64,000 nucleotides of DNA from Halorubrum sp. CBA1229. Lineage in GTDB: Archaea > Halobacteriota > Halobacteria > Halobacteriales > Haloferacaceae. The position numbers and the translations under genes were made by a program. Shown here piece after piece: positions 1 through 64,000 of this stretch; positions within the stretch are counted from its first letter, which is position 1, and each line of letters opens with the position of its first letter. The stretch spans positions 1,054,001 to 1,118,000 of the forward strand of contig NZ_CP054585.1 of NCBI RefSeq assembly GCF_003721435.2, given 5' to 3'. The notes under the pieces are model-generated. The model worked only from the letters and a program-made list of their open reading frames with translations, did no database searches and was not told the origin of the DNA.

Positions 1-1
1 G

Positions 2-85
2 ACTATTGATGAGTATCTCCACACCTACTACGAAGATATCAGTGACCGCTACCGAGCAGATATTTTTGAGCTTGAGGTTTGCTGA
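2..85 (+). CDS. 3' end of an unrecognised AT-rich gene (cut by window edge)
   Basis: Frame 2 is open from the window edge to a TGA at 83-85 and gives a 27-residue tail ending in DISDRYRADIFELEVC, which looks like ordinary protein rather than a shadow frame. Codons are AT-rich (TAT, ATA, TTT, ATT), unlike the GC-rich codons of every other gene here. That suggests horizontally acquired DNA or a mobile element lying to the left. Too little is visible to assign a family. Confidence 0.4.
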   Translation, partial: TIDEYLHTYYEDISDRYRADIFELEVC

Positions 86-215
86 ACACGTCACCCTGCT
101 CGCCTCGGGCTGGTTCGCGGGCACCGCCTCCCGCGGGCGCTACGAGGCGCTGCTCCACTCCGGACTGCTCGTGGGGATCTGTTACGCCGTCTTCACCGCC
201 GGCGGCCTTTTATAA
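86..215 (+). pseudogene. Possible C-terminal remnant of a membrane protein
   Basis: From about position 86 the base composition jumps to the GC-rich host style. A frame ending in TAA at 213-215 then reads as a plausible hydrophobic C-terminus: Gly-rich, with LLVGICYAVFTAGGLL at the end. Upstream in that frame the sequence is the out-of-frame AT-rich gene, so no credible start exists. I infer a truncated host gene whose 5' part was replaced by the DNA to the left. It could also be chance; the family is not recognised. Confidence 0.3.
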
Positions 216-222
216 GCGAGCG

Positions 223-870
223 CTACCCGCGCATCAGTTGGAGCACCTCGTCGACGACGCCCGGCTCGACGGCCACGACGTAGCGCCGCCCCGGCGTCAG
301 CGTCGTGTCCGGCTTCGCGATCCGGTTGCCGTCTTCGCCGGAGATGACGAGGGTTCCCGCCGGAAAGGCGACGTCAGAGAGCGTTCGCCCGGCCGCGGGC
401 GCGCCCTCGGCGACGCTGATCTCCATGATCTCGACGTCGCCGGTGACGTCCGCCAGGCTCTGGACGTCCTCGCCGGCGGTCCTGTTGGCCGCGACGCGCG
501 CGCCCGCCGCCTCGGGGTAGACGACGGCGTCCACGAACCGGTCGTACGTCTCGTCCGTCTCCCGGTCGACGCGGGCGACCGTTCTGATCTCGTCCGTGAG
601 CCGGTCGGCGAGCAGGCAGACCGCGAGGTTCAGCCCGGTCAGCTCCGTCAGCGCGGCGATGGTGTCGGCGTCGTCGACGCCGGCCTGTTCGAGGATGTCC
701 GGGTCGGACGCGTCGCCCTGGATCACGGTCGCGATCCACGCGTCGGCGATCTCCTCGATACGGGTCTCGTCCTGTTCGATGATCGTTACGTTCTCGTCTC
801 GGGCGGCGAGCAGTTCGGCCGTCTGAAAGCCGACGCGGCCGCCGCCGGCGATGATGATGTCTCGTGGCAT
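223..870 (-). CDS. TrkA-family RCK-domain regulator (potassium/transport regulation)
   Basis: Predicted 215-residue cytoplasmic protein with an RCK_N Rossmann domain (residues about 1-120) and an RCK_C domain (about 130-215). The nucleotide-binding motif GGGRVG is at about residues 8-13, and the acidic residue after the second strand is present (TIIEQDE). TrkA/KtrA proteins bind NAD(H) or ATP and gate membrane transporters. The start MPRDIII (ATG at 868-870) is preferred over an upstream in-frame GTG at 882 because it directly follows the stop of the APC permease gene. That one-base spacing suggests an operon in which this protein regulates the permease rather than a Trk potassium channel; that partner assignment is inference. 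Confidence 0.88.
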   Translation of the reverse strand: MPRDIIIAGGGRVGFQTAELLAARDENVTIIEQDETRIEEIADAWIATVIQGDASDPDILEQAGVDDADTIAALTELTGLNLAVCLLADRLTDEIRTVARVDRETDETYDRFVDAVVYPEAAGARVAANRTAGEDVQSLADVTGDVEIMEISVAEGAPAAGRTLSDVAFPAGTLVISGEDGNRIAKPDTTLTPGRRYVVAVEPGVVDEVLQLMRG

Positions 871-871
871 A

Positions 872-2356
872 TCAGTCCTCACCCGAGCCGGCCGTGGCCG
901 GCTTGTCAGCTGATGCGTCCGGTCTCTCTTCGGTGGTCCCTCGCGCTCGGTACTTGTTGAGCGCGACGTACATCACCGCGCCCGCGACGAGCCACCCGGC
1001 GCTCAAGAGGAGCGCAAGCAGGTCCGTCCGCACGAGGAACCGGATCAGGACGACGGCGAGTATCCCGTTCAACGCGATCGCCAGTATCGGTGGGATCGGG
1101 TAGTAGGGGATCTCGTACGGACGGTTCATGTTCGGGCGCTCCCGACGGAGCCGGATCACCGCGACGTTGACGATGATAAAGGACAGCAGGAAAAAGAGGC
1201 TCGACATGTTGCCGGCGCTCTGCGTGGGGAGGAAGACGGACCCGAGCATGACGACCGCGCTCAGAAGCACCGCGACGAACGGCGTCCCGAACCGGTGATG
1301 GATCTGGCCGATCGACTGGAGCAGCTGGCCCTCGCGCCCCATCGAGAAGGCAACCCGCGAGGAGGCGATGACGACCGCGTTGAGCGCGGTGATCGTCGAG
1401 AACACCGCCCCGAAGACGATGAGCGCGCCGCCGTTCTGGATGACCGGCAGGCCGGTCGGCATGAACGAGGTCGCCGCCGTCGCGATGCCGGCCTCACCGG
1501 CGGCGGCCAGCTCCGAGGCGCCCAGCGTGCCGATCGCCACCGTCACGACCAACAGGTACACGACGACGGTGGCGGCGAGGCTGACGAAGATCGCTTTGGG
1601 GATGTTCTCGCGCGGGTTCTCGACCTCCTCGGTGACGGTCGTGATGAGGTCGTACCCCTCGAACGCGATGAACGTCAGGCCCATCGCGGGGAGGATGCTG
1701 AACGCGCCGGACCCCTCCGGGAACAGCGGGTCGAAGTTCTGGAACGTGAAGCTCGTCTCGCCGCCGCCGCCGGCAGAGAGGAACCCGAAGGCGACGAAGA
1801 CGACGAGGATCGAGACCTTGACGATCGTGAACACCGTCTCGGCGCTCCCGCTCGCGGCGGTCGACGCCGCGTTCATGGCCACGAGCCCGGCGACCGCCAC
1901 GAACGCGAGGAGGAACTTCGCCGGAACCCCGATTCCCAGCAACGGGAGCACCACCGCGCCGACTTGGTCGGGCGGCGCCACCACGCCGTACACGTGGAGC
2001 AGCTCGAGGAAGTTCGGCGCGAACCCGAGCGCGTACAGCGCGCCGGCGATCATGTACGCGAACCAGAGCATCCAGCCCATGATGAACGAGCCGAAGTCGT
2101 CGAAGATCTCCCGCACGAAGGCGTATCCGCCGCCGCTTTTCGGAATCGCGGACGCCAGCTCCGCGTACGAGAGCCCGGTGAACGCGGTCACGACCCCGTT
2201 CAACATGAAGACGAGCAGCGCCGCCGGCCCGGATATTTCAGCGGCGAGACCCGTGAGGACGAAGATGCCCGCGCCGATCATCGCGCCCATCCCGATCATC
2301 GTCGCGTCCAGCAGGCCCAACTCCGCCTCCGGCTCCCGCTGGTCGTGACTACTCAT
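872..2356 (-). CDS. APC-superfamily amino acid/cation permease
   Basis: A 494-residue integral membrane protein with about 12 hydrophobic segments. The N-terminal segment MIGMGAMIGAGIFVLTG matches the glycine-rich first helix of APC amino acid transporters, and LTFIAFEGYDLITTVTEE matches the conserved helix-6 region (FxGFD-like). Substrate is not predictable; amino acids or potassium are both possible for haloarchaeal APC proteins. A hydrophilic tail of about 25 residues follows the last helix. The RCK protein begins one base after its stop, so the two are probably co-transcribed and functionally coupled. Confidence 0.88.
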   Translation of the reverse strand: MSSHDQREPEAELGLLDATMIGMGAMIGAGIFVLTGLAAEISGPAALLVFMLNGVVTAFTGLSYAELASAIPKSGGGYAFVREIFDDFGSFIMGWMLWFAYMIAGALYALGFAPNFLELLHVYGVVAPPDQVGAVVLPLLGIGVPAKFLLAFVAVAGLVAMNAASTAASGSAETVFTIVKVSILVVFVAFGFLSAGGGGETSFTFQNFDPLFPEGSGAFSILPAMGLTFIAFEGYDLITTVTEEVENPRENIPKAIFVSLAATVVVYLLVVTVAIGTLGASELAAAGEAGIATAATSFMPTGLPVIQNGGALIVFGAVFSTITALNAVVIASSRVAFSMGREGQLLQSIGQIHHRFGTPFVAVLLSAVVMLGSVFLPTQSAGNMSSLFFLLSFIIVNVAVIRLRRERPNMNRPYEIPYYPIPPILAIALNGILAVVLIRFLVRTDLLALLLSAGWLVAGAVMYVALNKYRARGTTEERPDASADKPATAGSGED

Positions 2357-2645
2357 ACGTCGCCCGCCAGAGTGCCCCTTCTGAGAACGATCATTTCGCG
2401 GCTGTATCAGTTACGACGGCTGAACCCATATCAATCTGCTCCCTCGATGTCAGGTAAAAGGAACCCGAGTACCGAAAGAGAATACGCGGCTCCCGTTGCG
2501 GAACCCGCAATAATGTGTATTTTCTAACAGTCGTCGGTACGGAGCGGACGGCTCCCGTGCAGGGTCGGGACGACCGGTGGGACACTCGCCGCAGCGGGTG
2601 GAACGGCCGTAACCTACAATTACCTGCGTTCGGAAAATTTCGCGA
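2357..2645. other. Divergent intergenic region, relatively AT-rich
   Basis: This 289-base stretch separates the leftward APC/TrkA operon from the rightward second TrkA gene and must hold both promoters. It is more AT-rich than its surroundings (for example AATAATGTGTATTTTC near 2508-2524). No convincing gene, RNA or repeat was found; the short open frame on the minus strand here has no family-like features. Confidence 0.5.
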
Positions 2646-3311
2646 ATGAGCGCGGACCTACGAGTCGTGATCGTCGGCGGACAACACGTCGGCTATCACG
2701 CTGCGCGACACCTCTCCGAGCGCGGTCACGACGTCGTCATCGTCGAGAAGGACCGCGATCGAGTGGAGTTCCTGAGCGAACAGTACGACGCCACGATCAT
2801 TCATGGCGACGGCGGCCGGCGGTCGGTCCTCCGACAGGCGGGCCTCGACCGGAGCGACGTCCTCGCGGCGCTGACCGGATACGGCGCGATGACGAACATC
2901 GGCATCTGTACGATGGCGACGGAGATCGAACCCGATATCGGGACGGTCGCGCGGATCGACCACGGCGACAGAGAAGAGTATGCCGGGCTCGCCGACCGCG
3001 TGGTCTACCCGGAGGAGCTGGCGGCCCACGCGGCGACCAACGAGATCATCCACGTCGCCGGCGGCGGCGTCCGGACGATCGAGGAGGTGTCGGGCGACCT
3101 CACGCTGCTCGAACTCACCGTGGCGGGCGACGCGCCGGTCGCCGACCGAGAGCTCCGCGAGGTCGCCTTCCCGCGGGGCGCGGTCGTCGTCGCCGGGCGC
3201 GACAGCAACCAGCTCCCGGGGCCGGAGATGGTGCTGGAACCCGGCTTCCGGTACGTCGTCGCCGTGAACACGGACATCAGCGACGAGGTCGTGCGGCTGT
3301 TCAGGGGCTGA
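2646..3311 (+). CDS. TrkA-family RCK-domain regulator, second copy
   Basis: A 221-residue RCK_N plus RCK_C protein, clearly related to the one at 223-870 (shared VVYPEE/A, LTV..G..APVADR, YVVAV and LFRG/LMRG endings). The Rossmann loop reads VGGQHVG, so the middle Gly of the usual GxGxxG is Gln. The acidic residue for ribose binding is kept (VIVEKD). This may change ligand preference. It is divergent from the APC operon and has no adjacent transporter of its own, so it could act on the same permease or on an unlinked Trk channel. Confidence 0.87.
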   Translation: MSADLRVVIVGGQHVGYHAARHLSERGHDVVIVEKDRDRVEFLSEQYDATIIHGDGGRRSVLRQAGLDRSDVLAALTGYGAMTNIGICTMATEIEPDIGTVARIDHGDREEYAGLADRVVYPEELAAHAATNEIIHVAGGGVRTIEEVSGDLTLLELTVAGDAPVADRELREVAFPRGAVVVAGRDSNQLPGPEMVLEPGFRYVVAVNTDISDEVVRLFRG

Positions 3312-3359
3312 CGCCGAGCCGCCCGGGTCGCCGCCGCGTTCGAGGCGACGCGGTCACTC

Positions 3360-3803
3360 CTACCCGACGGCGCGGCCCGACCGGTCGCGAGCCCGCAGCG
3401 CCCAGACGTTGGGGGCCTCCTGGAACTCGTGCTCGGTGAGGTGGGTCGCCTGATACGCGTTGTCCGCCATCGCCTCGCGCGCGTCGTCCCACTCGTCGAT
3501 CGCGATGCGATCGATCGGTCCGGCGGCGATCACGCTCCGCCACGGTCCGTCGGGGTCGACGTCGAAGACGGCGAAGCTCGCGACGTCGGACTGCTCCGCG
3601 TACGTCTCCTTCCGGAGCTCGCTGGTCCCGCCGAGGAAGACGAAGTAGAGGGTGCCGTCCCCGTCGTACCCGAACGACAGCGGAACGCCGTACGGCACGC
3701 CGTCGGCGCTCATCGACAGCACGCCGACGCCGGCCGCCGTCAGCAGCTCGTCGATCGCGGCGTCGTCCATATCGGTCCCCAGCAGCGCGTCATACTGTGT
3801 CAT
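3360..3803 (-). CDS. Pyridoxamine 5'-phosphate oxidase-like FMN-binding protein
   Basis: A 147-residue protein of the split-barrel flavin family. It carries GVLSMSADGVPYGVPLSFGYDG near the N-terminus (residues about 27-48), followed by YFVFLGG, and SVIAAGPIDRI in the middle, as in NimA-like and general pyridoxamine-oxidase family members that bind FMN or F420. Length fits the small single-domain class. It is monocistronic, converging with the TrkA gene. The substrate is unknown; a nitroreductase-like or F420-linked role is possible but not shown. Confidence 0.8.
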   Translation of the reverse strand: MTQYDALLGTDMDDAAIDELLTAAGVGVLSMSADGVPYGVPLSFGYDGDGTLYFVFLGGTSELRKETYAEQSDVASFAVFDVDPDGPWRSVIAAGPIDRIAIDEWDDAREAMADNAYQATHLTEHEFQEAPNVWALRARDRSGRAVG

Positions 3804-3921
3804 AAGCTAGCTCCGCGCACGGAATTCATAAGAAGACTGCGAGAGTTCCCAGCCGGTCGAAACGCGGGTGGGAGGCAGTGACACCCGAACTGGTTTTCCG
3901 GATGACTCCCAACCGATCGCC

Positions 3922-4308
3922 ATGCACGCACGCGAGCGGATCGAGAGCTACTACGACGCGCTCCGGACCGAGGAGCCGCTCGGCCCGTACTTCGCCGCGG
4001 CCGACCCCGGCGACGACGACCCCGTGAAGTTCGGGATCTCCGAGCGACTGGTCGGCGCGGACGCGATCCGGACCGGGCTCCGCCGGCAGACCGAGACGAC
4101 GACCGACTGGACGGTGACGAGTCGGGCGCTCCGCGTCGCCGAGCGCGACCGCCACGCGTGGTTCAGCGACGACGTGTCGATGGCGTGGACCGACGCGGCG
4201 ACCGGCGACCGGCGCGCGTTCGAGACGCGGTGGAGCGGCGCGCTCGAACGCCGGGACGGGGAGTGGCGCTTCGTCGGGATGCACGTCAGTACGGCCGACG
4301 AGCTGTGA
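3922..4308 (+). CDS. SnoaL/NTF2-like domain protein
   Basis: A 128-residue protein from the ATG at 3922 (MHARERIESYY). An upstream in-frame GTG at 3868 would add 18 residues of unlikely sequence. The pattern of an N-terminal helix, YYDALRTEEP, a central region with a substrate pocket and an ending RRDGEWRFVGMHVS is typical of NTF2-like proteins, where the final strand often reads (D/G)W(R/K)(F/I). These include DUF4440 and ketosteroid isomerase relatives and usually bind small ligands. No catalytic residue can be assigned. Confidence 0.75.
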   Translation: MHARERIESYYDALRTEEPLGPYFAAADPGDDDPVKFGISERLVGADAIRTGLRRQTETTTDWTVTSRALRVAERDRHAWFSDDVSMAWTDAATGDRRAFETRWSGALERRDGEWRFVGMHVSTADEL

Positions 4309-4369
4309 TCGGTCCGGCCGACCGACGAGGCGACGGCGACGAGCGGCGTCGACCGCCCACGACCCGATC

Positions 4370-4377
4370 GATTAAAG
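4370..4377 (+). promoter_or_regulatory. TATA-like box of the cobamide gene cluster
   Basis: GATTAAAG lies in a locally AT-rich stretch at the only sizeable gap before the cobamide genes. Transcription would start about 25 bases downstream, near 4398-4402, within or next to the palindrome described separately. Confidence 0.45.
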
Positions 4378-4393
4378 TCGACTTGTGCTAACC

Positions 4394-4407
4394 AACCGCT
4401 AGTGGTT
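4394..4407. promoter_or_regulatory. Near-perfect palindrome at the predicted cob transcription start
   Basis: AACCGCTAGTGGTT pairs with its reverse complement at 12 of 14 positions, and a longer TAACCA...TGGTTA inverted repeat (4389-4408) surrounds it. It sits about 20-30 bases downstream of the TATA-like box, a common operator position for archaeal repressors. Function is inferred; no regulator is identified. Confidence 0.35.
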
Positions 4408-4470
4408 ATCATCGACGCGGCGACCGACGGGCGGGCTCGACCGGAGCGGCGGGCGGGAGGTGCCGCGTGA
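4402..4470 (+). CDS. Possible 22-residue leader ORF overlapping cobT start
   Basis: A GTG at 4402, right at the transcription start expected from the TATA-like box, opens a 22-codon frame ([14 protein letters not shown]...). Its TGA at 4468-4470 overlaps the cobT GTG start (GTGA). Such termination-reinitiation overlaps couple translation. It may be a chance frame in GC-rich DNA; there is no homology evidence. Confidence 0.2.
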
Positions 4471-5543
4471 CCGACGCGACGCTCGCGGTCGTCGCCGGCG
4501 CGACCGAGACGGCCGCGATCGACGGTATCAGCGCCGCGGGCGCCGATCCCACACTCCGCCGGCACACGCCGAGCGCCGACCTCGAGATCGTCGCCGACGG
4601 CCGGCCCGCCGCCGACTCGCCGGTGCCGGTCAGCCCCTCCGGCTGCCCGACTCCCGCGGTCGTCACCCGGGCGGTCCGGGAGCTGGTCGGCGTCGACTTC
4701 GTCGGCGTCGACGCCGGCCTCGCGGTGCCGACGGCGCCGACGGAGGCGACCGTCTACGACTCGGACGCGTCCCCCGGCGGGGACGTCCGGACCGCCGAGC
4801 CGGTGCCGGACGCGGCGGCCGTCTTCGAGCGGGGGCGGGAGCTGGCGGGGACGATCGCAGGCAGCGGCGGTGACGGCGTCGAAACCGATGGCGACCCCGG
4901 TGAGCTCCTCGTCGGCGAGACGATCCCGGGGGGGACGACGACCGCGCTCGGCGTCCTGACGGCGCTCGGCGAGCGCCCGGTCGTCTCCTCGTCGCTGGCG
5001 GCGAACCCGCTCGCGACCAAGCGAGCGGTCGTCGAGGAGGGGTTGGAAGCGAGCGGGCTCTCCCCCGGCGACGCCGCGGGCGACCCGATCGGCGCGGTCC
5101 GGCTGATGGGCGACCCCGTGCTCGCGGCGGCCGCCGGCCTCGTGGTCGGCGCGGTCGAGCGCGGGGTCGACGTGACCCTCGCGGGTGGCACGCAGCTGGC
5201 GACCGTCGCCGCGCTGGCGCGGCACGCGGGCGTCGACCGGCGGCTCCCGCTGGCGACGACCGCCTTCGTCGCCGACGACCCGACCGCCGACGCCGCGGCG
5301 CTCGCGGACGACCTCGACCTGACGCTGGCCGCGACCGACCCCGCGTTCGACGCGAGCGACCACCCGGCGATGCGGGCGTACGCCCGCGGCGAGGCGAAGG
5401 AGGGCGTCGGGATGGGTGGCGCGCTGGCGCTCGCCGACCGGGGCGAGCCGACGACCGCGGCCGTCCGCGAGCGCGTCGCCGCCGTCACCGACCGACTGCT
5501 CGCCGAGCGCGAGGCGGAGTCGACCGCGGGTGGTGCGCCGTGA
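4467..5543 (+). CDS. cobT: CobT-like nicotinate mononucleotide-dependent phosphoribosyltransferase
   Basis: A 358-residue protein of the archaeal CobT-like family (TIGR00303 type). It is expected to activate the lower-ligand base of cobamides by moving phosphoribose from nicotinate mononucleotide. Family signs are the Gly-rich [20 protein letters not shown]-type stretch in the middle, [27 protein letters not shown], and the C-terminal [12 protein letters not shown]. It starts at GTG 4467 behind a strong ribosome-binding site (GGGAGGTG at 4455-4462). The stop overlaps the start of cbiA, making it the first gene of a tightly packed cobamide operon. Confidence 0.9.
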
Positions 5544-6859
5544 AGGGGGTCGTCCTCGGCGGCGTCGCCTCCGGCGTCGGTAAGACCGTCGCGACGCTCG
5601 CGGCGATCCGCGCGCTCGAAGCCGCCGGGCACGCGGTCCAGCCGGCGAAGGCCGGTCCCGACTTCATCGACCCGAGCCACCACGAGCGCGTGGCGGGACG
5701 CCCCTCGCGGACGCTCGACCTGTGGCTGCAGGGCGAAGGGGGGCTCCGCCGGAACTACGCCCGCGGAGCGGGCGACGTCTGCGTCGTCGAGGGCGTGATG
5801 GGGCTGTACGACGGCGACAAGTCGAGCACGGCCGCGGTCGCCGAGGCGCTCGATCTCCCGGTCGCCCTCGTCGTCGACGCGAGCGCGGGGATGGAGAGCG
5901 TCGCCGCGACCGCGCTCGGCTTCCGGGCGTACGCCGAGCGCGCCGGGCGCGACGTCGACGTCGCCGGCGTGATCGCCCAGCGCGCGCACGGCGGGCGGCA
6001 CGCGAACGGGATCCGCGAGGCGCTCCCGGAGGAGCTGGCCTACCTCGGCCGGATCCCGCCGAACGACGAGCTGGAGGTGCCGGAGCGGCACCTCGGGCTC
6101 CACATGGGCGAGGAGTCACCGATCGACGACGACGCGCTCGACGCGGCCGCGGAGGGGCTCCGAGTCGAGCAGCTGCTCGATATCGCGCGGGAGCCGGCGG
6201 GGACGACGGAGCCGGCGGGGGCGAGCGGGCCGACCGAGACCGCCGACGGCGACCGCCCCCGGGTCGCGGTCGCCCGCGACGAGGCCTTCCGGTTCGCGTA
6301 CCCAACCACGATCGAGCGCCTGCGCGAACGGGCGACCGTCGAGCCGTTCGCGCCGACCGCGGGCGACCCCCTCCCGCCCTGCGACGGCGTCTACCTCCCC
6401 GGCGGCTACCCGGAGCTGCACGCCGCGGCGCTCGCGGAGAGCCCGGCGCTCGACGACCTCGCGACCGCGGCCGCCGAGGGGGTCCCCGTGCTCGGCGAGT
6501 GCGGCGGGCTGATGGCGCTCGCCGAGTCGCTGACGACCGTCGAGGGCGAGACGCACCCGATGGCGGGCGCCCTCCCGGCCGACGTGCGAATGCGCGACCG
6601 GTACCAAGCGCTCGACCACGTCGAGCTGCGGGCGCGTCGGGACGCGCCGACGGCGGCCGCGGGCGAAACCCTGCGCGGCCACGAGTTCCACTACTCCGAC
6701 GCCGACGTCGCGGGCGACGCCCGGTTCGCCTTCGACGTGGAGCGCGGGACCGGGATCGACGGCGAGCACGACGGCCTGATCGAACACCGAACGCTCGGAA
6801 CGTACTGTCACGTCCACCCCGAGAGCGGGGCGTTCGACGCGTTCCTCGACGGGCTGTGA
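5540..6859 (+). CDS. cbiA: Cobyrinate a,c-diamide synthase CbiA/CobB
   Basis: A 439-residue two-domain amidotransferase that amidates the a and c side chains of cobyrinate using glutamine and ATP. The N-terminal P-loop domain begins [16 protein letters not shown] (about residues 5-20). The C-terminal class I glutaminase domain has its nucleophile at about Cys321 in LGECGGLM and a late His in [11 protein letters not shown] short Pro/Gly/Thr-rich linker (about residues 215-235) separates the domains. It overlaps cobT by four bases (GTGA) and ends overlapping the GTG of cbiB, so it is translationally coupled on both sides. Confidence 0.93.
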
Positions 6860-7932
6860 CCGTGGTCGCGCTCCTCCCCGCTCCCGCGATCGCCGGGGTC
6901 GCCCCCCTCCCCGCTCCCGTACTCGCCGCCCTCGCCGCCACCGCCGCGCTGGCAGTCGCGGTCGCGCTCGACCTCGCGGTCGCGGAGCCCCCGGGGCGGG
7001 TCCACCCCGTCGCGCTGTTCGGCTCGGTCGTCGACCGAGTCGACCGAGCGTGGTCACGCCCGCGGCTCGTCGGCGTCGCGGCCGCGATCGGACTCCCGCT
7101 CGCCGCCGCAGCGCTCGCTGGGGGCGTCGTTACGGTCGCCGCCGAGGTCGGAGCGCGGGCGGGCGCGGAGCTGAGATTCCTCGCCGTCCCCGTCGCCGGC
7201 GCGGTCCTCTTCTCGCTCCTCAGTCTCCGAATGTTACGCGAGGTCACCGCGGAGGTCGTCGCGCTGACCGAGAGCGACCCGGACGCGGCCCGCGAGTCGA
7301 TCCGGGCCCTCGTGGGGCGCGACGCCGCCGATCTCTCGCCGGCGGCCCTCCGGAGCGCGGCCGTCGAGAGCGCGGCCGAGAACCTCGCCGACGGGTTCGT
7401 CGCCCCGCTGGCGGGGTTCGCGGGAGGTGCGACGGTCGGGCTGGCGGTCGCCCCGGCGGCGACCCTCCCGCTCGCCGCGGGGGTCGCCGGCGCGGCGTGG
7501 GTGAAGGCCGTGAACACGCTCGACTCGATGCTTGGCTACCGATCGAAGCCGGTCGGGCGGGCGAGCGCCCGGCTCGACGACGCCGTCATGTACCTCCCGG
7601 CCCGCGCGACCGCTGGCTGTCTCGCGGTCGCGGCCGGGTCGGTCGGAGCGCTCTCGCGGGCCCGGTCGTGGGCGCGGGAGCCGGGGTCCCCGAACTCCGG
7701 GTGGCCGATGGCGACCGCGGCCGCCGCGCTCGACGTGCGGCTGGCGAAGCCGGGCCACTACGCGCTCAACGCGGCCGCCGCGTCGCCGACCGTCGCCGAC
7801 GCGGAGCGGGCGGTCCGGCTCGTCGGCGTCGCCGGCGCGGTCGCCGTCGCGGGGACGGCGGGGTGGGTGCTCGCGGTCGGGTGGCTGTTGTCTGGCGATT
7901 CGGTGCTTCCCCCCGCGGGGGTGGTCGGATGA
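6856..7932 (+). CDS. cbiB: Adenosylcobinamide-phosphate synthase CbiB/CobD type
   Basis: A 358-residue membrane protein that attaches aminopropanol phosphate to adenosylcobyric acid. Several hydrophobic helices are clear. Family landmarks include EPPGRVHPVALFGSVV near residues 45-60, the late LDSMLGYRSKPVG and the DDAVMYLPAR region. The long upstream open frame is a shadow of cbiA, and the GTG at 6856 overlapping the cbiA stop is the natural start; GTG 6862 is an alternative. It overlaps the start of cobS (GGATGA). Confidence 0.9.
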   Translation: MTVVALLPAPAIAGVAPLPAPVLAALAATAALAVAVALDLAVAEPPGRVHPVALFGSVVDRVDRAWSRPRLVGVAAAIGLPLAAAALAGGVVTVAAEVGARAGAELRFLAVPVAGAVLFSLLSLRMLREVTAEVVALTESDPDAARESIRALVGRDAADLSPAALRSAAVESAAENLADGFVAPLAGFAGGATVGLAVAPAATLPLAAGVAGAAWVKAVNTLDSMLGYRSKPVGRASARLDDAVMYLPARATAGCLAVAAGSVGALSRARSWAREPGSPNSGWPMATAAAALDVRLAKPGHYALNAAAASPTVADAERAVRLVGVAGAVAVAGTAGWVLAVGWLLSGDSVLPPAGVVG

Positions 7933-8717
7933 CCGCGACTGCGCTCGCGCTCCGGGGCGCGCTCGGCTTCCTCACCCGGATCCCGGTCGGCCGCGACGAG
8001 GCGGAATGGGAGGCGTTCGCGGGGGCGCCGTGGACGCTCCCGGTCGTGGGCTACCTCGTCGGCGGGCTCGTCGCGCTCCCGCTCCTCGCGCCCGTCCCCG
8101 CGCCGACGGTCGCGCTGGCGTTCCCCCTCGCCGTCTACGCCGTCACCGGGATCACCCACCTCGACGGCGTGGCCGACCTCGGCGACGCGGCGGTCGTCCA
8201 CGGCGGTCCGGACGAGCGCCGCGAGGTCATGAAGGACTCCGCGCTCGGCGTCGGCGGGACGGTCGCGCTCGTCGCCGTCGTCCTCGGGCTGGCGACCGCC
8301 GCGCTCGGGCTGGCGGAGGCCGCGAGTGCCGCCGGGACGCCGGGCGTTCGCGACCGGCTCGGCACCGCGGTCGGGGTCGTCGTCGCCGCCGAGGTCGGCG
8401 CAAAGGCCGCGACCGCGACGCTCGTCTGCGTCGGCGACGCGGCCCACGAGGGGCTCGGGTCCGCGCTCACGGGGGAGGTCGACGCCGGGGCCGCGCTCCC
8501 GGTCCTCGCGCTCGCGGCGCCGGCGGCGCTGCTCGCGTGGCCGCGGCTCCTCCCGGGGGTCGCCGCGCTCCTCGCCGCACTGGCGACGGCGTGGCTGCTC
8601 CGGCGGTGGGCCCGGCGGCGGCTCGGCGGCGTCTCCGGGGACGTGCTCGGCGCGACGAACGAGCTCGCGCGGGTCGCCGCGCTGCACGCGGGGGTGATCG
8701 CGTGGACGCGCTTCTGA
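7929..8717 (+). CDS. cobS: Adenosylcobinamide-GDP ribazoletransferase (cobalamin 5'-phosphate synthase)
   Basis: A 262-residue polytopic membrane enzyme that joins activated cobinamide-GDP to the alpha-ribazole nucleotide. The N-terminus GALGFLTRIPVG is diagnostic, followed by THLDGVADLGDA and RREVMKDSALGVGGTVAL, which carry the acidic cluster expected for metal-dependent catalysis in CobS. It starts at ATG 7929 overlapping the cbiB stop. It ends inside cobY (the cobY GTG lies 15 bases before the cobS stop). Confidence 0.93.
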   Translation: MTATALALRGALGFLTRIPVGRDEAEWEAFAGAPWTLPVVGYLVGGLVALPLLAPVPAPTVALAFPLAVYAVTGITHLDGVADLGDAAVVHGGPDERREVMKDSALGVGGTVALVAVVLGLATAALGLAEAASAAGTPGVRDRLGTAVGVVVAAEVGAKAATATLVCVGDAAHEGLGSALTGEVDAGAALPVLALAAPAALLAWPRLLPGVAALLAALATAWLLRRWARRRLGGVSGDVLGATNELARVAALHAGVIAWTRF

Positions 8718-9367
8718 TGTGCGGCGGCCGCGGCACCCGCCTCGGCGGAGCCACGGAGAAACCGATGACCCCGATCGGGAGGCGGCCGATGGTCGACCGC
8801 GTGTGCGACGCGCTCGCCAGGAGCCGCGTCGAGGCGACGCACGCGGTCGTCTCGCCGCACGCGTCGGCGACACGCGAACACCTCGTCGACGGGCGGAGGG
8901 ATCTCCCCGTGATCGACGCCCCGGGCGACGGCTACGTCGCTGACCTGCGGTACGCAATAGAGCGGGTCGGGGCGGGCGACGCGGCCGCTCGACCCTTCGT
9001 AACTGTCGCCGCCGATCTCCCACTCCTCGACCCCGCGGCCGTGAACGGCGTGATCGACGCCGCTCGAGCCGCCGGCGACGACGACGCGCCGGCGTCGCTC
9101 ACGGTCTGCGTTCCCGCGGCGCGCAAGCGCGAGCTCGGTGTCAGCGCCGACGCGGCGACAGAGATCGACGGCCGCGAGGTCGTTCCCGCCGGGATCAACG
9201 TCGTCGCGGGCGAGGAGGACGGCGGGAGCGACGGGGAGACCGAAAGCGACGACGGCGACGCCGCCGTCCACGTCACCGAGGACGCGCGGCTCGCCGTCAA
9301 CGTCAACTACCCGTCGGACGTTCGGGTCGCCGAGCGGCTCCTCGCCGACGGGGAGGCCGACGACTGA
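8702..9367 (+). CDS. cobY: Adenosylcobinamide-phosphate guanylyltransferase CobY
   Basis: A 221-residue nucleotidyltransferase, the archaeal non-homologous replacement of the bacterial CobU transferase. It makes adenosylcobinamide-GDP. The N-terminal GTP loop MCGGRGTRLGGATEKPM starts at residue 6, so the GTG at 8702 is needed. An ATG at 8717 would lose the strand before the loop. An Asp-rich loop (about residues 170-190, GEEDGGSDGETESDDGDA) is a halophilic insertion. The position between cobS and cobD fits the nucleotide-loop pathway. Confidence 0.88.
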   Translation: MDALLMCGGRGTRLGGATEKPMTPIGRRPMVDRVCDALARSRVEATHAVVSPHASATREHLVDGRRDLPVIDAPGDGYVADLRYAIERVGAGDAAARPFVTVAADLPLLDPAAVNGVIDAARAAGDDDAPASLTVCVPAARKRELGVSADAATEIDGREVVPAGINVVAGEEDGGSDGETESDDGDAAVHVTEDARLAVNVNYPSDVRVAERLLADGEADD

Positions 9368-9389
9368 CCGACGCTCCGAGACCACACCC

Positions 9390-10469
9390 ATGAACCTCGA
9401 CGACGCCACCGACCTCGACCGCGCGCCCCACGGGAGCAGCGACGACCCCTCCCTGCTAGACTTCTCCGCGAACACCAACCCCGAAGTTCCGGCGGGCGTC
9501 GAGGCGGTCTACCGCGAGGCGTTCGCCGACGCGCGGTCGTACCCCGCGGAGCCGCCGGCGGCGTTCCGGGCGACCGCGGCCGACTACGTCGGCTGCGACC
9601 CGGACTCGGTCGTCCCGACGCCCGGCGGGCTCGCCGCGATCCGGGCCGCGGTCGCGCTCGCGGTCGACCCGGGCGACACCGCCCTCGTCCCGGCGCCGAG
9701 CTTCGGCGAGTACGCCCGCGAGGTGCGATTGCAGGGGGGCGAGCCCGCGTTCGTTCCGGCGAGCGAGATCCTCGACGCCGACCCGAGCGGGCACGCGCTC
9801 GCCGTGGTCTGTAACCCGAACAACCCGACCGGGACCGCCTACGACCGGGAGGCGGTAGAGCGGTTCGCGGCGCGGTGCCGCGAGGCCGACACGCGCCTGC
9901 TGGTCGACGAGGCGTTCCTCGGGTTCACCGACCGCCCGTCGCTCGCGGGGACCGAGGGCGTCGTCGTCGCCCGCTCGCTCACGAAGCTGTTCGGCCTCCC
10001 CGGGATCCGGACCGGGTTCGCGGTCGCGACGGGCGCGTTCGGCGCGGCACTCGCGAACGCCCGACGCCCGTGGAACCTGAGCGCGCCGGCGCTCGCGACC
10101 GGCGCGCACTGCATGCGGCGGGAGGAGTTTATAAACGAGACCCGCGAGCGCGTGCGCTCCGAGCGCGCCCGGATGCGCGAGGCCCTCGCCGAGCGCTACG
10201 CGGTCGCCCCCTCCGACGCGCCGTTCCTCTTGCTCGACGTGAGCGGGGACGGCCGGTCGGTCGAAGCGGTCGTCTCGGCGGCCCGCGAGCGCGGCGTGGC
10301 GGTCCGGGACGCGACGACCTTCCGCGGGCTCGACTCCCACGTCCGGGTCGCGGTGCGCCGCCCCGCCGAGAACGACCGACTGCTCGCGGCGCTCGGCGTG
10401 AGAGAGGGGGAGGCGGCCGACGGCGAGACGACCGACGGGACGACCACCCCGGAGGACGACGATGTTTGA
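9390..10469 (+). CDS. cobD: Threonine-phosphate decarboxylase-like aminotransferase CobD
   Basis: A 359-residue fold-type I PLP enzyme. In the cobamide pathway it decarboxylates L-threonine phosphate to aminopropanol phosphate, the substrate of the cbiB product. The PLP-binding Lys is at about residue 199 (SLTKLFGLPGIRTGF), and substrate motifs NPNNPTGTAYD and DEAFLGF are present. The N-terminus LLDFSANTNPEVP matches CobD/HisC relatives. HisC is the main alternative, but the location within the cob cluster decides. An odd AT-rich spot (GTTTATAAAC at 10127-10136) sits inside the gene. It overlaps cbiZ by eight bases. Confidence 0.88.
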   Translation: MNLDDATDLDRAPHGSSDDPSLLDFSANTNPEVPAGVEAVYREAFADARSYPAEPPAAFRATAADYVGCDPDSVVPTPGGLAAIRAAVALAVDPGDTALVPAPSFGEYAREVRLQGGEPAFVPASEILDADPSGHALAVVCNPNNPTGTAYDREAVERFAARCREADTRLLVDEAFLGFTDRPSLAGTEGVVVARSLTKLFGLPGIRTGFAVATGAFGAALANARRPWNLSAPALATGAHCMRREEFINETRERVRSERARMREALAERYAVAPSDAPFLLLDVSGDGRSVEAVVSAARERGVAVRDATTFRGLDSHVRVAVRRPAENDRLLAALGVREGEAADGETTDGTTTPEDDDV

Positions 10470-11283
10470 GGCGACCGTGCGCGAGGGCGTCCTCCGCCTG
10501 CGGCGCCCGGAGACCCGCTGGCTCTCGACCGGGTGGAACGGCGGGCGCTCGCGCGCGGCCGCCGCCTACAACGTGACCGTCCCGGAGGGGTTCGAGCGCA
10601 CGGATCTTGGCGCGTACCGCGACGAGCGGCTGGCGCGGGCGGGGTTTAAAACTGAGAGCGGGGTGGGGCGCGACCGCGACGCAGAGAGCGACGCGGGACG
10701 CGGCGACGACCCGCCGACCCTGTTCACCGGCGTCGCGATGGAGCACGCGCGGGGCGCGCGCCGCGGGCCAGTGGTCGCGTACGCGACGGTCGGGCTCTCG
10801 AACCCGGCGATGCTCCCGATGGACCCGGCGGCGGAAGGCGAGGGCGACGCAGCCGACGCGGCCGACGCGGCGGCGACGGACGACGCCCCCGACCCGGACC
10901 GCGAGGCGGCGACGGCCGAGGGACCGCCCCGGCGACCCGGCACGGTCAACCTGCTCGTCGGGACGACCCGACGGCTCGCGGACGGCGCCGCGGCGAACCT
11001 CGTCGCCGTCGCGGCCGAGGCGAAGGCGGCGACGCTGCTCGCGACCGCCGGCGTGCCCGGGACGACCAGCGACGCAGTCGCCGTCGCCGACGATCCGGAC
11101 GGGGAGCCGGCGGCGTTCTCGGGCAGCGCCACGCCGGTCGGCGCGGCGGCCCGCGTCTGCGTCCGGGACGCGGTGCGCGCGAGCCTGCGGTCGCGGTACC
11201 CGGACGGCGACCTGCCCGGTCCGACCGGCGACGCCGAACACGGCGTCGTCGCCGACGAGCGGGCGGAGGTTTTCGACCCATGA
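10462..11283 (+). CDS. cbiZ: Adenosylcobinamide amidohydrolase CbiZ
   Basis: A 273-residue enzyme of the CbiZ family, which cleaves the aminopropanol arm of adenosylcobinamide to give adenosylcobyric acid for re-entry into the pathway (archaeal-type cobinamide salvage). Recognisable pieces are STGWNGGRSRAAAAYNVTVP at the start, FTGVAMEHARGAR, ATVGLSNPA, and NLLVGTTRRLADGAAANL. Residues about 115-150 form a halophilic Asp/Ala-rich insertion. Its place inside the operon means synthesis and salvage are expressed together. Confidence 0.9.
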   Translation: MFEATVREGVLRLRRPETRWLSTGWNGGRSRAAAAYNVTVPEGFERTDLGAYRDERLARAGFKTESGVGRDRDAESDAGRGDDPPTLFTGVAMEHARGARRGPVVAYATVGLSNPAMLPMDPAAEGEGDAADAADAAATDDAPDPDREAATAEGPPRRPGTVNLLVGTTRRLADGAAANLVAVAAEAKAATLLATAGVPGTTSDAVAVADDPDGEPAAFSGSATPVGAAARVCVRDAVRASLRSRYPDGDLPGPTGDAEHGVVADERAEVFDP

Positions 11284-12014
11284 CACACGACGACACCACC
11301 ACCGACGGCGACGCACAGGACGCGACCGACGAACAGCCGACCGACGAGGACCCCGCGACCCGGACGCCCGGCGGCGGCGCGGCCCCCGAGCCGGAGCCCA
11401 TCGAGCCGGCCGCGCCCGAGGAGTTCGGGCTCGTGCAGGCCTGGTGGGGCGACGGGAAGGGGAAGACGACGGCGGCGATGGGGATGGGATTCCGGGCCGC
11501 GGGGCACGGCTACCGCGTCCACATGCTCCAGTTCATGAAGGGGGGCGCCGACAGCGTGGAGGGCGTCAGGGGCGAGTACAACGCCATCGCCGCGATGCCG
11601 GGGTTCAGCTACGAGAACGCCGGCCACTACGGCTGGCACGGGCTGCTCGACGGCTCCGCGGACGACGAGCACGAGGCGCAGGCGCGGGCCGCCTTCGAGC
11701 GCGCCGAGGCGCTCGTGGTGGGCGCCGGCGAGGCGGACCTGACCGAGCCGCTCCCGCTCGGCGGCGACCCGGACGACGGTGTCCACATGCTCATCTTGGA
11801 CGAGCTGCTGTACGCGGCCGATCGCGGGCTCGTCGACCCCGACGACGTCGTCGCGCTCGCGGAGTCGAAGCCGGACGGCCTCGAGCTCGTCCTCACCGGG
11901 AGCCACGCGGAGCCGGCGTACCTGGAGGGCGTCGCCGACCTGATCACGAACGTCCGGAAGGTGGCGCACCCCTTCGACGCCGGCCACCGGGCGCGGCGGG
12001 GGACGGAGTACTGA
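11280..12014 (+). CDS. cobA: Cob(I)yrinic acid a,c-diamide adenosyltransferase (CobA/CobO type)
   Basis: A 244-residue ATP:corrinoid adenosyltransferase. After an acidic N-terminal extension of about 45 residues rich in Asp/Thr/Pro, the conserved start [19 protein letters not shown] holds the P-loop. HMLQFMKGG, the middle LILDELLYA and [13 protein letters not shown] follow, as in CobA/BtuR. It adds the adenosyl ligand to the corrinoid cobalt. The start ATG overlaps the cbiZ stop (ATGA). The extension is longer than in bacterial CobA and probably reflects haloadaptation. Confidence 0.93.
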
Positions 12015-12072
12015 GACGCATGTCCCGCCGGCGATCCATCTCCCGGCGACGCGCGCCGCGTCGGAGGCGCCC

Positions 12073-13674
12073 GTGACCGACGCCGACCCGGACGCCGACA
12101 CGATACTGATCGCCGGCACGGCGAGCCACGCCGGCAAGAGCACGCTGGCGGCCGGCCTCTGCCGGCACCTCGCGCGGAACGGCGTCTCGGTGGCGCCGTT
12201 CAAGGCGCAGAACATGAGCAACAACGCCCGGGTCGCGCTCGCGCCGGACGGCGAGTGGGGCGAGATCGGCGTCTCCCAGTTCGTGCAGGCGCGGGCCGCC
12301 GGAGTCCCCGCGACGACCGACATGAACCCCGTGCTGCTCAAGCCGCGCGGCGACGGCGAGAGCCAGCTGGTGATCGACGGGGAGGCGGTCGGTCACTACG
12401 CGGCCGGCGAGTACTACGAGTCGCACTGGGAGCGTGCCCGCGAGGCGGCCGTCGCCGCCCACGGTCGCCTCGCCGCGGATCACGACGTGGTCGTCGCCGA
12501 GGGGGCGGGCAGCATCGCCGAGATCAACCTCCACGACCGGGACCTCGCGAACGTCGAGTGCGCGCGCTTCGCCGACGCCCGGATCCTGATCGCCGTCGAC
12601 ATCGAGCGCGGCGGGGCCTTCGCGAGCCTCTACGGAACGTTAGAGCTCCTCCCCGACGACGTCCGCGAGCGCGTCGCCGGCGCGGTGATCACGAAGTTCC
12701 GCGGCGACCCCGCCCTGCTGGAGCCCGGCATCGCGGAGATCGAGGAGCGCACGGGCGTCCCGATCCTCGGCGTCGTCCCGCACGACGACCCCGGCCTCCC
12801 CGCGGAGGACAGCCTCTCGCTGCCGGACGCGGGCGACGGAAGCGAGACGGGGAGCGGCCGGGGCGGGGACGGAGGGAACGTCCTCGGCGCGGACGACGGG
12901 GTCGCGGACGCCGACGCGGTCCGGATCGCCGTCCCGCGGCTCCCGCGGATCTCGAATTTTACTGACTTAGAGCCGCTGGCTCGCGAGCCCGGCGTGCGGG
13001 TCGCGTACGTCCCGATCGACGGGGACCGGAGCGGTACCGACGCGCTCCTCGACGACGCCGACGCGGTCGTCCTCCCCGGGTCGAAGAACACCGTCGACGA
13101 CCTGCTCGCGCTCCGCGACGCCGGCTTCGACGACGCGCTCCGCGACTTCGCCGGGCCGATCGTCGGGCTCTGCGGCGGCTACCAGATCCTCGGAGAGCGG
13201 CTGACGAACGCCGACGTCGAGGGGACCGGACCGACGTCGACGGTCGAGGGCGTCGGCGTGCTCCCGGTCGAGACGCGCTTTGCGACCGACAAGCGCGTCG
13301 AGCGCGTGACGCGGTCCGTGGACGGGGGCGGCCCGCTCGCCGGCGCGGCCGGGACCGCGACCGGCTACGAGATTCACATGGGCCGGTCGTCGCCCACCGA
13401 GGCGGTCGCCCGACCGCTCGGCCCCGAGAGCGCGGCGACCGACCGGGCGCTCGGAACGTATCTCCACGGCCTCTTCGAGAACGAGGGCGTCCGGGCGGCG
13501 TTCGTGGACCGGGCGTTCGCGGCCGCCGGGAAGTCGCGGCCGGCGGTCGGAGCGGGGGAGGGCGACGGGGGCGCGGCGGGGGAGGCGGACGACCGTTCCC
13601 CCTACGACCGCGCCGCCGACCTCGTCGCCGACAACGTCGACCTCTCGGCGCTCGGGCTCGGCGATGTCGGGTGA
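12073..13674 (+). CDS. cbiP: Cobyric acid synthase CbiP/CobQ
   Basis: A 533-residue glutamine-dependent amidotransferase that amidates four side chains of the a,c-diamide. The N-terminal P-loop-like domain starts [18 protein letters not shown] (about residues 12-29), then [12 protein letters not shown]. The C-terminal glutaminase nucleophile is at about Cys367 ([11 protein letters not shown]) and a late His is in YLHGLFEN. Two Gly/Asp-rich insertions (about residues 250-275 and 495-520) are halophile-style. It uses a GTG start about 58 bases after cobA and is the last gene of the cluster. Confidence 0.93.
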
Positions 13675-13707
13675 CCGACCTCGGTCGCGCCGCTGCGGGG
13701 AAATGCC

Positions 13708-13716
13708 CTAATAAAT
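13708..13716 (+). promoter_or_regulatory. TATA-like box for the small membrane protein
   Basis: CTAATAAAT ends about 20 bases before the ATG at 13736, so the mRNA would be almost leaderless. Confidence 0.4.
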
Positions 13717-13735
13717 CCCCGCCGACGGGTCGCAC

Positions 13736-13918
13736 ATGGTCTCCCGCGAGAACGCCGTCATCGGAACGTGTATCGCCCTCACCGTCGCCGTCGCGCTCCT
13801 CGTGGAGTCGCTGACCGTGTCGTATCCGGAGTGGGCCCCGCTCGCGCTGTTCATCGGGGGCGGCGTCGTCGTGCCGCTCGCGATAAACGAGACGTTGGAC
13901 CGGAGAGAGACCGCTTAA
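13736..13918 (+). CDS. Small two-helix membrane protein, unrecognised
   Basis: A 60-residue protein with two hydrophobic segments, roughly residues 8-27 (AVIGTCIALTVAVALLVE) and 33-50 (APLALFIGGGVVVPLAI), and a short charged tail. Similar tiny membrane proteins are frequent in haloarchaea. It follows the cobamide cluster but has its own TATA-like box, and it converges with the regulator downstream. No function can be assigned. Confidence 0.65.
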   Translation: MVSRENAVIGTCIALTVAVALLVESLTVSYPEWAPLALFIGGGVVVPLAINETLDRRETA

Positions 13919-13934
13919 AAGCGCGGGTCGGCGG

Positions 13935-14630
13935 TCACTCGCAGGCCAGCGTCTCCTCCAGCAGCTTCCGCTGTGCCGCCGCGAGGTGCTCAGCGAACGT
14001 CGAGGGGGAGATGTCGAGCGCCTCGGCGACCGCCCTCGCGTTGGCGTCGCGGGGACGCTCGAAGTAGCCCATGCGGTAGGCGGTCCGCAACACCTCGCAC
14101 TGGCGGTCGGTGAGCCGGCCGCGGTCGACGAGGGTCCGGTCCGGCACCGCGTCGCCGTCGGTCGCGCCGTGGACGAGATAGCGGACCTCGACGTGGTCGG
14201 CGATGCCGTCGAGCGCCGAGACGATGTCGCGAAGGCGTTCGAGGTCGGGGAGATGGAGCGTCAGGAGGAGGACGCCGTCCTCGGCGCGCGCGTCGGCGAT
14301 CGGGCAGTCGAGCTCCTCGATGACTCGGCAGGCGCACGCCCCGTCCCGCGGGCGGTCGTACCGGTACACCCGCTCGTCGCCGAGGTCGACGACGGACGCC
14401 GTCGCCGGAACGTCCTCGATCTCGGCGACCGCCTCCGGATCGCGGGCGCGAAACTCCTCGGTGTGCGTGTCGCCCGCGTGCGTCCACGTGACGCCGGTGA
14501 TCGGGCCGTCGTGGGCGGTCGACGCCGCGACGACCGGGCAGTTCCCCGCGCCGTGGATCGCGACGCCCGCGCGGACGCCCTCGGGCGCGTCTCCCGCGCG
14601 ACTCCCCGTCGACTCGCCCCCGGTTGCCAT
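13935..14630 (-). CDS. Bat-type HTH_10 regulator of the NarO/DmsR class
   Basis: A 231-residue regulator (ATG at 14630; the longer open frame upstream is a shadow). The C-terminal HTH_10 domain of bacterio-opsin-activator proteins is clear: LTDRQCEVLRTAYRMGYFE, then ALDISPSTFAEHLAAAQRKL. The N-terminal half lacks PAS or GAF domains and carries Cys31, Cys99, Cys101 and Cys109, an exact C-Xn-C-X-C-X7-C arrangement. That pattern is reported for NarO and DmsR, haloarchaeal regulators of denitrification and DMSO respiration, and suggests a metal or redox centre. It is divergent from the membrane-protein gene and near the molybdoenzyme and HemAT genes, so an anaerobic or redox role is inferred. Confidence 0.85.
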   Translation of the reverse strand: MATGGESTGSRAGDAPEGVRAGVAIHGAGNCPVVAASTAHDGPITGVTWTHAGDTHTEEFRARDPEAVAEIEDVPATASVVDLGDERVYRYDRPRDGACACRVIEELDCPIADARAEDGVLLLTLHLPDLERLRDIVSALDGIADHVEVRYLVHGATDGDAVPDRTLVDRGRLTDRQCEVLRTAYRMGYFERPRDANARAVAEALDISPSTFAEHLAAAQRKLLEETLACE

Positions 14631-14753
14631 CGGATCTCCGAAGGGGCGACGGACACAAAGGCCTGATCCCCAACCAGCGAGGCGTCTCCCGAGGAGCCCC
14701 GAGAACACCCGCAATACTGTGGGCCGGTCGGTATCGGTTCGTGACCCGGAGCC

Positions 14754-15767
14754 GTGGCCGTGCAACGAGCGATCCACGCTGTCGGAGCGATCGCCCTGGC
14801 CGGGGCCGGGGGCGGGATGAGCGTCGCGGCGGCCGCCGGAGTGGCGGCCGGGGTCGGCGTCGGTTCGGGCGCCGGGGCGGCGGCGAGCGCGGAGCTGCTG
14901 GCCGGCGCCCTCGTCTTCGCGGTCACCGCGACGTCCCTCGGCTACACCGCCGTCACGGAGGCCAGATGGGCGTTGCGGACCGACGGGTTCCGCGTCACGC
15001 GGACCGACCTCGGCAACGCGGCCGCCGTCGCCCTCGCGGCGCCGGTCACCTACGCGCTCTCCGTGCAGGCCGGCGTCGGGCCGATCGTGGCGTCCGCCTT
15101 GGTCGGGCTCTGCGCGTACCTCCTGTCGGAGACGTACGGCGCCCCCGCGTACTGCGGCTCGTTCGTCGGGATGGCGACCCCGGCGGCCGGCGCCGATCTC
15201 GGGGCCGTCGCCGCCGCGGGGCTCGTCGCCGGCGGCGTCTTCGTGGCCGCCAAGCGCGCGTTCAACGGGTTCGGCGGGAAGCTCGGGACGACCGCGTTCG
15301 TCGGCTGCCTGTCGGTGGCGGCGCTCGGCGGCCTCGCCCCCGGAACGGGGTCCGTCCCGGAGCCGACCGTCGCGGCGGGGCTCGTCGTCGCGGCGGCCGT
15401 CACTGCGCTCGCCACGTTCCTCGTGAGCGTCCGGCTCGACCACGGGCCGGTCGTCGGGAGCGCGGTCGTCGGGCTCGTCGCCGGGACCGTCTGCCCGCCG
15501 CTGTTCGCCGCCGGGGACGCGGTCGCGGCGGTCGCCTTCTGCGCCTCGTTCGCCGGGATGGCCACGCCGGAGCGGATCCCCGGCCCCGGGCCGATGCTGC
15601 TGGCCGGCGGAGTCGCCGGCGTCGCGTTCGTCGGCGCCGCGCCGTACTTCGTCGGCTTCGGCGGGAAGCTCGGGACGATCGCGTTCGCCGCCTGTCTCGT
15701 CACCGCGGGGGTCCTGTCGCTCGGGCGCGTCCTCGCCCCGGTCGGCAGCGACGCCGTGACCGGGTGA
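14754..15767 (+). CDS. Polytopic membrane protein with internal duplication, unrecognised
   Basis: A 337-residue, strongly hydrophobic protein with about 8-10 membrane segments. Two related halves are visible. CGSFVGMATP is followed by FNGFGGKLGTTAFVGCL (about residues 135-185), and CASFAGMATP by FVGFGGKLGTIAFAACL (about 263-312). This implies an ancient duplication like those of many transporters. GTG 14754 is used; GTG 14760 is an alternative. Its divergent neighbour is the NarO/DmsR-type regulator, which may control it. I do not recognise the family or substrate. Confidence 0.7.
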   Translation: MAVQRAIHAVGAIALAGAGGGMSVAAAAGVAAGVGVGSGAGAAASAELLAGALVFAVTATSLGYTAVTEARWALRTDGFRVTRTDLGNAAAVALAAPVTYALSVQAGVGPIVASALVGLCAYLLSETYGAPAYCGSFVGMATPAAGADLGAVAAAGLVAGGVFVAAKRAFNGFGGKLGTTAFVGCLSVAALGGLAPGTGSVPEPTVAAGLVVAAAVTALATFLVSVRLDHGPVVGSAVVGLVAGTVCPPLFAAGDAVAAVAFCASFAGMATPERIPGPGPMLLAGGVAGVAFVGAAPYFVGFGGKLGTIAFAACLVTAGVLSLGRVLAPVGSDAVTG

Positions 15768-15786
15768 GCGTCGAGGTGGTCGTCGG

Positions 15787-15828
15787 GTGACCCGCGGCGA
15801 CCGCGACCCGCGGCGGGACGCGGGTCAC
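15787..15828. promoter_or_regulatory. Perfect 10-base inverted repeat upstream of the molybdoenzyme gene
   Basis: GTGACCCGCG at 15787-15796 is matched by CGCGGGTCAC at 15819-15828. It ends eight bases before the TATA-like box of the downstream gene. It could be an operator for the nearby regulator or a 3' hairpin of the membrane-protein mRNA. Confidence 0.35.
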
Positions 15829-15835
15829 GGGATCG

Positions 15836-15846
15836 CTATTTAAAAC
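15836..15846 (+). promoter_or_regulatory. TATA-like box of the molybdoenzyme gene
   Basis: CTATTTAAAAC matches the haloarchaeal TATA consensus well. The expected start of transcription leaves a 5' leader of about 35 bases before the ATG at 15900, which has GAGGTG just ahead of it. Confidence 0.55.
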
Positions 15847-15899
15847 ACCACATTACTCCGGCCGCATCGGGAGGGCCGTGGAGCCCCTCGGTTGAGGTG

Positions 15900-18002
15900 A
15901 TGACTGATCCGACCGAGACGCCCGAGCGGAGCTTCGAGTCGAACCCCTCCGTCTGTCCGTTCTGCGGCGTCGGCTGCGCTATCGAGTACGCCGGCGGCGG
16001 GAGCGCGACCGGCGTCGAGGGGCCGGTGAACGCCCGCGGGGAGATCTGTCCGAAGGGCGCGGCCGCGTTCGACGTCGTCGACCACGAGGACCGCCTGACC
16101 GAGCCGCTCGTCAGGCACGACGGGCGCTTCGTCACGGCGCCGTGGGCGGAGGCGCTCGACCGCGTCGCGAGCGGGATCGGGCGAGTGGTCGACGAGCACG
16201 GCCCGGACGCCGTGCAGTTCTTCGCCTCCTCGAACTGCACGAACGAGGAGAACTACGTCCTCCAGAAGCTCGCGCGCGTCCTCGGGACGAACAACGTCGA
16301 CAACTGCGCGCGGCTCTGTCACGCCTCGACCGTCGCCGCGATGAGCGACCGGCTCGGCGCCGGCGCGATGACGAACACCCTCGACGACCTGCGGGAGGCG
16401 GACTGCGTCTTCGTCAACGGCGCGAACCCGGCGGAGCAACACCCCGTCGCCTTCCGGTCGTACCTCCTCCCGGCGGTCCGCGACGGCGCGACGCTCGTCC
16501 ACGTCGACCCGCGCGCGAACGACACGACCGAGGCGGCCGACGTCCACCTCCCGCTGCGCCCCGGCACCGACATCGAGGTGGCGAACGCGATCGCCGCGGT
16601 CCTGATCGAAGAGGACCTCGTCGACGAGGCGTTCCTCGCCGAGCGGACGACCGGGTTCGACGAGCTCCGCGAGCACCTCGCCGCCGTCGACGTGGGGGAG
16701 AACGCCGAGGCGGCGGGCGTCGACCCGGAGGCGATCCGCGAGGCGGCCCGGGCGTACGGCGAGGCGGACCGCGCCGCGATCGTGACGGGGATGGGAACGA
16801 GCCAGCACCGCTGCGGCACCGACAACGTCCACGCCCTGCTCAACCTCGCGCTGCTGACCGGCAACGTCGGCCGGCCCGGAACCGGCGTCAACCCCCTGCG
16901 GGGCCAGAACAACGTGCAGGGCGCCAGCGACGTCGGCGGCCTCCCGGGCGTGCTCCCCGGCTACGAGCCCGTGACGGACCCGGACGCCCGCGAGCGCGTC
17001 GCCGCGGAGTGGGGGGTCGAACCGCCGAGCGACCCCGGGCTCACCGAGGTCGAGGCGACCCACCGGTTCGGTGACGAGGTGCGGGCGGCGGTGGTCTTCG
17101 GCGAGAACCCGGCGGTCACCGAGCCGAACGCGAGCGCGGTCGCCTCGGCGTTCGAGGAACTTGACTTCTGCGTCGTCATCGACCTGTTCGAGACGGCGAC
17201 CGCGGCCCACGCCGACGTGGTCCTCCCGGGGAGCTCGTGGGCCGAGAAGGCCGGCACCGTGACGAACACCGACCGCCGCGTGATGCGGATGCGGCCCAAC
17301 GCCGACCTCCCCGGGAACGCCCGGCGCGACTTCGAGATTCTGAGTGCGCTCGGGCGGCGGCTGACCGACCGCCCCGCGGAGTTCGAGTACGACGGGCCGG
17401 CGGCGGCCTTCGAGGAGCTGACGCGCGTCGCCCCCATCTACGAGGGGATGAGCTACGAGGGGATCGGCGACGGCTACCAGCGCTGGCCCTTCTCGGCCGA
17501 CGACGGCGCCGGGACGGACGTGTTACACGCGGCGGAGTTCCTCACCGGCGAGCGCACCGCGCCGCTCGCGGTCGTCGACCCCGTCCCGCCCGCAGACGAC
17601 CTCGCCGCCGGCGAGCTGACGCTGACGACCGGCCGCGTGCTCCAGCACTTCAACAGCGGGGCGCTCAGTCGCCGCTCGGACCGCCTGATGGCGATGCGCG
17701 GCGAGGACGCGCTCCAGATCCACCCGGACGACGCGGCCGACCGGGGGATCGAGGACGGGGACCGGGTGACCGTCTCGAACGACCGCGGGACCGTCGAGGT
17801 CGCGGCCGCGGTCACCCCGGCGGTCCGCGAGGGCGTGACGTTCTGTACGTTCCACTACGCGGAGCCGCTCGCGAACGCCCTGACGGGCGACGCGCTCGAT
17901 CCCGAGGCCGGAATCCCGGAGTTCAAGCACTCGGCGGTCACCGTCGAACCGGCCGCCGTCGGCGAGGCGGGGGGCGAGAGCGACGCCGCCGACGCCGACT
18001 GA
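15900..18002 (+). CDS. Molybdopterin oxidoreductase, formate dehydrogenase alpha-like (FdhF/FdhA type)
   Basis: A 700-residue cytoplasmic molybdo-enzyme. An N-terminal [4Fe-4S] motif has Cys19, Cys22, Cys26 and Cys50 (CPFCGVGC...ICPKG). The Mo/W ligand is Cys140 followed by His141 (ARLCHASTVAAM), the Cys form of the FdhF Sec140-His141 pair. LRGQNNVQGASDVGG and the C-terminal molydopterin-binding barrel (LTTGRVLQHFNSGALSRRS) follow. There is no Tat signal and no gene for an iron-sulfur or membrane subunit, or for FdhD, beside it. An assimilatory nitrate reductase is the main alternative, but the Cys-His pair favours formate chemistry. A GTG directly upstream (15897) is an alternative start. 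Confidence 0.85.
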   Translation: MTDPTETPERSFESNPSVCPFCGVGCAIEYAGGGSATGVEGPVNARGEICPKGAAAFDVVDHEDRLTEPLVRHDGRFVTAPWAEALDRVASGIGRVVDEHGPDAVQFFASSNCTNEENYVLQKLARVLGTNNVDNCARLCHASTVAAMSDRLGAGAMTNTLDDLREADCVFVNGANPAEQHPVAFRSYLLPAVRDGATLVHVDPRANDTTEAADVHLPLRPGTDIEVANAIAAVLIEEDLVDEAFLAERTTGFDELREHLAAVDVGENAEAAGVDPEAIREAARAYGEADRAAIVTGMGTSQHRCGTDNVHALLNLALLTGNVGRPGTGVNPLRGQNNVQGASDVGGLPGVLPGYEPVTDPDARERVAAEWGVEPPSDPGLTEVEATHRFGDEVRAAVVFGENPAVTEPNASAVASAFEELDFCVVIDLFETATAAHADVVLPGSSWAEKAGTVTNTDRRVMRMRPNADLPGNARRDFEILSALGRRLTDRPAEFEYDGPAAAFEELTRVAPIYEGMSYEGIGDGYQRWPFSADDGAGTDVLHAAEFLTGERTAPLAVVDPVPPADDLAAGELTLTTGRVLQHFNSGALSRRSDRLMAMRGEDALQIHPDDAADRGIEDGDRVTVSNDRGTVEVAAAVTPAVREGVTFCTFHYAEPLANALTGDALDPEAGIPEFKHSAVTVEPAAVGEAGGESDAADAD

Positions 18003-18087
18003 GAGAGTGTCGCTCGCGCGGTCGGGGACCGGCTTCGCGCCGACCGGCAGGCGGTGCGGTATCACTCGTGAGAGACGGGAGGGCGGG

Positions 18088-18095
18088 CTTATATG
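18088..18095 (+). promoter_or_regulatory. TATA-like box of the HemAT gene
   Basis: CTTATATG lies about 23 bases before the ATG at 18118, which fits a leaderless transcript. Confidence 0.5.
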
Positions 18096-18117
18096 ATCCA
18101 GACGAAGAGGGGCTCGC

Positions 18118-19824
18118 ATGACTGCGTCTGGAGAGTACGGTCGAGACGACTTCGGTCAGGGCGGCCTGAACGAGGGGCTAGACGTCGCGGCGCTGGTCGA
18201 GGAGATCGGCCTCGACGCCGAGGAGATCCGGTGGCGGAAGGAGTTCGTCGGCTTCGACGAGGAGGACGAGCGGCGACTGAGTCGGTACGAGGACGCGTTC
18301 GCGGAGAACGCGGACCGGATCGCGGAGGACTTCTACGAGAACCTCACCGGTCACGAGCAGACCGTCGAAGTGTTGGGCCGGTCGGACAAGGGGCTCGACC
18401 AGCTCAAGCGGACGCAGTCGGCCTACCTCGTGACGCTCGCGAACGGCGAGTACGGAACGGAGTACTTCGAGGACCGAGCGCGGATCGGCAAGATCCATGA
18501 CATGCTGGAGATGCCGATGAAACACTACATCGGCCAGTACGGCGTGTACTACGACCTCATCCTCCCGCTCATCGGCGACCGCCTCGTCGACTCGCTCACC
18601 GACCGGCTGGCCCCCGACGCCGCCGGTGCGGCGGTCGACGACGCGACCGCGACGGCGATAGAGGAGGAGGTCGACGACGCGATCGAGGACCTGCTCTCCG
18701 TCCTCCGGATCGTCAACCTCGACATGCAGGTCGTCACGGACACGTACATCCACTCCTACAGCGAGAAGCTCTCGGAGGTCGTCGAGGAGAACGAGCGGCT
18801 GATGGCGGAGGTGGAAGACGAGGTCGAAGGGCCGATCGGCGACCTGCGCGAGTCGGCGGACGACGTCGCCGACAGCGCCGCCGAGGTCGGCGACGCGGCC
18901 GAGGACCAGTCGGAGCGGGTCGCCGAGATCTCCTCCGAGGTGGCGAACCTCTCGGCGACGGTCGAGGAGGTGGCGTCGACCGCCGACGAGGTCGAGCGGA
19001 CGAGCAGTCGGGCGGAGGCGCTGGCGGAGGACGGGCGGGACGCGGCCGACGACGCCGCGGCGGCCATGGACGACATCGGCGACGCCGTCGACGAGGTCGC
19101 GGACGACGTCGAGGCGCTCAAGGAGCGCGTCGAGGAGATCGACGAGTTCGTCGACGCGATCAACGGCATCGCCGACCAGACGAACTTGCTCGCCCTGAAC
19201 GCCTCGATCGAGGCGGCGCGGGCCGGCGAAGCTGGCGCCGGGTTCGGCGTCGTCGCCGACGAGATCAAGTCGCTCGCGGAGGAGTCGCAGGAGCACGCGA
19301 GCGACATCGAGTCGATGGTCGACGGGATCCGCACCGACACCGAGGAGACGGTCGAGAGCCTCTCGGAGACGACGGTGCGGGTCGACGAGGGGAGCGAGCG
19401 CGTCGACGACGCGACCGAGAACCTCACCGACATCGCCGAGGCGGTGACGGAGACGGCGGACGGGATCGACGAGGTCGCGGACGTGACCGACGAGCAGGCC
19501 GCCGCCGCCGAGGAGATCGCCGCGACGATCGACGGGGTGGTCGAGCAGTCGACCCGGATCAGCGAGCGGATGCAGGAGCTAGCGGCGGAAAGCGAGCGCC
19601 AGTCGGCGGCGGTCGAGGAGGTCGAACGGACCGTGCGCCGGTTGTCCGCGGACGGCGGCGGGGACGGCGGCAGTAGGTCCCGCGCGGCATCCCTGACGGA
19701 CGGCGGTCGGTCGATACCGCCCGGGCTTCCGGAGGGCATCCCCGAGTTCGTGATCGATCGGCTCTCCGACAAGGAACTGCGTGCGATCGCCGCCGGGAAG
19801 CTGGAGATGGACGACCTGCGGTGA
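18118..19824 (+). CDS. hemAT: HemAT-type globin-coupled chemotaxis transducer
   Basis: A 568-residue soluble transducer. Residues about 20-210 form a protoglobin sensor domain with the probable proximal haem ligand His127 (RIGKIHDML) and YGVYYDLILPLI after it. The rest is a long helical methyl-accepting domain, with the signalling tip around residues 350-385 (NLLALNASIEAARAGEAGAG) and Glu-rich adaptation helices either side. HemAT proteins bind oxygen at haem and signal to CheA to steer cells away from or towards oxygen. There is no transmembrane segment or HAMP domain. The C-terminus ends with a short region after a Gly-rich linker (about residues 515-568). Other chemotaxis genes are not linked here. 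Confidence 0.93.
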   Translation: MTASGEYGRDDFGQGGLNEGLDVAALVEEIGLDAEEIRWRKEFVGFDEEDERRLSRYEDAFAENADRIAEDFYENLTGHEQTVEVLGRSDKGLDQLKRTQSAYLVTLANGEYGTEYFEDRARIGKIHDMLEMPMKHYIGQYGVYYDLILPLIGDRLVDSLTDRLAPDAAGAAVDDATATAIEEEVDDAIEDLLSVLRIVNLDMQVVTDTYIHSYSEKLSEVVEENERLMAEVEDEVEGPIGDLRESADDVADSAAEVGDAAEDQSERVAEISSEVANLSATVEEVASTADEVERTSSRAEALAEDGRDAADDAAAAMDDIGDAVDEVADDVEALKERVEEIDEFVDAINGIADQTNLLALNASIEAARAGEAGAGFGVVADEIKSLAEESQEHASDIESMVDGIRTDTEETVESLSETTVRVDEGSERVDDATENLTDIAEAVTETADGIDEVADVTDEQAAAAEEIAATIDGVVEQSTRISERMQELAAESERQSAAVEEVERTVRRLSADGGGDGGSRSRAASLTDGGRSIPPGLPEGIPEFVIDRLSDKELRAIAAGKLEMDDLR

Positions 19825-19879
19825 GTCGGCGGCGCTGACGCGTCGCTCGCGCCCCGAGGCCCGCGGCCGCGGGCCGAAC

Positions 19880-20050
19880 TCAGGGCGCAAAGTACGCGTC
19901 CGGCCCCCGAACCCCGGAGAGTTCGCGGAGAGGACGTGCGCCGCACCGACCGCAGGCGGCCGGCTCGTCGGGGTCGTCGGGGCGCGCGAACACCGTGTCG
20001 CAGGCGTCGCAGGCGACGTAGCGCAGCGCGAGCGACGGAGTGTTGGCCAT
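19880..20050 (-). CDS. 56-residue zinc-ribbon protein
   Basis: A short minus-strand gene starting MANTPSLALRYVACDACD, with two Cys pairs, CDAC (about residues 14-17) and CGRC (about 34-37), spaced as in rubredoxin-like zinc ribbons. It ends GPDAYFAP before TGA. The coding pattern is typical of host genes and the cysteine spacing is hard to get by chance. It sits tail-to-tail with the HemAT gene and back-to-back with npdG. It probably binds Zn structurally or interacts with nucleic acid or protein; no specific role is known to me. Confidence 0.75.
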   Translation of the reverse strand: MANTPSLALRYVACDACDTVFARPDDPDEPAACGRCGARPLRELSGVRGPDAYFAP

Positions 20051-20120
20051 GCTCACAAGAGGCGCTCGACGCGTATCAATCCCGCTCCGAACGGTGGCGA
20101 GGACGGCCGGTCACGCAACC

Positions 20121-20127
20121 CATAAGC
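20121..20127 (+). promoter_or_regulatory. TATA-like box of npdG
   Basis: CATAAGC lies 22 bases before the ATG at 20150, compatible with a leaderless mRNA; the match is moderate. Confidence 0.3.
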
Positions 20128-20149
20128 CGCGAGCGACCCCACTGTACGC

Positions 20150-20818
20150 ATGGAGATCGCGATACTCGGCGGCACCGGCGACATCGGCGAGGGACTGGCC
20201 CTCCGGCTGGCGGCCGACACGCCTCACCGCGTCTCGATCGGCTCGCGCGACGCGGAGAAGGCCGAAAACAAAGCGGAAGAGTACACCACGGAGCTGGAGA
20301 GCCGTGGCCTCGACGCGACGGTCGAGGGCGCCGAGAACGCGGTCGCCGCGGCCGCAGCGAAGGTCGTCGTCCTCGCTGTCCCGCCGTACCACATCGGCGA
20401 CACGGTCGAGGCGATCGCCGACGAGTTGGACGACGGCGACGTCCTCGTCTCGCCGGCGACGGGCATGAAGCGCGACGACGAGGGGTTCCACTACCACAAG
20501 CCCGGCGCGGGCTCGGTGACGCGGATCGCCGCGGACGCCGCGCCGGAGCGCGTCGCCGTCGTCGGCGCGTTCCACAATCTCGCGGCGGCCCGGCTCGCGA
20601 ACCTCGACGCCGACCTCGGGATCGACACGCTCGTGATCGGCGACGACGAGGACGCAAAGCGGACGGTCTCGGACGTCGCGGAGGGGATCGAGGGGCTCCG
20701 CGCGCTCGACGCCGGCGGGATCGCCAACGCGCCCGAGATCGAGGGGCTGACGCCCCTGCTTATCAACGTCGCCTCGAACAACGACGGGCTCCACGACCTC
20801 GGCATCCGATTTAAATAA
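20150..20818 (+). CDS. npdG: F420H2:NADP oxidoreductase NpdG
   Basis: A 222-residue cytoplasmic enzyme that moves hydride between reduced coenzyme F420 and NADP. The N-terminus MEIAILGGTGDIGEGLALRL has the family's GGTGxxG dinucleotide loop. Next come SRDAEKA (phosphate recognition for NADP), VVVLAVPPYHIGDT, and GAFHNLAAARL, which corresponds to the conserved F420-site region of Fno. The ending LLINVASNNDGLHDLGIRFK matches the family. The TAA lies inside an AT-rich ATTTAAATAA stretch (20808-20820) that may serve as the promoter of the next gene. Confidence 0.9.
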   Translation: MEIAILGGTGDIGEGLALRLAADTPHRVSIGSRDAEKAENKAEEYTTELESRGLDATVEGAENAVAAAAAKVVVLAVPPYHIGDTVEAIADELDDGDVLVSPATGMKRDDEGFHYHKPGAGSVTRIAADAAPERVAVVGAFHNLAAARLANLDADLGIDTLVIGDDEDAKRTVSDVAEGIEGLRALDAGGIANAPEIEGLTPLLINVASNNDGLHDLGIRFK

Positions 20819-20875
20819 GCGCTCGCGGGCGTCGTTCCGTTAGGCCTTTGCGCGACCGGTTCCTCCGGACGATAG

Positions 20876-21718
20876 ATGGAGTACCTGGAGCGCCGGGTCG
20901 CGCTGGTCGAGGAACGGCTGGAGGCCGTCATCGACGAGATCGAGCCCGACGAGCTGTCCGACGAGGTCGGCCACGTCGTCCTCGCCGGCGGCAAGCGGGT
21001 CCGCCCGGCGGTGACGATCCTCGCCTGCGAGGCGTTCGACGGCGATCCCGACGACGCCGTCGACTTCGCGGCCGGGATCGAGTTCGTCCACAACGCGTCG
21101 CTCGTGATCGACGACATCATCGACCGCTCGGAGGTCCGGCGCGGCACCCCCTCCGCCTGGGCCGAGTTCGGGTACGGCCCCGCGATCGTCGCCAGCGACG
21201 GCCTGCTCGGCGAGGCGTTCGGGCTGTTCTCCGGGGAGCCGCGCGCGATGCGGACCGTCGCCGAGGCGATGGTCGAGCTCGGCGAGGGCGAGGCGACCGA
21301 GCTCGCGGACCGCCCGACGACGGAGGCGGAGTACATGGAGCTCGCCCGCCGGAAGACCGGCGCGCTGTTCCGGGCCGCCGCCGAGCTCGGCGCGGTCGCC
21401 GGCGGCGCCGATCCCCACGCGATCGACTCGTTCGGCGAGTACGCCGAGCGCGTCGGCGTCGCGTTCCAGATGCGCGACGACGTGCTCGACGCGACCGCCG
21501 ACGCCGACGACCTCGGCAAGCCGACGGGGCAGGACGCCGAGATGGACCGCCCCTCGGTGGTGCAGGTCACGTCGCTGTCCCCCGAGGAGATCGACGAGCG
21601 GGCGCGCGAGCAGTCCGAGCTCGCGCTCGCCGCGCTCGACGACGCCGACCCGCCGGAGACGGAGGCGATCGAGTACCTCCGCGACCTCGCGGAGTTCGTC
21701 GTCGTGCGCGAGCGGTAA
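20876..21718 (+). CDS. Short polyprenyl diphosphate synthase
   Basis: A 280-residue all-alpha prenyltransferase. The first aspartate-rich motif is DDIID (residues 79-83), preceded by EFVHNASLV. The second is DDVLD (about 201-205), followed by DLGKPTGQD. KRVRPA (about 41-46) matches the substrate diphosphate site. Archaeal GGPP synthases are usually about 330-350 residues, so this shorter form may be a paralogue with a different chain length or a minor lipid role. The gene directly follows npdG in the same direction. Confidence 0.85.
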   Translation: MEYLERRVALVEERLEAVIDEIEPDELSDEVGHVVLAGGKRVRPAVTILACEAFDGDPDDAVDFAAGIEFVHNASLVIDDIIDRSEVRRGTPSAWAEFGYGPAIVASDGLLGEAFGLFSGEPRAMRTVAEAMVELGEGEATELADRPTTEAEYMELARRKTGALFRAAAELGAVAGGADPHAIDSFGEYAERVGVAFQMRDDVLDATADADDLGKPTGQDAEMDRPSVVQVTSLSPEEIDERAREQSELALAALDDADPPETEAIEYLRDLAEFVVVRER

Positions 21719-21749
21719 CGCCCGCGACGCGTCGCGGCCGCCGCACGCT

Positions 21750-21759
21750 GTTTATAAAC
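21750..21759. repeat. GTTTATAAAC palindrome between genes
   Basis: A 10-base perfect palindrome in the 127-base gap between the convergent polyprenyl synthase and acidic-protein genes. The core TTTATAAACG resembles the end of the element at 44586-44913. It has no promoter role that I can see because no gene starts here. Confidence 0.3.
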
Positions 21760-21845
21760 GCAGATCGAGTGCGCTCGCTGCGAGAAAAGCGGGAGTTCGT
21801 CGGAACCGTGCGCTCCGCCGGCGAGACGAGAGGCCTCAGGCGTGG

Positions 21846-22508
21846 TTAGCTCTCCGTTTCGGTCTCGTCGTCTTCTTCGTCGTCGTCCTCATCGTCGTCT
21901 TCTTCCTCGTCGTCGTCCTCATCGTCATCTTCCTCGTCGTCATCCTCGTCCGCTTCGTCTTCCGCTTCCTCCTCGTCACTCTCGGCCTCGTCGTCTACAT
22001 CGCTCTCGTCTTCGTCCGATTCGTCCTCATCCGACTCGTCTTCATCTGACTCGTCCTCGTCCGATTCATCTTCGTCCGACTCGTCGTCCTCCTCTTCGTC
22101 GACCTCGTACTCATATTGCTCCTCGACGAGGGTCAGCGAACCGTCCGAAACGACGTACTCCAGTTCGCCCTCCGCGTGGTCGGACTCGTACTCGATCTCG
22201 AGCTCGTCGAGCGACTCGTCGTCGTCGCTGAGGGCCGAGCGGTCGACGGTCGCGGTTCCGTTGGCGTCGGTCGCGACGGTGACCTCCTCGTCGCCCTCGA
22301 CGGTGACCGAGGCGTTCTCAATCGGTTCGCCGCCGTCGGTCACGGTCACGGTCACGGTTTCGTCGTCCAGCGCCGCGTCCATCTCCAGGTCGGAGACGGA
22401 CGCCGACGACGCGCCGGCGTCCGTCTGTGCCACGCCCGTCACCGCGGCACCGCTTCCGGCGACGAGCAGGACCGCCAACACCGCCAGCAGGGATTTTGAG
22501 ACTGTCAT
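21846..22508 (-). CDS. Secreted protein with an Asp/Glu/Ser-repeat tail
   Basis: A 220-residue protein. It has a Sec-type signal peptide (MTVSKSLLAVLAVLLVAGSG, cleavage probably after AVTGVAQ-type sequence near residue 28). A small beta-rich domain of about 100 residues follows, resembling bacterial Ig-like or carboxypeptidase-regulatory folds (ENASVTVEGDEEVTVATDAN). The C-terminal 80 residues are almost only D, E and S, with DESDE units repeated five times and then mixed acidic runs. The tail uses a wider codon set (GAT, GAA, TCT, TCA) than its neighbours, as expected for a slippage-prone repeat. Surface exposure with cation binding is plausible but unproven. Confidence 0.8.
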   Translation of the reverse strand: MTVSKSLLAVLAVLLVAGSGAAVTGVAQTDAGASSASVSDLEMDAALDDETVTVTVTDGGEPIENASVTVEGDEEVTVATDANGTATVDRSALSDDDESLDELEIEYESDHAEGELEYVVSDGSLTLVEEQYEYEVDEEEDDESDEDESDEDESDEDESDEDESDEDESDVDDEAESDEEEAEDEADEDDDEEDDDEDDDEEEDDDEDDDEEDDETETES

Positions 22509-22649
22509 TTGCGAACGGACGAACGGCCGGGACCCACATAAGTCGGGGAAGCCGTGTGACCGATTTTGGGCGCTTTAAGCCGGATTAAGCGGGGAGAGAG
22601 ACTGAGAAGTCGTTTCTTCGGGGGGAAAGGGTCGCGGAAGCCGAACGGG

Positions 22650-23705
22650 TCAGTCGTCGGCGCCCTCGGCCGCCGTCCGGGCGTTCTCCTCGATCGGCTC
22701 GCTCTCCCAGTACGCGTGGTCCGCGTCGGCGCGGAAACACGTCGCCGAGCGACGCTCGCCGACGTCGTACGCCGGCGGCGACGACTCGCGGCAGGCGGCC
22801 CGCGCCTCGGGACACCGGGTGTGGAACCGGCAGCCCGCGGGCGGGTTCCGCGGCGAGGGTACGTCGCCGCGGAGCGTCCGGAACTCCGCCTCTCGGTCCT
22901 CGGTCGTCACCCGCGGGACGCTGGACAGCAGCGCCTCCGTGTACGGGTGCGCCGGGTCCGCGAAGAGCTCGTCGACCGGTCCGGTCTCGACGATCTCGCC
23001 GAGGTACATGACGGCGACGCGGTCGCAGATGTGGCGCACGACGCTCAGGTTGTGCGCGATAAAGAGGTAGGTGAGGCCGAAGTCGTCCTGGAGGTCGTCG
23101 AGCAGGTTGAGGATCTGCGCCTGGACGCTCACGTCGAGCGCCGAGACCGGCTCGTCGAGCACGATGAACTCCGGGTCGACCGCGAGCGCCCGCGCGATCC
23201 CGATCCGCTGGCGCTGCCCGCCCGAGAACTCGTGCGGGTAGCGGTCGATCTGATCGGCGGAGAGCCCGACGCGTTCGAGGAGGTCGCGGGCGGTCTCGCG
23301 CCGCTCGGCCCGGTCGGCGATACCGTGGATCCGGAGCCCCTCGGTGACGATGTCCCCGGCGGTCATGCGCGGGTCGAGGCTGGAGAACGGGTCCTGAAAG
23401 ACGATCTGCGCGCGCTTCCGGAACTCCGTCAGCTCCGCGTCGGTCATCTCCAGTAAGTCCGCCCCGTCGAAGGAGATCCGGCCGTCGGTGGCCTCGCGCA
23501 GGCGGAGGACAGTCTCGCCCGTGGTCGACTTGCCGCAGCCGGACTCGCCGACGAGCCCGAGCGTCTCGCCCTCGGCGACCTCGAAGGAGACGCCGTCGAC
23601 GGCCTTCACGCTCTGTTCCTCGGCGCCGAGCAGCCGGTCGACGAGCGACTGCTCGTCCGCGTAGTACTTCCGGAGCCCCTCGACGGAGAGGAGAGGGTCG
23701 CTCAT
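22650..23705 (-). CDS. dppF: Oligopeptide/dipeptide ABC transporter ATPase (DppF/OppF type)
   Basis: A 351-residue ABC ATPase. Walker A is GESGCGKSTTGETV near residue 55, the signature is FSGGQRQRIGIARAL, and Walker B is FIVLDEPVSALD. The C-terminal oligopeptide domain has a Cys cluster (CRFHTRCPEARAAC) that in DppD/OppD-type ATPases can hold an iron-sulfur cluster. It is the last gene of a five-gene operon transcribed leftwards from 28576, with its start overlapping the stop of dppD. Confidence 0.92.
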   Translation of the reverse strand: MSDPLLSVEGLRKYYADEQSLVDRLLGAEEQSVKAVDGVSFEVAEGETLGLVGESGCGKSTTGETVLRLREATDGRISFDGADLLEMTDAELTEFRKRAQIVFQDPFSSLDPRMTAGDIVTEGLRIHGIADRAERRETARDLLERVGLSADQIDRYPHEFSGGQRQRIGIARALAVDPEFIVLDEPVSALDVSVQAQILNLLDDLQDDFGLTYLFIAHNLSVVRHICDRVAVMYLGEIVETGPVDELFADPAHPYTEALLSSVPRVTTEDREAEFRTLRGDVPSPRNPPAGCRFHTRCPEARAACRESSPPAYDVGERRSATCFRADADHAYWESEPIEENARTAAEGADD

Positions 23706-24913
23706 TCCGTATCACCCCCGAAGTGGTCCTCCGGAAGCGCCTCGGCCGGGTCGTACGGGCGGTCCGCGAGGACGCATTTCGCCCCGTGTTCCGCCTCGGC
23801 GTCCACGACGCGCTCGGCGGGTTTCTCCAGACACGACTCCATCGCCTTCGGGCAGCGGTCGGCGAAGTAACACCGCTCGTCCATCTCGGAGTCGACCAGC
23901 CCGGGGACGTTCCCCTCGATCGGCTGGAGCCGCGGCCGCGGGTCCTCCAGGTCGGGGATCGAGCCCAGGAGCCCCTCGGTGTACGGGTGGACCGAGTCGT
24001 CGAACACCGCGTCGAGGGTCCCGCGCTCCACGACCTCGCCGGCGTACATCACGCAGACCCGGTCGCACATCTCCGCGATGACGCCGAGGTCGTGCGTGAT
24101 GAGAACGATGCTCATTCCACGGTCTTCCTGGACCTCTCGCAGGAGGTTGAGGATCTGCGCCTGGATGGTGACGTCGAGCGCGGTCGTCGGCTCGTCGGCG
24201 ATGAGCACGTCGGGCTCGCCGGCCAGCGCCTGCGCGATCATCGCCCGCTGGAGCATGCCGCCGGAGAACTCGCCGGGGTACTCGTCGACGCGCTCGGCGG
24301 GGTCGGGGATCCCGACCTGTTCGAGCAGCTCGATCGCCCGCTCGGTGCTCTCCTCGCTGGTGTAGCCGCGACCGGGGACGATCCCGTCGAGGAGGTACTG
24401 CCCGAGCCCGTACCCCTGCGTCCGCGACCGCGTCGACCGGGGGTTCGCGTTGGCGCGCCGCTGGACCTCGACCGCCTCGGCGATCTGCTCGCCGACCGTG
24501 ATCGAGGGGTTGAAGCTGCTCATCGGGTCCTGGAAGATGGTGCTGAACGACGGGCCGCGGAGCGACCGCCGGACGCGCGGCGGGACGGTCCGGAGGTCGA
24601 CGTGGTCGCCGTCGACGCCGACCGCGTCGGTCGCGCGGAACTCGTCGGCGAGGTCGGGGTTCCGGTACCAGATCTCCCCCTCCGTGATCCGGCCGGGCGA
24701 CTCGACGAGGTCGATGAGCGACAGCGCCGTCACCGACTTCCCGGAGCCCGACTCGCCGACGATCCCTAAGATTTCGTTGTCGCGGAGGTCGAACGAGACC
24801 GACTCGACCGCGTTGATCTGTCCCTCCTCGGTGAAAAAGCGGGTCGAGAGGTCCGACACCGAGAGCACGTCGTCGCTCCGCAGCGCGGCGTCGGCCCGCA
24901 CGCCCTGGCTCAT
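23702..24913 (-). CDS. dppD: Oligopeptide/dipeptide ABC transporter ATPase (DppD/OppD type)
   Basis: A 403-residue ABC ATPase with Walker A GESGSGKSVTALS, signature FSGGMLQRAMIAQAL and Walker B LIADEPTTALD. Its C-terminal part holds CYFADRCPKAMESC, the Cys-containing oligopeptide-transporter domain. An insertion between Walker A and the signature (about residues 140-170, Arg/Asn-rich) makes it longer than the usual 330 residues. It overlaps both neighbours by four bases and pairs with the dppF product as the ATPase dimer. Confidence 0.92.
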   Translation of the reverse strand: MSQGVRADAALRSDDVLSVSDLSTRFFTEEGQINAVESVSFDLRDNEILGIVGESGSGKSVTALSLIDLVESPGRITEGEIWYRNPDLADEFRATDAVGVDGDHVDLRTVPPRVRRSLRGPSFSTIFQDPMSSFNPSITVGEQIAEAVEVQRRANANPRSTRSRTQGYGLGQYLLDGIVPGRGYTSEESTERAIELLEQVGIPDPAERVDEYPGEFSGGMLQRAMIAQALAGEPDVLIADEPTTALDVTIQAQILNLLREVQEDRGMSIVLITHDLGVIAEMCDRVCVMYAGEVVERGTLDAVFDDSVHPYTEGLLGSIPDLEDPRPRLQPIEGNVPGLVDSEMDERCYFADRCPKAMESCLEKPAERVVDAEAEHGAKCVLADRPYDPAEALPEDHFGGDTE

Positions 24914-25929
24914 GCGGCACCCCCTTCACCCTCGATGCCCGGATCGAGCGAGTCGCGGAGCCAGTCGCCGAGCAGGTTGATCCCGATCACGGAGAACATG
25001 ATCGCGAGGCCGGGCAGCGACGCGATCCACCACTGCCCCGACGAGATGTAGTCGCGCCCCTGCGCGATGTCGAAGCCCCACGAGAGCGTCGTCCCGGAGA
25101 AGCCGAGGAACGACAGGGAGCTCTCCAAGAGGATGATCGCCGCCACCTGCACCGTCGCGAGGACGATGATCGGCGTGATGGCGTTCGGGAGGACGTGGTT
25201 CCAGATGATCGAGGTGTCGTCGGCCCCGAGCGCGCGGGAGGCCTTGACGTACTCCTGGCTGCGCAGGGAGAGCGCCTCCCCCCTGGCGACGCGGGCGAAC
25301 CACACCCAGTTGACGAGCCCGACGACGATCACCACGGTTATCGGTAACACGAAGCTCTCCGGCATCTCCGGCGCGAGCCCGGCGACGACGAAGGGGTCGG
25401 GGACGTTGATCGCCGCGCGCCCCCAGAGCCCGATGAGCGCGACGGCCAACACGAGCGACGGGAACGCGAGGCTGACGTCCGCGATCCGCATCAGGAGGTC
25501 GTCGGTCTTCCCGCGGTGGTAGCCCGCGAACAGCCCGACCGGGACGCCGACGAACGCCGCGAGGAGCGTCCCGAGCACGCCGACGACCAGCGAGGTCCGA
25601 GCGCCGTAGATGATCCGCGAGAGCATGTCGCGGCCGAGGCTGTCGGTGCCGAGCGGGTGCGCCGCGTCGGGGGTGACCTCGACGGTCTCGGTCACGGTCT
25701 GGATCTCCCCGTCGACCATCTGCGAGGTGGTCCGCTCGGTGGTCTCGCTGAAGCCGAGCGGCGGGAGCTCGCTCTGATCGAGCTGTTGGTCGGTCGGGTT
25801 GTGCGGCGCGAGAAACGGTGCGAACGCGGCGGTAAATAAGATTCCCACCACGAGCAGCAGGCCGATCTTCGCGAGCGCGCTGTTCCTGAACTCCTTCTTG
25901 AGATTACGGATGACACGTGCGGAAACCAT
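24910..25929 (-). CDS. dppC: Peptide-type ABC transporter permease (DppC/OppC type)
   Basis: A 339-residue permease starting MVSARVIRNLKKEF at ATG 25929; the longer open frame upstream is a shadow of dppB. One N-terminal helix (ALAKIGLLLVVGILFTAAFA) is followed by an extracellular loop of about 80 residues, then the five-helix BPD_transp_1 domain. The EAA loop reads VKASRALGADDTSIIWNHVL. The N-terminal DppC-type signature GTDSLGRDMLSRIIYGARTS is present in full. It overlaps dppB by one base. Confidence 0.9.
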   Translation of the reverse strand: MVSARVIRNLKKEFRNSALAKIGLLLVVGILFTAAFAPFLAPHNPTDQQLDQSELPPLGFSETTERTTSQMVDGEIQTVTETVEVTPDAAHPLGTDSLGRDMLSRIIYGARTSLVVGVLGTLLAAFVGVPVGLFAGYHRGKTDDLLMRIADVSLAFPSLVLAVALIGLWGRAAINVPDPFVVAGLAPEMPESFVLPITVVIVVGLVNWVWFARVARGEALSLRSQEYVKASRALGADDTSIIWNHVLPNAITPIIVLATVQVAAIILLESSLSFLGFSGTTLSWGFDIAQGRDYISSGQWWIASLPGLAIMFSVIGINLLGDWLRDSLDPGIEGEGGAA

Positions 25930-26921
25930 CAGTCGTTCACCACTTGGGGGTCGAGGTAGGCGTAGACGGCGTCGACGAGGACGTTCACGAGCACGAAGCT
26001 GGTGCCGATGACGATGAGGCTCCCCTGTAACACCGGCCAGTCGCGGCGGTTGATGCTGTCGATGACGAGGGTGCCGAGCCCGGGCCACGAGAACACCGCC
26101 TCGGTGATCACGGCGCCGCCGATCAACGTGCCGAGCTGGAGGCCGAGCACCGTGATCACCGGGATGAGCGTGTTCCGGAGCGCGTGCTTGTAGCGGACCA
26201 GCGTCTGCGGGAGCCCCTTGGCCCTGGCGGCCTGGACGTACCCCTTGCCGAGCTCGTCTAACATTCCGGAGCGGGTGAGCCGCGTGATGAGCGCCATGAA
26301 GTACGTCCCCAGGGCGATGGCGGGGAGCGTGATGTACGCGAGCCACGCGAGCAGCGTGCCGACGAACGGCTCCGACCCGATCACGGACAGCGCCACGTCG
26401 CCGACGTCGACGCCGCGACCGCTGGTGTTGAACACGTCGAACTCCACCGCGAAGATCAGGATGAGCATGATCCCGAGCCAGAAGTTCGGCGTGCTGATCC
26501 CCCCGAGCGAGAACAGCGTCGCGCCGTAGTCGACCGGCTGATTGCGACGGGTCGCGCTGAGCACGCCGAGAGGGATCGAGAGCACGATGGCGACGATACT
26601 CGCGGCGAGCGCGAGCTCCACGGTCGCCGGCAGCCGCGAGAACACGAGCCCGACGACGTCCTGTCCGCGGATGTAAGAAAAGCCCATGTCGCCGCGGAGC
26701 AGGTCGAAGATGTACTGCCCGTACTGGACGTACAGCGGTTGGTCTAAGCCGAGCTCCGCGGCGATCGCCCGACGGGTCTCCTGGCTCGCGTCGAGCGGGG
26801 CGACCGCGTTGATCGCGCTGCCCGGCGTGACGAACCGGAGCGCGAACACGACGGTGACGACGCCCCAGACGACGCCGAGCCCCTGGAGGCTTCTTTTGAG
26901 TACGAATCTACCGAATGACAT
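25929..26921 (-). CDS. dppB: Peptide-type ABC transporter permease (DppB/OppB type)
   Basis: A 330-residue permease of the DppB family. It has the typical first helix and loop with TPGSAINAV, LGLDQPLYVQYGQY and RGDMGFSYI. Six membrane segments follow, with the EAA loop reading YVQAARAKGLPQTLVRYKHA. It forms the membrane channel with the dppC product. The gene starts 29 bases after the solute-binding protein gene, with a TTATAA stretch in that gap (26920-26926). Confidence 0.9.
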   Translation of the reverse strand: MSFGRFVLKRSLQGLGVVWGVVTVVFALRFVTPGSAINAVAPLDASQETRRAIAAELGLDQPLYVQYGQYIFDLLRGDMGFSYIRGQDVVGLVFSRLPATVELALAASIVAIVLSIPLGVLSATRRNQPVDYGATLFSLGGISTPNFWLGIMLILIFAVEFDVFNTSGRGVDVGDVALSVIGSEPFVGTLLAWLAYITLPAIALGTYFMALITRLTRSGMLDELGKGYVQAARAKGLPQTLVRYKHALRNTLIPVITVLGLQLGTLIGGAVITEAVFSWPGLGTLVIDSINRRDWPVLQGSLIVIGTSFVLVNVLVDAVYAYLDPQVVND

Positions 26922-26950
26922 TTATAACTGTGTGAGACGGTCGGCGCGCG

Positions 26951-28576
26951 TTACTGGCGGGTAGCCGTGTCGGGGTCGATGAACTCGTCGCTCCGCGGCT
27001 CCCACGAGATGTCGCTGGAGACGCCGTAGACGCTGAACTGCTGGTGCATGAACACCCACGGCGCGAGGTCGTGAGCGAGCTGGTTCGCCTCCTGGAGGAT
27101 GTCGACGCGCTCGTCGGGGTCCTGAGTCGCCTCCGCGTCGTCCATGAGTTGGTCGAGCTCCTCGTTCTCGAGGATCGTGAGCGCGCCCTCCGTGGTCATG
27201 AGCGGGGTGATCGTCTGACTCCCGTCGAACTCGCCGTTCCCCCAGCCGAGGAGGTTGAAGTGCGGCTTGTCCTCGATGTTCCCGGTCGTGATGTCCTGGA
27301 CGAGCGAGGAGAACTCGCGCTGTTCGAGCTCGCAGGAGACGTTCGACAGCGAGTCGATCTGGCTCGCCGCCGCCTGCGCGATCTCCACGTCGCCGAGGTA
27401 GCGACCGATCGGCGTCTGGAGCGTGATCTCGACGCCCGCGTGGCCGGACTCCTCGACGAGCCGCTCCGCCTCGTCGGGGTCGTAGGGGTACGGCTCGATG
27501 TCGGGGTTGTAGCCGACGTGGCCCTCGAGGGTCGGCTGTCCGGTGATGTTCCCGAAGCCGTTGAGGACGTTCTCGATGATGCTCTCGACGTCGACGGCGT
27601 GGTTCATCGCCTGCCGGAACTGCTGGCTGGAGAACGGCTCGACGTCGTAGCGCATCTGGAGGAAGATGATCCGCGCGCTGGGCACAGAGTTGATCCCGGC
27701 GACGTCGGAGCTCTCGACGCGCGACACCTCCTGCGGCGGGACGTTGGTCACGATGTCCGTCTCCTCGGCGAGCAGGCGGTTCACGCGCGTGCTCGACTCG
27801 CTGGAGGCCTCCATCGTGAGCTCGTCGACGGGGACGTCGCCGTCCCAGTAGTCCTCGTACGGCTCGTAGACGACCTGGTTCCCGGAGTCGTACTCGGTGA
27901 CCATGAACGGCCCGGTGCCGTTCGTGTTCCGGTTGATGTAGTTACCGTCGTTCTCCTCGACCCACGACTGCTGCATGACCGGGCCGTTCGTCGCGAACAG
28001 CTGGAAGGCGATCGGGTTGAACCCCTCGAACGAGACCGTCACCTCGCCGTCGCCGGCGACGACCTCGGTGACCGACCCGAGGTCGTTCGACTGCGGGCTG
28101 GCGATGCCGACGTCCTCGAAGACGATCCGCCGGATGCTGAATCGGACGTCCTCGGCCGTCACCGGGTCGCCGTTGTGGAAGGTGGTGTCGCGGAGCGTGA
28201 ACCGGACGCTGCCGTCCTCGGTGCGCTCCCAGTCGGTGGCGAGCCCGGCGATGATGCCCCCCTCCTTGTCGCGGTCGAGCAGACCCTCGTACACCTGGCC
28301 GACGATGATCTCCGTGTTCGTCTCCGCGTGGTCCTGCGGGTCGAGCCCGGAGTCCATCTGGCCCATGGTGACGCCGAGCTCGAAGGCGTCGTCGCCGCCG
28401 TCGGAGCCGTCCGAACCGTCCATCCCGTCGGAGCCGTCCGAGCCGTCGGAGCCGTCCGAACCGTCCGACCCGTCACCGCCGTCGCCGGAACAGCCGGCGA
28501 GGCCGACCGCGGCCGCGGTGCCGGCGTACGTGAGCATCGTCCGCCTGTTGACGTGAGTGTCGTTGTCAGGACTCAT
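26951..28576 (-). CDS. dppA: Peptide-type solute-binding lipoprotein (SBP family 5)
   Basis: A 541-residue periplasm-equivalent binding protein. The N-terminus has a twin-Arg motif (NRRTMLTYAG) followed by the lipobox LAGC, typical of haloarchaeal Tat-exported lipoproteins. The Cys is followed by a flexible linker of GSD and GGD repeats (about residues 31-62). Family 5 signatures include YEGLLDRDKEGGIIAGLA and the FTLRDTTFHNGDPVTAEDV stretch. It is the first gene of the transporter operon and probably the most expressed. Substrate is uncertain: peptides, nickel or other small ligands. Confidence 0.92.
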   Translation of the reverse strand: MSPDNDTHVNRRTMLTYAGTAAAVGLAGCSGDGGDGSDGSDGSDGSDGSDGMDGSDGSDGGDDAFELGVTMGQMDSGLDPQDHAETNTEIIVGQVYEGLLDRDKEGGIIAGLATDWERTEDGSVRFTLRDTTFHNGDPVTAEDVRFSIRRIVFEDVGIASPQSNDLGSVTEVVAGDGEVTVSFEGFNPIAFQLFATNGPVMQQSWVEENDGNYINRNTNGTGPFMVTEYDSGNQVVYEPYEDYWDGDVPVDELTMEASSESSTRVNRLLAEETDIVTNVPPQEVSRVESSDVAGINSVPSARIIFLQMRYDVEPFSSQQFRQAMNHAVDVESIIENVLNGFGNITGQPTLEGHVGYNPDIEPYPYDPDEAERLVEESGHAGVEITLQTPIGRYLGDVEIAQAAASQIDSLSNVSCELEQREFSSLVQDITTGNIEDKPHFNLLGWGNGEFDGSQTITPLMTTEGALTILENEELDQLMDDAEATQDPDERVDILQEANQLAHDLAPWVFMHQQFSVYGVSSDISWEPRSDEFIDPDTATRQ

Positions 28577-28702
28577 AGGCTATCTCATACGAGGGATCGT
28601 TATGAACCTAACGACGCGAACCCCGCCGCCGGCCGTCACGCCTCCCGATTTCTGTCACGGTGACTGGACAAGTATTTACGAGGCGAACGGGTCCACGGGG
28701 AC

Positions 28703-29161
28703 ATGCGACGGACGGATCCGGGCGAGCGCTGGGGTGACGTGGTCGCCGACAGCGACGCGACGGCGGCGGAGTACCGCGACCGGGGCTGGACGGCGGTCGC
28801 CGCCCACCCCGGCGACGTGAACCCGGTCGCCGACGCGGCGCGGGTCGACGTGTTGCTCCCCGGCTCGGAGTTCGAGGAGGCGAACGCGCTCGTCGGCGAC
28901 GCGGAGATCGACGCGGTCCGGGTGTACGCCGCCGCGGGCGAGGGGGTCGAGTACCGCCTCGTCGTCGCGGAGGACGACGACGCTGCGGTCGCCGTCTGCG
29001 TGCCGACGTACCTCGGCACCGACGAGTTCGAGGTCCTCCGGGCGGCGGCCGACGCCGCGGGCGCACTCACGGTCCGGCTCCGCCCGCTCGACGACCGGGA
29101 TGTCGTCGAGATCGACGTGACCGACCCGGCGGTCTTCTTCGACGAGCCGGCCGACGCCTGA
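28703..29161 (+). CDS. Conserved-looking haloarchaeal protein, function unknown
   Basis: A 152-residue soluble acidic protein starting MRRTDPGERWGDVVAD. The alternation of strands and helices (GWTAVAAHPGDVNPV, AVRVYAAAGEGVEYRLVVAE) suggests a compact alpha/beta domain with no obvious catalytic motif. Host-like codon use and a downstream stop before an intergenic promoter region support a real gene. Similar proteins occur as uncharacterised haloarchaeal families. It is divergent from the dpp operon. Confidence 0.7.
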   Translation: MRRTDPGERWGDVVADSDATAAEYRDRGWTAVAAHPGDVNPVADAARVDVLLPGSEFEEANALVGDAEIDAVRVYAAAGEGVEYRLVVAEDDDAAVAVCVPTYLGTDEFEVLRAAADAAGALTVRLRPLDDRDVVEIDVTDPAVFFDEPADA

Positions 29162-29230
29162 GTTCGTTCCGCCCGGCCCGGCGACCGGGTCGGAATCGGT
29201 ATCCACCTTCTCGTCACGAGCGTGTCAACC

Positions 29231-29244
29231 ACACACATGTGTAT
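29231..29244. promoter_or_regulatory. Putative operator upstream of the HTH-PRT regulator gene
   Basis: ACACACATGTGTAT is a near palindrome whose halves match those of the site at 30104-30119. It ends about 24 bases before the TATA-like box TATTCATA (29268-29275). The shared motif and matched spacing suggest control by the regulator encoded just downstream. Confidence 0.45.
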
Positions 29245-29267
29245 TTCGGAGTGAGAACACTTCGACG

Positions 29268-29275
29268 TATTCATA
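29268..29275 (+). promoter_or_regulatory. TATA-like box of the HTH-PRT regulator gene
   Basis: TATTCATA lies about 24-31 bases before the ATG at 29299, consistent with a leaderless transcript. Confidence 0.4.
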
Positions 29276-29298
29276 CTTGTGCGATCACGATCATCGTC

Positions 29299-30012
29299 AT
29301 GAACCGAGCAGAGAAGGCGGCCCTCCAGCTGCAGGCGGTCGCCGTGTTGCGGATGCTAAAAGAGACGCGAACGTACGAGGAGCTCTCCGAGGTGACCGGG
29401 CTCCCGTCGGGCGATTTAAACCGGTACGTGAACGGGCACGTCCTGCCCGGCGCCGACCGGGCGAGCGAGGTCGTCGAGGCGGTCGGACGCGAAGCGCTCG
29501 CCGACGAGCTGGTCGCCCGCGTCGAGTTCGACGAGGAGGGGTACGTCGACAACTCCGGCGTCGTCTTCGACCAGTCGTTCCTCGACCTGGTCGCTCCGGT
29601 CGCCGCGGAGACGTTCGAGTTCGAGTCGCCCGACGTCGTCCTCACCGCCGCCACCGACGGGATCACCCTCGGCGCGGCGATGGCCTCCTTCTTCGACGCC
29701 CGGCTCGCCTACGCCAAGAAGTCGAAGGAGACCGCGGTCGAGGAGTTCATCGAGTCGCGCCAGCGGCTCGCCTCCGGGATCGAGCTCACCTACTACCTCC
29801 CCGCCAGCGCGATCGACGCCGGCGACACCGTCCTCGTCGTCGACGACCTGATCCGGTCGGGCGAAACGCAGGAGCTCCTCCTCGACATCGCCCTCCAAGC
29901 CGACGCCCACGTCACCGGCGTGTTCACCCTCATCGCCGTCGGCGACGAGGGGATGGAACGCGCGCGTGAGATCACCGACGCCCCGGTCGGCGCGCTGACG
30001 ACGTTCGAGTAG
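29299..30012 (+). CDS. HTH-phosphoribosyltransferase regulator (probable purine regulator)
   Basis: A 237-residue protein from ATG 29299. Residues about 1-60 look like a helix-turn-helix (TYEELSEVTGLPSGDLNRYVNG). Residues about 70-237 form a type I phosphoribosyltransferase fold with the PRPP loop VLVVDDLIRSGET at about 178-190. Fused HTH-PRT proteins such as PurR and GfcR use the PRT domain to sense PRPP or nucleotides. The gene precedes an AzgA-like purine permease, and both promoters share a palindrome, so control of purine uptake is inferred. A salvage enzyme is the alternative. GfcR is a related architecture, but identity with it is not claimed. Confidence 0.8.
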   Translation: MNRAEKAALQLQAVAVLRMLKETRTYEELSEVTGLPSGDLNRYVNGHVLPGADRASEVVEAVGREALADELVARVEFDEEGYVDNSGVVFDQSFLDLVAPVAAETFEFESPDVVLTAATDGITLGAAMASFFDARLAYAKKSKETAVEEFIESRQRLASGIELTYYLPASAIDAGDTVLVVDDLIRSGETQELLLDIALQADAHVTGVFTLIAVGDEGMERAREITDAPVGALTTFE

Positions 30013-30103
30013 GCGCGCACTCGCCGGTGAGCGAGCGTTCTCGCGACGAGTAGGCACGTTCGCGCATTTTACTCGGACTATTGACTGCTTTTTCGCCGGA
30101 TTC

Positions 30104-30119
30104 ATACACATTCGTGTAT
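30104..30119. promoter_or_regulatory. Putative operator upstream of the purine permease gene
   Basis: ATACACATTCGTGTAT has perfect 6-base arms (ATACAC/GTGTAT) around a 4-base spacer. It ends 25 bases before the TATA-like box CTTATTA (30144-30150), almost the same distance as at the regulator's own promoter. Such an upstream position suits an activator better than a repressor. Confidence 0.5.
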
Positions 30120-30143
30120 ATTTCTCGCGGGCGTTCAGCAAGG

Positions 30144-30150
30144 CTTATTA
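30144..30150 (+). promoter_or_regulatory. TATA-like box of the purine permease gene
   Basis: CTTATTA lies about 30 bases before the ATG at 30180. The transcript would have a very short or no leader. Confidence 0.4.
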
Positions 30151-30179
30151 CTCGATCGCGAGGTAGCCACACCTGTTCA

Positions 30180-31559
30180 ATGGGGCTTACAGACACGCTG
30201 GCTGCCCGGTTCGACGTGGCGGCGCACGACTCCGACGTCCGTACGGAGCTGGTCGCGGGGCTCACCACCTTCCTCGCGATGTCGTACATCATCGTCGTGA
30301 ACCCGTTCATCCTCGCCGAGGCGATCCAGATCCCCGGCTACGAGTTCTTCGAGGTGGTCCAGATGATCGCCATCGCGACGATCCTCTCGTCCGCCCTCGC
30401 AACGCTGGTGATGGCGCTGTACGCCAACCGCCCGTTCGGGCTCGCGCCCGGGCTCGGGCTCAACGCCTTCTTCGCGTTCACCGTCGTGCTCGGGCTGGGG
30501 ATCCCGTGGCAGACGGCCCTCGCCGCAGTGTTCGTGGAAGGGGTTCTGTTCATGCTCCTCACCGCGGTCGGCGCCCGCGAGTACGTCATCCGGCTGTTCC
30601 CCGAGCCGGTGAAGCGCTCTGTCGGGGCGGGTATCGGCCTGTTCCTGCTGTTCATCGGCTTCCAGGAGCTCCAGATAGTCGTCCCCGACGACGCGACGCT
30701 CGTCACGCTCGGCGGGATCTTCGGGAACCCGTGGGCGATCTTAGGGCTCCTCGGGCTCGTGTTCACCTTCGGCCTCTGGGCGCGCGGGGTCACGGGCTCG
30801 ATCGTGATCGGCATCCTGACGACCTCCGTCGTGGGGTGGGGGCTCACCTTCGCCGGATTCTTCGAGCGCGGCACGGTCACGCCGGAGACGCTCCCGAGCG
30901 CCCAGTACGACATCTCGCCGCTCGCGGGGGCGTTCGTCGAGGGACTGGGGCAGATCGAACCGCTCACGTTCGTCCTGGTCGTGTTCACGTTCTTCTTCGT
31001 CGACTTCTTCGACACCGCCGGGACGCTCATCGGCGTCTCGCAGTTCGGCGACTTCCTCGACGAGGACGGCGACCTCCCTGACATGGACAAGCCGCTGATG
31101 GCCGACGCGGTGGGGACGACCGCCGGCGCGATGCTCGGCACCTCCACGGTGACGACGTACATCGAGTCGTCGACCGGCGTCGAGGAGGGCGGCCGCACCG
31201 GCCTGACCGCGCTCGTCGTCGCGCTGCTGTTCGTCGCGTCGCTCGCGGTGATCCCGGTCGTCGCCGCCATCCCGGAGTACGCCTCCTTCATCGCGCTGAT
31301 CGTCGTCGGCGTGATGATGCTGCAGGGGCTCGTCGAGGTCGACTGGTCGGACCCGGCGTGGGCGGTCTCCGCGGGGCTCACGGTCACCGTGATGCCGTTC
31401 GCGTACTCGATCGCCGACGGACTGGCGGCCGGCATCGTCGCCTACCCGCTGATCAAGGTCGCGGTCGGCGAGTACGACGAGGTCGCGCTCGGCCAGTACG
31501 TCATCGCGGCGCTGCTGGTGCTCTACTACGTGCTGCAGACGCGCGGCGTCATTCTGTAG
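30180..31559 (+). CDS. NCS2-family purine permease, AzgA-like
   Basis: A 459-residue integral membrane protein with about 12-14 hydrophobic segments. The start ATG 30180 (MGLTDTLAARFDV) is chosen over upstream in-frame codons because the upstream part covers the promoter region. AzgA-type features are the early ELVAGLTTFLAMSYIIVVNP, APGLGLNAFFAFTVV, and DFFDTAGTLIGVSQ with its conserved acidic residues in the substrate region. These proteins import adenine, guanine or hypoxanthine with protons. The regulator gene next door supports a purine role. Confidence 0.9.
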   Translation: MGLTDTLAARFDVAAHDSDVRTELVAGLTTFLAMSYIIVVNPFILAEAIQIPGYEFFEVVQMIAIATILSSALATLVMALYANRPFGLAPGLGLNAFFAFTVVLGLGIPWQTALAAVFVEGVLFMLLTAVGAREYVIRLFPEPVKRSVGAGIGLFLLFIGFQELQIVVPDDATLVTLGGIFGNPWAILGLLGLVFTFGLWARGVTGSIVIGILTTSVVGWGLTFAGFFERGTVTPETLPSAQYDISPLAGAFVEGLGQIEPLTFVLVVFTFFFVDFFDTAGTLIGVSQFGDFLDEDGDLPDMDKPLMADAVGTTAGAMLGTSTVTTYIESSTGVEEGGRTGLTALVVALLFVASLAVIPVVAAIPEYASFIALIVVGVMMLQGLVEVDWSDPAWAVSAGLTVTVMPFAYSIADGLAAGIVAYPLIKVAVGEYDEVALGQYVIAALLVLYYVLQTRGVIL

Positions 31560-31633
31560 GCCGAACGCCGCCCGTGCGCGCCGCGCGCACCGTCCGCCGT
31601 ACTTCTTTACGCGTCTACGCCTAAGGGAGGGTG

Positions 31634-31888
31634 ATGACGGATCTGACGCTCTACGAACTGGAGGGCTGCCCGTACTGCGCGAAAGTGAAGACCAAGCTCG
31701 CCGAGCTCGACCTCGAGTACGAGTCGGTGATGGTGCCGCGCTCGCACGGCGAGCGCACCGAGGTCGAGGCGGTCAGCGGCCAGACCGGCGTGCCCGTCCT
31801 CGTCGACGAGGCCAACGGGATCGAGGGGATGTCCGAGAGCGACGACATCGTCGAGTACCTGGACGAGACGTACGGAAACGCGAGCTGA
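31634..31888 (+). CDS. Glutaredoxin-like thioredoxin-fold protein
   Basis: An 84-residue single thioredoxin-fold domain (ATG 31634; an overlapping GTG at 31631 is less likely because GGAGG at 31626-31630 sits too close to it). The redox motif CPYC is at residues 12-15 and the cis-Pro segment TGVPVLVDE at about 55-63. ESDDIVEYLDETYG is typical of GST N-terminal/glutaredoxin relatives. It probably acts in thiol-disulfide exchange; haloarchaea use gamma-glutamylcysteine rather than glutathione. Confidence 0.88.
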   Translation: MTDLTLYELEGCPYCAKVKTKLAELDLEYESVMVPRSHGERTEVEAVSGQTGVPVLVDEANGIEGMSESDDIVEYLDETYGNAS

Positions 31889-31984
31889 GGCGGGAGCGAC
31901 GGACCGCCGTCGGGCGGCGGCAGTCGGCTCTCAGACGGCGTTCCGCGGTCCCGATCGCGAGGCTATTTATCCGGCGGTCGCCAC

Positions 31985-32452
31985 GTGCCCAGCGTGCGAC
32001 TCGTCCACCGCAGTGAGCGGCTCGAAGACGGCTCGGGGGTCGAAGAGGGCTCGGAGATCGGTGACGGCTCGGGAGTCGGTGACGGCTCGGGAGCCGACGA
32101 CGCCACCGAGGCGACCGCCGACGCCGACCGCGAGCCGACCGTCCTCGCCGCCGACGTCGAGGTCGCCCGGTCGACGCTCGAACAGGGCCGCGGCCTGATG
32201 TTCAGGCGCTCCGTCCCCGACGGCTACGCCCTCGTGTTCCCGTTCGACGGGGCCGACACGCAGTGGCTCCACATGCTGTTCGTCCCGTTCGCGATCGACG
32301 CGCTGTGGCTCGTCGACGGCGAGGTGCGGAAGCGGAAGCGGCTCGCCCCGTTCGTCGGGCTGGGACGCGGGCGGGCGGACACGGTCGTCGAGCTCCCCGC
32401 GGGCGCCGCCGACGGCGTCAGCGTCGGCGACGAGGTCCGGCTCGTCGAGTGA
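31985..32452 (+). CDS. DUF192 family protein
   Basis: A 155-residue protein. The DUF192 core is recognisable from VEVARSTLEQGRGLMFRRSV through ALVFPF, QWLHMLFVPFAIDALWLVDG, to VELPAG and GDEVRL. Many DUF192 proteins are exported, but here there is no clear signal peptide. Residues about 12-45 are a Gly/Asp/Ser-rich insertion built from short repeats (GDGSGVGDGSG), which is unusual for the family. The GTG start at 31985 follows a CTATTTAT TATA-like box (31962-31969), and a later start inside the repeat cannot be excluded. The function of DUF192 is unknown. Confidence 0.82.
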   Translation: MPSVRLVHRSERLEDGSGVEEGSEIGDGSGVGDGSGADDATEATADADREPTVLAADVEVARSTLEQGRGLMFRRSVPDGYALVFPFDGADTQWLHMLFVPFAIDALWLVDGEVRKRKRLAPFVGLGRGRADTVVELPAGAADGVSVGDEVRLVE

Positions 32453-32482
32453 GGGGATCGACGGCCCTGAACGGGTCGAATC

Positions 32483-33982
32483 CTACTCCTCGTCGGGCGT
32501 CCGGAGCTCGATCTCGATCCGCGTGCCGCCGGTCGACGCGGAGCTGATGTCGAAGCTGCCGCCGCCGGCGGTGACGATCCAGTTGACGTACCAGAGCCCC
32601 AGTCCGCTCGCGTGCTCCAGCGGCGTCTCCTCGCCGGTGAGCACCGCGCGCTCGGCGGGCGGGATCCCCGGCCCGTCGTCGGCGACGACGAGCGACGTCC
32701 ACGACTCGCTCGGGAGCTCGGCGGCCGCGACGGTCACGGAAGGGCGGGCCGCGTCGCTGTGGCGGACCGCGTTGTCGACGAGCTCCCCGACCGCCTCGGC
32801 GAGGTAGCCGACCGCCGACACCGTGATCCCGTCCGGGACGTCGACCTCGATGTCGGCGCGCTCGCGGAGCTCCGGCGGAAGCCCCGCCAGCGCCTCGTCG
32901 ACCGCGGTCGCGAGGTCCGTCGGCCGTGGGGTCGGCCGGTCGGCGAGCAGCCGCTCGACCCGGCGGGAGGTCTCCCCGACGCGCAACAGCCGCTCCGCGG
33001 TGTCGACGACGCGCTGGAGTTCGGCGGCGAGCTCCGGGTCATCGACCTCCGCGATCGCCCGCTCCGTGAACCCCGTGACGACGTTGAGGTCGTTCCGGAA
33101 GTTGTGCCGGAGCACCCGGGTCAACACGGCGAGCCGCTCCTCCCGCAGCGACGCCTCGGTGACGTCCTCGCCGACCCCGACCGCGCCGACCACCTCGTCG
33201 CCGTCGGTGACGGGACCGAGCGAGAGCCGGTACGGGACGCGCTCGCCCGAGCGGGTGACGAGCGTCGCCTCGCACTCGGCGCCCGCCCCGTCCCCGTAGA
33301 CGGACTGGAGCGCGTCGGCGACGGCGTCGCGGGTCTCGTCGTCGAACAGCGACGTGAGCGCGGTCCCGGAGAGCTCCCCGCCCTCGTATCCGGCGTCCGC
33401 GGCGAACCGGTCGTTCCACCGCGAGAGGGTGCCCCGCGCGGTGCACTGGAACAGGGCGGCCGGGACCGTCGACGCGATCGCGTCGACAGTCCGGAGCTGC
33501 GACCGGAGCCGCTCCTCGGCGGTGACTCGGTCGGTGACGTCGGTCAGGCCGACGATCAGCCACTCGCGGCCGGCGACCGTCGCTTCCCGGACGGCGAGTT
33601 CGAGGCGCCGCGTCGGGGCGCTCGCGACGGTCCACTCGAAGCGGGTGACGCCCTCGGCGTCGTGCGCGGCGGCGGCGGCCGCGCCGACCGGCTCGCCGGC
33701 GACCGTCGTCTCCGCCTCGCCGAGGTCGTCGAGGCCCATCAGCGTCAGCGTGCCGCGGTCGCGGTCGAGCAGGTCGGAAGCGGGGGGGTTGGCCGCGCGG
33801 ATCGCGCGGCTCTCCGGGTCGCACGCGAGCGTCGGCGTCGGGATCGCGTCGACGAACGAGCGAAGGACTGGCGGGACCGCGTCGCCGTCGGGAGCGGTCA
33901 GCGACCCCTCCTCGGTCGGGCGGCCCTCCCCGGCCGCGCGGTTACCCTCCGCGCTCCGCTTCTCCTCGCTATCGCGACCCAT
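32483..33982 (-). CDS. PAS-domain sensor histidine kinase
   Basis: A 499-residue soluble kinase, convergent with DUF192. Two PAS-like domains lie at about residues 38-155 and 165-285, with the second ending VGAVGVGEDVTEASLREERL. The phospho-acceptor is probably His293 in VLRHNFRNDLNVV, the haloarchaeal H-box form. The HATPase part has the N box ELVDNAVRHSD and G boxes DDGPGIPP and GLGLW. No membrane segment and no receiver gene is beside it, so it is an orphan cytoplasmic sensor; the ligand is unknown. Confidence 0.9.
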   Translation of the reverse strand: MGRDSEEKRSAEGNRAAGEGRPTEEGSLTAPDGDAVPPVLRSFVDAIPTPTLACDPESRAIRAANPPASDLLDRDRGTLTLMGLDDLGEAETTVAGEPVGAAAAAAHDAEGVTRFEWTVASAPTRRLELAVREATVAGREWLIVGLTDVTDRVTAEERLRSQLRTVDAIASTVPAALFQCTARGTLSRWNDRFAADAGYEGGELSGTALTSLFDDETRDAVADALQSVYGDGAGAECEATLVTRSGERVPYRLSLGPVTDGDEVVGAVGVGEDVTEASLREERLAVLTRVLRHNFRNDLNVVTGFTERAIAEVDDPELAAELQRVVDTAERLLRVGETSRRVERLLADRPTPRPTDLATAVDEALAGLPPELRERADIEVDVPDGITVSAVGYLAEAVGELVDNAVRHSDAARPSVTVAAAELPSESWTSLVVADDGPGIPPAERAVLTGEETPLEHASGLGLWYVNWIVTAGGGSFDISSASTGGTRIEIELRTPDEE

Positions 33983-34052
33983 ACGTAAATCACCTGACGC
34001 GTCCCGCGTTTATGTGCCTGTGGGTCGCGCCTCGGAGGCGAGCGCGGCCGTC

Positions 34053-36647
34053 TCAGTCTGCCTTCGCCTGCCAGTCGCGGACGGTGTCGGCGCCGACACC
34101 GTCGACGTCGGCCGCGAGGTCGTCCGGGTCGGCGGACTTGAGCGCGTCGACGCCGTCGACGCCGGCGTCCTGCAGCTTCGCGGCGGTCTTCTCGCCGATC
34201 CCCTCGACCGTCTGGAGCTCGGAGCCCTCCTGCCGGGCGGTGAACTCGCGGTAGTTGCAGATCGGGCAGCCGAGCTCCCACGGCTCGTCGCCGGAGTGGA
34301 CCCGGAGGTGCGGGAGGCCGTGCTCCTCGCAGGTCTCGTCGGTGACCTCGATCTCGCCGCGGCGGGGGAGCGGCAGCGAGTAGTCGCAGTCGGGGTAGCG
34401 CGTGCAGCCGACGAGCCGAGAGCCGGAGCGGAGCCGTTTGATGGCGAGTTCTCCCCCGTGCTCCTCACCACAGTCGGGACAGACGCCGATCACCTCGTCC
34501 TCCTGGTCGTCGGCCTCGTCGGCCTTGCACTGCGGGCAGCCGTGGACGAACGTCTTCCGGCCCGCGAGCATCTTCACGTGGCGGAGGTCGTGCTCCTCGC
34601 AGGTCTCGTCTAAGATGAGCGGCTTGCCCGTGGAGGGGAGCGGGAGGGTGTGCTCGCAGTCGGGGTAGCCGTCGCAACCGACGAAGTACGAGCCCTGCCG
34701 GGACTTCCGGACGAGCAGGTCCGAGCCGCACTCGGGACAGGGGCCGAGGGTCTTGTCCGCCTTCAGCGACTGCTGGAGGTGATCGCCGACGGCCTCGCGG
34801 GACTCGGTGAGGTCCTCGAACACGCGGTCGAGCAGCTCGCGGGACTCCTCGGTCACCTCGTCGTACCCCTTCTCGCCGGCCGCGATCGCCTGCATGTCGC
34901 GCTCCAGCTGGGCGGTCATCTCCTCGCTGACGATGTGCTCGGCGAACTCCTCGGCCGCCTCGACGACCGCCTCCGCGAGCCGGGTCGGCCGCGGCGGGTC
35001 GCTCTCGATGTAGTTGCGGTCGTACAGCTTCTCGAGGGTGCGGTGGCGGGTCGCCTTCGTGCCGACGCCGCGCTTCTCCATCTCCTCGATGAGCCGGGAC
35101 TGGCCGTACCGGCGGGGCGGCTGGGTCTCCTTCGCGTCCGTGCGGCGACCGTCGAGCGCGAGCGTTTCACCGACCTCCACGTCGGGGACGATCCGCTCGT
35201 CGCTGGAGCGGTACGGGTAGACGTCGTGGTAGCCCGCTTCCAGCAGGCGCTTCCCGTTCGCCTTCAACCGGAGCCCGCCGTCCGCGGCGAGGTCGGCCGG
35301 GCCGCTCGCCTCCTCCGGGTTCCGGAGGGCGGCGGTCCCGTCCGCGCGGCGGGCGATGTCGGTCGCCTCGCCGTTCGCGAGCGCGACGACGCGGAGCCGC
35401 TCCCACGTCGCCGGCTCGGCGCAGGTCGCGAGGAAGCGGCGGACGATGAGCTCGTACACCTCCCACTCGTCCTCCGAGAGGTCAGAGGCTGAGGGAAGCT
35501 CACCGGTCGGGTGGATCGGCGGGTGGTCGGTCGTCTCCTCGTCGCCCTCGGTGGGCTCGATCTCCGCCCGGTCGAGGAGGCTCTTCGCGTCCGTCCCGAA
35601 CGTCGAGGCGGCCGAGAGCTCCTCGATCAGCTCGCGGGGCTCCAAGTCCTCGGGGTACACCGTGTTGTCCGTCCGCGGGTAGGTGACGTAGCCGGCGGTG
35701 TACAGGTCCTCCGCGAGCGACATGGCGCGCTGGGCGGAGTAGCCGAGCGAGCCCGCCGCGCGGATGAACGCCGTGGTGTTGAACGGAGTCGGCGGGTCGT
35801 CGGTGCGGGTCCGGCGGCGCACGTCGTCGACGACGGCCTCGTCGGCCGCCGCCAGCGCCTCCGTGAGCACCTCGGCGACGTCGCCGTCCCAGACGCGCTC
35901 GGCCTCGTTGCCCTCGTCGTTTAAGTAGAAGTAGCGCGCCTCGAACGGGTCGCCGCCGGACTTCGTCAGCTTCCCGTACAGCTCCCAGTACGACTCGGGG
36001 TCGAACGCCTGGATCTCGCGCTCGCGGTCGACGATCAGCTTGAGGGTCGGGCCCTGCACCCGGCCGACCGAGATGAAGTCGTCGCCGAGCTGGCGGGCGG
36101 ATAAAGAGAGGAAGCGGGTGAGCGCCGCGCCCCACGTGAGGTCGATCACCTGGCGGGCCTCTCCCGCGGCCGCTAAATCGAAGTCGAGCTCGTCGGGGTT
36201 CGCGAACGCCTCGTTGACCTCGTTGTCGGTGATCGAGGAGAAGCGGACGCGCTCGATCGGGGCGTCCTCGTTCACCTCGCGCACCAGCTCGTACGCCTCC
36301 TTGCCGATCAGCTCGCCCTCGCGGTCGTAGTCGGTCGCGATGACGACCCGGGAGGCGTTTCGGGCCAGCTTGCGGAGCGCCGCGACGATCCCCTCCTGCG
36401 TCGGCTCTTTCGTGACCGGCGCGTCGATGAGCTCGACCGGCTCGACGTCGCGCCAGTCGTTGTACTCGGCCGGGAAGTCGACGCCGACCACGTGGCCCGA
36501 GAGGCCGATGCAGCGCTTGCCGCCCCACTTGTACACGTTGACGTCGTTCTGCCGCTCCGTCGTCGCGGACTCGCCGCTCAGGATCTCGGCGATCCGGCGC
36601 GCCGCGTTGTCCTTCTCCGTGATTATCAGTTCGGGGCCGCGACTCAT
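34053..36647 (-). CDS. topA: DNA topoisomerase I (type IA) with C-terminal helix-hairpin-helix
   Basis: An 864-residue type IA topoisomerase that relaxes negative supercoils. The Toprim domain starts GPELIITEKDNAARRIAEIL and has DYDREGELIG. The catalytic Tyr is at about residue 323 (YVTYPRTDNTVYP). Zinc-finger repeats follow in the C-terminal third, for example CPECGSDLLV...CDGYPDC and CPDCGEEHGG...CTRYPDC. The last about 50 residues form a helix-hairpin-helix pair (VEGIGEKTAAKLQDAGVDGV), an extra DNA-binding part. A TCTAAAG box at 36673-36679 suits a leaderless mRNA. Confidence 0.95.
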   Translation of the reverse strand: MSRGPELIITEKDNAARRIAEILSGESATTERQNDVNVYKWGGKRCIGLSGHVVGVDFPAEYNDWRDVEPVELIDAPVTKEPTQEGIVAALRKLARNASRVVIATDYDREGELIGKEAYELVREVNEDAPIERVRFSSITDNEVNEAFANPDELDFDLAAAGEARQVIDLTWGAALTRFLSLSARQLGDDFISVGRVQGPTLKLIVDREREIQAFDPESYWELYGKLTKSGGDPFEARYFYLNDEGNEAERVWDGDVAEVLTEALAAADEAVVDDVRRRTRTDDPPTPFNTTAFIRAAGSLGYSAQRAMSLAEDLYTAGYVTYPRTDNTVYPEDLEPRELIEELSAASTFGTDAKSLLDRAEIEPTEGDEETTDHPPIHPTGELPSASDLSEDEWEVYELIVRRFLATCAEPATWERLRVVALANGEATDIARRADGTAALRNPEEASGPADLAADGGLRLKANGKRLLEAGYHDVYPYRSSDERIVPDVEVGETLALDGRRTDAKETQPPRRYGQSRLIEEMEKRGVGTKATRHRTLEKLYDRNYIESDPPRPTRLAEAVVEAAEEFAEHIVSEEMTAQLERDMQAIAAGEKGYDEVTEESRELLDRVFEDLTESREAVGDHLQQSLKADKTLGPCPECGSDLLVRKSRQGSYFVGCDGYPDCEHTLPLPSTGKPLILDETCEEHDLRHVKMLAGRKTFVHGCPQCKADEADDQEDEVIGVCPDCGEEHGGELAIKRLRSGSRLVGCTRYPDCDYSLPLPRRGEIEVTDETCEEHGLPHLRVHSGDEPWELGCPICNYREFTARQEGSELQTVEGIGEKTAAKLQDAGVDGVDALKSADPDDLAADVDGVGADTVRDWQAKAD

Positions 36648-36672
36648 TGCCCTGCGGTAGGCCGCTCTCCCG

Positions 36673-36679
36673 TCTAAAG
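36673..36679 (-). promoter_or_regulatory. TATA-like box of topA
   Basis: On the minus strand CTTTAGA lies about 26-32 bases before the topA start codon, the usual haloarchaeal distance for leaderless transcripts. Confidence 0.4.
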
Positions 36680-36724
36680 GTTTCGTGACACAACTTAAGA
36701 TCGCGCGCGCGTACTGTAGGCCGG

Positions 36725-36800
36725 TCGTCGAGCCGGGCCGGTCGCGGAGACGGACCGCTCGTCGAGCCGGGCCGGTCGCGGAGACGGACCGCTCGTCGAG
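36725..36800. repeat. 34-base tandem repeat, 2.2 copies
   Basis: Two identical 34-base units (36725-36758 and 36759-36792) followed by 8 bases of a third lie in the gap between topA and the DR2241-family gene, just after the latter's stop. The unit starts TCGTCGAGCCGGG. Exact copies suggest a recent duplication by slippage. Confidence 0.85.
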
Positions 36801-36806
36801 CGCGCC

Positions 36807-38000
36807 CTACTCCTCGTCGTCCTCGTCCGGTTCCGTCGGCACGCCGCCGAGGTTCCCGTCCTCGTCGAACAGCTTGGCGCGGAGGAACCGCGCGCGGTAG
36901 CGGTTCGCGCCCTCCTTCGTGTCGGCCTCGCGGATCTCGTCGACCCGCCCGTCGGCGACCGCCTCGATGATGTCCTCCACCTGCTCCTTCTCGCTCGGCG
37001 TCAGGTCGAACTCGTACGTTCGGGGCTCCTCGCTCTCCAGTCGCGTCCACTTGCGGGCCGCCGAGACGACCACCGAGCAGGGCTCGCGGCAGGGGAAGAC
37101 GCCGTCGCCGCCGTCGACGTCGAGGTCGGTCTCGTCGTCGTACTCCCACTCGCGGCGCTTCAGGCACTGCGAGTCGTCACAGCACGCCTCCGCGACCCAG
37201 TCGACGTGCTCGTGCCCCTCCCCGCGGTCCCACGTCTTCACGACGCCGTAGATGCCCGACTGGCGCTCCATCGTCTCGCTCCAGTGGTTCACGTCGAGCT
37301 CGCCCTCGCGCTCGCGGTGCCAGTTGGCGACCGTCGCGGGGTAGATCGTCTCGACCGCCTCGTAGGCGTCCCGCGGGCCGAGGTCGGGGAAGACCCACCC
37401 GCCCGCGAGCGACGGCGCGGTCTTGAGGGGGCGGTACCGTCCCTGTTCGTCGTACGTGACCAGATCGCGGGCGTCGAGCGGCTCCTCGTGGGCGTCGAGC
37501 TCGTCGACCGGGACGCCGGCGTCGTCGGTGTGGCGTACGTCGTACCGGCGCTCGCCGCGGTCGGTGAGAGTGGCCGTAATCCGCAGCTCGCCCCACGCGC
37601 GCTCGATCCCCTCCGCGAGCGCGGCGTATCGGGTCGCCACCGTCGCGCCGTCGGCGTCCTCCAGCCAGCGCAGGAACGCCCGACGGGGGCCGAACTCGCC
37701 GACGACGCGCGCGAAGACGTACCAGTCCGTGACCGCGGGGGCGCGCTCGGCGAGCGCCTCGTGGAGTTCGCCCTCCGTCAGCCCGGTGCGGCGGTCGCCG
37801 TCGGCGAGGACGTACCGGTCCTCGTCGATGTCGCCCCGGAGGTCCGGGGCCACGCTGAACCCCTCGAACCGGAGCGGATCCCCGGGGGTGTGGTCGCCGA
37901 GCGCGTCGATGACCGCGTCGAAGGCGTCGCTCGGCAGGTCGATGTCGGGAACTTCTGACTCGGCGGCGAGCGCTGCCGGATCCGCGGCGGGGTCGGCCAC
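36807..38000 (-). CDS. DR2241-family protein with Fe-S-type Cys cluster
   Basis: A 397-residue soluble protein. The GTG at 38000 lies two bases after the cbiX stop; the longer open frame upstream is a shadow of cbiX. It resembles the DR2241 family, whose members sit next to cobaltochelatase CbiX in haloarchaea. Late in the protein (about residues 270-325) five cysteines appear in ACCDDSQC and FPCREPC, suggesting a [4Fe-4S] or Zn site. The role in cobamide synthesis is inferred from the pairing with cbiX, for example as an Fe-S partner at an early corrin step. The C-terminus is acidic. Confidence 0.82.
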   Translation of the reverse strand: MADPAADPAALAAESEVPDIDLPSDAFDAVIDALGDHTPGDPLRFEGFSVAPDLRGDIDEDRYVLADGDRRTGLTEGELHEALAERAPAVTDWYVFARVVGEFGPRRAFLRWLEDADGATVATRYAALAEGIERAWGELRITATLTDRGERRYDVRHTDDAGVPVDELDAHEEPLDARDLVTYDEQGRYRPLKTAPSLAGGWVFPDLGPRDAYEAVETIYPATVANWHREREGELDVNHWSETMERQSGIYGVVKTWDRGEGHEHVDWVAEACCDDSQCLKRREWEYDDETDLDVDGGDGVFPCREPCSVVVSAARKWTRLESEEPRTYEFDLTPSEKEQVEDIIEAVADGRVDEIREADTKEGANRYRARFLRAKLFDEDGNLGGVPTEPDEDDEE

Positions 38001-38002
38001 GG

Positions 38003-38878
38003 TCAGTCCCCCGTGGCGACGCGGGTGGTCTCGCGCACGTCGTCGAGCGCGGTCCCGAGGTCGGCGCCGGCGTCGGCCGCGCGCTCCAAGACGACGTCGG
38101 CCATCAGAGGCTCGGTGCCGACGGCGCCCGCGTACCAGACCCGGGTGCCGTCCACCTCGGTCGGGACGTCGTACCCCTCCGTGTGGTCCTCGCAGAGCCC
38201 GACGTCCTCCGGGATGTCCTCCTGCGTGTGGTAGCCGTCGGCGATGAACAGCGGGACGAGGACGACGTCGTCGCTCTCGAAGAACTCCGGGAGGTCGTCG
38301 ACCTCGGGGTCCTCGTCCATGTACAGCGCCTGCACCTCGTCGAACCGGTCGCGCTCGGCGATCCGGTCGGCGTGGTACTCGATCGCCTTCGCCGAGTTCT
38401 CGTTGCGCTCGGTGCCGTGGCCGACGACGGCGAGCCCAAACTCCTCGCCCACGTCGGGGTCGCCGGTGACCGACTCCGCGCGTCGGACGATCACGTCGGT
38501 CATCGCGCGGTGGGTCCCCACGGGGCCGCAGTAGTGGACCTCCCGCCCGATGTCCTCGGCGACGAGCGTGGCCTGATCCGCGGAGAGGCCGTCGGAGCCC
38601 CACTCGGAGACGTCCCAGCCGTCGAGCCGGAGCTCGCGGGGGATCACCTGCTCGGTGAAGTACCCCTCCGAGACGAACAGCGGGACGACGTAGATCTCAT
38701 CGCCTTCGACGGTGCGGAGCACCTCCCGGAAGTGCGGTTCCTCTTTCCAGAAGCCGGTCTTCACCTCGTCGAACGCGCCGGTCGCGCGGATGGTGTCCGC
38801 GTGGTCGTACGTCGGCGCGCTCGACTCCGGATTGAGGTGCGAGCCGTGTGCGACGATGACGAGCGACTGCATACCCAT
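38003..38878 (-). CDS. cbiX: Sirohydrochlorin cobaltochelatase CbiX (two-domain)
   Basis: A 291-residue chelatase that inserts cobalt into sirohydrochlorin, the entry to the anaerobic corrin pathway. Two CbiX domains are visible: the first opens VIVAHGSHLNPESSA (metal-binding His near residue 10), and the second has VVGHGTERNENSA (about residue 150). Each is followed by an LFVSEGYFTEQVIP- or LFIADGYHTQEDIP-type segment. This is the long CbiX form. ATG 38872 is a possible alternative start. It is translationally close to the DR2241-family gene. The rest of the corrin-ring genes are not in this window. Confidence 0.92.
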   Translation of the reverse strand: MGMQSLVIVAHGSHLNPESSAPTYDHADTIRATGAFDEVKTGFWKEEPHFREVLRTVEGDEIYVVPLFVSEGYFTEQVIPRELRLDGWDVSEWGSDGLSADQATLVAEDIGREVHYCGPVGTHRAMTDVIVRRAESVTGDPDVGEEFGLAVVGHGTERNENSAKAIEYHADRIAERDRFDEVQALYMDEDPEVDDLPEFFESDDVVLVPLFIADGYHTQEDIPEDVGLCEDHTEGYDVPTEVDGTRVWYAGAVGTEPLMADVVLERAADAGADLGTALDDVRETTRVATGD

Positions 38879-38972
38879 GCTGGGGGCGCGCCGCTCTTAG
38901 GGACTTCGGAGCGTACGGGTTCGCGGGAAGCCGACCGCGTCTCGCCTGCCTCGCCCGCCGACCGAAATCGCC

Positions 38973-39551
38973 ATGCCGGCCCGCGCCGCAGTCCGGACCA
39001 TGTCGCTGGCAGCCGACACCCGCGAAGCGGCCCGGGCCCGCCCGTTCGTCCTCGACGCGCTCCGCGCGGGCGCGTTGAACCACAGCGCCGCCGCCGAGTG
39101 GCTCGCGGAGGAGGCCGACCTCGGTGGCGACGGCGACGCCGACACCGATGCGATCGCGACCGCGCTCCGCCGGTTCCGCGAGGAGCTCCCGGCGTACGCG
39201 ACCGCCGAGCGCGCCGCGAGCGTGTCGATGCGGAGCGGGGTCGGGGTGGTCGAAGGTCCCGAGGACGACGACTCCGTCGACGCCGACCCACTCCTCCGCG
39301 TCGGCGGCGCGGCGGTCGTCTCCGAGGGGCGCGACACGGCGATACTCGCGACCGGCGACGTCGACGCCGCGGCGCTCGCAGTCGTCCTCCGCCGCCTCGA
39401 CGCCGTCGGCGTCGCCGTCGCGGCCGCGGGGGTCGCCGGGGACGCGATCGTCGTCGTCGTGGGCCGGCGCGACGGGGCGACCGCCGTCCGGGTCGTCGAG
39501 GCGGCGCTGGCGGCGGTGCCGACCGACGGAGCCGGCGGCGCGGACGGATGA
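38973..39551 (+). CDS. Conserved-looking haloarchaeal protein, function unknown
   Basis: A 192-residue protein. From about residue 10 the sequence MSLAADTREAARARPFVLDA starts a helical region with a winged-helix-like feel (ALNHSAAAEWLAEE), then a beta/alpha C-terminal half (VVSEGRDTAILATGDVDAAA, VVVVGRRDG). ATG 39000 is an alternative and perhaps better start. I recognise no named family with confidence. It precedes pheA in the same orientation, but pheA has its own promoter. Confidence 0.65.
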   Translation: MPARAAVRTMSLAADTREAARARPFVLDALRAGALNHSAAAEWLAEEADLGGDGDADTDAIATALRRFREELPAYATAERAASVSMRSGVGVVEGPEDDDSVDADPLLRVGGAAVVSEGRDTAILATGDVDAAALAVVLRRLDAVGVAVAAAGVAGDAIVVVVGRRDGATAVRVVEAALAAVPTDGAGGADG

Positions 39552-39563
39552 GACCCCGCATGC

Positions 39564-39573
39564 TTTTTTAATA
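39564..39573 (+). promoter_or_regulatory. TATA-like box of pheA
   Basis: TTTTTAATAT ends 20 bases before the ATG at 39594, so the mRNA is probably leaderless. Confidence 0.5.
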
Positions 39574-39593
39574 TCGTCTGATAGGTAGAGTCG

Positions 39594-40400
39594 ATGAACG
39601 CCGTCACCCTCGGTCCCGCCGGCACGTACTCACACCGTGCGGCGCGGGCCGTCGCCGCCGAGGTGTCGTTCCGCGAGTCGGTCACCGCCATCGTCGACGC
39701 CGTCGCAGCCGGCGAGTTCGAGCGGGGGGTGGTCCCCATCGAGAACAGCATCGAGGGCTCCGTCACGGAGAGTCTCGACGCGCTGGCGGACTTCGACGTC
39801 GCGGTCACCCGCGAGGTCGTCACCCCGATCCGGCACGCCCTCCTCGCGCAGGGGTCGGAGTTCGAGGTCGTCGCCAGCCACTCGCAGGCGCTCGCGCAGT
39901 GCCGCAACTGGCTGGAGGCCAACTACCCGAACGCCGGCCTCGAAGCGGTCGCCTCCACCGCCCGCGGGGTCGAGCGCGCCCGCGAGGACTCCCGAATCGC
40001 CGGGATCGGGCACCCGGACAACGCCGGCGACGATCTCGAGATCCTCGCCGAGGACATCCAGGACCGTACCTCCAACGCGACCCGCTTCCTCGTCGTCGCC
40101 CCCGAGTCCGCGCGCTCCGACGCCGGCGGGAAGACGACCCTCATCGTCTACCCGAACGCGAACTACCCCGGGCTCCTGCTGGAACTGCTGGAGGCGTTCG
40201 CCGACCGCAACCTCAACCTCTCGCGGATCGAGTCGCGGCCGAGCGGCGAGCGCCTCGGCGACTACCTCTTCCACTTCGACGTCGACGCCGGGCTCTACGA
40301 GGACCACATGGCGGCCGCCGTCGGGGACGTCGAGGCGATCGCCGACAACGGGTGGGTGAAGGTGCTCGGCTCGTACGACACCGAGCACGTGCTGGAGTAG
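39594..40400 (+). CDS. pheA: Prephenate dehydratase
   Basis: A 268-residue monofunctional enzyme of phenylalanine synthesis that converts prephenate to phenylpyruvate. The catalytic domain starts MNAVTLGPAGTYSHRAA, includes VVPIENSIEGSVTESLD, and ends with the TRF motif (SNATRFLVV, about residues 160-168). The C-terminal ACT domain (about 185-268) has the regulatory ESRPSG motif, the usual phenylalanine-binding site for feedback inhibition. There is no fused chorismate mutase. Length is normal. Confidence 0.95.
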   Translation: MNAVTLGPAGTYSHRAARAVAAEVSFRESVTAIVDAVAAGEFERGVVPIENSIEGSVTESLDALADFDVAVTREVVTPIRHALLAQGSEFEVVASHSQALAQCRNWLEANYPNAGLEAVASTARGVERAREDSRIAGIGHPDNAGDDLEILAEDIQDRTSNATRFLVVAPESARSDAGGKTTLIVYPNANYPGLLLELLEAFADRNLNLSRIESRPSGERLGDYLFHFDVDAGLYEDHMAAAVGDVEAIADNGWVKVLGSYDTEHVLE

Positions 40401-40597
40401 GGGATCTCCCACCGGGTCTCGGAAGCCCCCAGACGCCCCGGAACCGGTCCTGAGCTCCCCCCGCACTGCCGGGGCACGTCGACGTTCGACTCGCGACGAA
40501 ATGCGGGCTAATTCGGGCCTCTTTGATGCGGAAGTATGGTTACTTTCACCAAATAAGTAAATACATATTGAAACATCTGTCTCGGTGGGTACATCCC

Positions 40598-41098
40598 ATG
40601 AACGCTAACAGACGGACGGTACTGAAGGGCGTCGGCGCGGGAACAGTAGCGTTGCTCGGTGGAGTCGGCACGGGAGCGGCCAAGCCGCCGAGTCAGGGCG
40701 ACACGGTCGTCGACGTGGCGAGCGGAGACGAGCGTCTAGAGGTGCTCGTCGCCGCGGTACAGGAGGCGGGCCTCGTCGAGACGCTGAGCGGGAACCGCCA
40801 GCTGACCGTGTTTGCACCGACCAACGAGGCGTTCGGGGACGCTCTCGAGGCGCTGGGCGCCGACAGTCTCGACGATGTCGACGACGAGGCCCTGGCTAAC
40901 ATCCTCACGTACCACGTCGTCCCCGGCCGCCGGAAGGCGAACTCGATCGTGAACGCCGACAGCGTCCCGACGCTGAACGGCGCGAAGGTCGACGTCGACG
41001 GCACCGACCTCAACGGCGACCAGGCCGACATCGTCGACACGAACATCGAGGCGTCGAACGGCATCATCCACGTCATCGACGGCGTGCTGCTGCCGTAG
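40598..41098 (+). CDS. Tat-exported fasciclin-domain protein
   Basis: A 166-residue protein from ATG 40598; the in-frame upstream codons lie in an AT-rich promoter region. The N-terminus MNANRRTVLKGVGAGTVALL is a twin-Arg signal (NRRTVLKG). One FAS1 domain follows: LTVFAPTNEAFGDAL, ILTYHVVPGRRKANSI, and NIEASNGIIHVIDGVLLP match the conserved fasciclin H1/H2 regions. Fasciclin domains mediate adhesion or bind small ligands. No lipobox or membrane anchor is seen, so it may be released. Confidence 0.92.
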   Translation: MNANRRTVLKGVGAGTVALLGGVGTGAAKPPSQGDTVVDVASGDERLEVLVAAVQEAGLVETLSGNRQLTVFAPTNEAFGDALEALGADSLDDVDDEALANILTYHVVPGRRKANSIVNADSVPTLNGAKVDVDGTDLNGDQADIVDTNIEASNGIIHVIDGVLLP

Positions 41099-41168
41099 CG
41101 GGTCGACGCACCAGATGGTCCCCGTCGACGTTCGCGCCCTCCGCCAGCGTGGTACGGCCATCCACGCG

Positions 41169-41176
41169 TTTATATG
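41169..41176 (+). promoter_or_regulatory. TATA-like box of the winged-helix gene
   Basis: TTTATATG, a strong haloarchaeal TATA match, ends 24 bases before the ATG at 41201. The transcript is probably leaderless and covers the next two frames. Confidence 0.55.
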
Positions 41177-41200
41177 CCACACCGTCGTTGCCTTCAGTCG

Positions 41201-41476
41201 ATGGAGCCGGTGCTCTGGCAGGTGTTGGCCGGGACCCGCGGTGGACCCAATCGGGCCCGCCTGCTCCGGGCGCTCGACGAACGGCCGCGGAACGCCAACC
41301 AGCTCGCCGAGGACCTCGACCTCGCGTACAAGACCGTCAGACACCACCTCGAGGTCCTCGAGGAGAACGACGTCGTCGAGAGCACCGAACAGAGCTACGG
41401 TGCGGTGTACCTCCCGACCGACCGCACCCGCGATCACTGGGAGACCGTCGAGGAGATCGTCGATCAAGTGGAGTGA
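41201..41476 (+). CDS. Winged-helix (ArsR-like) transcriptional regulator
   Basis: A 91-residue single-domain regulator (ATG 41201 fits the TATA box). The DNA-binding part is clear: RARLLRALDERPRNANQLAE, then LDLAYKTVRHHLEVLEENDV as recognition helix and wing, and a short tail with a helix for dimerisation. ArsR-type metal cysteines are absent, so the signal is not an ArsR metal. Two bases separate its stop from a micro-ORF that leads into a membrane-protein gene, which suggests a membrane-linked regulatory module. Confidence 0.88.
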   Translation: MEPVLWQVLAGTRGGPNRARLLRALDERPRNANQLAEDLDLAYKTVRHHLEVLEENDVVESTEQSYGAVYLPTDRTRDHWETVEEIVDQVE

Positions 41477-41478
41477 GC

Positions 41479-41535
41479 ATGACTCGAACCTGGAACGCAA
41501 CGACTGACGGCGGAATCGACGGGGGCGCGGAATGA
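41479..41535 (+). CDS. 18-residue micro-ORF coupling regulator and membrane protein
   Basis: ATG 41479 begins MTRTWNATTDGGIDGGAE, starting two bases after the regulator stop. Its TGA overlaps the ATG of the membrane-protein gene (ATGA at 41532-41535). The exact start-stop linkage on both sides suggests translation, either as a real peptide or as a coupling device. No homologue can be checked here. Confidence 0.4.
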   Translation: MTRTWNATTDGGIDGGAE

Positions 41536-41813
41536 CCCTCACGCTCGACGTGGCGCGAGTCGCCGCGGCGGTGAACATCCTGCTGCTGCTCGTCCTCGTC
41601 GGCATCTGGGGGCGGAACTACCTCGAGATCCGGTCGAAGCACACGCTCGGATCGGCGGTGTTCGCGCTCTTCCTGCTGGCCGAGAACGCGCTGGCGCTGT
41701 TCTACTACCTCAACCCGCCGCAGATGTCGACGCCGGCGGTCCGGGCGATGATGTACCTCCAGATCCTCGAGTTCGTCGGGATCGCCTTCCTCGTCTACGT
41801 GACCTGGGACTGA
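41532..41813 (+). CDS. Small three-helix membrane protein
   Basis: A 93-residue protein with about three hydrophobic segments: VNILLLLVLVGIWGRNYLEI, VFALFLLAENALALFYYL, and LQILEFVGIAFLVYVTW. A short loop carries NPPQMSTPA. It is translationally coupled to the micro-ORF and lies downstream of the winged-helix gene, so it may anchor or sense for that regulator. Similar regulator-membrane protein pairs are common in haloarchaea, but the function is unknown to me. Confidence 0.75.
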   Translation: MTLTLDVARVAAAVNILLLLVLVGIWGRNYLEIRSKHTLGSAVFALFLLAENALALFYYLNPPQMSTPAVRAMMYLQILEFVGIAFLVYVTWD

Positions 41814-41908
41814 GTCACGCACGGTCGATCGTCGCCGTCCACCGTCTCGATCCGACGCGTGTCCGGGCGAACCGGTTCGTGCCCGACCGGCCGACGGCCC
41901 GCTCGTCC

Positions 41909-42892
41909 TCACCAGTCGTCCTCCCACCACTCGTCCGGTCCGGAGTCGGCTCTGGCCCGGTTCGCCTCCTTTCTCCACTCCTGATACTTCTCCTCGTGCT
42001 CGACGTCGAACTCGTCGAGACGTCGGCCGGCCGGATACGGCCGGTCGGTCTCTTCGTAGTGAGACAGGATCTCGCCGGCCGCGTTCCGCAGCGCCCCCAC
42101 CCTCGAGTCGCGGAGGTCCCGGACCGCCTCCTTCGCGCGCCCATCGTTGGCGGCGAGTTCCCCCAACGCGAGCACTCCCCACAGCTCTGACTCGTCCCCT
42201 TGCGGGTCGAGCATCTCGACGACCCTCGGGGCGTATCGCTCCGCGCTTCCGGGAAGCTCCCGACTGACGTGCGCCAGGACGAGGGCCGGGATCGTCCAGA
42301 AGTACTGGTGTCGCGGCCGCCAGTCGTCGAGCGCGACGGCCTCCCTCTCGCGGTCCGGGTCCAGTTCCCCCAACAGCGTCTCCTCGTACGCCCTGGCTTC
42401 GAGCGGGGCGTCACGCGCCAATCGCTCGACGACGAGCAGCAGGCGTTCCTTCCGGTGTTGCGAGTAGAGGCCGAACAGGCGCTCGTACAGCTCCCCGTCC
42501 CCGCAGTCGAGCTGCGACCAGAAGCTGCTTCGCCTCCCCGGGTTCCTGGTCGCGTCGAACAGGCTGTCGACCAGCGTCCCCGCTGTCTCCCGATCGACCG
42601 ACGGGTTTCCCTCGAGCAGCTCGACGATCCTCGTCGCATTCGGCGAGTCCTCGCGTTTCACCAGCATCTCCAGTTCCCCCGGCGGCTCGCGCGAGTACAG
42701 TGTGCGTCCCGTCAGCGCCAGGAACCCTACGGACAACACGACCGTCGCGATGCTCTTGATGACGTCGCCTCCCCCGATGGCGTCCAGGACGGACAGGATC
42801 AGCCCGCCGCCGAACAGGTACGCGAGGCAGTACAGCGCTATCGTCCGGAGCTGACTCTTGACGTACCAGTAGTAGCGTTTGAGCCGGTTCAT
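41909..42892 (-). CDS. Membrane-anchored protein with HEAT-like helices, unrecognised
   Basis: A 327-residue protein. Two hydrophobic segments lie at about residues 17-38 and 44-63 (ALYCLAYLFGGGLILSVLDA; IATVVLSVGFLALTG). The rest is a helical, acidic cytoplasmic part whose repeated helix pairs (for example VRDLRDSRVGALRNAAGEIL) resemble HEAT or Armadillo-type repeats. The C-terminus is Trp/Asp-rich (EWWEDDW). Codon use is slightly less GC-rich than that of its neighbours, and the AT-rich promoter region (42910-42945) stands out, which could mean a more recent acquisition. No enzyme motif is present. Confidence 0.65.
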   Translation of the reverse strand: MNRLKRYYWYVKSQLRTIALYCLAYLFGGGLILSVLDAIGGGDVIKSIATVVLSVGFLALTGRTLYSREPPGELEMLVKREDSPNATRIVELLEGNPSVDRETAGTLVDSLFDATRNPGRRSSFWSQLDCGDGELYERLFGLYSQHRKERLLLVVERLARDAPLEARAYEETLLGELDPDREREAVALDDWRPRHQYFWTIPALVLAHVSRELPGSAERYAPRVVEMLDPQGDESELWGVLALGELAANDGRAKEAVRDLRDSRVGALRNAAGEILSHYEETDRPYPAGRRLDEFDVEHEEKYQEWRKEANRARADSGPDEWWEDDW

Positions 42893-42994
42893 ACGGATCG
42901 CCTTCCTTGGTGTATGTTGACATTTGACAATACACTTTATAAAACTTCGGCGGACCGTCGTAGTCGCGATACCGTCGACGACTCGACCGGACGA

Positions 42995-44503
42995 CTACTC
43001 GAACCGGTACGTCGCCCCGTCCGGCCCGTCCTCGATCTCGACGCCGACCTCGCTGAGCGCGTCGCGGAGGTCGTCGGCGCGTTCGTAGTTGCCGGCGTCG
43101 CGCTCGGCCTCGCGCACGTCCAGCACCAGCTCGACCAGTTCGCCGGCCAGCTCCACGTCGCCGTCGGTCTCGGTCTCGAACTGGAGCCCGAGCACGTCGC
43201 CGCCGAGCGCCTCGAACGCCTCGACCGCCTCGCGGAGCGCGCGGTAGTCGTAGGCGGCTCCCGACTCGTCGTCGCCGGTCACGCTCCCGCCCGCCCCGTC
43301 CACGTGCCGGTTCACCGCGTCGGTGAGCTCCAGCAGCGCGGCGGTCGCCTCCCGGAGGTTCAGGTCGTCGTTCATCGCCGCGGCGAAGTCGTCGCGGGCC
43401 GTCTCGACCGCCTCGCGGAGCTCGTCGTCGGTCGCCTTCGCGCGGGCGTCGACGGAGTCGAGCGCGTCGACGGCGCGGTCGTAGGTCCGGGAGAGCCGCT
43501 CCCAGCGCTCCTCGGCCTCCGCGATCGTCTCCTCGGTGAGCGCCTGCTCTGAGCGGTAGGCGGCCCCGGCGTAGAACGTGCGGATCACGTTGACGCCGAG
43601 CTCGTCGAGGGCGTCCGGGACGGTCCAGAAGTTGCCGATCGAGGAGGACATCTTCTCGCCCTCCATCTCGAGGAGGCCGACGTGGAGCCAGTGGCGGGCG
43701 AACGTCTCCCCGGTCGCCGCCTCCGACTGCGCGATCTCGTTCTCGTGGTGGGGGAAGACGAGGTCGCGGCCCCCCATGTGGATATCGAGCGTGTCGCCGA
43801 GGTGCGTCGTCGACATCGCCGAGCACTCGACGTGCCACCCCGGGCGGCCCTCGCTCCACGGCGACTCCCACGTCTCGCCCTCGGGGACGGCGTCGCCGTG
43901 GTCGTGTTTCGCGTGCTCGCGCGCGGCGGTCTCGCTCACGCCGTCCGCCTTCCACAGCGCGAAATCCGACGGGTTGCGCTTCTCCGACCGCTCGTCCGGT
44001 TCGCCCTGCGCCTCCAGCTCGTCGACGTCCTGGTTCGAGAGCTTGCCGTACGCCTCGAACCTCGTGACGTCGAAGTAGACGGAGCCGTTCGACTCGTAGG
44101 CGTACCCCTTCTCGACGAGGGTCTCGACCAGCTGGCGGATCTCCGGGACGTGTTCGGTGACGCGGGGATACACCTCCGCGCGCAGGAGGTTCAGTCCGCG
44201 CATCGCGTCGAACGTGGTCGCGGTGAACGCCTCGGCCACGTCGCGCTCGGCGGTCCACTCGTCGCGCTCGCCGACGCGGGCCGTGATCTTCTCGTTGACG
44301 TCGGTGACGTTCTCGACGTGGCGCACGTCGTAGCCGAGGTGGTCGAGCCACCGGTGGAGGACGTCGGCGTGGAACCAGAGCCGCGCGTGCCCGAGGTGAG
44401 GGTCGTCCGACACCGTCAGGCCGCAGACGTACAGCGTGACGTCGCCGTCGGCCGTGAACTCGACGCGCTCGTCTGCCAGGGTGTCGGTAACGACGAGACT
44501 CAT
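42995..44503 (-). CDS. cysS: Cysteinyl-tRNA synthetase
   Basis: A 502-residue class I synthetase that charges tRNA-Cys. Zinc ligand Cys27 is in YVCGLTVSDDP, and the HIGH motif reads HLGH (residues 36-39). WHVECSAM and HHENEIAQ give the remaining Zn ligands, and KMSSS (284-288) replaces KMSKS. The anticodon-binding C-terminal region has an Asp/Gly-rich insertion (about 408-435). The GLTVSDD stretch differs from bacterial GPTVYD but is compatible with haloarchaeal versions. The promoter at 44529-44536 is leaderless-type. Confidence 0.93.
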   Translation of the reverse strand: MSLVVTDTLADERVEFTADGDVTLYVCGLTVSDDPHLGHARLWFHADVLHRWLDHLGYDVRHVENVTDVNEKITARVGERDEWTAERDVAEAFTATTFDAMRGLNLLRAEVYPRVTEHVPEIRQLVETLVEKGYAYESNGSVYFDVTRFEAYGKLSNQDVDELEAQGEPDERSEKRNPSDFALWKADGVSETAAREHAKHDHGDAVPEGETWESPWSEGRPGWHVECSAMSTTHLGDTLDIHMGGRDLVFPHHENEIAQSEAATGETFARHWLHVGLLEMEGEKMSSSIGNFWTVPDALDELGVNVIRTFYAGAAYRSEQALTEETIAEAEERWERLSRTYDRAVDALDSVDARAKATDDELREAVETARDDFAAAMNDDLNLREATAALLELTDAVNRHVDGAGGSVTGDDESGAAYDYRALREAVEAFEALGGDVLGLQFETETDGDVELAGELVELVLDVREAERDAGNYERADDLRDALSEVGVEIEDGPDGATYRFE

Positions 44504-44528
44504 TAGCGGGTGATTGCCGGGGTGAGAG

Positions 44529-44536
44529 TTTTAAAT
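44529..44536 (-). promoter_or_regulatory. TATA-like box of cysS
   Basis: On the minus strand ATTTAAAA ends about 25 bases before the cysS ATG (44503), the leaderless spacing. Confidence 0.5.
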
Positions 44537-44585
44537 CGTCGGATCGCGCGAGGGTACGGTGACGAGCACACTGAGTGGTCCCGTA

Positions 44586-44913
44586 TTCGTTTATAAATAA
44601 TCGGCATTAACGACGGACCGCCAGCGAACACCGCCAAAGCCCCAGCCGCGAGGACTCGCGCACCTCGTTGCGCTCCTCGCTCGGTCGCTACCGCTCCCTC
44701 GCTGCGGTGCTTCCGTCGGTGTGCTTCGTCCTCGCGACTGCCCCTTTGAGTCCCGCCCCGCACAGCACCGCACCTCACGCCTCCCCAACCTCGTCGCTCG
44801 CTCGGGGCTCCCTTCGGTCGCCCGCTTCGCTCTCGACTCACTCGCACGCGCTCCTCGCGCCCTTATCAGGGCGCTCGGAGGCGCGCGCCACCGCAGTTCG
44901 ATTTATAAACGAA
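44586..44913. repeat. MITE-like low-complexity element with 13-base terminal inverted repeats
   Basis: TTCGTTTATAAAT at 44586-44598 is matched in inverted form by ATTTATAAACGAA at 44901-44913. Between them lies about 300 bases of GC-rich DNA rich in CTCGCTCG, CGCTCCCTCGCTGCG and similar words, with no protein-like frame. This looks like a non-autonomous repeat of a type often seen between haloarchaeal genes. A direct target duplication was not evident. The AT core TTTATAAA is itself a palindrome, so part of the match is intrinsic. Confidence 0.45.
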
Positions 44914-44923
44914 CGACCCAACC

Positions 44924-46195
44924 TCACCCTTCCTGCGTCGTCCACTCGACCTCGTACCCCGCCTCGCGCACCGATTTCAGGACGCGGTCGACGTGGGCCG
45001 GGCCGTTGGTCTCCACCTCGAACACGAGGTCGGCGTCGCCGACCGGCAGGTCCGGCCGGCTGCGCTCGTGGCGCACCGTCCGGATGTTCGCGCGCTCCGC
45101 GCCGATCAGGGTGGCGATCTCCCCCATCGTCCCCGGGGTGTCGTCGATCCGGACGGACAGCTCGATCAGCTGATTGCGGTCGACCAGCGCGTGGGTCACC
45201 ACCTCCTTCAGCGTCGTGACGTCGATGTTGCCGCCGCAGAGCAGCGGCACCACCGTCTCACCGGCCAGATCGAGTTCGGCGACGACGTCGTCGTCGAGGA
45301 GGGCGGCCGCCGCGGTCGCGCCCGCGCCCTCGATCAGCTGTTTCGCGCGCTCTAAGAGGAGCAGGATGGCGTTCGCCACGTCGTCGTCGCTGACGACGAC
45401 CACGTCGTCGAGATGCTCCCGTAAGAGCCCGAAGGTGAGCTCGCTCAGCCCGCCGGTCGCGATCCCGTCCGCGATGGTGTCCGGCTCCTCGCGCGTCACG
45501 AGCTCGCCCGCCCGCAGGCTCTCCGAGAGCGTCGACGCGCCCGCGGTCTGGACGCCGACCACCCGCGTCTCCGGCGAGCGAGCCTTGACTGCGGTGGCGA
45601 CCCCGCCCGCGAGCCCGCCGCCACCGACCGGGACGAGGACGGTGTCGACCGCGGGCACCTGGTCGAGCACCTCCAGCCCGAGCGTGCCCTGGCCGGCGAC
45701 GACGTCCGGGTCGTCGAACGCGTGGACGAACCGGACCCCCGGCTCGTCGACCAAGGTCCGGGCGTGCGACATCGCCTCCGGGAACGCGCTCCCGCGAAGC
45801 ACGACCTCGGCGCCGTACCCGCGGGTCGCCTCGATCTTCGCCGCCGGCGCCGACTCCGGCATCACGATCGTCGCGTCGATCCCCGCGTCGGCCGCGGCGA
45901 GGGCGACCCCCTGCGCGTGGTTGCCCGCGCTCGCGGCCACCACGCGGTCGATCCCGGAGGCGTCGCCGGCGTCCTCGTCCGAGGCGCCCCCGGCGACCGC
46001 TAGCGAGATCGCGTTGTACGCGCCGCGGGGCTTGAACGAGCCGGTGCGCTGGAGGTGTTCCATCTTCAGCCGGACGTCGGCGCCGCACCGCTCGCTCAGC
46101 GACCGGCTCCGCTCGACCGGCGTCCGCTGGACGATATCGGTCGCGCCGGTCCGGTCCGCGGCGGCCTCGACGTCCGTGATCGTGACGGAGGACAT
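44924..46195 (-). CDS. ilvA: Threonine ammonia-lyase (deaminase) with ACT domain
   Basis: A 423-residue PLP enzyme converting threonine to 2-oxobutanoate for isoleucine synthesis or threonine breakdown. The PLP Lys is residue 55 (TGSFKPRGAYNA), the phosphate loop is VPVGGGGLAGGVA, and KMEHLQ matches the family. An ACT domain at about residues 335-423 (LSVRIDDTPGTMGEIATLIG) is typical of the regulated form. A diaminopropionate or serine specificity is less likely. The gene stands alone between the repeat element and the photolyase. Confidence 0.92.
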   Translation of the reverse strand: MSSVTITDVEAAADRTGATDIVQRTPVERSRSLSERCGADVRLKMEHLQRTGSFKPRGAYNAISLAVAGGASDEDAGDASGIDRVVAASAGNHAQGVALAAADAGIDATIVMPESAPAAKIEATRGYGAEVVLRGSAFPEAMSHARTLVDEPGVRFVHAFDDPDVVAGQGTLGLEVLDQVPAVDTVLVPVGGGGLAGGVATAVKARSPETRVVGVQTAGASTLSESLRAGELVTREEPDTIADGIATGGLSELTFGLLREHLDDVVVVSDDDVANAILLLLERAKQLIEGAGATAAAALLDDDVVAELDLAGETVVPLLCGGNIDVTTLKEVVTHALVDRNQLIELSVRIDDTPGTMGEIATLIGAERANIRTVRHERSRPDLPVGDADLVFEVETNGPAHVDRVLKSVREAGYEVEWTTQEG

Positions 46196-46259
46196 GACGG
46201 CGGTGTTCGCGAGACCGGCTCAAAAGGACTCGGATGGGGAACGCCGATATCGGCGGTCG

Positions 46260-47645
46260 CTACCGCTTCCCGAGCGCCTCCTCGAAGACGCGCTGCGCGC
46301 GCTCGTACCCCTCGTTCCGGTCGACGATCGGGTGCGGGTAGTCGGGCGCGAGTCGCTCCCGCTCGCCGTGCGAGAGCGTCGGCCAGTCGACGACCTTCCC
46401 GGCGGGCACGTCGCGAAGTTCGGGGACGTACTCCTTCACGAAGTGCGCCCCGTCGTCGTACTTGCTCATCTGGCTCACCGGGTCGAAGATCCGCACGTCG
46501 ACCGAGTCGGTGCCGGTGGACGCGGTCCACTGCCACGCGCCGTGGTTCGAGGCGTAGTCGTGGTCGATCAGCTGCTTGGTGAAGTAGCGCGCCCCCCGCC
46601 GCCAGTCGATCAGGAGGTGTTTGGTGAGGAAGCTCGCGACGACCTGTCGCGGCCGGTTGTGAACGTACCCCTCCGCGTTCAGCTGGCGCATCCCGGCGTC
46701 GACGAGCGGGTAGCCGGTCTCGCCGCGCGTCCACGCCTCGAACGCCGCGTCGTCGTCGCGCCACGTGATCTCGTTCGGGAACGACTTGTAGTTCGACACT
46801 CCCAGGTCGGGGTTGTAGTAGAGCAGGTGGTACATCTGCTCGCGCCACGACAGCTCGTACAGGTACTTGTCGACGTTGCGTCGGTCGCCGCCGGTCACGG
46901 CCTCGGAGGCGTCGCTCGCGCCGGCCCACACCTTGCGGATCCCGATCGCGCCGGTCGCGAGGTACGGAGACAGCCGGGAGACCGCGTGGGTGGGCGCCGC
47001 CACGGCGCGCCGGAGGTTGTCGCGGGTGTCGTTGTACGACGCGATCCCGTGCTCGAGGAAGTCGTCGAACCGATCGCGGGCGGCCTCGTACCCCGCCGCC
47101 GGGAGGTCGATGTCGGCGTCCGGCTCGGAGACCGTCTTCCCGTCGCGTACGGCCGCGAGCGACTCGGGGTCGGGCTCCGGGTAGGGGCCGGACTTGGGGA
47201 CGGCTTCCCAGTCGTCGTGGAACCGGCTGTGGTTGGCGTAGCGCTCCGCCAAGCGTCCGGGATCGACCAAGACGGCGTCGGTCCGCGCGTCTGTCGCCAC
47301 CCCGGCGTCCGCGAGCGCGTCCTCGACCGCCCGCTGCCGATTGCGTCGGGCCGGGCGGTAGTACTCATTATAAAAGACGATCTCGGCGCCGTGCTCGTCG
47401 GCGAGACCGACCAGGACGTCCTCGGGGTCGCCCGCGCGGACGACGAGGTCGCTGCCGAGCTCCCGGTAGCGGGCCTCCAACCGCTTCACGTGGCGGAGGA
47501 AGAAGGCGCGCTGGCGCGCCCCCACCGTGCCGAACAGGTCGTCGTCGTAGACGAAAACGGGGACGACAGCCCCCGCGCGTGCGGCCGCCGCGAGCCCGGC
47601 GTTGTCACGGGTGCGCGGGTCGCGTCGGTGCCAGAACAGCTGCAT
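46260..47645 (-). CDS. phrB: Deoxyribodipyrimidine photolyase (cryptochrome/photolyase family)
   Basis: A 461-residue flavoprotein that repairs UV-made cyclobutane pyrimidine dimers using blue light. The N-terminal antenna domain starts MQLFWHRRDPRTRDN (usually WFRxDLRxxDN). The FAD domain has LSPYLATGAIGIRKVW, LSWREQMYHLLYYNP, TGYPLVDAGMRQL, HNRPRQVVASFLTKHL and DYASNHGAWQWTASTGTDS, all in the family order. Such enzymes are well suited to sun-exposed halophiles. The second cofactor type cannot be told from sequence alone. Confidence 0.95.
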   Translation of the reverse strand: MQLFWHRRDPRTRDNAGLAAAARAGAVVPVFVYDDDLFGTVGARQRAFFLRHVKRLEARYRELGSDLVVRAGDPEDVLVGLADEHGAEIVFYNEYYRPARRNRQRAVEDALADAGVATDARTDAVLVDPGRLAERYANHSRFHDDWEAVPKSGPYPEPDPESLAAVRDGKTVSEPDADIDLPAAGYEAARDRFDDFLEHGIASYNDTRDNLRRAVAAPTHAVSRLSPYLATGAIGIRKVWAGASDASEAVTGGDRRNVDKYLYELSWREQMYHLLYYNPDLGVSNYKSFPNEITWRDDDAAFEAWTRGETGYPLVDAGMRQLNAEGYVHNRPRQVVASFLTKHLLIDWRRGARYFTKQLIDHDYASNHGAWQWTASTGTDSVDVRIFDPVSQMSKYDDGAHFVKEYVPELRDVPAGKVVDWPTLSHGERERLAPDYPHPIVDRNEGYERAQRVFEEALGKR

Positions 47646-47768
47646 GAGACTGGTACGGGCTCGACCGGATAGTGTCCTTCGGCCGGGGACCGCGTCCCGG
47701 CGCCGCCGCGACAGCGCTCCACCCGAAATCCACCCGTGCGCTTAAGCCGACGAGCCCGAAGCGAAGGT

Positions 47769-48131
47769 ATGGAACCGCTCGTTATCGCCATCCTCGTCGG
47801 CGTCCCGCTCGCGTGGCTCGTCGGCTTCGCCGCGTACGTCTACGTCGACGCGCCGAAACACGGGATGAACCGCGAGAAGTGGGCGCTCATCGCCTTCGTC
47901 GTCCCGCTGTTCGGCCTCTTCGCGTACCTCTTCGAGCGCGACGAGCAGTCGTACGACCCGTCAGAGGACCCGTACGCCGGCGGGAGCGACGCGCGCAAGG
48001 CCGGCCTCGCCGTCCACGAGCGGCGGCGCGGCGAGAAGCCGCTCGGGCCGGCAGGGACCGAGGCCGACGACGACGAGGACGACGGCGGCGAGTGGGACGA
48101 CCCGCCGGGCGTCGACCTCGACGAGAACTGA
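47769..48131 (+). CDS. Small membrane protein with acidic tail
   Basis: A 120-residue protein from ATG 47769. The 11 extra upstream residues in the open frame are Arg-rich and unlikely to be translated. Two hydrophobic segments (residues about 3-26, PLVIAILVGVPLAWLVGFAA, and about 43-59, WALIAFVVPLFGLFAYLF) are joined by a loop with DAPKHGMNREK. The last 60 residues are hydrophilic and end DDDEDDGGEWDDPPG. This resembles the PLDc_N/PMT-type two-helix proteins; function is unknown. Confidence 0.8.
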   Translation: MEPLVIAILVGVPLAWLVGFAAYVYVDAPKHGMNREKWALIAFVVPLFGLFAYLFERDEQSYDPSEDPYAGGSDARKAGLAVHERRRGEKPLGPAGTEADDDEDDGGEWDDPPGVDLDEN

Positions 48132-48176
48132 ACGTCGGCCGCGAGCCTCGGGGATCGTCCGCGGCCGGCGGGAGCC

Positions 48177-48581
48177 TCACAGCACGTCGAGCAGCGCCGC
48201 CCGCCGCCGGTCGAGGTCGAAGGCGGCCTCCGCGGCGTCGAGCCGTTCGAAGAAGGCGAAGGCGTCGGCGCCCGACAGCTCCGCGTGCTCGACGAGCGCC
48301 TCGATCGAGGCGCGGTTGAGCGCGAACGACTCCAACAGCCCGCAAACGAGCGCGAGCGCCACGCCCGCCTCGCCGTCGGGAAACGCGGGGTCGACCGCGG
48401 AGAAGTCGGGGTCAGTGGCCATTTCTGCGCTGATGTCGGCGACGGCGTCGTCGCCCTCGCCGACGGCGAACGTCCGGAGACAGCGGGTGCAGATCGCCGC
48501 CGTCGCGGCCGGCGCGTGCTCGCGGAGAGCGGGCGGCACGTCGAAGGCGACGAGGTCGGCGTCACAGCGGGGACAGGACAT
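48177..48581 (-). CDS. DUF6276-like zinc-ribbon protein
   Basis: A 134-residue protein. The first 45 residues form a zinc ribbon with CPRC at residues 3-6 and CTRC at about 32-35. The rest is helical and acidic (VALALVCGLLESFALNRASI) and ends LLDVL. It resembles haloarchaeal family DUF6276. It converges with the small membrane protein and precedes the ATP synthase operon on the same strand; no function is known. Confidence 0.78.
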   Translation of the reverse strand: MSCPRCDADLVAFDVPPALREHAPAATAAICTRCLRTFAVGEGDDAVADISAEMATDPDFSAVDPAFPDGEAGVALALVCGLLESFALNRASIEALVEHAELSGADAFAFFERLDAAEAAFDLDRRRAALLDVL

Positions 48582-48653
48582 GCGAAGCGAGATGGATGAG
48601 ACGGCGGATCGGTGGGACGGCGCGGGACGCGGAGGCGGTCGGTCGGGGGGCAG

Positions 48654-49355
48654 TCAGTCCGCGGGCTCCGGCTCCTCGGTCTCGGCCGCGGCGGCCTCGG
48701 CCGCGGCCGCCTCCTCTTCCTCTTTCTCCTCTTCTTCCTTCTTGGCCTTGATCTTCTTCATGCGGAAGATCTCCTCGCGCTCCTGCTCTTCGAGCTTCTG
48801 CTCGATGTACTCCTGATTCTCGTACAGGCCAGGGAGGAGCGTGAACTCCAGGGCGTTCACGCGGCGCTTGGTGGTCTCGATCTCCGTGAGCATCTTCTTC
48901 ATGGCCGTCTCGACCTCGGCCGCGAGGATGATCTTCTCTAACAGCTCCTCGTAGGCGTCGGCCGCTTCGTCGATCCGGGCGGAGGAGCCGAGCAGCCCGT
49001 AGCCGCGCTCGTCGAGGCTCTTCTTCACCTTCGAGGACTCGATCTGCGGGACGACCACACCCATGATGTTCTTCGACTGGGTGGTGATCTCCGGGTGCTC
49101 TTTCAGCGCCGCGGCCGCGCCGCGGACGGCGACGTCGCCCTCCATCGCCCGGGCCATGTCGATCTTGCGCTGGGCCGTGTCGTACGTCTCTGACACGTCG
49201 GAGCGGACGTCCTGCGCCTGGTCGAGGATGTCCATGAACTCCATGATGAGGCCGTCACGCTTCTGTTCGAGGGTGTCGTGACCGCGCTCGGAGAGCTCGA
49301 TGCGGTCCTCGATCGCCATCAGGTTCTTCCGCGTCGGTTTGACGTCCTTGGCCAT
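48654..49355 (-). CDS. atpD: A-type ATP synthase subunit D
   Basis: A 233-residue central-stalk subunit, equivalent to gamma in F-type enzymes. The N-terminus [20 protein letters not shown] and the C-terminal half [19 protein letters not shown] are the two long helices that rotate inside the A3B3 head. The C-terminus after about residue 205 is a halophile-style Glu/Ala tail. It has its own promoter (49386-49393) and sits 122 bases after atpB, so it may be expressed partly apart from the rest of the operon. Confidence 0.93.
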
Positions 49356-49385
49356 CTTATTGGGGGAACGTTCCGCTCCGAGGCG

Positions 49386-49393
49386 GATAATTC
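49386..49393 (-). promoter_or_regulatory. TATA-like box between atpB and atpD
   Basis: On the minus strand GAATTATC lies about 31-38 bases before the atpD ATG. Together with the A-tract at 49456-49460 it suggests separate transcription of atpD. Confidence 0.35.
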
Positions 49394-49455
49394 TTTTCAG
49401 TCGTGACGTGTCGCGAGCGATCGGCGCCGACCGGCGCCGCGGCTGATCGAGGGCG

Positions 49456-49460
49456 AAAAA
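49456..49460 (-). terminator. T-tract after atpB
   Basis: Read on the minus strand, CTTTCCGCTTTTTCG follows the atpB stop by about 15 bases. Short U-tracts of this kind can end archaeal transcripts. Confidence 0.35.
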
Positions 49461-49477
49461 GCGGAAAGAGAGCCGCG

Positions 49478-50899
49478 TCAGTCTGCCGCTTCGACGACCT
49501 TGCGCTCGGAGTCGTCCTCGCGGTAGTGCTCCTCGATGAACTCCTCGTCGATCCGGTTGAGGGCGTCCTTCGGGAGCATCGAGAGCAGGTCCCAGCCGAT
49601 GGAGAGCGTCTCCTCGATGTCGCGGTTCTGGTCGAAGCCCTGGTCGACGAACTCCGACTCGAAGGCGTCCGCGAAGTCGAGGTACTTGTTGTCGAGCTCC
49701 GAGAGCGCCTCGCGACCGACGATGTTCACGAGGTCGCGCAGGTCCTCGCCCTCCGCGTACGCCGCGAACATCTGGTCTTTCACGTCGGCGTGGTCCTCGC
49801 GGGTGAGCCCCTCGCCGATCCCGTCGTCCATCAGCCGCGACAGGCTGGGAAGCACGTTGATCGGGGGCTGGAGGCCCTGGCTGTTCAGGTCGGGGTCGAC
49901 GTAGATCTGCCCCTCCGTGATGTACCCGGTCAGGTCCGGGATCGGGTGGGTGTCGTCGTCGCCCGGCATCGTGAGGATCGGGATCTGCGTCACCGACCCC
50001 TCACGGCCCTGGATCCGCCCGGCGCGCTCGTACAGCTGCGCCAGGTCGGTGTACATGTACCCGGGGTACCCGCGTCGACCCGGAACCTCCTCGCGGGCCG
50101 CCCCGATCTCGCGGAGCGCCTCGCAGTAGTTGGTCATGTCCGTCAGGATGACGAGGACGTGGTAGTCCTTCTCGAAGGCGAGGTACTCGGCCGTGGTGAG
50201 CACCATGCGCGGGGTGACCGTCCGCTCGACGGCGGGGTCGTCCGCGAGGTTCATGAAGACGACGGAGCGCTCCAGCGCGCCGGTGCGCTCGAAGTCCTGC
50301 ATGAACTCGTTGGCCTCCTCCTGCGTGATCCCCATCGCGCCGAAGATGACGGCGAACTCGGAGCTCTCCTCGTCGTCGCCCTCCTCCTCTTCCGGCACGC
50401 TCGCCTGCCGCGCGATCTGCATCGCCAGCTCGCTGTGCGGCTGGCCGGAGCTGGAGAAGATCGGGAGCTTCTGGCCGCGAACGAGGGTGTTCATCCCGTC
50501 GATCGCGGAGACGCCCGTTTCGATGAACTCCTCGGGGTACTCCCGGGAGTAGGGGTTGATCGCCGCGCCGACGATGTCCTGCCGCTCCTCGGGGACGATC
50601 TCCGGGCCGTCGTCGATCGGGCGGCCGGAGCCGTCGAGGACCCGCCCGAGGAGGTCCTCGGTGACGGGCATCTTCATCGTCTCGCCCAGGAAGCGGACGG
50701 ACGCGTTCTGGTCGATACCGGAGGTGCCCTCGAACACCTGGATGGCGACGACGCCCTCCGAGGATTCGAGCACCTGTCCGCGCAGCGTCTCCCCCTGTGC
50801 CGTCTCGATCTCGACGATCTCGTCGTAGCCGATCGCCTCATCGACCTCGGCGTACACGAGGGGGCCGCTGATCTCGGTGATTGTCTGATACTCTTTCAT
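49478..50899 (-). CDS. atpB: A-type ATP synthase subunit B
   Basis: A 473-residue non-catalytic subunit of the A3B3 head. It has the N-terminal beta barrel ([14 protein letters not shown]), a degenerate nucleotide loop ([17 protein letters not shown], lacking the GKT of a Walker A), [34 protein letters not shown] (conserved), and a C-terminal helical domain. It begins one base after the atpA stop. Asp-rich short insertions ([11 protein letters not shown] near residue 170) are haloadaptive. Confidence 0.95.
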
Positions 50900-50900
50900 G

Positions 50901-52679
50901 TTAGTAGAGGCTCCGGAGTTCCTCGGTGATCTCCGCTTTGAGCTCCTCGACGTACTCCTCGTAGTTCTCCTGGACGCCGATCCGGTTGATCTGCGGGGCG
51001 GCCTCGGTGTCGACGATCTCCTCGACGGGGACGCCCGCTTCGAGCGCCTTGAACGCCTCGTCGTTGAACGTCTCGATCGTCGTCAGCATGAGGTACGTCT
51101 TCTCCGGCGGACAGAACGTGTCCACCGGGTGGAACGCGTTCTGCTGGAGGTACGCCTCGCGCAGGTAGCGGGCGACCTCCAGGGTGAGCTGCTGGTCGTC
51201 GGGCAGGGCGTCCTTCCCGACGAGCTGCACGATCTCCTGCAGCTCGGTCTCCTCGTCGAGCACGTCGACCGCCCACTGGCGCTTCTCCGCCCAGTCGTCG
51301 GCGACCTCCGCTTCGAACCACGGGTCGAGCTGGTCTTTGTACAGCGAGTACGACTCGTTCCAGTTGATCGACGGGAAGTGGCGTCGCTCCGCTAAGTCCG
51401 CGTCGAGCGCCCAGAACGTCTTCACGATGCGCAGCGTGTTCTGGGTGACCGGCTCGGAGAAGTCGCCGCCGGGCGGCGACACCGCGCCGATCGCCGAGAC
51501 GGAGCCCTCCGTCCCGTTGACGTTCTCGAAGTAGCCGGCGCGCTCGTAGAACTGCGCGAGCCGGGCGGCGAGGTACGCGGGGTACCCCTCCTCGCCGGGC
51601 ATCTCCTCCAGCCGGGAGGAGATCTCGCGCATCGCCTCCGCCCACCGCGAGGTGGAGTCGGCCATCAGCGCGACGTCGTACCCCATGTCGCGGTAGTACT
51701 CGGCGATCGTGATCCCGGTGTAGATGCAGGACTCACGCGCCGCGACGGGCATGTTCGAGGTGTTCGCGATGAGCGAGGTGCGGGCCATCAGCGGGTTGCC
51801 GTTGGCCGGGTCCTCCAGCTCGGGGAAGTCCTCGATGACCTCGGTCATCTCGTTGCCGCGCTCGCCGCAGCCGACGTAGACGATGATGTCCGCGTCTGCG
51901 TACTTCGCGAGCTGGTGCTGGGTGACCGTCTTCCCGGAGCCGAACGGGCCCGGGATCGCGGCCGTCCCGCCCTTCGCGATGGGGAAGAGGCCGTCGAGGA
52001 TGCGCTGGCCGGACACCAGCGGCGTCCGGGGCGTCTTCTTGTTCGCGGAGGGGCGCGCCTCGCGGACGGGCCACTCCTGGTGCATCGAGACGTCCGTCCC
52101 GTTGGCGAGCTCGGCCACCGTCTCGGTGACGTCGAACGAGCCCGACTCGACGGCGGTGACCTCGGTGGTCTCGCCCTCCTCGAGGGCGTCCGGCGGCACC
52201 ATCACCTTGTGGTCGATGGTGACCGTCTCCTCGACGACGCCGACGACGTCGCCGCGGCCGACCTCGTCGCCGACCTCGACGGTCGGCTCGAACTCCCACT
52301 CCTGCTCGAGGTCGATACCGGGCGCGTCGACCCCGCGGTCGAGGTACGGACTGCCCATCTTGCCCTCCAGCACGTCCAGGGGGCGCTGGACGCCGTCGTA
52401 GATGGCGTCCAGCATGCCCGGACCAAGGTCGACCGACAGCGGCTCGCCCGTGTTCTCGACGGGTTCGCCGGGGGCGACCCCGGAGGTCTCCTCGTACACC
52501 TGAATGGTCGTGATGTCGCCTTCGATCTCGATCACTTCCCCCATGAGGCCTTCGTCGCCGACGTAGACGACGTCGTTCATGCGGGCGTCGAGGTCGCGGG
52601 CGCTCACGACCGGACCGCTCACGCTTTGGATAACACCGTCTTCGGTTGGGGTGGTCTCCGTGGATTCTGCTTTACTCAT
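50901..52679 (-). CDS. atpA: A-type ATP synthase catalytic subunit A
   Basis: A 592-residue catalytic subunit. Walker A is [20 protein letters not shown] with the key Lys at about residue 250. It is preceded by the non-homologous insert typical of A/V subunits (about residues 120-190, [15 protein letters not shown]). Further matches are [34 protein letters not shown] and [11 protein letters not shown]. No intein was seen. It starts one base after the atpF stop and hydrolyses or makes ATP at the A/B interface. Confidence 0.96.
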
Positions 52680-52680
52680 A

Positions 52681-53010
52681 TTAGTCGTCCTCCTCCATCA
52701 GGTCGATCCCGATGGCTCGTTTGATCTGGTCGCGCAGCCCGCCGCTGCCGGCGCCGGCGCCGCCGAGCGTGACGAGCACGGGCTCGATGCTCCCCTCCAC
52801 CGACTCGCGGGTCCCCCGCGAGAGGTGGTCGAGGTCGTCGTCGTGCATCACGATGATGCCGGTGTCCTCGTCGTCGAGGGTCCGTTCGACGGCGTCGTCG
52901 AGCCGCTCGTCCTTCTCGTCGTCCGGTACGTTCTCGAACTTCCGCACGCCGGCGAGCCGGAACCCGGTGGTGAACTCGGGGCTGCCGACGACGGCGATCT
53001 CCTGGCTCAT
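52681..53010 (-). CDS. atpF: A-type ATP synthase subunit F
   Basis: A 109-residue central-stalk subunit with an alpha/beta CheY-like fold: [17 protein letters not shown] and the conserved [14 protein letters not shown] region. A longer open frame upstream is a shadow of atpC. The start ATG overlaps the atpC stop (ATGA), implying tight translational coupling. It ends with an acidic tail (IDLMEEDD). Confidence 0.93.
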
Positions 53011-54053
53011 GTTATCACCAGCTCCGATTCGATCTGGTCGACCGGCAACCCGGCCTCCTTCCCGCGGGCGATCGCCCGGATGTTCTCCACCTCGCGCTCC
53101 TTCGCGAGGATGTAGGAGATGATCGGGGTGATCGACACGGGGTGGACCGTCCCGAGCCGGTCGCCGTACGCCAGCAGCGCGGCGTCGGTCGCGTGCTCGA
53201 ACGCGATGAGGCTGTCCGCCTCCTCGAGGTCGCGCAGCGCCGGGCCGAGTTCCTCGCCGTACTGGCTGTCCGCGATGTACTCCACGAGCTCGTCGAGGTT
53301 CCGCGCGAGCCGCGCGAGCGACTCGCGGGTGAACAGCTCGCCGCCCTCGATGAAGTACTCGGCGGGGTCGATGTCCGCGCCCGACCGGGCGAGCCGGAGG
53401 GCGTTGGTCGCGTTCCGGAAGTCGACCTCCGCCTTGAGGAACGCCTCGTACTGCCGGGTCGGCTCGTCGCCGCCGAGCCCCGACAGGAGCCGCTCGTAGA
53501 ACGCGCGGTCGACGGCGTTCTCCAGCGGCACCAGCACGTCCGTCTCCTCGTACTCGGCGTACGCCTCGCGGAGCGGCGGCCCGTAGATCGTGTCCTCCAG
53601 CACCTCGACGACGGCGTCGATCGAGTCGGCCTCCAACAGGCGGCGGATCCGCCGGTCGTCGAACTCGCCGGCGCGGATCAGGTCGACCTCGACGGCGGAC
53701 TGGTCCGCGTCGGTGTAGACGCCGCGGATGACCGTCTTCACGTTCCACGCGTCGAACTTGCGGAGGTACCGGGCGATGAGGTCGTACAGCGACCCCTCGC
53801 TCCAGTCCAAGATCCCCTCGAACTGCGCGGCGAGGTTCCGGTTCAACGCGTACTCGATGAGGTCCACGCCGCCGTGGCGGCTCCCGAGGGCGTTGATCTC
53901 CCGGCCGTAGCTCGACTCCTCCATGAACCGGGCGATCTCCGCCGGGCTCATGCGGGTCAGCTTCCGGTACTCCTCGTCCCCGTAGAGGCTGCCGCGGCGG
54001 GCACGAACCCGCGCGACGACGTACTCTGGGTTCGAGCTCCCGACGGCGCTCAT
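53007..54053 (-). CDS. atpC: A-type ATP synthase subunit C
   Basis: A 348-residue funnel-shaped subunit linking the rotating stalk to the membrane ring (d-subunit in V-type). It is mainly helical, with ARVRARRGSLYGDEEYRKLTRM at the start and the repeated three-helix units expected for the family (AFLKAEVDFRNATNALRLAR, ISYILAKEREVENIRAIARG). The overlap with atpE is four bases and with atpF four bases. Confidence 0.93.
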   Translation of the reverse strand: MSAVGSSNPEYVVARVRARRGSLYGDEEYRKLTRMSPAEIARFMEESSYGREINALGSRHGGVDLIEYALNRNLAAQFEGILDWSEGSLYDLIARYLRKFDAWNVKTVIRGVYTDADQSAVEVDLIRAGEFDDRRIRRLLEADSIDAVVEVLEDTIYGPPLREAYAEYEETDVLVPLENAVDRAFYERLLSGLGGDEPTRQYEAFLKAEVDFRNATNALRLARSGADIDPAEYFIEGGELFTRESLARLARNLDELVEYIADSQYGEELGPALRDLEEADSLIAFEHATDAALLAYGDRLGTVHPVSITPIISYILAKEREVENIRAIARGKEAGLPVDQIESELVIT

Positions 54054-54628
54054 TGGTCGAACAGTCGCTCCGAGATGTTCTTCAACTCGTCGTCCCAGAC
54101 GGACTCCAGGACCGAGTCGAACGTGTTGTTCACGCGAACGCGAGAGGTGTCGCTCTCGGCGACCACGCCGCCGAGACAGTCGACCTCGCCGTCGACCTCG
54201 GCGTTGCGGTCGGCGACGAGCTCCTCGAGGAGCTCGACGTCCTCGGCGCGGGTGTAGACGGCGACGTCCTCGTCGTCGTCGTACTCCGCGAGGCTCGCGT
54301 CGAGCAGCGTCTCGGTGAGCTCGCGACGGCGGTCGTCGTCGAGCCCCTCGATGGCGGCCTCGACGTCGTCGCGGACGTCTTCGAGGACGTCCCGACGGGC
54401 GCCGAGCCGCTCCTGTTTGGCCTCGAGTTTGGCCGACGAGAGCGCCTGCTCGCGCTCCTGATCGATCTGGCGGTCGACCTCGGCGAGGCGCTCCTCGCGG
54501 ATGCGCTCGGCGTCGGTCTCCGCCTCGGCGACGATCTCGTCCGCCTCGGACTCCGCCGCTTCGCGGATCTCCTCTGCACGCGCGCGGGCTTCGTCTCGAA
54601 CGTCCTCAACGACAGTGTCCAAACTCAT
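54050..54628 (-). CDS. atpE: A-type ATP synthase subunit E
   Basis: A 192-residue peripheral-stalk subunit. The N-terminal 100 residues form a long acidic coiled coil (EDVRDEARARAEEIREAAES). The C-terminal globular part has DVAVYTRAEDVELLEELVAD and CLGGVVAESDTSRVRVNNTF, a conserved region. It pairs with the H subunit in the stator. It starts 22 bases upstream of the atpK stop region and overlaps atpC. Confidence 0.93.
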   Translation of the reverse strand: MSLDTVVEDVRDEARARAEEIREAAESEADEIVAEAETDAERIREERLAEVDRQIDQEREQALSSAKLEAKQERLGARRDVLEDVRDDVEAAIEGLDDDRRRELTETLLDASLAEYDDDEDVAVYTRAEDVELLEELVADRNAEVDGEVDCLGGVVAESDTSRVRVNNTFDSVLESVWDDELKNISERLFDQ

Positions 54629-54649
54629 TGGTGTGAAAGGAAGTGCCGC

Positions 54650-54901
54650 TCAGACGATGAAGACGACGACGAGTGCGAGGATAACGATCGTCTCGGGAAG
54701 CACCGTCAGGATGAGCCCGTTGACGAAGAGGTCGTCGTCCTCGGCCATCGCGCCGACGGCGGCCGAACCGATACCACGCTCGGCGTATCCCGCACCGAGG
54801 GCGGCGAGCCCGACGGCGAGCGCCGCTGCGGCGCTGGGGTCGGTGAGGGTTCCTCCGGTGGACAGTACGGCGTTCCCGAGTGCGTTGGTAGCTTCAAGCA
54901 T
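54650..54901 (-). CDS. atpK: A-type ATP synthase subunit K (c-ring proteolipid)
   Basis: An 83-residue hairpin of two membrane helices. The ion-binding Glu is at residue 70 in LTVLPETIVILALVVVF. The N-terminal helix is AAAALAVGLAALGAGYAERG. The start MLEATNALGN (ATG 54901) is chosen over a longer in-frame start at 55012 because the added residues are hydrophilic and not proteolipid-like. The ring carries H+ (or Na+) and turns the stalk. It is a single hairpin, with no duplicated copy. Confidence 0.92.
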   Translation of the reverse strand: MLEATNALGNAVLSTGGTLTDPSAAAALAVGLAALGAGYAERGIGSAAVGAMAEDDDLFVNGLILTVLPETIVILALVVVFIV

Positions 54902-55159
54902 TGGTAGTAGTTCCGGTTGCTCGTCTCCGAACGGTAGGTAGTTGCCGCCACAGTAGTCATAAAGCTTCCCAAAACGACCGAATAGAGCGGCCGTAGTCGG
55001 GGATAGAGACACGGCTAAACGCGTCGGTTGACCCGAATCGACGCGCCGTCGACGGCCGGAGTCGGGCCGATGCGGACGGCGGTGAATCGGATCGCGGCGA
55101 GCGCGCCGACCGAGTCGAGGCGAACGGAGTCGGCAGGCGGCCGGCGAGGCGGGCGCCGG

Positions 55160-57394
55160 CTACTCCTCGGTGGTGTACTGCCGGTCGTAGCCGAACGGCA
55201 GGTAGCTGTCGCCGCCGCCCTCGTAGAAGTTCCCGAAGAACTCCACGTACTCGAGGCGCACCGCCTGAATGCCGGCGGAGGTGATCCCGAGCGCGAGGAC
55301 GACGATGTGGCCGACGACCGCGACGATGATCCCGCCGACGAGCGCGACGACGCCGACCGCGCCGATCGAGGCCGGGTCGAAGGCGGTCGTCATCCCCGCG
55401 AAGACGAGCTCGTAGTCCTCGGGGTGGCTCCGGACGTACTGGAGGTAGTCGGCGCTGAAGATGAAGTGGAAGCTCCCCTCGCCGCTCTCGTCGATGTACG
55501 CGCCGAACGCGAGCAGGTTCACGGCGAGCGCCATGCCGCCCTTCGCGAGCAGCACCGCCATGATCCGGGCGTACGAGATGACGTTGACGATCGGGGAGAG
55601 CACCTCGGCGAGCTCCGGGGGCTCACCGATGGCGAGCAGGACGACGCCCGCGAGGATGGCCGCGATGGCGGCGTACCCGACCGCGACCGGGAAGCCGCCG
55701 AACGACACCGCCCCGAAGGTGAGGATCGAGAACGACTCGAAGAGGAAGTCGGGCTTCGGACCGGGGAGGTGCTGGCTGAAGATCCAGATCCACGCGCCGT
55801 TGAGGATCAGCAGCCACGAGCCGCCCTCGTACAGCGCGTGCTTGAGGTCGTGCTGCTGGTAGTTGCTCACGAACGAGAGGACGTGACCCACGTTCAGGTG
55901 GGCGAGCCCGAACAGCACGCTCGCGACGAGGAACGACAGCGCCCAGTCGATGTCGGCCGGCGAGAGCCCCTTCCCGTCGACGGGCCAGTGGATGTCACCG
56001 GGCAGCAGCTGGTAGGCGTGGTAGCCGAACACGTCGATCCCGAAGTAGATCCCGAACAGGATCGTGAAGCCGCCGGCCCACATCGCGACGGCGCCGAGCT
56101 CCCGGAACGTCCCGTCGTACCGGCTGTACAGGAAGGCGCCGATCCCGGCGTAGAGGACGCCGTAGCCGACGTCGCCGATCATGAAGCCGAACATGAGCGG
56201 GAACGTGAGGAAGACGAGGAGCGTCGGGTCGAACTCCGAGTACTTCGGCCGGCCGAACCCCTGCACGAGCAGTTCGAAGGGGCCCGCCGCGCTCCCGTTG
56301 TCCTGGACGACCGGCGGGTCGTCGTCGCCGTGCGTCGCGTGGCCGCCGTCGGTGGCGGCCTCGCGGTCGGCGTCGTCTCCCGTGGCCGCGGTCGCGGCGT
56401 CGGCGCCGCCCGCGGAGCCGCCGTCCGCGACCGCTTCGGTGTGGTGGTCGCCGTCGGGCGTGAACGAGGCGCGTTCGAGCTCCTCGACCTCGGCGTGGTC
56501 ACCGACTGCGTCGGCGATGCTCGCCTCGAAGTCGGGGTAGGTGTCCGTGGGGATCCACCCCTCGGCGACGAACGCGTTCTCCGTGGTCGCGAACGAGAGC
56601 GGCGCCTCCTTCTTCTCGGCTTCGATGGTGAGCTGCTCCTCGGCGCGGAGCAGGAAGCCGGCCGCCTCCCCCTTCACGTCGGCGAGATCGGCCTCGATCT
56701 CCTCGAGATCGGCCCGCAGCTCCTCGCGTTCGCGCTCAAGCTCCGCAACGTATTCGGCGGGGCCGGCGTCGGCCTCCGGCACCTCCAGCAGCGCGATGTC
56801 GACGCCGACGAGCGAGTCCTGCAGGACGCCCTCCTCGGCGCCGTCGGCGGGCTTCGCGAAGATCGCCACGACGTCGCTGCCGGCGAACACCTCGTAGGCG
56901 TCGAGCCCGTCGGCGTCGGCGAGCGTCTCCTCGACGGCGTCGGGCTTGGCCTCGCCGACGACGACCTCGAGCGAGTCGTAGCCGCGAAGCAGGTCGAGTT
57001 CGATGCCGAGGTCCGCGAACGGCTCCATCCGATCGATCGCCTCCGCCCGATCGCGGATCTCGGCCTGGAGCTCGTCTCGCCGGTCGTTGAGGGCGTTGAC
57101 GCGCTCGCGGACGTCGGCGAGCTCGCGTTCGAGCTCCTCGTCGTCGATGGCGCGGGCCGCGTCGAGCTCGTCGCCCTCGACGTCGAGGACGCTCTCGAGC
57201 GCGCGGACGGTGACGAGCTGCTCGTTCACCGTCTCGGCGCCCTCGAGCGACTCGCCGGGCGCGAACCCCTCGTAGCGCTCGTCGTAGTCCGTGACGTGCA
57301 GCGAGTGGTGGGCGTACGCCGCCTCGATGACGTCGTCGATGACGCGCTTCGAGCCCGTCACCGACACCTTGCTCATCCGCTCAGGCCTGAGCAT
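55160..57394 (-). CDS. atpI: A-type ATP synthase subunit I
   Basis: A 744-residue membrane stator subunit (a-subunit). The cytoplasmic N-terminal part (about residues 1-420) is helical and acidic, with coiled coil at about 85-225. The C-terminal half has about eight membrane helices (LVFLTFPLMFGFMIGDVGYG, the conserved GxxGDxGYG). Residues about 308-362 form an unusual His/Asp/Ala-rich low-complexity insertion (for example DGDHHTEAVADGG). It overlaps ahaH by 14 bases. A 147-base gap after it, before atpK, is free of genes. Confidence 0.93.
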   Translation of the reverse strand: MLRPERMSKVSVTGSKRVIDDVIEAAYAHHSLHVTDYDERYEGFAPGESLEGAETVNEQLVTVRALESVLDVEGDELDAARAIDDEELERELADVRERVNALNDRRDELQAEIRDRAEAIDRMEPFADLGIELDLLRGYDSLEVVVGEAKPDAVEETLADADGLDAYEVFAGSDVVAIFAKPADGAEEGVLQDSLVGVDIALLEVPEADAGPAEYVAELEREREELRADLEEIEADLADVKGEAAGFLLRAEEQLTIEAEKKEAPLSFATTENAFVAEGWIPTDTYPDFEASIADAVGDHAEVEELERASFTPDGDHHTEAVADGGSAGGADAATAATGDDADREAATDGGHATHGDDDPPVVQDNGSAAGPFELLVQGFGRPKYSEFDPTLLVFLTFPLMFGFMIGDVGYGVLYAGIGAFLYSRYDGTFRELGAVAMWAGGFTILFGIYFGIDVFGYHAYQLLPGDIHWPVDGKGLSPADIDWALSFLVASVLFGLAHLNVGHVLSFVSNYQQHDLKHALYEGGSWLLILNGAWIWIFSQHLPGPKPDFLFESFSILTFGAVSFGGFPVAVGYAAIAAILAGVVLLAIGEPPELAEVLSPIVNVISYARIMAVLLAKGGMALAVNLLAFGAYIDESGEGSFHFIFSADYLQYVRSHPEDYELVFAGMTTAFDPASIGAVGVVALVGGIIVAVVGHIVVLALGITSAGIQAVRLEYVEFFGNFYEGGGDSYLPFGYDRQYTTEE

Positions 57395-57737
57395 CCACCG
57401 CCTCCTCGGCCTGTTGGTTCACCGCTTCCTCGAACCGTTCGACTGCGTAGTCGACGGCCGAGTCCACGCGCTCGCGGGCCTCGCGTTCGAGCTCGTCGCG
57501 GTCGGACCGGCCCGCCTCGAGGATCTCCTCCTTCCGTTCCTCGATCTCCTCGCGGGCCGCCTCGAGCCGCTCCGCGGCCTCGGACTCCGCCTCCTCCTCG
57601 GCCTCGGCGCGGATCTCGTCCGCGCGCTCTCGAGCCTCGGCGAGGCGCTCGTCGGCGTCCGATTCCGCCGTCGCGATGATCTCGTCCGCCTCCCGTTCAG
57701 CCTCCTTGATCCGGTCGAGCACCTCTGGTCTCGCCAT
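57381..57737 (-). CDS. ahaH: A-type ATP synthase subunit H
   Basis: A 118-residue acidic protein that is almost one long coiled coil: RIKEAEREADEIIATAESDA, then ARERADEIRAEAEEEAES, as in archaeal subunit H of the stator. It is the first gene of the operon. The promoter (57768-57775) is in the gap shared with the divergent MinD-like gene. The C-terminal 14 residues overlap the start of atpI. Confidence 0.9.
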   Translation of the reverse strand: MARPEVLDRIKEAEREADEIIATAESDADERLAEARERADEIRAEAEEEAESEAAERLEAAREEIEERKEEILEAGRSDRDELEREARERVDSAVDYAVERFEEAVNQQAEEAVDAQA

Positions 57738-57767
57738 GCTACTAATCGCCTGAAACTCTACAAGCGA

Positions 57768-57775
57768 CGTATAAG
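57768..57775 (-). promoter_or_regulatory. TATA-like box of the ATP synthase operon
   Basis: On the minus strand CTTATACG lies about 30-38 bases before the ahaH ATG. Positions 57738-57891 are the only gap able to hold promoters for both the operon and the divergent MinD-like gene. Confidence 0.4.
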
Positions 57776-57860
57776 GTGTTTGCGAAAGTACGCGGGCCTT
57801 GCTCCCGATAGCGGCGGGAATCGGCGGCGACGGGGGTCTGATCGACCGCCTGCCGCCTAC

Positions 57861-57868
57861 ATTTAAGT
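57861..57868 (+). promoter_or_regulatory. TATA-like box of the MinD-like gene
   Basis: ATTTAAGT ends 23 bases before the ATG at 57892, compatible with a leaderless transcript. Confidence 0.5.
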
Positions 57869-57891
57869 ACCAGTCGCCGGACCGTCACCGT

Positions 57892-59379
57892 ATGGCAACG
57901 GTGTATGCGGTCGCGTCGGCGAAAGGTGGGGTCGGGAAGACCACCACGACCGCGGCGATAGCGACGGTCCTGGCGGGCTCCGGCGCCGACGTCGTCGCGA
58001 TCGACGCCGACATCGGCATGGCGAACCTCGCGGGCGCGCTGGGCGTGACGCCCGACGAGCCGACGCTCCACGACGTGCTCGCGGGGCGGGCCGACCCGCT
58101 CGACGCGGTCCACGAGGGGCCGGAGGGGCTCCGCGTCGTCCCCGGCTCGGAGGACCTCGACGCCTACGCGTCGGCGGATCCGGCCGGGCTCGCGGACGTC
58201 GTCGCGGCCTTCGAGGACGCCGACTACGTGCTCGTCGACGCCGGGGCGGGGCTCTCGCACGACTCCAGCCTCCCGCTAGCGATCGCCGACGAGACCCTGC
58301 TCGTCTCGACCGCCGAGCGGAGCGCCCTCGGCGACACCGAGAAGACGCGGCAGCTCGCGGAGCGGCTCGGCGGCGACGTCGCCGGCGCCGCGATCACCCG
58401 CGTCGACCCCGACGCCGACGAGGTCGGCGTCGACGGGCTCGCCGCCGACGTCCTCGACGCGGCAATTCTCGGCCGGATCCCGGAGGACGACGCCGTGGTG
58501 CGGGCGGCGACCGCGAACCGCCCGCTTCCGACGTTCGCGCCGGACGCGCCCGCCACCCGGGCCTACCGGGACCTCACGCGAGCGCTGACGGACGTCGATA
58601 TCGAGGGGGCCGGGACCAGCGAGGGCGACGACGCGGAGGCCGACGACACCGAACCAGATGCGGACGACGACGCTGACGACGCCGAACCGGACGAGGCTGA
58701 GACCGCGGCGGCCGGGGCGACCTCCGGGAGTGACGAGAACCCCGTCGGAGAAGGCACGGAGGCGGGGACGACCAGCGAGGCGGAGACGGTCGAGCGCGTC
58801 GACACGGACGAGGAGGACATCATCGTCGCCGACGCCGAGGCGGGGGGACTGAGCGACCCGGGCGACGAGGAGGACATTATCGTCGCCGACGAGGACCCCG
58901 CCGCGGAAGGCGACGGGGAGGCGGAGACGACCGGGGAGACGGAGACGGTCGGCGAAGAGCACGTCGACGGCGACGACCTCGAGGCGATGATCGAGGACGA
59001 TGTCGACGATCCGGAGGCGTTCGACGAGGCGGAAGCACCCGACGACGCGGAGACGATCGACGACGCGGAGAGCGAGGGTGTGCAGATAGACGACGCGGAG
59101 AGCCCCCCGAAGACGGCCGCGGACGAACCCGAGCCGGACGACGGCGCTGCGGCCGCCGAGGAACCGACCGCCGACCCCGACGACGAGCTGGCGGGGAGCG
59201 TCCCGTTCCGCGACGACGACACCGGCATGAACACCGTCCTCTCGGAGGGCGCCGAGGACGCGGAGGAGACGGAAGAAGCGGAGGAGGCGGAGGAACCGGA
59301 GGACGCGGCGGAGACGGACGACGAGGAGGGGGGAGAAGAGAAGAGCGGCGGCTTCTTCAGCCGGTTGTTCGGACGCTAA
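57892..59379 (+). CDS. MinD-like ATPase with acidic linker and membrane-targeting tail
   Basis: A 495-residue protein from ATG 57892. Residues about 1-235 form a ParA/MinD ATPase domain with the deviant Walker A AKGGVGKTTTTA (Lys11 and Lys16), IDADIGMANLAGALG, and LVDAGAGLS. A linker of about 245 acidic residues follows (low complexity, Asp/Glu/Ala/Thr), carrying two copies of EEDIIVAD (about residues 306 and 325). The last 12 residues, KSGGFFSRLFGR, resemble the bacterial MinD membrane-targeting amphipathic helix. That architecture recalls haloarchaeal MinD4, which organises polar structures. It is divergent from the ATP synthase operon. Confidence 0.88.
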   Translation: MATVYAVASAKGGVGKTTTTAAIATVLAGSGADVVAIDADIGMANLAGALGVTPDEPTLHDVLAGRADPLDAVHEGPEGLRVVPGSEDLDAYASADPAGLADVVAAFEDADYVLVDAGAGLSHDSSLPLAIADETLLVSTAERSALGDTEKTRQLAERLGGDVAGAAITRVDPDADEVGVDGLAADVLDAAILGRIPEDDAVVRAATANRPLPTFAPDAPATRAYRDLTRALTDVDIEGAGTSEGDDAEADDTEPDADDDADDAEPDEAETAAAGATSGSDENPVGEGTEAGTTSEAETVERVDTDEEDIIVADAEAGGLSDPGDEEDIIVADEDPAAEGDGEAETTGETETVGEEHVDGDDLEAMIEDDVDDPEAFDEAEAPDDAETIDDAESEGVQIDDAESPPKTAADEPEPDDGAAAAEEPTADPDDELAGSVPFRDDDTGMNTVLSEGAEDAEETEEAEEAEEPEDAAETDDEEGGEEKSGGFFSRLFGR

Positions 59380-59451
59380 GAGGCGGCGTTCGGGCGGTTG
59401 AAAGCGGCGTTCGGACGGTAGAGAGAGGGGCTGCGGTCGCGGATCTCCGGC

Positions 59452-60423
59452 CTAGGCCTCGGAGGGCGCCGCCGCCCGATCGCGGATGAGCTCGCGGATT
59501 TCCTCGGGGTCAGTGATGCCGGCGAGCTCCTCGCAGGAGACCAGGGCGGTGCCGTCGACCGACTCGCGCTTCTCGTCCTCCTCCGTGAAGTAGACGGAGC
59601 GCGTCCGGGCGACCTCGCCGATCGAGGACATGATCCGCGCGCGCTTCTCCGCGGCGGGGGTGAACGCCGAGTGGCCGGTGAGCACCCGGGTCTCGGCGCG
59701 CTGGTCGTCCTCGGAGACCGCCTTGAACGGCGCGCGGGCGGTCGGGTGGACCGTGAAGCCGGCGTTGGTAAGCACGTGGAGGACGTGCTCGTCGTCGGGG
59801 TCGGTCTCGGGCGCCGAGGGGGTCGGATCGGCGTCGCGCACCTCGTCCGCGCCGCCCAGCACGTCGACCGGGCTGGAGAACGGCTCGTCGAACAGGTCCT
59901 CGAGCTGGACCGCGACCTCGATGGAGGCGTTCATCCCGTCCTCGTACTTCGAGACGGTGCGCCGGGAGACGCCGAGCTCGGTCGCGAGCCGCCCGAGCGA
60001 CCAGCCGCGCTCCTCGCGCTCGTCGGCGAGGAGGTCGCCGTCGAGGCTGACGTAGAGCCCGCCGGGCGCCGCGTAGATGAGCGGCGGCATCCCCTCGACG
60101 AACAGGTCGTACCCCGTGTCGGGGTTGATCACCGGGACGCCGTGCCGGAAGTAGACCACGCCGGGCTTCAGCTCCTCGTCGCGGGTCCGGATTCCGATCA
60201 CCATCGGCGTCGCGTGCAGGTACTCGCCGAGCCGGCGCATCTCCGCGCCAGTCTCCGCGTCCAGCGCGTCGACGTTGCCGAGTATTTTCAAGAGGAGGAG
60301 GTCCTCGTCGCGCCGGGCCGCCACGTCGAAGCTCTTGGGCCGGACCGCACACCGGTCGCTGACGAGGAAGCCCGCGTCCTCGAGCATCGCGGTGACGTTT
60401 TCGATCAGCGCAGTCCGGGACAT
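59452..60423 (-). CDS. HTH-type transcriptional regulatory protein (MJ1164-like)
   Basis: A 323-residue protein from ATG 60423. The upstream extension of the open frame covers the promoter region. A helix-turn-helix of XRE type lies at about residues 130-165 ([20 protein letters not shown]). The N-terminal half has an alpha/beta nuclease-like feel ([38 protein letters not shown]), as seen in archaeal HTH proteins of the MJ1164 type annotated as putative regulators. The C-terminal part (about 210-323) includes [14 protein letters not shown]. The ligand is unknown. Confidence 0.85.
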
Positions 60424-60445
60424 ACCAGAAACAAGCAGTTCACCG

Positions 60446-60452
60446 TATATAT
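60446..60452 (-). promoter_or_regulatory. TATA-like box of the HTH regulator gene
   Basis: TATATAT on the plus strand reads ATATATA on the minus strand and ends about 23-29 bases before the ATG at 60423, the leaderless spacing. Confidence 0.5.
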
Positions 60453-60520
60453 GCGTTGTGTCACTTGTATTCGCGCGAAACCGCCGCCCGCTTGCGGTTT
60501 TCCCGACGAATCGGGCGGAG

Positions 60521-60552
60521 CGGTTAAATACCGAGTCCGAGTCCGAGTCGGA
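60521..60552. promoter_or_regulatory. Probable tiaS promoter and short repeat
   Basis: GGTTAAATACC (60521-60531) is TATA-like but lies about 95 bases from the tiaS ATG, implying a leader of about 70 bases, long for this organism. Directly after it, GAGTCC is repeated (CGAGTCCGAGTCCGAGTCGG). Other promoter choices were not seen. Confidence 0.3.
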
Positions 60553-60623
60553 AGGGGCCGGTAGCCGCGATCGGCCCCACAGTCGGGCGAAACCGGTTTG
60601 TCCGGGAACGGGCAAGGGCGCGT

Positions 60624-62090
60624 ATGCCAATCGTCGCCGTCGACGACACCGACTCCCGCGAGCGGGGGATGTGCACGACGTACGTCGGCGCGCGGCTCGC
60701 CGAGCGGCTCGAATCGGCCGGCGGGCGGGTCCGCCGGCGGCTCCTCGTCCGACTGAACCCCGCCGTGAAGCACAAGACGCGGGGGAACGCCGCCGTCGCG
60801 GTCCACGTCTCCGGCGTCGACGCGGCGGCGGCGTTCGACCTCGCCGCGGAGGCCGTGCGCGAGTTTGCCGCCGAAGACGACCCGCGAACGTCTCCGGGCC
60901 TCGTCGTCGCCGACGTCGACGTCGCCGGGGACCCGTTCGCGCCGGGAGCGCTCCCCGCGTCCTCGGGCGACGGCGACGCGTCGGCGGCGCGGATCCCAGA
61001 CGACGTGGCCGACTTCGCTCGCCGCGCGCTCCGCCGTCGCCTCGACCTCGACGAGGCGCTGTCGCTCGCCGAGGCGCACGGCTACCGGCACGCCGCGTTC
61101 GGGACCGGCGGGGAGACGGCGGAGTCGGCCGTCGTCGGCCGCGGGAGGATCGGCGCGCTCGCGGCGGTCGGCGCGCCGGCCGCGTTCGACGACTGGACGG
61201 CGGAGCGGATCTCGTACCGCGAGCTGGATCGCTGCGGGACGCCTCGCGAGGTCGACGTCGAGAGCGTCTTCGCCGCGGCCGACGCGGGGTACCCGACAGT
61301 CTGGGACACCGTCGACCGGGAGACTGGCGCGGCGGTCTGCGTCCCCAACGCCCCCGGCCCGATCCTCCACGGGATCCGCGGCGACGACCCGGAGACGTGT
61401 CGGGACGTGGCCGAGGCCATCGAGAGCGAGCCCGTGGAACGCGCCGCGACGTTCCTCACGAACCAGGGCACCGACGCCCACCTCGCGCCCGGCCGGATCG
61501 GCGACCTCCGCGACGGCGCGGGGTACCGGGTCGCCGGCGCGGTCGCGAGCGAGCCGGAGACGAAACGGGGGGGCCACGTCCACGTCGAGGTCGCGGCGGG
61601 CGACGAGGGTGACGAGGGTGACAAGGGTGACGAGGGTGACGAGAAGGCCGAGGAGAACGGCGCGGCCCGCCTCCGCTGCGTCGCGTTCGCGCCGACCGGG
61701 CGGTTCCGCGACCGCGTGCGCGCCCTCCGACCCGGCGACCGGGTGACGCTGTGCGGCGAACACGAGGTCCGGGAGTCCGACGGCGGGGGCGAGAGGACGC
61801 AGGTACCGACGTCGACCCTCAAGCTCGAGAAGTTCGCCGTGCGCGACCTCGTGAGGACCGAGCCGGCCGTGCCAACCTGTCCGGACTGCGGGCGGTCGAT
61901 GTCGTCGGCGGGGAGCGATCAGGGGTACCGCTGCCGCGACTGCGGGACCGCCGCGCCCGGGAAGGTCGACCGCGAGGTCGACCGCGAGCTGGAGCCCGGC
62001 TGGTACGAGGTGCCCCCGAGCGCCCGCCGCCACGTGGCGAAGCCGCTCGTCAGGGGCGGGTTCGACGCGCCGGTCCACCCGGAGCGGTGA
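60624..62090 (+). CDS. tiaS: tRNA(Ile2) 2-agmatinylcytidine synthetase TiaS
   Basis: A 488-residue enzyme that modifies C34 of tRNA-Ile(CAU) with agmatine so that it reads AUA codons, essential in archaea. The N-terminus [20 protein letters not shown] is the catalytic TCKD-type domain start. The OB-fold portion lies at about residues 330-400, and a C-terminal zinc ribbon ([10 protein letters not shown]...YRCRDCG, about 418-440) is present. A 9-base repeat inserts [15 protein letters not shown] at about residues 327-341. The gene ends in a tandem repeat that duplicates its stop region. Confidence 0.92.
61602..61645. repeat. 9-base coding repeat in tiaS
   Basis: GACGAGGGT is repeated about 4.7 times, with one GACAAGGGT variant, adding a GDE/GDK run to TiaS between its domains. 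It is in frame and probably lengthens a surface loop. Confidence 0.75.
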
Positions 62091-62128
62091 GTCCCGCCCG
62101 GGGCGGTGAGCCCCGCCCGCAGCGGTGA
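62084..62128. repeat. 19-base tandem repeat across the tiaS stop codon
   Basis: GCGGTGA recurs at 62084, 62103 and 62122 with similar GC-rich spacers (period 19). The first copy contains the tiaS stop codon, so the repeat looks like a duplication of the gene end. Confidence 0.7.
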
Positions 62129-62154
62129 AGTGGTCGGGGCGCGACCCGTCGGGC

Positions 62155-62541
62155 ATGTCCGGGATCGTCTTCTACGGGACGGAGAACCGAGGCGGCGTCG
62201 TCGACTTCTACCGCGAGGAGCTGCGCGCCGAGACGTGGCTCGAACAGCCGGACTGCACGATCCTCCGCTACGACAACTTCCTGTTCGGCTTCTGCGACCG
62301 CGACGAGACCGAGACGTGCGGGACGCTCACGTTCGTCTACCCCGACCGCGACGCGGTCGACGAGGTCCGCGAGCGCCTCGCCGAGGCGAGCGACCGCCGC
62401 GACGCCGCGAGCGCCCCGAGCGCGGTCGAGGACCCGCGCGAGAACGAGCGGTACGACATCTATCAGTGCTTCGCCGAGGACCCCGACGGACGGACCGTCG
62501 AGTGTCAGGCGTTCCTCGCCGACGACGTGCCGTCCGTTTAA
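62155..62541 (+). CDS. VOC/glyoxalase-like protein
   Basis: A 128-residue protein from ATG 62155, about 30 bases inside a longer open frame. The single-domain vicinal-oxygen-chelate pattern is visible: VVDFYREELRAETWLE at the start, LRYDNFLFGF, GTLTFVYPDRDAVDEV, and the closing FAEDPDGRTVECQAFL. Such proteins bind a metal for isomerase, dioxygenase or resistance roles, but the metal ligands are only partly conserved, so the activity is open. Confidence 0.82.
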   Translation: MSGIVFYGTENRGGVVDFYREELRAETWLEQPDCTILRYDNFLFGFCDRDETETCGTLTFVYPDRDAVDEVRERLAEASDRRDAASAPSAVEDPRENERYDIYQCFAEDPDGRTVECQAFLADDVPSV

Positions 62542-62575
62542 ATTGAGGGCGGACGGAGCGCGGCGCTTCCCGCGA

Positions 62576-62806
62576 TCACTCCTCGACGGTCCGCTCCTCG
62601 CGCCACTCGGCGGCGCGGTCGAGCGCGGCCTCGCGGTCGTCGAAGCGCTCGCGCTCGTAGGCCGACTCGTCGGCGGCCTGTTCCATCACGTCGAGGCGGA
62701 CGACGAACCGGCCGTCGGTGCGCTCGCGAACCCGGACCGTCGCGTAGCCGTCGGAGCGCTCCCACTCGGTGATCGTCCCATCCTCGCGTCCAAGTGACCA
62801 GCTCAT
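62576..62806 (-). CDS. Small haloarchaeal protein, unknown function
   Basis: A 76-residue acidic protein starting MSWSLGREDGTITEWERSDG. Strand-rich first half (YATVRVRERTDGRFVVRLDV) then a helical tail with Glu/Arg runs. It resembles uncharacterised haloarchaeal DUF proteins of this size (DUF7543-like), but I cannot confirm it. It converges with the VOC gene; the stop is 34 bases away. Confidence 0.65.
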   Translation of the reverse strand: MSWSLGREDGTITEWERSDGYATVRVRERTDGRFVVRLDVMEQAADESAYERERFDDREAALDRAAEWREERTVEE

Positions 62807-62897
62807 ACCTCACGGGGCGGGCGCGGCGGCTAAAACGGCCCGGTTCGACCGCGGAAGCCGGAACGGACTCGACGGGCCACTCCCCGTCGTCGACGAG

Positions 62898-63038
62898 TCA
62901 CTCCTCGTCGACCGGTCTCGTCACGTGCGAGCAGACCGGACAGACCGCGTAGCCGAGGGTGTCGTACGGGACTGACGCCGAGGGGGCGGTCACGTCGCAC
63001 TCCGGGCAGTCGAACGTGGACCCGTTATCGATGCTCAT
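62898..63038 (-). CDS. 46-residue zinc-ribbon protein
   Basis: A short minus-strand gene starting MSIDNGSTFDCPECDVTAPS. Two CxxC knuckles, CPEC (about residues 11-14) and CPVC (about 33-36), are spaced as in zinc ribbons. The tail ends VTRPVDEE before TGA. It is divergent from the M24 peptidase gene, with a 96-base gap. Codon style is host-like. Function unknown; such proteins often act in protein or nucleic-acid contacts. Confidence 0.75.
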   Translation of the reverse strand: MSIDNGSTFDCPECDVTAPSASVPYDTLGYAVCPVCSHVTRPVDEE

Positions 63039-63103
63039 GTCTCTCCGTAGCGCGGCGACCCATATGGTTACGCGGCGCTTGCCGCCCCGTCAACGACTCC
63101 TTA

Positions 63104-63110
63104 CTTATAA
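63104..63110 (+). promoter_or_regulatory. TATA-like box of the M24 peptidase gene
   Basis: CTTATAA ends 24 bases before the ATG at 63135, a good match for a leaderless promoter. Confidence 0.5.
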
Positions 63111-63134
63111 GCGACCGCCGGGCCGAGGTCGCCT

Positions 63135-64000
63135 ATGGCCGACGACATCCACGCGGACCGACGGCGGCGCGCCGCCGCGCGGCTCCGGGACGCGGGCGCC
63201 GACGGGCTGGTCTGTTTCCCGAGCCGGAACCTCCAGTACCTCACCGGCTTCGACGAGGAGCCCGGCGAGCGGCACTTCCTGCTCGCGGTGCCGGCGGCGG
63301 GCGGCGGAGCGGACCCGGCGACGCTCCTCGTCCCGTCGCTGTACGAGACGCAGGTGCGCGAGGAGACGACCGTCGCCGACGTCCGGACGTGGGCCGACGG
63401 CGAGGACCCGGTCGCGGCCGCTCGCGATCTGCTCGCCGACCTCGGGCTTCGGGACGGACGCCTCCTCGTCGACGACACGATGTGGGCGACGTTCACGCAG
63501 GACCTCCGGGCGGCGGCGCCGGACGCGACGTGGGGGCTCGCGAGCGAGGTCCTCGCCGACATGCGGGTCCGGAAGGACGACGCCGAGCTGGCGGCGCTGC
63601 GCGAGGCGGCCGCCGCCGCGGACGCGACCGTGCGCGACCTCCGCGACCTGGGCGCCGACGCGGTCGGGATGACCGAGCGCGAACTCGCCGACTGGATCGC
63701 CGACCGGCTTGCCGCGCACGGGGGGACCGGCGTCTCGTTCGAGACGATCGTGGCCGCTGGTCCGAACGGCGCGAAGCCGCACCACGGCCACGGGGACCGC
63801 GAGATCCGGGCGGGCGAGCCCGTCGTGCTCGACTTCGGGACGCGCGTCGACGGCTACCCCTCCGACCAGACGCGGACGCTCGTGTTCGACGGCGACCCTC
63901 CGGCGGAGTACGAGCGAGTCCACGAGGCGGTCCGGGAGGCGCAGGCCGCCGCGGTCGACGCCGTGGAGCCGGGCGTCACGGCCGCGGCGGTCGACAGGGC
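63135..64000 (+). CDS. M24-family Xaa-Pro peptidase (incomplete, runs off the window)
   Basis: At least 288 residues are visible from ATG 63135. The N-terminal creatinase-like domain (LVCFPSRNLQYLTGFDEEPG, about residues 25-44) and the start of the pita-bread metallopeptidase domain are clear. Metal ligands appear in PVVLDFGTRVDGYPSDQTRT (two Asp residues), and AKPHHGHGDREIRAGEP precedes them. The remaining His and Glu ligands lie beyond the window edge. It probably cleaves X-Pro bonds from peptides; creatinase is an alternative. Confidence 0.88.
   Translation, partial: MADDIHADRRRRAAARLRDAGADGLVCFPSRNLQYLTGFDEEPGERHFLLAVPAAGGGADPATLLVPSLYETQVREETTVADVRTWADGEDPVAAARDLLADLGLRDGRLLVDDTMWATFTQDLRAAAPDATWGLASEVLADMRVRKDDAELAALREAAAAADATVRDLRDLGADAVGMTERELADWIADRLAAHGGTGVSFETIVAAGPNGAKPHHGHGDREIRAGEPVVLDFGTRVDGYPSDQTRTLVFDGDPPAEYERVHEAVREAQAAAVDAVEPGVTAAAVDR

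Follow-up and report, generated by a model that had tools for sequence, protein, structure and literature searches.

A gene in Halorubrum sp. CBA1229 encodes a MinD-like ATPase that carries an end resembling that of bacterial MinD on a long acidic tether, and it lies back to back with an ATP synthase operon. These features raise the questions of which MinD this protein is, what its C-terminal region could do, and whether its neighbour has any part in its function. We analysed the stretch of 64,000 nucleotides that contains the gene (contig NZ_CP054585.1, positions 1,054,001 to 1,118,000), hereafter called the window. The features discussed are collected in Table 1.

Table 1. Features of the minD4 locus, in window coordinates
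Feature	Position	Strand	Basis
Gene taken to be atpH, at the head of the A-type ATP synthase operon	57381..57737	-	Weak Pfam ATP-synt_B match; conserved position before atpI
Divergent intergenic region atpH/minD4, 154 bp	57738..57891	.	Two separate TATA-like elements
minD4-type gene	57892..59379	+	ORF of 495 aa plus stop
ATPase domain of MinD type with deviant Walker A, residues 1-240	57892..58611	+	TIGR01969; PDB 1hyq match
Deviant Walker A KGGVGKTT, residues 11-18	57922..57945	+	Sequence; K11 and K16 invariant in alignment
Acidic tether, residues 241-483, predicted disordered	58612..59340	+	Composition; AlphaFold pLDDT about 25-45
EEDIIVAD copy 1, residues 307-314	58810..58833	+	Sequence; restricted distribution
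EEDIIVAD copy 2, residues 326-333	58867..58890	+	Sequence
AGSVPFRDDD, [IV]PF box of the tether	59191..59220	+	Motif counts in 79 orthologs
MNTVLSE, [MYF]xTxL box of the tether	59227..59247	+	Motif counts in 79 orthologs
C-terminal MinD-MTS-like tail KSGGFFSRLFGR, residues 484-495	59341..59376	+	Family conservation; E. coli MinD alignment

Layout of the protein

The ATG start of the gene is supported by its orthologs in the genus, which open with M[AVG]TVYA(V/I)ASAKGGVGKT. In a profile search, TIGR01969 (minD_arch) matched residues 5-238 of the protein, and the best match in the PDB was A. fulgidus MinD (1hyq, E = 4.6e-40). A Walker-B-like sequence, DYVLVDAGAG, is found at residues 111-120. The 243 residues of the tether contain 43% D/E and 3 K/R, giving a net charge of -101. 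AlphaFold, run with an alignment of nine sequences, placed the start of the ATPase domain with confidence, left the tether disordered and gave no confident helix for the tail. The preliminary description of a MinD-like ATPase with a long acidic linker and a MinD-like tail was right in every detail.

Relationship to MinD4

The window's genome carries several MinD-like genes. The one studied here gave the genome's best TIGR01969 score, a borderline 202.3 bits against a cut-off of 201.75 in the whole-genome scan, and 199.8 bits, just below the cut-off, when the full 495-aa protein was scored alone. Its score with the bacterial MinD profile TIGR01968 was 89.2 bits, compared with a cut-off of 212.9. 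In a tree of 71 ATPase domains, several deep forks of which are weakly supported, the window protein grouped with the proteins of the family's prf1-argS (MinD4) locus. Three of its own paralogs (L003, L004 and L005) paired in the same tree with Haloferax paralogs (L100, L101 and L106).

Ten named Haloferax genomes have the order prf1-minD4-argS, with DUF6276 upstream and, in most of them, also atpB and atpD within the sequence covered. This order fits the published locus tags, since minD4 of H. volcanii (HVO_0322; PMC11588486) lies five genes past the ATP synthase operon (HVO_0311-0317; PMC3828320). From the tree and the ancestral gene order, the latter judged from these ten relatives of H. 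volcanii, we infer orthology of the window gene with MinD4. The likeness to MinD4 raised in the preliminary description is supported, and the protein is another member of an already known type.

The protein shares with Haloferax MinD4 (HVO_0322) the ATPase clade and the ancestral locus, again as judged from the ten Haloferax relatives, together with an extended acidic C-terminal region, a host that bears archaella, and a basic amphipathic end, which reads GFFSRFLG or GFFRRFLG in the named Haloferax relatives. It differs in length, having 495 residues and a shorter tether where the named Haloferax proteins have about 590-660 residues, and in its pair of EEDIIVAD motifs. It also has MNTVL where Haloferax has YTTSL, and its gene lies opposite atpH whereas the Haloferax gene adjoins prf1.

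The ATP synthase neighbour

The position opposite the ATP synthase promoter had been put forward as notable. In the window, minD4 is divergent from atpH at a distance of 154 bp, and the two genes are neighbours in all loci of its genus (g1) with enough flank, as would be expected if MinD4 worked with the adjacent ATP synthase, for example by placing or regulating the enzyme. However, outside this genus the adjacency was found only in two related genera, g12 and g14. Among the other haloarchaea examined, both the family's remaining genera and other families, minD mostly lies between prf1 and argS, an order that is usual but not defining for the MinD4 group and that the window gene lacks. The MinD proteins encoded beside atpH form one clade (97% SH-aLRT). 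The two genes also have separate TATA-like elements, TTTAAG at 57862 on the minD4 side and a minus-strand TTATA about 37 nt before atpH, which probably mark separate promoters. In addition, prf1 and argS adjoin each other without minD in the window's own genome, about 83 kb from minD. A partnership with ATP synthase is thus very improbable. Because the adjacency is limited to one clade, we rejected a functional link, and the atpH neighbour is no part of the MinD4 system.

The simplest reading of the locus is that the ancestor of the clade underwent a single transfer of a minD-containing segment to the atpH side. The minD-free pair, which lies outside the window at G000:C1:1196615-1200167, is either the emptied ancestral minD4 site or the result of a later rearrangement. 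In a g12 relative (L184), minD is on the atpH side and the far end of the ATP synthase operon is still followed by DUF6276 and prf1, and in a g14 relative (L037/L183) minD is flanked by argS and atpH. We also considered an inversion of the atp operon as the cause of the adjacency and dropped it, since in L184 prf1 still follows DUF6276 and minD alone has moved. A conserved HTH_3 regulator gene (59452-60456, minus strand) lies directly downstream of minD4 and convergent with it; it is 87-97% identical across the genus.

Motility and the proposed mode of action

MinD4 of H. volcanii oscillates and forms polar caps, and the caps need the Walker motifs; the polar placement of ArlD and CheW and full motility also need MinD4 (PMC11621097, PMC11588486). 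Motility defects are described there both for deletion of minD4 and for mutation of its Walker motifs. These properties are known for H. volcanii alone; by analogy, the window species probably uses its MinD4 in the same way. Its genome has matches to the archaellum family PF04659. Among 148 genomes of the family, 123 have both MinD4 and PF04659, 11 have neither, 9 have MinD4 alone and 5 have PF04659 alone, MinD4 being called present by a clear gap in best E-value that separates MinD4 matches from genomes with paralogs only. MinD4 and the archaellum genes thus tend to be lost together (Fisher P = 4e-8; 4e-6 for the 129 good genomes), with the reservation that the Fisher value overstates independence because the co-losses fall in few genera. 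The absences cluster in g3, g4 and g6. Both genes were lost together in several g3 and g6 genomes. Two good genomes (G147 and G002) contain archaellum genes and no MinD4-grade match.

The best explanation of the gene, to which we assign a probability of about 0.8, is that its product is MinD4 and organises the archaellum and chemotaxis machinery at the cell pole, acting through a tail on a tether. ATP-dependent dimerisation of the deviant-Walker ATPase would pair two weak C-terminal amphipathic ends, and the paired tails would then hold the MinD4 dimer at the membrane and give rise to polar caps. The long acidic tether would allow the ATPase to sit off the membrane, and its short motifs, [IV]PF, [MYF]xTxL and in the window's genus also EEDIIVAD, might dock partners. 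This dimer-tail logic is proposed for MinD4 because bacterial MinD attaches to the membrane only as a dimer, a single tail being weak (PMC6803595). The bacterial scheme cannot be transferred whole, since oscillation of MinD4 is independent of the Walker motifs (PMC11621097).

The C-terminal tail

Read from the genome, E. coli K-12 MinD ends in EEEKKGFLKRLFGG, and the window counterpart is EEKSGGFFSRLFGR. The two ends are identical at 8 of 13 aligned positions, GGFFSRLFGR of the window protein aligning with GFLKRLFGG, so the likeness reported earlier is real. The protein has a C-terminal amphipathic end of the kind that serves as the MinD membrane-targeting sequence (GFLKRLFGG) and, as in the MinD4 group, this hydrophobic-basic tail ends a long C-terminal extension. 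The window protein and E. coli MinD both belong to the deviant Walker A ATPase family and their tail ends are nearly identical (GFLKRLFGG versus GFFSRLFGR). In E. coli MinD (270 aa), however, the tail directly follows the ATPase domain, while a tether of ~243 residues intervenes in the window protein. Neither minE nor minC was found near the gene in the examined part of the window. We know of no MinE partner for pole marking in archaea.

Conservation of the tail in orthologs, on which the preliminary description had staked its reading, was examined in 73 proteins (the window protein, its family orthologs and three named Haloferax). The pattern G[FLIV][FLIVM]x[RW][FLI][FLI] occurs within the last 12 residues of 72, the sole exception (L038) ending at a contig end, and in 0 of 14,600 shuffled C-terminal regions. 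A stricter pattern, written for the DNA of this end, has a single match in the 3.58 Mb genome. The argument rests on conservation and not on amphipathicity statistics, since the hydrophobic moment of the 12-mer is unremarkable and is reached by 10% of shuffles. The family orthologs range from 257 to 721 residues in total length, so the tail was kept while the tether was free to change. The shortest members, L061, L062 and L068 of genus g24 (257-273 aa), carry a TGFLRWLLR tail nearly straight after the ATPase domain and have almost no tether, as in bacterial MinD.

Proteins of the same locus outside the family often end in a hydrophobic and usually basic sequence (GFFGRLLG, GFLGGLF, GVLGRLGSLFK, GLFSRLFGR or GLLSRFFG), and GVFGLFN and SLLSRLTGGRLG are further variants in other families. 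In family f7 the MinD4-locus protein ends in VSSAITEAESD and has no tail, and many f7 genomes have archaella. Six archaella-bearing f7 genomes each gave one MinD4-grade match, and all four of the proteins that were read are tail-less. The tail is therefore not universally needed. The f7 proteins L130, L132, L133, L136, L138, L139 and L143 have a short linker, and their C-terminus, which lacks the tail, is conserved.

Judged from its sequence, the last ~9 residues of the window protein probably bind the membrane. The C-terminal end could instead be a motif that binds a protein on a polar partner, with the tether as a reach arm. The hydrophobic tails of other families are quite different from one another (GFLGGLF and GVFGLFN, for instance), and the conserved motifs within the tether would mean that MinD4 already has docking-like segments. 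Yet the window end is closely like the membrane-targeting end of E. coli MinD, and ends that differ in their residues yet stay hydrophobic and basic fit lipid better than a specific pocket. We regard a partner-binding end as improbable and prefer membrane attachment.

Two earlier publications reduce the novelty that the preliminary description had implied for the tail. Truncation of the C-terminus of Haloferax MinD4 is already known to impair motility (PMC11621097), and the title of a 2002 paper, cited in PMC6803595, calls the MinD membrane motif conserved in archaea. FlhG/FleN, a regulator of the number and place of flagella, is likewise a MinD-like ATPase that governs motility organelles and binds the membrane via an amphipathic helix at its C-terminus (PMC6803595). 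FlhG differs from the window protein in carrying an N-terminal helix that activates FlhF and in lacking a long acidic tether, and the likeness seen between the two is at the level of sequence only.

Motifs of the tether

Motifs were counted in the tethers of 79 orthologs and compared with the numbers expected from shuffles of each tether. [IV]PF was present in 40 of the 79 (0.44 expected), [MYF]xTxL in 25 (0.17 expected) and [DE][IV][IV][VI]A[DGSEAP] in 9 (0.12 expected); these counts are less independent than the shuffles assume, the sequences being related, though the tethers are otherwise largely unalignable. A de novo motif search with 24 genus representatives ranked IPF-containing and Y-T-T-S-L-like patterns at the top. 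The [IV]PF motif, residues 437-439 of the window protein, is present in three other families too. The duplication of EEDIIVAD, to which attention had been drawn earlier, is real. It is not the main conserved motif, however, having been seen in five genera alone, the window's among them, and [IV]PF and [MYF]xTxL occur much more widely. Two tempting leads are corrected: EEDIIVAD does not have a broad distribution, and the closeness to the ATP synthase genes is incidental.

High D/E is typical of haloarchaeal proteins, and the tether might be a mere acidic solubility spacer of a halophile that docks nothing, its motifs being remnants by descent. Its length, anywhere between about 10 and 470 residues, its largely unalignable sequence between genera and the lack of [IV]PF in about half of the examined orthologs would all suit a spacer. 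On the other hand, [IV]PF and [MYF]xTxL exceed expectation across several families and genera, and the hydrophobic residues retained in a disordered acidic stretch point to selection. We consider a simple spacer unlikely.

The sequence pattern suggests that the tether motifs may bind partners. We propose tentatively, and at less than even odds, that the tether is a docking platform: specific polar partners from the archaellum or the chemotaxis arrays would attach at [IV]PF, at [MYF]xTxL and, in some genera, at EEDIIVAD, and the tether length would set how far from the membrane they reach. If this were true, the archaeal positioning system would be built unlike bacterial MinD-MinE. The conserved motifs offer small, specific targets for mutation in Haloferax to learn how MinD4 reaches its cargo. 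The analysis adds modestly to what was known: the tail is deeply conserved and has been lost in one family, the tether carries [IV]PF and [MYF]xTxL boxes, and the odd locus has an explanation. One member of the window's genus without a PF04659 match (L027 of G144) has a shorter tether, free of EEDIIVAD and MxTxL, in which SVPF is kept together with the tail.
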